Below, piece after piece: positions 1 through 17,675 of a DNA stretch of 17,675 nt. Below the pieces are notes generated by a model. It made no database searches and was not told where the DNA came from. It saw nothing but the letters and a program-made list of their open reading frames with translations. The stretch is from Caryophanales bacterium UBA6985 (GTDB taxonomy: Bacteria > Bacillota_I > Bacilli_A > RF39 > UBA660). The stretch lies in the NCBI GenBank assembly GCA_002450035.1, contig DJYF01000011.1, positions 1 to 17,675 on the forward strand, in the 5' to 3' direction. The first letter of the stretch is position 1. Each line of letters begins with the position of its first letter. The position numbers and the translations under genes are program-made.

Positions 1-176
1 GAATAGAGTTAATAGATATATTATTTGTAAGTATTAGTTGTTTACTTATAATGACTATGTTTATTACAAGTATATTATTTCAATTAGAAATAAATAGTAT
101 TTATTGTTTACTATACTTTAATATATTGATTTTAATACCACATGCACTAATAATTATTTACAATTTATTAAGATAA
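1..176 (+). CDS. C-terminal end of an unidentified membrane protein (5' truncated)
   Basis: An open frame enters the window and can be read from base 3 to a TAA at 174-176, giving about 57 residues with no start codon needed. The peptide is almost entirely hydrophobic. It has two probable membrane segments separated by a short polar stretch (FQLEINS) and ends in a short tail, YNLLR. The family cannot be recognised from this fragment. The stop codon overlaps the base of a terminator hairpin, and a new promoter follows, so it is probably the last gene of an upstream operon. A signal peptidase serving the secreted protein downstream is conceivable but has no motif support here. Confidence 0.55.
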   Translation, partial: IELIDILFVSISCLLIMTMFITSILFQLEINSIYCLLYFNILILIPHALIIIYNLLR

Positions 177-210
177 AGCGGATATTTAACATTATCTGCT
201 TTTATTTTTG
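175..210 (+). terminator. Rho-independent terminator after the truncated membrane gene
   Basis: A 10-bp stem pairs 175-184 (AAAGCGGATA) with 193-202 (TATCTGCTTT), with one G-U pair and an 8-nt loop. A T-rich tract follows up to 209. The left arm overlaps the stop codon at 174-176. Confidence 0.75.
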
Positions 211-239
211 TTTACTAAAATGTGTAAATAAACTATACT
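211..239 (+). promoter_or_regulatory. Sigma-A type promoter for the secreted-protein gene
   Basis: The -35 box TTTACT (211-216) and -10 box TATACT (234-239) are separated by exactly 17 nt. The predicted start of transcription near 246 leaves a leader of about 19 nt containing the Shine-Dalgarno AAGGTG at 253-258. Inferred from consensus match only. Confidence 0.6.
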
Positions 240-264
240 TATATTAGAATTGAAGGTGTAAACA

Positions 265-783
265 ATGTATGATAGAAATAAATTTTCATTTGTAGTTCTT
301 ACAGCTTTTGTATTCTTGTTTTCAATTATATGTATGAGTTTATCTTCATCTTATGGTTTAGATGAAGAAACTCCAAGATGGAACGTGTCATTTAACGCTG
401 TAAATGTAGTTGATAGTACTGCTTCTTTATATGATGAAGTTAGATTAAATAAGAATAGTACTTCATTATCAAAATTAGGTTTTATATTTGATAATGCTGG
501 GGATACAATTACATATAGAATAAATGTACTTAATTCAGGTAATAGAGATGCTGTTATTAGTTCTATTTTATTAAGCAGAGCAGTATGCTCAGATGCAACT
601 TATTGTGATAATTTAGACTATAACCTTACTTATGAAAATGGTACTGCAGTTTCAAGAGGAGATACGCTTCCTAAGAATAGTGGTGTAGTTATGTTATTAA
701 CATTTAAACATGTTGGTAATACACAAGATGGTGACGTTACAATTAAGAATATTGATTTTTCGATTAATTATATGGAAGGATAG
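265..783 (+). CDS. Secreted TasA/camelysin-like surface protein
   Basis: This 172-residue protein starts at an ATG preceded by AAGGTG. Residues 1-30 form an N-terminal signal: a short basic lead (MYDRNK), a hydrophobic core at about 8-26 and a small-residue end (SSSYG) suited to signal peptidase cleavage. The mature part looks like a beta-sandwich, with a conserved-looking stretch GDTITYRINVLNSGNRDA (79-96). This resembles the extracellular 'NsG' repeats of TasA/CalY- and DUF11-like proteins. C108 and C114 could form a disulfide outside the cell. There is no LPXTG anchor or second membrane segment, so it is probably released or loosely surface-bound. It is followed by the AI-2E permease after 5 nt, with the tail of this gene supplying the next ribosome site. 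The family placement is by resemblance and a specific role is unknown. Confidence 0.6.
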   Translation: MYDRNKFSFVVLTAFVFLFSIICMSLSSSYGLDEETPRWNVSFNAVNVVDSTASLYDEVRLNKNSTSLSKLGFIFDNAGDTITYRINVLNSGNRDAVISSILLSRAVCSDATYCDNLDYNLTYENGTAVSRGDTLPKNSGVVMLLTFKHVGNTQDGDVTIKNIDFSINYMEG

Positions 784-788
784 GTAAT

Positions 789-1988
789 ATGAAGGATATA
801 ATTCAAAGTAAATATTTTAAATGGGGTTTAACTGCTTTTTTAGTAATAGTTGCAGCTATGCTTTTAAATTATTTTATAGACAACATTGGTAATTTAATTA
901 GTCTAATAAGTGGTTTCTTAAAGATATTAACATCTTTAATAATTGGACTTGTTATTGCATATTTATTAAATCCAATTGTTAAATTCTTTGAAAAGAAAGC
1001 ATATAAGAATGTTAAATCTAGTAAGAAGAGAAGAAACATTTCTATAGCAACGACTTATGTAATTGCTATAGTTGTTACTGCCACTATTATTAGAATTGTA
1101 GTACCACAATTATTAAGTAGTGTAATCTTACTTATTCAACATTCAGATCAATATGCTATTACTATAACAAATTTCGTTAAAAAAACAGTTATTGGTGAAG
1201 CTAATTTTAGTACTTATAGTGTTTATATAAATGACTTTACTAATAGTTTAAAGAATAGCTTACCAGCACTTCAAAATGCTTTTTCTACTATTAGTAATGG
1301 TGTAGGAGTATTTGTATCAGGATTCTTTAATTTACTTATTGGTTTAGTATTCTCAGTATATATACTTGCTAATACTAAAGAATTTGCTGGTGGTACACGT
1401 AAAACACTTTATGCATTCTTTAATGTTGAAAAGGTAAATAATTTTATTAATAAAGTTAATTATGTAAATAGTATTTTCTTAAGATTTATTATTGGTAAAT
1501 TAACAGACTCAAGTATTGTTTGTTTAAGTACACTTGTATTTGTACTTGTATGTGGATATCCATATCCATTACTAATTGCAATACTTATTGGTATAACAGA
1601 TTTAATACCTTATTTTGGACCATATATTGGAACAATTCCAAGTGCAATTATTATTGCAGTTGTTAATCCAGTTAAGGCTGTTATATTTATTCTATTTATT
1701 ATTTGTTTACAACAAATTGATTCAAACTTTATTACACCAAGAATTCAATCAAATGCAACAGGATTACCATCATTCTGGGTTCTATTTGCAATTACAGTAT
1801 TTGGTGGATTATTTGGAGTTGTTGGACTTTTAATTGGAGTTCCATGCTTTACAATTATTTATGAAATTGTAAGAGACTTTATAAATGACAATTTAAGAAA
1901 GAAGAGTTTACCTGTTGAAACTGATTATTATACAACTTCAGCTCAACTGGAAGAGAAGAGAATAAAGGCTAAATTAAGTGAGGAATAG
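789..1988 (+). CDS. AI-2E family transporter (PerM/YtvI type)
   Basis: This 399-residue polytopic membrane protein has the usual length and plan of the AI-2E/UPF0118 family. Hydrophobic segments lie near residues 12-31, 34-60, 85-108, 172-196, 230-255 and 258-300, with a last pair at about 328-360. A basic cytoplasmic loop (68-83) and a soluble region (about 110-165) separate them. Family hallmarks are DLIPYFGPYIG at 271-281, LQQIDSNFITP at 307-317 and the glycine-rich GGLFGVVGLLIGVP at 339-352. Some members export quorum signals, others act as Na+/H+ antiporters or permeases, so the substrate cannot be assigned. It lies 5 nt after the secreted-protein gene, with AAGGA at 776-780 as ribosome site. 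Its stop codon lies in the left arm of the terminator that ends this unit. Confidence 0.9.
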   Translation: MKDIIQSKYFKWGLTAFLVIVAAMLLNYFIDNIGNLISLISGFLKILTSLIIGLVIAYLLNPIVKFFEKKAYKNVKSSKKRRNISIATTYVIAIVVTATIIRIVVPQLLSSVILLIQHSDQYAITITNFVKKTVIGEANFSTYSVYINDFTNSLKNSLPALQNAFSTISNGVGVFVSGFFNLLIGLVFSVYILANTKEFAGGTRKTLYAFFNVEKVNNFINKVNYVNSIFLRFIIGKLTDSSIVCLSTLVFVLVCGYPYPLLIAILIGITDLIPYFGPYIGTIPSAIIIAVVNPVKAVIFILFIICLQQIDSNFITPRIQSNATGLPSFWVLFAITVFGGLFGVVGLLIGVPCFTIIYEIVRDFINDNLRKKSLPVETDYYTTSAQLEEKRIKAKLSEE

Positions 1989-2010
1989 TATATTACTATT
2001 CTTTTCTTTT
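1983..2010 (+). terminator. Rho-independent terminator after the AI-2E gene
   Basis: A perfect 8-bp stem, GAATAGTA (1983-1990) with TACTATTC (1994-2001), closes a 3-nt loop and is followed by TTTTCTTTT. The stop codon TAG (1986-1988) is part of the left arm. The stem is AU-rich, so strength may be modest. Confidence 0.7.
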
Positions 2011-2018
2011 GCTTTTTT

Positions 2019-2027
2019 TGGTATAAT
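2019..2027 (+). promoter_or_regulatory. Extended -10 promoter of the rlmN operon
   Basis: TGG-TATAAT at 2019-2027 is an extended -10 element with a perfect hexamer. The -35 region at 17-nt spacing (1999-2004, TTCTTT) is poor and falls in the terminator tail. Predicted initiation near 2034 coincides with the Shine-Dalgarno AGGGTGG (2034-2040), giving a leader of only about 11 nt. Confidence 0.65.
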
Positions 2028-2044
2028 TGACATAGGGTGGAAAT

Positions 2045-3067
2045 ATGAATAGTATTTTTGATTATACAATTGAAATGTTAGAAGAATACTTTCTTAGTAT
2101 CGGAGAAAAGAAATTCAAAGCTAAACAAGTTTTTGAGTGGATATACCAAAAAAGGGTATATGACTTCGATCAAATGAGTAATCTTAGTATTGATTTAAGA
2201 AATAAACTTAAAGAAAACTTTGATATCTCTCTTTTAAAATTAAGAAAGAAACAAGTTAGTGAGGATACTTCTAAATATTTATTTGAATTATTCGATGGAA
2301 ATCTAATTGAGTCTGTTCTTATGAGACATGACTATGGTATTTCTGTTTGTGTTTCCTCTCAAATAGGTTGTAATATGGGATGTGCTTTTTGTGAGTCAGG
2401 TAGACTTAAAAAAGTAAGAGATTTACAAGCCTATGAAATAGTAACTCAAATACTTATGATTGAAGATGATATCAAAGAAAGAATATCATCTGTTGTAGTA
2501 ATGGGTATTGGAGAACCTTTTGATAATTATGATAATGTAATGAGATTTATAAGAATTATTAATGATCCAAAGGGAATTGCAATAGGTGCAAGACATATAA
2601 CTGTTTCAACATCTGGATTAATAAAAGGTATTGAAAAATATGGTAATGAAAAACTACAAACTAATTTAGCTGTAAGTTTACATGCACCTAATAATACTAT
2701 TAGAAACAAAATCATGCCTGTTAATAAGGCATTTAAAATAGAAGAACTAATTGATGCTATTTCTAAATATATTGAAAAGACAAATAGAAGAGTAACTATA
2801 GAATATTTGATGTTAGATAATGTAAATGATTCTATAGAGTGTGCAGATGAACTTGCTTCATTATTAAAAGGATTAAATGTTTATGTTAATTTAATACCAT
2901 ATAATGAAACTAGTCATATAGAATTCAAGAAAAGTAGTAATGAACATGTTATGAAATTCTATGATGAATTAAAGAAAAAAGGGATTAACGTTACTGTTAG
3001 ACGTAGATTTGGTAGTTTAATAGATGCAGCGTGTGGTCAGCTAAGAGCAAATGAGGTGAACAAGTAA
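2045..3067 (+). CDS. rlmN: Dual-specificity 23S rRNA/tRNA adenine-C2 methyltransferase RlmN
   Basis: RlmN is a cytoplasmic radical-SAM enzyme that methylates C2 of A2503 in 23S rRNA and of A37 in some tRNAs, supporting decoding fidelity. The 340-residue length is normal. The [4Fe-4S]/SAM motif CX3CX2C is C109, C113, C116. The catalytic cysteine pair is C102 (seven residues before the cluster, as in E. coli C118) and C330 in the C-terminal DAACGQL motif. GIGEPFDNYDN (about 155-165) is the conserved SAM-contact GxGEP motif. An N-terminal helical accessory domain (1-90) precedes the barrel. It is first in the operon and overlaps prpC by one base (TAATG). The same rlmN-prpC-prkC-rsgA-rpe order is known from Bacillus, which supports the assignment. 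A Cfr-type enzyme is less likely because this is the housekeeping context. Confidence 0.96.
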   Translation: MNSIFDYTIEMLEEYFLSIGEKKFKAKQVFEWIYQKRVYDFDQMSNLSIDLRNKLKENFDISLLKLRKKQVSEDTSKYLFELFDGNLIESVLMRHDYGISVCVSSQIGCNMGCAFCESGRLKKVRDLQAYEIVTQILMIEDDIKERISSVVVMGIGEPFDNYDNVMRFIRIINDPKGIAIGARHITVSTSGLIKGIEKYGNEKLQTNLAVSLHAPNNTIRNKIMPVNKAFKIEELIDAISKYIEKTNRRVTIEYLMLDNVNDSIECADELASLLKGLNVYVNLIPYNETSHIEFKKSSNEHVMKFYDELKKKGINVTVRRRFGSLIDAACGQLRANEVNK

Positions 3068-3810
3068 TGAAATCATTTTATATTACAGATACAGGCAAAG
3101 TTAGAAGTCATAATGAAGATTCTGTAACTATTGTTAAAAATGCTGCAAGTGAGCATTTAATGATTGTTGCTGATGGAATGGGAGGACATAGAGCTGGAGA
3201 AGTTGCTTCTTCTATGGTAATTCAACAAATAGGTGAAAGATTTCAAAAACTATCAACTATTGGATCTAAACAGGATGCAATTGCTTGGTTAAGAGAAAAT
3301 GTAAAAGAAGTAAACTCTAAAATAATTAGTTACTCAAATGAACATCCTGAAGCAGCTGGTCTTGGAACTACTTGTGTAATGGCTCTTTTAACTAAAGATA
3401 TGCTAATATTTGTTAATATTGGCGATTCGTCTGGATTTGTATTTAAAGATGGTAAATTGAAGAAAGTTACTAAAGATCACACTCTTGTTAATTTCTTAGT
3501 TGAAACTGGAGAATTAAGTGAAGAAGATGCAGTTAATCATCCTAAGAAGAATGTTTTAATGAAAGCTCTTGGTGCAACTGATAAATGTGAAATGGACATG
3601 TTTGAAGTTGAAACTGATGTTGATGCTATTATGTTATGTTCAGATGGACTAACTAATATGCTTAGTCAAGAACAAATTGAAAGAGTTTTAAATGATGATG
3701 ATTTATCTGTTGATAATAAATTAATTAAGCTTGTTAAGAAAGCTAATGTACGTGGGGGCCTTGATAATATTTCGATAGCATTCATAGACAAAGAAGGTGT
3801 ACGCAAATGA
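3067..3810 (+). CDS. prpC: PP2C-family Ser/Thr protein phosphatase PrpC/Stp
   Basis: This 247-residue metal-dependent phosphatase reverses phosphorylation by the PASTA kinase encoded next. PP2C motifs occur in order: NED at 16-18, VADGMGGH at 34-41 (metal ligands D36 and G37), GLGTT at 98-102, IGDSS at 118-122, KDHTLV at 136-141, CSDGLTNM at 191-198 (D193) and GGLDNIS at 230-236 (D233). The usual GDSR motif reads GDSS, so the arginine is replaced by serine, a small departure. Start ATG 3067 overlaps the rlmN stop, with GAGGTGA about 8 nt upstream as ribosome site. Its stop is TGA, the only TGA terminator seen in the window. It overlaps the kinase start as ATGA and is followed immediately by an in-frame TAA. 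The coupling suggests matched amounts of phosphatase and kinase. Confidence 0.95.
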   Translation: MKSFYITDTGKVRSHNEDSVTIVKNAASEHLMIVADGMGGHRAGEVASSMVIQQIGERFQKLSTIGSKQDAIAWLRENVKEVNSKIISYSNEHPEAAGLGTTCVMALLTKDMLIFVNIGDSSGFVFKDGKLKKVTKDHTLVNFLVETGELSEEDAVNHPKKNVLMKALGATDKCEMDMFEVETDVDAIMLCSDGLTNMLSQEQIERVLNDDDLSVDNKLIKLVKKANVRGGLDNISIAFIDKEGVRK

Positions 3811-5621
3811 TAACTAAAGGTCAAAGGATAAACGATAGATACCAGATAATGAAAACCATCGGTGAAGGTGGAATGGCTAATGTTTATCTTGCTTACGATA
3901 CTATACTTGATAGAAACGTAGCAGTAAAAGTTTTACGTGGAGACTTGGCGACTGATGAAAAATTTGTAAGAAGATTTCAAAGAGAAGCATTATCTGCTAG
4001 TAGTTTAAGTCATCCTAATATAGTAGAAGTATACGATGTAGGAGAAGATAATGGTTCTTACTACATAGTAATGGAATATATTAAAGGTAAACATTTAAAA
4101 CAATTACTTAAACAAAGAGGTAAACTTACTTTAACTGAAGTAGTTGATATCATGTTACAAGTAACTGATGGTATGAGTGCAGCACATGATAAATATATAA
4201 TTCATAGAGATATTAAACCTCAAAACATAATGATCTTAGAAAATGGATTAATAAAAATAACAGACTTTGGTATAGCGATGGCACTTAATTCAACTCAACT
4301 TACCCAAACTAATTCAGTAATGGGTTCAGTTCATTATTTACCACCTGAACAAGCAAGTGGTAAAGGTGCTACTATTCAAAGTGATGTATATTCAATGGGA
4401 ATTCTTATGTATGAGTTATTAACTGGTCAATTACCTTTTAAAGGTGATAATGCAGTTGAGATAGCTCTTAAACATATTAAAGAACCTTTCCCAAGAATTA
4501 GAAGTGTTCTTCCTAATTTACCTCAATCAATTGAGAATATCATTATGAAAGCAACAGCTAAGAATACTAAAAATAGATATGCTGATGCTAGAGAAATGCA
4601 TGATGATTTAATAACAGCTTTATCTGATGAAAGAGCAAGTGAACCAACATTTAGTTTTAAATATAAAGAAAATGATGGGGAAGAGATGGACGCAAAAGAA
4701 AAGAAAAAGACTGTTAAAAAAGATGATGTTGATTTATCTGGATTTGATGATGAAGAAGAAAAGAATAAAAAAGAAGATAAAAAGAGTGTAAAACATAAAG
4801 AAAATGAAGAAAAGGGTGATGTAGATATAAAAGCTCATAAGTTAAGTGAAAACGAAATTAAGCGTGAAATTCGTAGAAGAGAAAATAAGGTTTTATTAGT
4901 ACTTGGAGTAATATTTACAGCTTTAGTACTAATAATTGTTACAGCATTTGGTATTATGAATTTGACAGGTAATGTTAAAGAATTAAAGGTTCCAGATGTA
5001 TCAAATATGTCTGAAGTTGAAGCAGCTGATGCTTTAGAAAAAGCCGGTTTAACTGTAGCTGAGGAAAATAAATATGTTCCTAGTGCTGATATACCTGAAG
5101 GAAGTGTTGTTAAGACAGATCCTGCAGCTGGTAGAACAGTTAAATCTGGTAAAGAAATAGTACTTTATTTATCTAGTGGCGATGAAGCATATACTTTACC
5201 TGACTTTATAGGTGAAGATGCAAGTAATGTTAAGTATTCTTTAGAAAAGGAACATAATTTATATGTTCAAATTAAGGCAATTGATACTGATAAGAATGCT
5301 AAAGCAAATGAAATAATTTCTTCTGAACCTGCAGCAGGCGAAAGATTAAAATCAGGAGATACAGTAGTTTTATATATTAAACATATTGATGATGTTTATC
5401 CAGATTTCTCTAATTCAAGTTTAAGTGATATTGAAAATTGGTGTAATGATAATGGTGTTACATTATCTGAACCTGAATATGTTGAAACTTCAGATTATCC
5501 TGCTGGTACAATCTTCTATCAAAGTAAAGCAGCTGGTTCTAAAGTTCAAGCAGGTCAAACATTACAAATACGTATTGCTCAAGAACCATTTGATGCTGGT
5601 TCAGTAGTTGATATTGGATAG
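3807..5621 (+). CDS. prkC: Membrane Ser/Thr protein kinase with three PASTA domains
   Basis: This 604-residue PrkC/Stk-type kinase senses cell-wall fragments through extracellular PASTA repeats. The kinase domain (about 10-272) has the glycine loop GEGGMANVYLA (19-29), K41 in VAVKVL, HRDIKPQN (133-140, catalytic D135), DFG (153-155) and an activation segment with candidate phospho-sites T164 and T167 leading to GSVHYLPPEQ (173-182). A lysine/aspartate/glutamate-rich juxtamembrane linker (about 285-360) carries few aromatic residues. The single membrane helix is about 361-387. PASTA units follow at about 392-458, 459-527 and 528-592. The third begins atypically, with YPDFSN in place of a clear VPD. 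The chain ends soon after the last PASTA, with no wall anchor. It overlaps prpC by 4 nt. Typical family targets include division and cell-wall proteins and elongation factors. Confidence 0.96.
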   Translation: MITKGQRINDRYQIMKTIGEGGMANVYLAYDTILDRNVAVKVLRGDLATDEKFVRRFQREALSASSLSHPNIVEVYDVGEDNGSYYIVMEYIKGKHLKQLLKQRGKLTLTEVVDIMLQVTDGMSAAHDKYIIHRDIKPQNIMILENGLIKITDFGIAMALNSTQLTQTNSVMGSVHYLPPEQASGKGATIQSDVYSMGILMYELLTGQLPFKGDNAVEIALKHIKEPFPRIRSVLPNLPQSIENIIMKATAKNTKNRYADAREMHDDLITALSDERASEPTFSFKYKENDGEEMDAKEKKKTVKKDDVDLSGFDDEEEKNKKEDKKSVKHKENEEKGDVDIKAHKLSENEIKREIRRRENKVLLVLGVIFTALVLIIVTAFGIMNLTGNVKELKVPDVSNMSEVEAADALEKAGLTVAEENKYVPSADIPEGSVVKTDPAAGRTVKSGKEIVLYLSSGDEAYTLPDFIGEDASNVKYSLEKEHNLYVQIKAIDTDKNAKANEIISSEPAAGERLKSGDTVVLYIKHIDDVYPDFSNSSLSDIENWCNDNGVTLSEPEYVETSDYPAGTIFYQSKAAGSKVQAGQTLQIRIAQEPFDAGSVVDIG

Positions 5622-5626
5622 TTATT

Positions 5627-6478
5627 ATGGTTGGTAGAATTGTTAAGATAATTAGTAATACTTATACTGTATCATCTAATAACAATTTGTATGATTGCAT
5701 TCCAAGGGGTAAGTTTAGATATGAGGGATTTACCCCTTTGGTAGGTGATATAGTTGAATTTAATGAGAAAGAATTAGTTATAGATTCAGTACATAAAAGA
5801 ATTAATGAACTTAAAAGACCTGAGGTAGTTAATATTGATAATGTAATAATTGTAGCTAGTTTAACTAGACCTGATTTTAGTTCTTTCTTACTAGATAAGA
5901 TGATTGCTAATGTTACTTTAAAAAATATTAGTCCTATTATTGTGTTAACAAAGTCAGACCTTTTAACAAAGGAAAAGATGGAAGAGTTTATTCCAATTAT
6001 TGATTATTATAATAAAATTGGTATTCCAACTTTACTTAATAGTGAATTAGATAAAATAAAAGATTTAATAAAGGGTAAACTTGTTACATTAACAGGACAA
6101 ACAGGTGCTGGTAAATCCACACTTTTAAATAAGCTTAAACCTGAACTTAATATTAAGACTCAAGATATAAGTGAAGCACTTGGACGTGGTAAACATACTA
6201 CAAGACACACAGAAATTTATACTTTTGATGACTTTAGTATTGTTGATACTCCAGGTTTTAGTGCTCTTGATGTTGATGTTGAAAAAGAAAATATTAGATT
6301 TGCATTTGTTGAGTTTGACAATTCAGGATGTAGGTTTAATGACTGTATGCATATAAATGAAATTGGCTGTAGAGTTAAAGAACAAGTAGAAGCACATGAA
6401 GTAATGACTTCTAGATATGAAAATTATAGAAAGATGGTTGAAGAATATGAAGATATCGGTAAGCATTCTAAAAAATAA
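5627..6478 (+). CDS. rsgA: Ribosome small-subunit biogenesis GTPase RsgA
   Basis: RsgA (YloQ/CpgA) is a circularly permuted GTPase that checks late assembly of the 30S subunit. The 283-residue chain has an N-terminal OB-fold (1-65), then the GTPase motifs in permuted order: G4 TKSD (108-111), G1 GQTGAGKST (157-165), the switch region GRGKHTTRH (186-194) and G3 DTPG (207-210). A zinc knuckle follows, with C235, C240, H242 and C248. The gene begins 5 nt after the prkC stop with only a weak ribosome site, so translation probably depends on the upstream gene. In Bacillus CpgA is a substrate of PrkC and PrpC, which matches the adjacency. Its 3' end overlaps rpe by 32 nt. Confidence 0.95.
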   Translation: MVGRIVKIISNTYTVSSNNNLYDCIPRGKFRYEGFTPLVGDIVEFNEKELVIDSVHKRINELKRPEVVNIDNVIIVASLTRPDFSSFLLDKMIANVTLKNISPIIVLTKSDLLTKEKMEEFIPIIDYYNKIGIPTLLNSELDKIKDLIKGKLVTLTGQTGAGKSTLLNKLKPELNIKTQDISEALGRGKHTTRHTEIYTFDDFSIVDTPGFSALDVDVEKENIRFAFVEFDNSGCRFNDCMHINEIGCRVKEQVEAHEVMTSRYENYRKMVEEYEDIGKHSKK

Positions 6479-7088
6479 AACATCTTTTGAAGACTCTATA
6501 AAAGAAGTAGAAAAAACTGATGCTGATTATATTCATGTAGATGTCATGGATGGAAAATTTGTTAATAATAAAACATTTGAAATTGATGATGTTTTAAGAT
6601 TATTTAAAGATACTACTAAAGATTTAGACATCCATTTGATGGTTAATCATCCTAAAGAATATATTGATGCTTTTTCTAAACTAAAAGCTTGTAAATATAT
6701 AATTATTCATGAAGAGATAAATCATGATATAGGAGACTTAATTGAATATATCCACTTTAAAGGTAAAAAAGCAGGTATAGCCATTAATCCTTATACTAAA
6801 GTTGAAGCTGTTAAACCTTATTTAGAAAACACAGATTACTGTTTAATAATGGGAGTTATTCCAGGTTTTGGTGGTCAAGAATTAATTACGTCAACTACTA
6901 TGAAGATTGATGAATTAATGCGTATTCGTGATGATCTTGATTATCACTTTGAAATATCATTTGATGGTGGAGTAAATGGAGATACAATTAAGTTACTTGA
7001 TGGACTTGATATTGCAGTATCTGGTTCATTTGTTGCTATGAGTGATAATTATCAAAAACAAATAAATAAACTTAGAAGAGGAGAATAA
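6447..7088 (+). CDS. rpe: Ribulose-phosphate 3-epimerase
   Basis: Rpe interconverts D-ribulose 5-phosphate and D-xylulose 5-phosphate in the pentose phosphate pathway. I place the start at ATG 6447 rather than 6417, because family members begin MKISPSIL and this one reads MKISVSILKN. That gives 213 residues, close to the usual 215-225. Metal and acid-base residues are in place: H30 and D32 with M34 in YIHVDVMDG, H63 in DIHLMV, and D173 in SFDGGVN. The phosphate-binding loops are PGFGGQ (139-144) and SGSFV (192-196). The usual PN of the FVPN loop reads NN (40-41), a mild divergence. The start lies inside the end of rsgA, so the two are translationally coupled. This is the fifth conserved gene of the rlmN-rpe block. 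Confidence 0.93.
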   Translation: MKISVSILKNKTSFEDSIKEVEKTDADYIHVDVMDGKFVNNKTFEIDDVLRLFKDTTKDLDIHLMVNHPKEYIDAFSKLKACKYIIIHEEINHDIGDLIEYIHFKGKKAGIAINPYTKVEAVKPYLENTDYCLIMGVIPGFGGQELITSTTMKIDELMRIRDDLDYHFEISFDGGVNGDTIKLLDGLDIAVSGSFVAMSDNYQKQINKLRRGE

Positions 7089-7090
7089 TA

Positions 7091-7579
7091 ATGAGTGTTT
7101 TAAGAAAATATCTAATAGTCTTTTTAATTTCTATGGTTCCTCTTGTAGAGTTAAGAGGTGCAGTTCCTGTTGGTGTTGCATCAGGAGGATTTGCTCTTCC
7201 TTTTTGGAGTGTTTTAGTAATATCTATAATAGGTAATATGATACCTGTTCCATTTATATTTTTCTTTGCTAGAAAAGTACTTATATGGGGTAAAGATAAG
7301 AAATTAACTAGAAAGTTTTTCACATTTTGTTTAAAGAAGGGTGAAAAAGGTGGAAAGAAGTTACAAGCTAAAGCTGGAAATGGAATATATTTTGCTTTAA
7401 TGTTATTTGTTGGTATTCCTGTTCCTGGAACTGGGGCTTGGACTGGTACACTTGCAGCCTCAATACTTGACTTAGATTTTAAAAAGTCTATTATTGCTGT
7501 TATATGCGGTGTAGTACTTGCTGGTGTTATCATGGGAGTTGGTACTCTTATTGGTAATGGTATTGCAGGAATGATTTAG
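7091..7579 (+). CDS. Small multidrug-export family membrane protein (COG2426/PF06695)
   Basis: This 162-residue integral membrane protein has the PF06695 signature. A re-entrant-like N-terminal motif VELRGAVPVG (19-28) is mirrored by VGIPVPGTGAWTG (107-119), with hydrophobic helices near 5-17, 38-60, 98-110 and 134-158. A basic loop (about 61-96) faces the cytoplasm. The family is named for putative drug export but its true substrate is not established, so the name should be read with caution. The start ATG 7091 lies just after the rpe stop, with GAGGAG (7078-7083) as a strong ribosome site. The position following rpe is where thiN commonly sits in Bacillus. An apparent 153-residue frame on the opposite strand is a shadow of this gene. 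Confidence 0.85.
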   Translation: MSVLRKYLIVFLISMVPLVELRGAVPVGVASGGFALPFWSVLVISIIGNMIPVPFIFFFARKVLIWGKDKKLTRKFFTFCLKKGEKGGKKLQAKAGNGIYFALMLFVGIPVPGTGAWTGTLAASILDLDFKKSIIAVICGVVLAGVIMGVGTLIGNGIAGMI

Positions 7580-7586
7580 GTGAATT

Positions 7587-8696
7587 ATGAATTTAGTTGG
7601 TTATATTGAAAAATATGGTAATAGAAGTTTTAATACTCTTAAACCAACAAATATTGATTATTTAATATTTGCTGAACTTACTTATATTGATTTAGATGGT
7701 ATTGTTTCAACTGGTGCTACAAGAAAAGTAACATTAGAACAAGTAATTGATATTTTCTTTGATAAATATAATGAGAGTTATTTTAAGATTCAATGTACGG
7801 CAACTAGATCTGCAATAAAAGTATTAAGAGCATTAAAAGGTAAAAAGAGATTTAAAGATTTAGAACTTTATAATTATAAATATGAATGTTCTAATAAATA
7901 TCAGTTTAGTGCTGTTACTTATATACTTTCAGATAAATTAAAAGTAATTGCATTTGAAGGAACTGATGACTTAATATCAGGATGGAGAGAAGACTTTGAA
8001 ATGTCTTATAAATTTCCTGTTCCTGCAGAAGTATTAAGTAAACGTTATATTAATAAAGCTATAAAACCATTTGATAGAAATGAATATGTAATTGTAGGAC
8101 ACTCGAAAGGTGGAACTCTTGCTTTATATGGTTCAATGTACTGTGATTTAATTAAACAAAAACATATAAAGAAAATTTATTCATTTGATGGTCCCGGTTT
8201 ATGGAATAGTAAGATAAATAGTTGGAGATATAGACGAATATTTGATAGATATGAACATATTGTTCCGAATTGTAGTGTAGTTGGTATGTTATTTGCTGAT
8301 AAGAAATATACAGTTATTAAATCTAATAAATCAGGTATAATTGGACATGATGCTTATACTTGGATGATTAAAGATGATGATTTCTTATATACTGAAATGA
8401 AAATAACATCTAATTCATTTCATAAAGCATTTAATAGGTGGAGTATGTCATATAGTAAAGATGAAAAAGTAATATTTGTTAATCAAATATTTAATATATT
8501 CAAAGAATGTAATGTTACTTCCGTGAGTGAAATATATGCTAAGAAGAGTGCTTACTTAGTAGATATAGTAAAGGGTATAACAAATTTAGATAACGAAGCT
8601 AAAAAGATGTGTTATTCTTTATTATCATTTATGTTAAATGATTCTAAAGAAATGATTTTAAATAGATTTAGGAATAAGAATAAAAAAGAACAATAA
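7587..8696 (+). CDS. DUF2974 (Mbeg1-like) alpha/beta-hydrolase, lipase-like
   Basis: This 369-residue cytoplasmic protein, with no signal peptide, has the lipase-3-like core of DUF2974. The oxyanion-side motif AFEGTDDLISGW is at 122-133. The nucleophile elbow VGHSKGG is at 170-176 with S173, and a strand plus acidic turn FDGPG is at 200-204. A likely catalytic histidine is H254 in IIGHDAYTW. Acid D201 is a candidate but its role is unproven. The C-terminal 100 residues are helical and basic, with no known motif. The ribosome site AGGTG (7578-7582) overlaps the stop codon of the previous gene (TAGGTG), so this is the last gene of the rlmN operon. Substrate is unknown; lipid or ester hydrolysis is inferred from fold motifs only. 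Confidence 0.8.
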   Translation: MNLVGYIEKYGNRSFNTLKPTNIDYLIFAELTYIDLDGIVSTGATRKVTLEQVIDIFFDKYNESYFKIQCTATRSAIKVLRALKGKKRFKDLELYNYKYECSNKYQFSAVTYILSDKLKVIAFEGTDDLISGWREDFEMSYKFPVPAEVLSKRYINKAIKPFDRNEYVIVGHSKGGTLALYGSMYCDLIKQKHIKKIYSFDGPGLWNSKINSWRYRRIFDRYEHIVPNCSVVGMLFADKKYTVIKSNKSGIIGHDAYTWMIKDDDFLYTEMKITSNSFHKAFNRWSMSYSKDEKVIFVNQIFNIFKECNVTSVSEIYAKKSAYLVDIVKGITNLDNEAKKMCYSLLSFMLNDSKEMILNRFRNKNKKEQ

Positions 8697-8734
8697 TTTC
8701 TTAAATACTATATTTTATTTTTTTACTTTTATTG

Positions 8735-8740
8735 TATAAT
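8735..8740 (+). promoter_or_regulatory. Probable -10 element for the first GNAT gene
   Basis: A perfect TATAAT lies in a T-rich 70-bp gap, but no convincing -35 box sits 16-18 nt upstream and the preceding bases (TTG) are not the extended -10 TGN. An exact AAGGAGGT Shine-Dalgarno follows at 8752-8759. No strong terminator is visible between 8696 and 8735, so some read-through from the upstream operon is likely. Confidence 0.45.
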
Positions 8741-8765
8741 TTATTTAGAATAAGGAGGTATATCT

Positions 8766-9290
8766 ATGGAATTTACAACAAGAAGATTAGAAATTAAAAA
8801 AGTTATCCCAGAATACATACCTGTTATGTTTAAGATATTTGATAGAGAACATGAAGTAGGTAAATATATTCCATCTTATGATCCTAATTGGACAGTTGAA
8901 ACATTTACAGAACATATAATTAATACATTTCGTAGTGATTTATATGATCGTGGTGTAATAAAGTTAAAAGAGACAAATGAGATTATTGGATATGCTTCTG
9001 TATATAAAGAAGATAGTAGAAGTAAATCAGTAAATATATATTTAGCAAAAGAATATTGGGGTCATGGATATGGACATGAAGTCATGGCTGCAATAGTTAG
9101 AAGACTTAAAAAAGAAGGTTTAGGTTCTGTTTATGCTACATGTGACTCAAGAAATATTGGTGCAATTAAAATACTCGAGAGAAGTGATTTTGAATGCATT
9201 GATAAAATCGAGAATGAAAGAGTAGACGTAAATGGAGAAGTTGGTGATGAACTTCTTTATGAACTTGAACTTATTAGAGTACAGTATTAA
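8766..9290 (+). CDS. GNAT family N-acetyltransferase (RimJ/RimL-like)
   Basis: This 174-residue acetyl-CoA-dependent acetyltransferase starts MEFTTRRLEIKKV, the typical opening of RimJ/L-type GNATs. The acetyl-CoA pyrophosphate loop is YWGHGYGHE at 98-105 (motif A), preceded by the strand VNIYLAKE. Motif B is SRNIGAIKILERSDFECI (128-145); the usual glycine in LGF is an aspartate here (SDF), a mild departure. The acceptor is unknown; ribosomal-protein N-termini, amino sugars or small amines are the family's range. It has its own AAGGAGGT ribosome site and is closed by a good terminator, so it is probably monocistronic. Confidence 0.88.
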   Translation: MEFTTRRLEIKKVIPEYIPVMFKIFDREHEVGKYIPSYDPNWTVETFTEHIINTFRSDLYDRGVIKLKETNEIIGYASVYKEDSRSKSVNIYLAKEYWGHGYGHEVMAAIVRRLKKEGLGSVYATCDSRNIGAIKILERSDFECIDKIENERVDVNGEVGDELLYELELIRVQY

Positions 9291-9295
9291 AAAAT

Positions 9296-9327
9296 AAAAA
9301 GGATTGATTAAAATAATCCTTTTTTTT
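9296..9327 (+). terminator. Rho-independent terminator after the first GNAT gene
   Basis: A perfect 10-bp stem pairs 9296-9305 (AAAAAGGATT) with 9315-9324 (AATCCTTTTT) around a 9-nt loop and continues into an eight-T run to 9327. The A/T flanks would let it work on either strand, though no opposite-strand gene is present. Confidence 0.85.
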
Positions 9328-9328
9328 G

Positions 9329-9337
9329 TGTTATAAT
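9329..9337 (+). promoter_or_regulatory. Extended -10 promoter of the acyltransferase operon
   Basis: TGT-TATAAT (9329-9337) begins one base after the terminator T-run ends. No -35 box is recognisable; at 17-nt spacing it would fall in the hairpin loop. Predicted transcription start is near 9344. Confidence 0.65.
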
Positions 9338-9363
9338 TTTATATGTGAAAGAAAGTGAAGAAG

Positions 9364-10590
9364 ATGGAATATCATAAATTAGATAATATTGGTACTTTTT
9401 ATGCATCTACATCAAGTAAACCTAATCCTGATATCTTTAGATTTACAGCAATTATGGCAGATAATGTTGATAAAACTTCTTTAAATAAAGCATTGAAAGA
9501 TACTATAAAACAATATCCTAGTTTTAATTCATCTCTTAAAATGGGTTTCTTTTGGTATTATTTAGATGAACAAGAAGATATACCTGAAGTTGAAGAAGAA
9601 AATCTTCCTGTTTGTAATAGATTAGATTTATATGCAGATGATGTTTTATATAGACTTAATTACTATAGAAATAGAATTAATTTAGAAGTGTCTCATATAT
9701 TATCTGATGGAAGAGGTACTTTAGAATTCTTTACTTGTTTAATTGAAAACTATTGTAGTATTAAATATAAAATTAAAAATTTAAAAACAGGACCTGTGGC
9801 ATCTTTATTAGAACGTGAAGAAGATTCTTTTGATAAATACTATGAAAAGACTTCTAAACCAGCTAAACCTAAACAAAAAATATATAATATAACTGGTAAG
9901 AAATTAAAGAGAAATAAAATAAGATTTATATATATGCATACAAGTGTAGAAGGTGCTTTAAAATTTAGTAAAGAGAATAATACTACTTTAACAGTTGCTC
10001 TTGCTGCTTTATATATAAAATCTATTATTAAAACTATGAAGTATAAGAATAAAGGGGAAGTTATTAGAATAGCTGTTCCTGTTGACTTAAGAGGATATTA
10101 TTACTCAAAGACTACAAAGAATTTTTTTGGTATGGTTCATGTTGATTATATTTATCAAGATGAAAATGTAAGTGCCAAGGAAATAATAAAGTGTATAGAT
10201 GAGCAATTGAAGGATTCACTTAAGAAAGAAAACATTAATAAGAGAAGTAATCAAATGTTTGGATTAGTAAAGAATGTAGTAGTAAGAAGTATTCCTTTAA
10301 TAATTAAGAATGTAGGTTTAAGAGTAATTGCTAACTTCACAGAGAAAATGACTACATCTAATATTTCTAACTTAGGTAAATTTAAGTTTAAAAAAGAAGT
10401 AGAAGATTATATAAAAGGAATAGAATTATCTACCAATACAAGTGGATTACAATTAGTAGTATGTTCTTATAAAGATGATTTATGTATAAGTGCTTCTTCT
10501 AGGTTTGCTAAGAGTAATGTGCTTAACTACTTTGTTCAAGAATTAAAAGCCCTTGGACTAGAAGTAAGTATTGTTACAAATGGGGTGTAA
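9364..10590 (+). CDS. Condensation-fold acyltransferase (alcohol acetyltransferase-like)
   Basis: This protein of about 408 residues resembles the AATase/PapA/condensation (chloramphenicol acetyltransferase-like) superfamily, which moves an acyl group from CoA or a carrier protein to an alcohol or amine. The catalytic HxxxDG motif is HILSDG at 111-116, in the context EVSHILSDGRGTLEFF. A C-terminal SNISNLGKF stretch (about residues 336-344) is typical of this group. The soluble chain has no signal peptide. The frame also allows a GTG start at 9355 (three more residues), but AAAGTG at 9352-9357 gives ATG 9364 a better ribosome site. The next gene starts 2 nt after the stop, so the two are probably made together. 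Substrate is unknown; a lipid- or ester-modifying role is inferred. Confidence 0.75.
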   Translation: MEYHKLDNIGTFYASTSSKPNPDIFRFTAIMADNVDKTSLNKALKDTIKQYPSFNSSLKMGFFWYYLDEQEDIPEVEEENLPVCNRLDLYADDVLYRLNYYRNRINLEVSHILSDGRGTLEFFTCLIENYCSIKYKIKNLKTGPVASLLEREEDSFDKYYEKTSKPAKPKQKIYNITGKKLKRNKIRFIYMHTSVEGALKFSKENNTTLTVALAALYIKSIIKTMKYKNKGEVIRIAVPVDLRGYYYSKTTKNFFGMVHVDYIYQDENVSAKEIIKCIDEQLKDSLKKENINKRSNQMFGLVKNVVVRSIPLIIKNVGLRVIANFTEKMTTSNISNLGKFKFKKEVEDYIKGIELSTNTSGLQLVVCSYKDDLCISASSRFAKSNVLNYFVQELKALGLEVSIVTNGV

Positions 10591-10592
10591 TC

Positions 10593-11240
10593 ATGAGATG
10601 TAATAATTGTGGTGTAGAAGTAAATTCAAGAGGTAAAAGATGTCCTCTTTGTAATAATCCTTTAGAAGGAAAAGTTAAATCATATGCTTTTCCTGCTATT
10701 AAAAGAAAAAAGAATACATTCTTAAAAGTAGTATTATTAATATCTTTAATTGCTCTTTTAGTAACAGGATATATAGATTTTGAATTCAATCATAGATTTA
10801 GTTGGAGTAGAATTGTTTTACTTGCTTTAGTATCTAATTATATTTCTTTATACTATATTACTAATAGTTATAAAGATGTATTGTTGCTCCTTTGTAGATA
10901 TGGACTAGTCGTAATAGGAATAATATTTATTTGGTATTATGTTACTCGTTGGACTTTTATTCCCGATATAATTATTCCTACTTTATGTTTAGTTGAACTA
11001 ATTTTTTCTGATGTTGTAGCATTTATAATGAAGAGAAATCATATAAGAAAGTATTTAAGTGTATTACTTTCTAATATATTTTTATCATTTGTACCAATGA
11101 TATTAGTTATATTTAATATAACTACAATAGATATTCTAGCTCATATAAGTATATTATTATCAATTGCTAATTTAATAGTATTAATACTATTTGATTATAA
11201 TGATGTTAAAGAAGAAATATTAATGATATTTAATTATTAG
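10593..11240 (+). CDS. Zinc-ribbon membrane protein (DUF6320-like)
   Basis: This 215-residue protein has a cytoplasmic N-terminal zinc ribbon with two CxxC knuckles, C3/C6 and C17/C20. A basic linker (28-41) leads to about six hydrophobic helices near 44-60, 70-90, 97-117, 125-147, 155-175 and 182-202. The layout matches DUF6320-type proteins, which I recall being encoded beside alcohol-acetyltransferase-like genes; this recollection should be checked. The start is 2 nt after the acyltransferase stop, with GGGGTG overlapping that stop as ribosome site. Function is unknown. A membrane partner or scaffold for the acyltransferase is an inference from adjacency. Confidence 0.7.
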   Translation: MRCNNCGVEVNSRGKRCPLCNNPLEGKVKSYAFPAIKRKKNTFLKVVLLISLIALLVTGYIDFEFNHRFSWSRIVLLALVSNYISLYYITNSYKDVLLLLCRYGLVVIGIIFIWYYVTRWTFIPDIIIPTLCLVELIFSDVVAFIMKRNHIRKYLSVLLSNIFLSFVPMILVIFNITTIDILAHISILLSIANLIVLILFDYNDVKEEILMIFNY

Positions 11241-11247
11241 GTGTTAT

Positions 11248-11757
11248 ATGGAAATAAGAAATTATAGAAAAGAAGATATAGAAAAACTTGTAGATTTTAC
11301 TTCTTATATGTTTAAAGTAACTTATAAAGGTATTATTAATAATGAATATATTGAAAGCTTTTGTAAAAAAAGAGAAGAAAGAATAGAATTAGAACTTAAA
11401 GACTTTGATAGAAGATGCAAGAATGTATTTGTTTTAATAGAAAATGATAAACTAATAGGTTATATAGAAGTAGATAAATGTAAACATGAGAAATATAAAG
11501 ATCATGGTGAAGTTGCAATGATATATTTAGATCCTTTTTATCAAGGAAGAGGACTCGGAAAAGAACTATTCCGTGTTGGAGTTAATAGACTTAAAGAAAT
11601 GGGTTATAAGGACTTCTATGTTGGATGTGTAAGAGGAAATGAAAGTCAAAAGTTTTATCATCATATAGGTGGTGTATACGTATTTAGTAAACCTCTTATA
11701 TTTGGTGATATGTATATAGAAGACTACTTTTATTTTAAAGATGTTAATATGTTTTAA
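11248..11757 (+). CDS. GNAT family N-acetyltransferase
   Basis: This 169-residue GNAT belongs to a different subgroup from the earlier one. The acetyl-CoA loop is YQGRGLGKELF (98-108), following strand AMIYLDP (90-96). Motif B is CVRGNESQKFYHHIGGVYV (127-145), where the Asn and Tyr positions are typical of GNATs with small-molecule or peptide acceptors. Residues 1-60 form the acceptor-side helices and are lysine/glutamate-rich. It is third in the acyltransferase operon, with ribosome site AGGTG overlapping the previous stop (TAGGTG). Its last codons and stop lie inside the terminator hairpin. Acceptor unknown. Confidence 0.87.
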   Translation: MEIRNYRKEDIEKLVDFTSYMFKVTYKGIINNEYIESFCKKREERIELELKDFDRRCKNVFVLIENDKLIGYIEVDKCKHEKYKDHGEVAMIYLDPFYQGRGLGKELFRVGVNRLKEMGYKDFYVGCVRGNESQKFYHHIGGVYVFSKPLIFGDMYIEDYFYFKDVNMF

Positions 11758-11770
11758 CGTCTTTTTATTT
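11737..11770 (+). terminator. Rho-independent terminator overlapping the second GNAT stop
   Basis: An 11-bp stem pairs 11737-11747 (AAAGATGTTAA) with 11754-11764 (TTAACGTCTTT), including one G-U pair, around a 6-nt loop. A T-rich tail follows. The stop codon TAA (11755-11757) lies in the right arm and the left arm is coding. Confidence 0.75.
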
Positions 11771-11779
11771 TCCTCTCAT

Positions 11780-11808
11780 TTGATAAAATGGTCATTTTGT
11801 GCTATTAT
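11780..11808 (+). promoter_or_regulatory. Near-consensus promoter of the tandem alarmone synthetase gene
   Basis: The -35 box TTGATA (11780-11785) and -10 box TATTAT (11803-11808) are separated by 17 nt, with TGC at 11800-11802 giving an extended -10 as well. This is among the two best promoter matches in the window. Start near 11815 leaves a leader of about 26 nt with GGGGGA (11828-11833) as ribosome site. Confidence 0.75.
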
Positions 11809-11840
11809 CTAATAACACTTAAAAAAAGGGGGAAATTTTC

Positions 11841-13175
11841 ATGGAATTTGTTAAAAATATGATTTATAAGACAAATACTGAGATTAGTGATGATAATTTA
11901 AAAGAATTTAATGACTCTTTATTTATATATGAAACAGCCATGAAAATTCTTAATACTAAACTTGGTATTATCGAGTCTGAGTATGATAGAGATAAGATGC
12001 ATAATGACTTACAAGGTATTAAATGTAGAATTAAGTCTCGTGAAAGTATACTTAAAAAACTAGAGAAAAATGGTCATGATTTTTCAATTGAAAATATTGA
12101 AAAATATTTAAATGATGTGGTTGGAGCAAGAATAATTTGTTTAACAGAAGATGATGTATATAGTATTGTTAAAATGATAAAAAGTGTTCCTAGTATAAGA
12201 GTTATTCAAGAAAAAGACTATATTGCTAATCCTAAAGAATCTGGTTATAGATCTTACCATATTATTATTGAAATAGATGTACCTTTAGTAAATGGTCAAA
12301 CAGTTCCTGTTAGAGCAGAAATACAAGTTAGAACAATTTTAATGGATGCTTGGTCAAGCTTGGAACATGAGATTATTTATAAGAATAAAGATTGTACTGA
12401 AGAATCTAAAAATAGACTTAGAGATTATAGTTATGAGCTTGCTTTTGTTGAAAAGAATATGTCTCAAACAAGAGAAAGAGAACTTACTTCAGGAGATGAC
12501 GTAAAAGTAAGACATGTAATTGATAGTAAAGAATTAAAAAACTTTAAAGAAAACTTATATATTTATGATGCAGCTTCAATGATACTTGAGTCATACATAG
12601 ATATTATTAAGTCTGAGTATGATAGTCTTGGAAATTACTCTGATATTCAAAATATTAGATTTAGAACTAAGAGTATCGAAAGTATAGATGAAAAATTAGT
12701 TAATAATAACTTAGAGTTTACTTTAGACAATATAAGAGATTCTATTAAAGATGTAATAGCTGCAAGAATAGTATGTTTAGACTTAGAAGACGTAAAGAAA
12801 ATTGTTGATTTATTAACAATGTATCCAGGTATTAATATAATTGAAAGTAAGGATTATATTACTTTTCCTAAAGAATCTGGTTATAGATCTCATCATTTAA
12901 TAGTTGAAATACCTGTTGAATTATCAAGTGGTACTATTAATGTTAAGGCGGAGATTCAAGTTAGAACTATTTTAATGGATGCTTGGGCTGCCTTAGAACA
13001 TGAAACTATTTATAAAAATAGAAGTTGTTCAGATGAGTCAAGACAAATGCTTAGAACTTATAGTTATATTTTATCTAGCATGGATCATAATATGGTAGGT
13101 ATTAAGAAAACAGAAGTTAGTAATTTAACTAATTTAGCAGATGATGATGTTAAGAAGAGAGTGAAATCAAAATAG
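11841..13175 (+). CDS. Tandem double-domain RelA/SpoT small alarmone synthetase
   Basis: This 444-residue protein holds two consecutive RelA/SpoT synthetase domains and no HD hydrolase, TGS or ACT domain. Single-domain small alarmone synthetases (RelP/RelQ type), which make (p)ppGpp from ATP and GTP/GDP, are normally about 200-260 residues. Domain 1 (about 21-206) has R63-x-K65, D92 in DVVGARI, KDYIANPKESGYRS (125-138, with base-stacking Y136) and E160 in AEIQVRT. Domain 2 (about 233-417) repeats these at an offset of 211-212 residues: R275-x-K277, D304, K337, Y348 and E371. Its DVVGARI reads DVIAARI. By hand alignment about 95 of 187 positions are identical, so this is an internal duplication. 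A charged linker (207-232) joins the halves. It is a monocistronic unit with its own strong promoter and terminator. Confidence 0.93.
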   Translation: MEFVKNMIYKTNTEISDDNLKEFNDSLFIYETAMKILNTKLGIIESEYDRDKMHNDLQGIKCRIKSRESILKKLEKNGHDFSIENIEKYLNDVVGARIICLTEDDVYSIVKMIKSVPSIRVIQEKDYIANPKESGYRSYHIIIEIDVPLVNGQTVPVRAEIQVRTILMDAWSSLEHEIIYKNKDCTEESKNRLRDYSYELAFVEKNMSQTRERELTSGDDVKVRHVIDSKELKNFKENLYIYDAASMILESYIDIIKSEYDSLGNYSDIQNIRFRTKSIESIDEKLVNNNLEFTLDNIRDSIKDVIAARIVCLDLEDVKKIVDLLTMYPGINIIESKDYITFPKESGYRSHHLIVEIPVELSSGTINVKAEIQVRTILMDAWAALEHETIYKNRSCSDESRQMLRTYSYILSSMDHNMVGIKKTEVSNLTNLADDDVKKRVKSK

Positions 13176-13198
13176 CGATTTATTTTACTCTCTTTTTT
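13155..13198 (+). terminator. Rho-independent terminator spanning the alarmone synthetase stop
   Basis: A 13-bp stem pairs 13155-13167 (AAGAGAGTGAAAT) with 13182-13194 (ATTTTACTCTCTT), with one G-U pair. The 14-nt loop contains the TAG stop (13173-13175), and a T6 run ends at 13198. The left arm is coding sequence. Confidence 0.85.
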
Positions 13199-13206
13199 GT
13201 TATAAT
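13198..13206 (+). promoter_or_regulatory. Extended -10 promoter of the orphan/CDF unit
   Basis: TGT-TATAAT at 13198-13206 shares its first T with the terminator T-run. There is no usable -35 box. Predicted initiation near 13213 coincides with the ribosome site GGTGAAG (13213-13219), so the leader would be about 11 nt. Confidence 0.65.
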
Positions 13207-13223
13207 TAAATTGGTGAAGTTGT

Positions 13224-13493
13224 ATGAATAAAGGAATAAATGTGGAAAGTCCTGAATTTAAGAATGCAAGTAGCAGGGAATACTATGATAAATGGATGGA
13301 ACCTTACATGGGTTATGACTATACTAAAATAAATAAAGATAATGCAAAAGCTTATAGAAAAAATATTAAAGAAAGTTATAAATGTGATGGTATAGATAAT
13401 AATAACCAAGTTGAAAAAGAGTTAAATCCTTATTTAAAAGAAATGAAAGATTTAGTAAATAGAAAAGAGAATAAAAATGAAGAAAAAAACTAG
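13224..13493 (+). CDS. Hypothetical 89-residue charged protein
   Basis: I do not recognise this protein. It has 89 residues, is rich in Lys, Asn, Glu, Asp and Tyr, and has no membrane segment or signal peptide. The N-terminal half carries an aromatic cluster, YYDKWMEPYMGYDY at 20-33. The C-terminal half (from about 62) looks helical and very polar, ending in a KENKNEEK tail. There is one cysteine (C54) and no clear domain. A promoter, a GGTGAAG ribosome site 4 nt ahead of the ATG, and a 17-nt overlap with the following cation-efflux gene support it as a real gene. A role linked to that transporter is only a guess. Confidence 0.6.
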   Translation: MNKGINVESPEFKNASSREYYDKWMEPYMGYDYTKINKDNAKAYRKNIKESYKCDGIDNNNQVEKELNPYLKEMKDLVNRKENKNEEKN

Positions 13494-14598
13494 AAGTTCT
13501 GTTATTGTTAAAACAAGTATAATAGGAATATCTTTAAATATATTACTTGTTATAATTAAAACTATAATTGGATTTGCAGTTAATTCAATTGCAATTATTA
13601 CAGATGCTGTTAATAACTTAACAGATGCTTTATCTTCAATTATTACTATAGTTGGAACTAAGCTTGCATCTAAAGCACCAGATGTTTCACATCCTTTAGG
13701 ACATGGAAGAATAGAATATCTAACTTCTATGGTGATTGCACTTTTTGTTATGTTTGCTGGATTTGGAGCATTCTTAGAATCATTTAAAAAGATTCTATCA
13801 GGAGATGTACCAAATTATAATATAACTACTGTAATAATTTTAATATTTGCAATATTAGTTAAAGTATTTATATTCATTTATTATAAAAGAAAAGGTAAGG
13901 AAACTAATTCTTCAAATTTAATCAATAGTGGTATAGATGCTGGATTTGATGCAATTATTTCTGTGAGTACTTTACTTGCTGTTTTAATATTTATGTTTTC
14001 TAAAGGTAAAATTTGTATTGAAGCATATCTTGCTTTAATAATTTCCTTACTAATTATTAAATCTGGTGTAGGAATGATTAAAGATGCTATTAGCATTATT
14101 TTAGGTAAGAGAATAGATAAAGATTTATCTTATAAAGTTAAGAGTGTAGCATCTTCATTTGAAGAAGTAGAAGGTGTATATGATCTAGTTTTAAATAATT
14201 ATGGCCCTAATTCTTATATTGGTTCATTCCATGTTGAAGTTGATGAAAGTATGAACGCTGTTGAAATAGATGTATTAACGAGAAAGATAACTAAAGAAGT
14301 ATATGATAAAACAGGAGTAGTTGTTTCAGCAATTGGAATTTATTCACTTAACAAAAAGGATAAGAAAGTTATAGAAATGAAGAAACAAATTGATGAGATA
14401 TTAAGTAAATATCCTGAGGTGTTATCAACTCATGGTTTCTATGTTAATGAAGAAGAAAAAACTATTAATATAGATATCATTATTAGTTTTGATTCCAAAA
14501 ATAGATTTGATACTTTTAAGGCTATTGAAAATGAGATTGGTGAATCATTTAAAGATTATAAATTATTTGCTGTGTTAGATGCAGATATGAGTGACTAA
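13477..14598 (+). CDS. Cation diffusion facilitator family transporter
   Basis: This 373-residue CDF antiporter exports divalent metal in exchange for protons. It has six probable helices between about 10 and 207: 10-32, 35-60, 82-101, 117-136, 157-174 and 181-205. The membrane metal site is D43 with N47 (TM2, TDAVNN) and D154 with D158 (TM5, DAGFD). A DxxxD pair in TM5 is more typical of Mn/Co/Fe-type than Zn-type members, and Asn at the second TM2 position is a departure. The HPLGHGRIEY signature (72-81) is the conserved cytoplasmic loop. The C-terminal cytoplasmic domain is long (about 212-373), with two ferredoxin-like halves, the second starting near STHGFYV. Its start lies inside the end of the orphan gene. 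Confidence 0.92.
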   Translation: MKKKTRSSVIVKTSIIGISLNILLVIIKTIIGFAVNSIAIITDAVNNLTDALSSIITIVGTKLASKAPDVSHPLGHGRIEYLTSMVIALFVMFAGFGAFLESFKKILSGDVPNYNITTVIILIFAILVKVFIFIYYKRKGKETNSSNLINSGIDAGFDAIISVSTLLAVLIFMFSKGKICIEAYLALIISLLIIKSGVGMIKDAISIILGKRIDKDLSYKVKSVASSFEEVEGVYDLVLNNYGPNSYIGSFHVEVDESMNAVEIDVLTRKITKEVYDKTGVVVSAIGIYSLNKKDKKVIEMKKQIDEILSKYPEVLSTHGFYVNEEEKTINIDIIISFDSKNRFDTFKAIENEIGESFKDYKLFAVLDADMSD

Positions 14599-14614
14599 AA
14601 AAATATTTAAAAAT

Positions 14615-14647
14615 AGGTGTTTAAAAATTGTTTAAACATCTTTTTTT
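14615..14647 (+). terminator. Rho-independent terminator after the CDF gene
   Basis: An 11-bp stem pairs 14615-14625 (AGGTGTTTAAA) with 14631-14641 (TTTAAACATCT), with one G-U pair and a 5-nt loop. It is followed by T7 (14641-14647). Confidence 0.85.
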
Positions 14648-14648
14648 A

Positions 14649-14657
14649 TGTTATACT
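14649..14657 (+). promoter_or_regulatory. Extended -10 promoter of the membrane protein/DUF523/tag operon
   Basis: TGT-TATACT (14649-14657) starts two bases after the terminator T-run. No -35 box is evident. Predicted initiation near 14664 falls at the first base of the ribosome site AGGAGA (14664-14669), giving a leader of about 12 nt. Confidence 0.65.
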
Positions 14658-14675
14658 TTCATTAGGAGAATAAGT

Positions 14676-14969
14676 ATGAATATATATGAATTATCAAAGA
14701 AACAATTATTTCAATTATTAAGAAGTTTTTCTAAGACTGAATATGGAAAAATTCAATTTTTAATATCTTATTCATTAGCATTTATATTACTAGTAATAGT
14801 AGGTATTTTATGTGTAATGGTTTTTGCTTCTACAAAAGAATTAAGAAGTGTTATTGTTTCTTGGATGGCAGTAGTATCTTTATTAGATTTAGTAGCTTTT
14901 ACAGCAGGAACAATGCATTATTACTCTGAATTAAGATATTTCTGTTATAAAGTTAATGATAAAAAATAA
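14676..14969 (+). CDS. Small two-helix membrane protein of unknown function
   Basis: This is a 97-residue protein starting at ATG 14676, preceded by AGGAGA at 14664-14669. The frame stays open back to an ATG at 14628, but that codon lies inside the terminator and upstream of the promoter, so it is rejected. The N-terminus is amphipathic and basic (MNIYELSKKQLFQLLRSF), followed by hydrophobic helices at about 27-50 and 57-79 and a tail with aromatic and cysteine residues (HYYSELRYFCYK). I do not recognise a family. Its stop overlaps the DUF523 start by one base (TAATG), so the two are translated together. Confidence 0.65.
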   Translation: MNIYELSKKQLFQLLRSFSKTEYGKIQFLISYSLAFILLVIVGILCVMVFASTKELRSVIVSWMAVVSLLDLVAFTAGTMHYYSELRYFCYKVNDKK

Positions 14970-15400
14970 TGGAACGTATATTAGTAAGTGCTTGTTTATT
15001 AGGACTAAAAGTTAGGTATGATGGAAAAGAGAAGACTAATGAAGAATTAGTAGAAAAAATAAAGAATTATCAATTTATACCTGTTTGTCCTGAGATATTT
15101 GGTGGGCTTCAAACACCAAGAGTTCCTGCAGAAATAAAATCAAATAAAGTAATTAATAAAGAAGGAATTGATGTTACCTCGAATTATGAAAGAGGAGCAG
15201 AAGAAGTATTAAAACTTGCTAAAAAATTTAATATAAAACGCGCAGTTTTAAAAAGTAAAAGTCCTTCATGTGGTAAAGGTAAAATCTATGATGGTTCGTT
15301 TAGTGGAAAACTAGTAGATGGATTTGGTATTACTACAAAATTACTTATGGATAATGGTATTGAAGTATTAAGTGAAGATGAGTTTTTAGGGGGGTTATAA
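14969..15400 (+). CDS. DUF523 (TudS-like) protein, probable Fe-S thiouracil desulfidase family
   Basis: This 143-residue cytoplasmic protein matches DUF523, whose characterised member TudS uses a [4Fe-4S] cluster held by three cysteines to remove sulfur from 2-thiouracil. The three conserved cysteines are present: C9 in VSACLLG, C40 in PVCPEIFGGL and C101 in SKSPSCGKG. Other family marks are RYDG (16-19), TPRVPAEI (49-56) and LVDGFGITTKLL (115-126). The length is typical for the stand-alone form. It sits between a small membrane protein and tag, overlapping each by one base. Desulfidase activity is inferred from the family; many DUF523 proteins are untested. Confidence 0.87.
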   Translation: MERILVSACLLGLKVRYDGKEKTNEELVEKIKNYQFIPVCPEIFGGLQTPRVPAEIKSNKVINKEGIDVTSNYERGAEEVLKLAKKFNIKRAVLKSKSPSCGKGKIYDGSFSGKLVDGFGITTKLLMDNGIEVLSEDEFLGGL

Positions 15401-15939
15401 TGAGATGTCATTGGGTTACAGATAATCCAGTTTATATTGAATATCATGATAATGAATGGGGAGTACCTAGTCATGATGATAGATATTTATTTGAAATGCT
15501 TGTATTAGAATCATTTCAAGCAGGGTTATCATGGGAATGTATATTAAATAAAAGAGAAGCTTTTAGAGAAGCATTTGATAATTTTGATGTTAAAAAGATC
15601 GCAAAGTATGATCATGATAAAGTAAGAGAACTTCAAGAAAATAAAGGAATAGTAAGAAATAAATTAAAGATTGAAGCAACAATTAGAAATGCTCAAAAGT
15701 TTATAGAAATTCAAAAGATGTATGGTTCATTTGATAAATTTATTTGGTCTTTTACTGAAGGAGAAACAATATATGGCGATGGTAATACTGTTTCTTCACC
15801 TTTATCAGATGAAGTATCTAATACTCTTAAACTATGGGGAATGAAATTTGTTGGTACAACAATTATTTATTCTTATCTACAAGCTATAGGTATAATAGAT
15901 GATCATGAAGAAATATGTGAAAAATATTATCAAAGATAA
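15400..15939 (+). CDS. tag: DNA-3-methyladenine glycosylase I
   Basis: Tag excises 3-methyladenine from alkylated DNA, starting base-excision repair. The 179-residue length is typical. The start MRCHWVTDNPVYIEYHDNEWG is the family's N-terminus. The zinc snap residues are C3 and H16 with H169 and C173 near the end (DHEEICEKYY). The active-site acid E37 is in VLESFQAGLSWECIL (35-49). The LWGMKFVGTTIIYSYLQAIG stretch (about 146-165) is the conserved helix-hairpin region. The family consensus at LEGxQAGLSW reads LESFQAGLSW here. It is the last gene of its operon. The start overlaps DUF523 (TAATG), and its stop abuts the terminator stem. Confidence 0.95.
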   Translation: MRCHWVTDNPVYIEYHDNEWGVPSHDDRYLFEMLVLESFQAGLSWECILNKREAFREAFDNFDVKKIAKYDHDKVRELQENKGIVRNKLKIEATIRNAQKFIEIQKMYGSFDKFIWSFTEGETIYGDGNTVSSPLSDEVSNTLKLWGMKFVGTTIIYSYLQAIGIIDDHEEICEKYYQR

Positions 15940-15967
15940 AACTATAAGAAAAACTTGTAGTTTTTTT
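15938..15967 (+). terminator. Rho-independent terminator after tag
   Basis: An 11-bp stem pairs 15938-15948 (AAAACTATAAG) with 15954-15964 (CTTGTAGTTTT), with one G-U pair and an AAAAA loop. It is followed by T7. The left arm overlaps the last two bases of the tag stop codon. Confidence 0.8.
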
Positions 15968-15974
15968 GTTTTAC

Positions 15975-16003
15975 TTGATATTTTTGGAATTTGAATATAT
16001 AAT
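15975..16003 (+). promoter_or_regulatory. Promoter of the Val T-box/HD/valS unit
   Basis: The -35 box TTGATA (15975-15980) and a perfect -10 box TATAAT (15998-16003) are separated by 17 nt. Predicted initiation is near 16010, at the start of the T-box leader. Confidence 0.8.
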
Positions 16004-16009
16004 CTATAT

Positions 16010-16240
16010 GTTGAATTTAAAGACATGGAACAAGAGGAGTAAAATAGAAACTACTTCTAGAAAGAAAAAGTCGTTGGCTGGAAGCTTTTTCAAGAAAGAC
16101 TATTTGAAGGTAGCTTGGGAGTCGTTATATTGAATTTAGTAGATATGAACGTTAAACTCGCGTTAAGAGTAATTGAGTATAATAAAAGGTGGTACCACGG
16201 TCATGCGTCCTTTAAGATGTTTGATACGTGGTTTTTTTAT
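16010..16240 (+). promoter_or_regulatory. T-box riboswitch leader, specifier GUC (valine)
   Basis: This leader fills most of the 312-nt gap between tag and the HD gene. Uncharged tRNA-Val binding should favour an antiterminator and permit expression. Visible parts are the GGAGTA element of Stem I (16036-16041); Stem I pairing of CTACTTC (16051-16057) with GAA-g-GTAG (16106-16113); and a distal hairpin AAAAAG/CTTTTT (16065-16070 with 16085-16090) with GTTGGCTGGAA in its loop. The specifier candidate GTC is at 16121-16123 after TTGGGA. The T-box core GGTGGTACCACG lies at 16188-16199; its UGGU implies an A discriminator base, as in tRNA-Val. The specifier is inferred from position; the valS gene downstream agrees. 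No further gene is seen in the gap. Confidence 0.92.
16194..16238 (+). terminator. Regulatory terminator of the T-box leader
   Basis: ACCACG (16194-16199) pairs with CGTGGT (16227-16232), with inner helices TCA/TGA and GCGTC/GATGT and a T7 run at 16232-16238. The left arm overlaps the T-box core, so formation excludes the antiterminator. Confidence 0.88.
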
Positions 16241-16251
16241 GAGGTGATAAT

Positions 16252-16956
16252 ATGGATAAGGAAATAGAGATTTTTAATGATTATTATTCAAAATTTGATG
16301 ATGAAGAATTAAATATTCATTTGAAATATGATCACACTTTTCGAGTGGTCGGTTATGCAGAAAGAATTGCTAAGTCACTTAGTTTAAGTGAGGAGGACGT
16401 CACTCTTGCAAAAGTATGTGCATTATTTCATGACATTGGAAGATTTGTTCAATGGAGAGATTATCAAACTTTTGAAGATTTTAAAAGTGTTGATCATGGA
16501 GATTTAAGTGCATCTATTCTTGATTCACTTGGCTATGAAAATAATATAGTTAGAATTGCAATTAAATATCATAACAAATATGCAATTCCAGATGATTTAA
16601 GTGAAAGAGAAAAGATGTTTTGTAATATTACAAGAGATGCTGATAAGATTGATATTTTAGAAACTCAAAAGATTTATGATATTACTGAGTCTGTTTATAA
16701 GATGAGTCCTGAGATAAAAGAAGACATTGATAATGAAAGACTTGTTGATAATAGAAAATATGATAAAGATGGGTATAGTTTATATAAATATTTCTCATTT
16801 CTTTATGATTTAAATTATCCTGAATCATTCAAAATATTAAAAAAATTAGATTTAATTAATAAACAATTTGATATTGTTGCTAATATATGTGGTGAAGAGT
16901 TTGTAAAAGATTATAGAAAGAAATTTAATGATTATTTAAAAGAAAGGATTGGTTAA
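16252..16956 (+). CDS. HD-domain metal-dependent phosphohydrolase
   Basis: This 234-residue cytoplasmic protein has an HD phosphohydrolase core: H28 in DHTFRV, H60-D61 in FHDIGRF, the further histidines H82 (VDHGD) and H107 (KYHNKY), and D129/D131 in RDADKIDIL. The extra histidines suggest a two-metal site like those in HD-GYP or nucleotidase members, but no GYP motif is present. The alarmone-hydrolase signature HDxxEDT is absent, so it should not be called a ppGpp hydrolase. Residues about 145-234 are helical with no known motif. The substrate is not predictable. It lies 12 nt downstream of the Val T-box leader, with GAGGTG at 16241-16246, and is followed 2 nt later by valS. It is therefore expected to be induced by valine-tRNA starvation. 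Confidence 0.82.
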
Positions 16957-16958
16957 TT

Positions 16959-17675
16959 ATGTTAGAAACTAAATATGATTATAAAAAAGTAGAAGAAAAT
17001 AAATATAACACTTGGAAAGAAAAAGGTTATTTTAATTCAGGAGATAAAGAAAAAGATCCATTTTGTATAGTTATTCCACCTCCAAATGTAACAGGTAAAT
17101 TACATATAGGTCATGCATATGATGTATCTATTCAAGATGCAATTGTTAGATATAAGAGAATGAGTGGGTTTGATACTTTATGGTTACCAGGTATGGACCA
17201 TGCTGCTATTGCAACAGAAGCAAAAGTAGTTAAGAGACTTAAAGATAAAGGTATCGATAAATACGAATATGGTAGAGAAAAATTCTTAGACGCTTGTTGG
17301 GATTGGACTCATGAATATGGAGACAATATTAGAAATCAATGGGCTGCTATGGGTGTATCTGTAGACTATAATAAAGAAAGATTTACTTTAGATGAAGGAA
17401 TGGCTAAAGCGGTTAATAAAGTATTCATTGATTTTTATAACAAAGGGTTAATTTACCGTGGTGAAAAGATTATTAACTGGGATCCAGCTGCTCAAACAGC
17501 TTTATCTAATGAAGAAGTAATTTATTCCGAAGAAAAGAGTGCATTCTATCACTTAAAATATAAGATAGTTGGAACTGATGAATATTTAGATGTTGCAACT
17601 ACAAGACCTGAAACACTATTTGGGGATACAGCAGTTGCTGTTAATGAAGAAGACGAAAGATATAAAAAATATATT
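16959..17675 (+). CDS. valS: Valyl-tRNA synthetase, N-terminal part (3' truncated by window edge)
   Basis: ValRS charges tRNA-Val with valine in the cytoplasm. The 239 residues visible of a protein normally near 880 include the class I motif [13 protein letters not shown] (40-52, HIGH at 49-52), [13 protein letters not shown] (75-87), INWDP (172-176) and the start of the editing domain at [11 protein letters not shown] (213-223). PGxDHAxIAT and NWDPxxQTALSxxEV favour ValRS over IleRS or LeuRS, and the T-box specifier agrees. The start ATG 16959 lies 2 nt after the HD gene stop, with AAAGGA at 16943-16948. The KMSKS region, anticodon-binding domain and C-terminal coiled coil lie beyond the window. 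Confidence 0.96.

What the first reader, a model, noticed from the sequence alone, without database searches (positions are those of the whole stretch)
11841..13175. One gene encodes two complete RelA/SpoT alarmone synthetase domains in tandem
Seen: residues 21-206 and 233-417 align almost without gaps at an offset of 211-212, with about 95 of 187 identities by hand count. Both halves keep RxK, the Asp of DVxxARI, KDYI..PKESGYRS and AEIQVRT. Known: RelP/RelQ-type synthetases are single-domain proteins, and RelQ works as a tetramer with an allosteric site between subunits. Inference: a covalent dimer could fix subunit pairing, allow one half to be regulatory, or give different GTP/GDP preference. 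I do not know of a described tandem synthetase of this form.
Basis: partly seen in the sequence, partly recalled or inferred. Interest (0 to 1): 0.75.

Follow-up and report, generated by a model that had tools for sequence, protein, structure and literature searches.

The report
Two-in-one bacterial stress-signal synthetase
One bacterial gene carries two complete copies of an enzyme domain that makes the (p)ppGpp stress signal, and relatives suggest that such double enzymes formed more than once, often with the second copy decaying, which gives a natural way to test what the partner subunits of these enzymes do.

Summary
The ORF at 11841-13175 (+) encodes 444 aa with two RelA_SpoT synthetase domains (residues 21-211, 233-422), 103/207 identical; no other Pfam domain is found, and AlphaFold2 folds both (pLDDT 88.9, pTM 0.85). 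It is no artefact: of 121 proteins examined (query plus 120 listed homologues) 102 are tandem, 331-474 aa, down to 30% identity. Both halves resemble RelP (YwaC) more than RelQ. Nine ATP/Mg/guanosine residues of S. aureus RelP are present in both halves. AU tests reject a shared N|C split for the four clade pairs tried, so tandem forms arose, or were homogenised, separately. Decay is one-sided: N halves keep all nine residues in 96 of 99, C halves in 28 of 99 (19 of these in the window's clade), single-domain relatives in 131 of 133. Losses hit the ATP side (His190, Ser84, Arg112); the G-loop Tyr is lost in none of the 99. In the window's clade itself the C half lost the Gly of DxxGxR (0/21, against 20/20 N halves). 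The listings of eight literature searches showed no tandem synthetase. Activity, oligomer and role are inferred, untested.

The parts
11841..13175 (+). CDS, 444 aa, tandem RelP-like small alarmone synthetase
   Evidence: one ORF, two PF04607 stretches
11901..12473 (+). N-terminal synthetase domain (residues 21-211); active-site set R63 K65 S69 K73 D92 R97 Y136 E160 H176
12474..12536 (+). linker (residues 212-232)
   Evidence: domain limits; the model shows helix to 217, coil to 228, helix from 229
12537..13106 (+). C-terminal synthetase domain (residues 233-422); active-site set R275 K277 S281 K285 D304 R309 Y348 E371 H387 present; Gly of DxxGxR replaced by Ala307
11780..11808 (+). candidate sigma-70-type promoter TTGATA-17-TATTAT with TG before the second hexamer
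   Evidence: pattern match only (21 sites found in the region, 17.5 expected by chance)
11825..11832 (+). candidate ribosome-binding site (AAAGGGGG) 8 bases before the ATG
   Evidence: sequence printed; by eye
13152..13199 (+). hairpin plus U-run overlapping the stop codon, candidate intrinsic terminator; suggests a one-gene transcript
   Evidence: -16.2 kcal/mol, z -3.9, 0 of 200 shuffles as stable; the terminator pattern scan found no site

Best explanation
The gene encodes a RelP-type (p)ppGpp (and probably pGpp) synthetase in which two synthetase domains, born by duplication or fusion of related single-domain synthetase genes, are joined in one chain. SHOWN from sequence and model: two complete folds; nine ATP, Mg and guanosine contact residues of S. 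aureus RelP are present in each half; at the tenth, Arg91, the N half has Lys and the C half Asn; the C half has also lost the Gly of DxxGxR; both G-loops carry the RelP-type proline. INFERRED: the chain takes the place of two neighbouring subunits, and two chains form a pseudo-tetramer like the RelP homotetramer; the N half is the main catalyst; the C half is still nucleotide-binding and probably active, possibly slower or with a shifted ATP site; with a RelP-type G-loop the enzyme needs no pppGpp activation, so its output is set mainly by transcription from its own promoter. The benefit of the tandem form is an asymmetric pair: once joined, the C half is free to drift at the ATP side while keeping the guanosine side, as happened in other tandem clades.
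For: Two domains, nothing else; all 99 tandem proteins of A2 (of 102) match RelA_SpoT, and five other families match 1-3 members weakly. Closest solved structures of each half: YwaC/RelP, 142 and 134 bits, against 95 and 83 for YjbM/RelQ. Fold. Nine-residue set in both halves, kept in 19 of 19 gap-free members of the window's clade (2 of 21 gapped) although it has diverged to mean identities of 0.67 (N) and 0.66 (C); 9 of 9 sites are invariant where 62 (N) and 64 (C) of 188 columns are, about 3-4e-5 if the sites were random columns. RelP-type proline in 21/21 N and 19/20 readable C halves of the clade, Asp not Asn at the RelQ N148 position in 21/21 and 20/20. N/C asymmetry in the family: 96 against 28 of 99 complete; Gly of DxxGxR kept in 20/20 N, 0/21 C halves of the window clade and 130/132 single-domain relatives. 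Probably a stand-alone unit.
Against: No activity, oligomer or expression data. The tetramer is by analogy; the tool folds monomers and gave no inter-domain error map or coordinates. Both halves being complete in the window's clade argues against a settled catalyst/regulator split there. The careful tree does not settle whether N and C of the window's clade are each other's nearest relatives (44% of bootstraps, not rejected, p-AU 0.41). Guanosine-site contacts beyond Tyr151 were not taken from a paper. Promoter-like sites are about as many as chance gives.
Confidence: 0.6

Rival explanations
1. Catalyst plus regulator: only the N half makes alarmone; the C half is a nucleotide-binding pseudo-synthetase that senses GTP/(p)ppGpp and tunes the N half.
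For: In other clades C halves lose ATP-side residues (of 99: H190 in 51, S84 in 29, R112 in 25) but in none of the 99 the G-loop Tyr151 or the Mg Asp107. In the window clade the C half lacks the DxxGxR Gly in 21/21, and the window's C half has Asn at Arg91. AF2 still folds the degenerate C half of P0086.
Against: The window clade keeps the full nine-residue set in the C half in 19 of 19 gap-free members, which relaxed catalysis would not predict.
Confidence: 0.25
2. Two active synthetases with split work: the halves differ in acceptor (GTP, GDP or GMP) or in product.
For: Both sets complete, with a fixed difference between halves around the ATP site (N95/C307) and, in part of the clade, beside the G-loop Tyr (N138/C350: Ser in 19/19 N, Ala in 13/19 C).
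Against: No residue known to set acceptor choice was tested.
Confidence: 0.1
3. A toxic SAS (toxSAS/CapRel-like) that pyrophosphorylates tRNA or ATP, for example in phage defence.
For: PADLOC candidate-defence profile PDC-S33 matches with 147.3 bits over two stretches; CapRel chains appear in the fold lists.
Against: PDC-S33 is not selective: in the control all six single-domain relatives tried match it with 69-89 bits, about half of the two-domain score. Match to the solved CapRel is about 30 bits, to YwaC about 140. No fused antitoxin domain, probable own promoter and terminator. The contig lengths listed for relatives suggest linkage to a housekeeping rlmN region.
Confidence: 0.04
4. The tandem duplication is an assembly or annotation artefact.
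For: None found.
Against: Halves only 50% identical; 102 of 121 proteins examined share the architecture, including a 90% cluster whose longest contig is 741,729 bases.
Confidence: 0.01

Closest known systems
RelP / SAS2 / YwaC (SasA), single-domain small alarmone synthetase
   Same: Sequence (best PDB hits), fold, ATP/Mg/G-loop residues, G-loop proline
   Different: RelP is one domain (PDB chains of 210-237 aa) forming a homotetramer; here two domains share one chain
RelQ / SAS1 / YjbM
   Different: RelQ's pppGpp-site Asn148 is Asp in both halves; G-loop proline present; single domain
Long RSH (Rel, RelA, SpoT)
   Same: SYNTH domain
   Different: No HD, TGS or ACT domains here; one SYNTH domain in the long proteins
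CapRel / toxSAS
   Same: Synthetase fold; CapRel appears in the fold lists
   Different: CapRel is a fused toxin-antitoxin that senses a phage protein (abstract opening of PMC13423816), not two synthetases; weak sequence match
Dual-domain SAS of Mycobacterium smegmatis (title and abstract opening of PMC7591505 only)
   Same: A SAS inside a two-domain protein
   Different: There the partner domain is RNase HII (recalled), not another synthetase

Membership tests
Small alarmone synthetase (SAS), SYNTH superfamily PF04607 | RelA_SpoT domain above the curated cut-off, no HD/TGS | tested here: met
   188.6 bits against 27, two stretches, no other family
Small alarmone synthetase (SAS), SYNTH superfamily PF04607 | ATP/Mg/guanosine residues of SaRelP (R78 K80 S84 K88 D107 R112 Y151 E174 H190) | tested here: met
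   9/9 in each half; the tenth, R91, is Lys (N) and Asn (C)
Small alarmone synthetase (SAS), SYNTH superfamily PF04607 | (p)ppGpp synthesis in vitro | not testable with these tools
   needs the purified protein
RelP (SAS2) | Closer to RelP than RelQ by sequence | tested here: met
RelP (SAS2) | G-loop proline (Pro146 of SaRelP) | tested here: met
   P131 and P343, paper section
RelP (SAS2) | Single-domain protein | tested here: not met
   two domains
RelP (SAS2) | Homotetramer | not testable with these tools
   only monomer prediction available
RelQ (SAS1) | pppGpp-site residues Phe42, Thr44, Asn148 (BsRelQ, PMC5794853) | tested here: not met
   window protein: N half Gly59, Lys61, Asp169; C half Asn271, Arg273 and Asp
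RelQ (SAS1) as NCBI GTPPhKinYjbM | Score above NF053588 cut-off | tested here: not met
   256.4 bits against 320
toxSAS / CapRel | Adjacent or fused antitoxin | tested here: inconclusive
   no fused domain; the 89-aa downstream ORF matches no Pfam, NCBIfam, PADLOC or PHROGs family and lies after the hairpin, but was not tested as an antitoxin

The most novel reading that the evidence does not exclude
Tandem small alarmone synthetases are a separate, unrecognised architecture that has arisen several times, probably within Firmicutes. Linking two subunits repeatedly lets the C-terminal copy give up ATP handling (ribose His, adenine Arg, phosphate-contact Ser) while keeping the guanosine G-loop, making it a built-in guanosine-nucleotide/alarmone sensor for the catalytic N half. 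The window's clade would be an early or arrested stage of this route, with both sites still armed but the donor-side Gly already lost in the C half.
Probability: 0.35. Interest if true: 0.75.

Novelty: new variant of a known kind. Interest (0 to 1): 0.58.

Why it matters
RelP and RelQ are homotetramers of identical subunits, so a mutation hits every subunit at once. A covalent pair lets each site be knocked out on its own, which makes the questions of subunit cooperation and alarmone feedback directly testable. The one-sided decay of the C half (28 of 99 complete, against 96 of 99 N halves; in 6 of the 9 groups no C half is complete) suggests that a full second ATP site is often dispensable while the G-loop side is kept, a specific hypothesis about regulation. 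It also warns annotators: these genes carry the same domain label as ordinary SAS.

Tried and rejected
Artefact: rejected. Long RSH fragment: rejected, no HD/TGS/ACT found. RelQ-type allostery: the three residues checked are not present. toxSAS: CapRel match weak; the PADLOC PDC-S33 match (147.3 bits) looked like support until the control, where six of six single-domain relatives match it too. Prophage or plasmid origin: the 44 viral-contig loci carry one domain each in the ORFs found (two degenerate patterns only, so tandem genes could be missed); the hits I saw in 39 plasmid and 30 phage records (10 rows of each) are about 480-700 bases long, one domain; GC of the gene (0.264) matches the window (0.272).

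Taxonomy: no genome is held for the window. The genome-contig scan (close relatives only) gave 7 loci: six single-domain SAS ORFs and one long ORF of 785 aa. No tandem seen in 398 genomes of one phylum (E limit 1e-30, so distant tandem clades could be missed), 198 of an order (match list cut off before its end) or 398 of a class (profile A1, E limit 1e-65). Two odd rows there, G080 (match through 4 stops) and G464 (open frame 490 aa), were fetched and carry one domain each; the loci also have one domain each. These groups are unnamed, overlap, and the window's lineage was probably not sampled (best RlmN identity 59%). The only organism hints are 'Bacilli bacterium' on P0077 and on P0313, 73% identical to the window's RlmN. 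So taxonomic spread was not mapped.

One origin for all tandem forms: rejected for the four pairs tried. Concerted evolution (gene conversion) instead of separate duplications was not excluded; P0060's two halves group together inside clade C (support 85). That N and C of the window's clade are sisters is supported but not in the careful tree, so I do not rest on it. P0122-P0125, 'single' proteins inside the window clade, look like broken or cut tandem genes; they were left out of the singles but were among the 136 singles (133 gap-free). P0104 was dropped before the counts (partial internal repeat).

Literature: eight searches were answered. Of PMC3153485 I saw passages only (no 'tandem', no 'two SYNTH'), of PMC5794853 outline, passages and two sections, of PMC6793942 passages, of other papers only listings and abstract openings. 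Subscription papers are mostly not in the library.

Full report
OBSERVATION. The window holds one ORF at 11841-13175 (+), 444 aa. Pfam finds RelA_SpoT twice and nothing else. The halves align over 207 positions with 103 identities, score 507 against at most 70 in 200 shuffles of one half, and 405 of 621 identical bases. Profile limits are residues 21-211 and 233-422.

THE UNIT. A promoter-like site with TG before the second hexamer lies at 11780-11808 (such sites are not above chance in number: 21 found, 17.5 expected), a G-rich site sits 8 bases before the ATG, and a stable hairpin with a U-run covers the stop codon at 13152-13199 (-16.2 kcal/mol, z -3.9; the terminator pattern scan found none). 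The gene is probably transcribed alone. Neighbours are a GNAT acetyltransferase (11248-11757), an 89-aa ORF without a Pfam, NCBIfam, PADLOC or PHROGs match (13224-13493) and a cation efflux protein (13477-14598).

RELATIVES. A search of about 5.8 billion proteins gave 1230 matches, of which the best 120 are listed. Of these plus the query (121), 103 have two domain hits and 18 one; with P0104 dropped as a partial repeat, 102 are tandem: 99 of 411-474 aa and three shorter, 331-370 aa. How many of the unlisted matches are tandem is unknown. Of the 102, 99 were scanned and all match RelA_SpoT; five other families match 1-3 members weakly. The longest contigs listed for P0002, P0004 and P0005 (741,729, 29,280 and 37,384 bases) equal in length those listed for window-like RlmN proteins P0240, P0244 and P0245, which suggests, but does not prove, linkage to the rlmN region.

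ACTIVE SITES. PMC5794853 (passages and sections) names the SaRelP contacts Arg78, Lys80, Ser84, Lys88, Arg91, Arg112, His190 (ATP), Asp107 and Glu174 (Mg) and Tyr151 (guanosine). In the window's protein each half has nine of ten; Arg91 is Lys in the N half and Asn in the C half. Arg91 itself is variable in tandem proteins (Arg in 16 of 102 N and 17 of 102 C halves; Lys in 50 and 24), so I left it out of the count. Counting the other nine in the 99 tandem proteins without gaps at these sites: N halves complete in 96, C halves in 28; of the 28, 19 are the window's clade (19 of 19), 6 clade B (of 39) and 3 clade H (of 3); single-domain relatives 131 of 133. Losses in C halves, summed over the clades: His190 51, Ser84 29, Arg112 25, Arg78 3, Lys80 2, Glu174 2; Lys88, Asp107 and Tyr151 none. 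N halves lost only His190, in 3. So the decay is one-sided and mostly on the donor (ATP) side. Clade D C halves have also changed His155 and Gln176 equivalents, so there the guanosine side may be altered too.

THE WINDOW'S CLADE. Its C halves keep all nine residues while diverging to a mean identity of 0.66, so they are under constraint. Still, a scan of columns conserved in 132 single-domain relatives shows a fixed change: the Gly of DxxGxR (Gly in 130/132 singles and 20/20 N halves) is Ala or Leu in 21/21 C halves. It lies between the equivalents of the Mg-binding Asp107 and the adenine-stacking Arg112. The C half is thus armed but not identical in its donor site. The same scan shows fixed changes in the N half too (for example N204 Glu where singles and C halves have Asp), so not all drift is in the C half.

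ORIGIN. In a FastTree of 335 domains (100 N, 101 C, 134 single; 5 short ones dropped, P0104 left out) N and C halves of the same tandem clade fall together: window clade 0.961 (with the four cut 'singles' P0122-P0125 inside), a clade of 26 domains 0.998, one of 81 0.993 (with three C halves of group H inside), P0075/P0082 1.0. A quick IQ-TREE of 95 rows agrees (A 95*, C 100*, E 100*, B 84 with one H row inside). In a careful tree of 65 rows C and E (100/100), F (100/96) and B (94/87) hold, but the window clade is not one side of a branch (44% of bootstraps; holding it together is not rejected, p 0.41). A shared N|C split is rejected for window clade vs C (p 7.1e-6), vs B (0.0017), vs E (1.7e-7) and B vs C (3.5e-4) (groups chosen after seeing the tree, which makes these p values optimistic). 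So tandem forms arose several times, or were homogenised separately; gene conversion is not excluded. Clade D differs: its N and C halves lie apart (own identity 0.24) and may be older or a fusion of unlike genes.

DISTRIBUTION. Tandem forms were not seen in 398, 198 and 398 sampled genomes of three overlapping unnamed groups (limits in Tried and rejected), nor in 44 viral loci. The host is probably an uncultured member of the Bacilli (names on P0077 and P0313 only).

MECHANISM. Most likely a RelP-like synthetase whose two linked domains form one half of a pseudo-tetramer, the N half fully catalytic, the C half still binding nucleotides and probably active. The family trend suggests that linkage lets the C half become a guanosine-side sensor. 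All steps after residue presence and fold are inference.

DEFENCE CONTROL. The PADLOC candidate profile PDC-S33 matches the window protein (147.3 bits), but also six of six single-domain relatives (69-89 bits) and tandem P0060 and P0086 (167 and 119 bits), so it tells the domain, not a defence role.

NOVELTY. No tandem SAS showed in the listings of eight full-text searches of the open library; subscription papers are mostly not covered, and larger SAS subfamily surveys (recalled) could not be read here except passages of PMC3153485. I rate it a new variant of a known kind.

Noticed in passing
window 16017-16215 (+): T-box leader (RF00230, 103 bits) ahead of an HD-domain protein (16252-16956) that directly precedes a valyl-tRNA-synthetase-like ORF running off the window end (16959-17675; named by eye). 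An HD-domain gene between a T-box and a tRNA synthetase gene is unusual to my knowledge.
   Followed up: no
window 9355-11240: 411-aa protein without a Pfam or NCBIfam hit followed by a DUF6320 protein; looks like a condensation/acyltransferase-like pair by eye.
   Followed up: no
P0122-P0125: Single-domain proteins inside the window's tandem clade that end in unrelated tails, stop mid-domain or begin in the linker: they look like broken or cut tandem genes.
   Followed up: partly
P0060: Its two halves group together within clade C, hinting at gene conversion or renewed duplication.
   Followed up: no
clade B C halves: Ser84 equivalent lost in 27 of 39, often to Arg, a recurrent change at an ATP phosphate contact.
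   Followed up: no
PADLOC profile PDC-S33: This candidate anti-phage profile matches ordinary single-domain alarmone synthetases, so annotation by it could mislabel housekeeping enzymes.
   Followed up: partly
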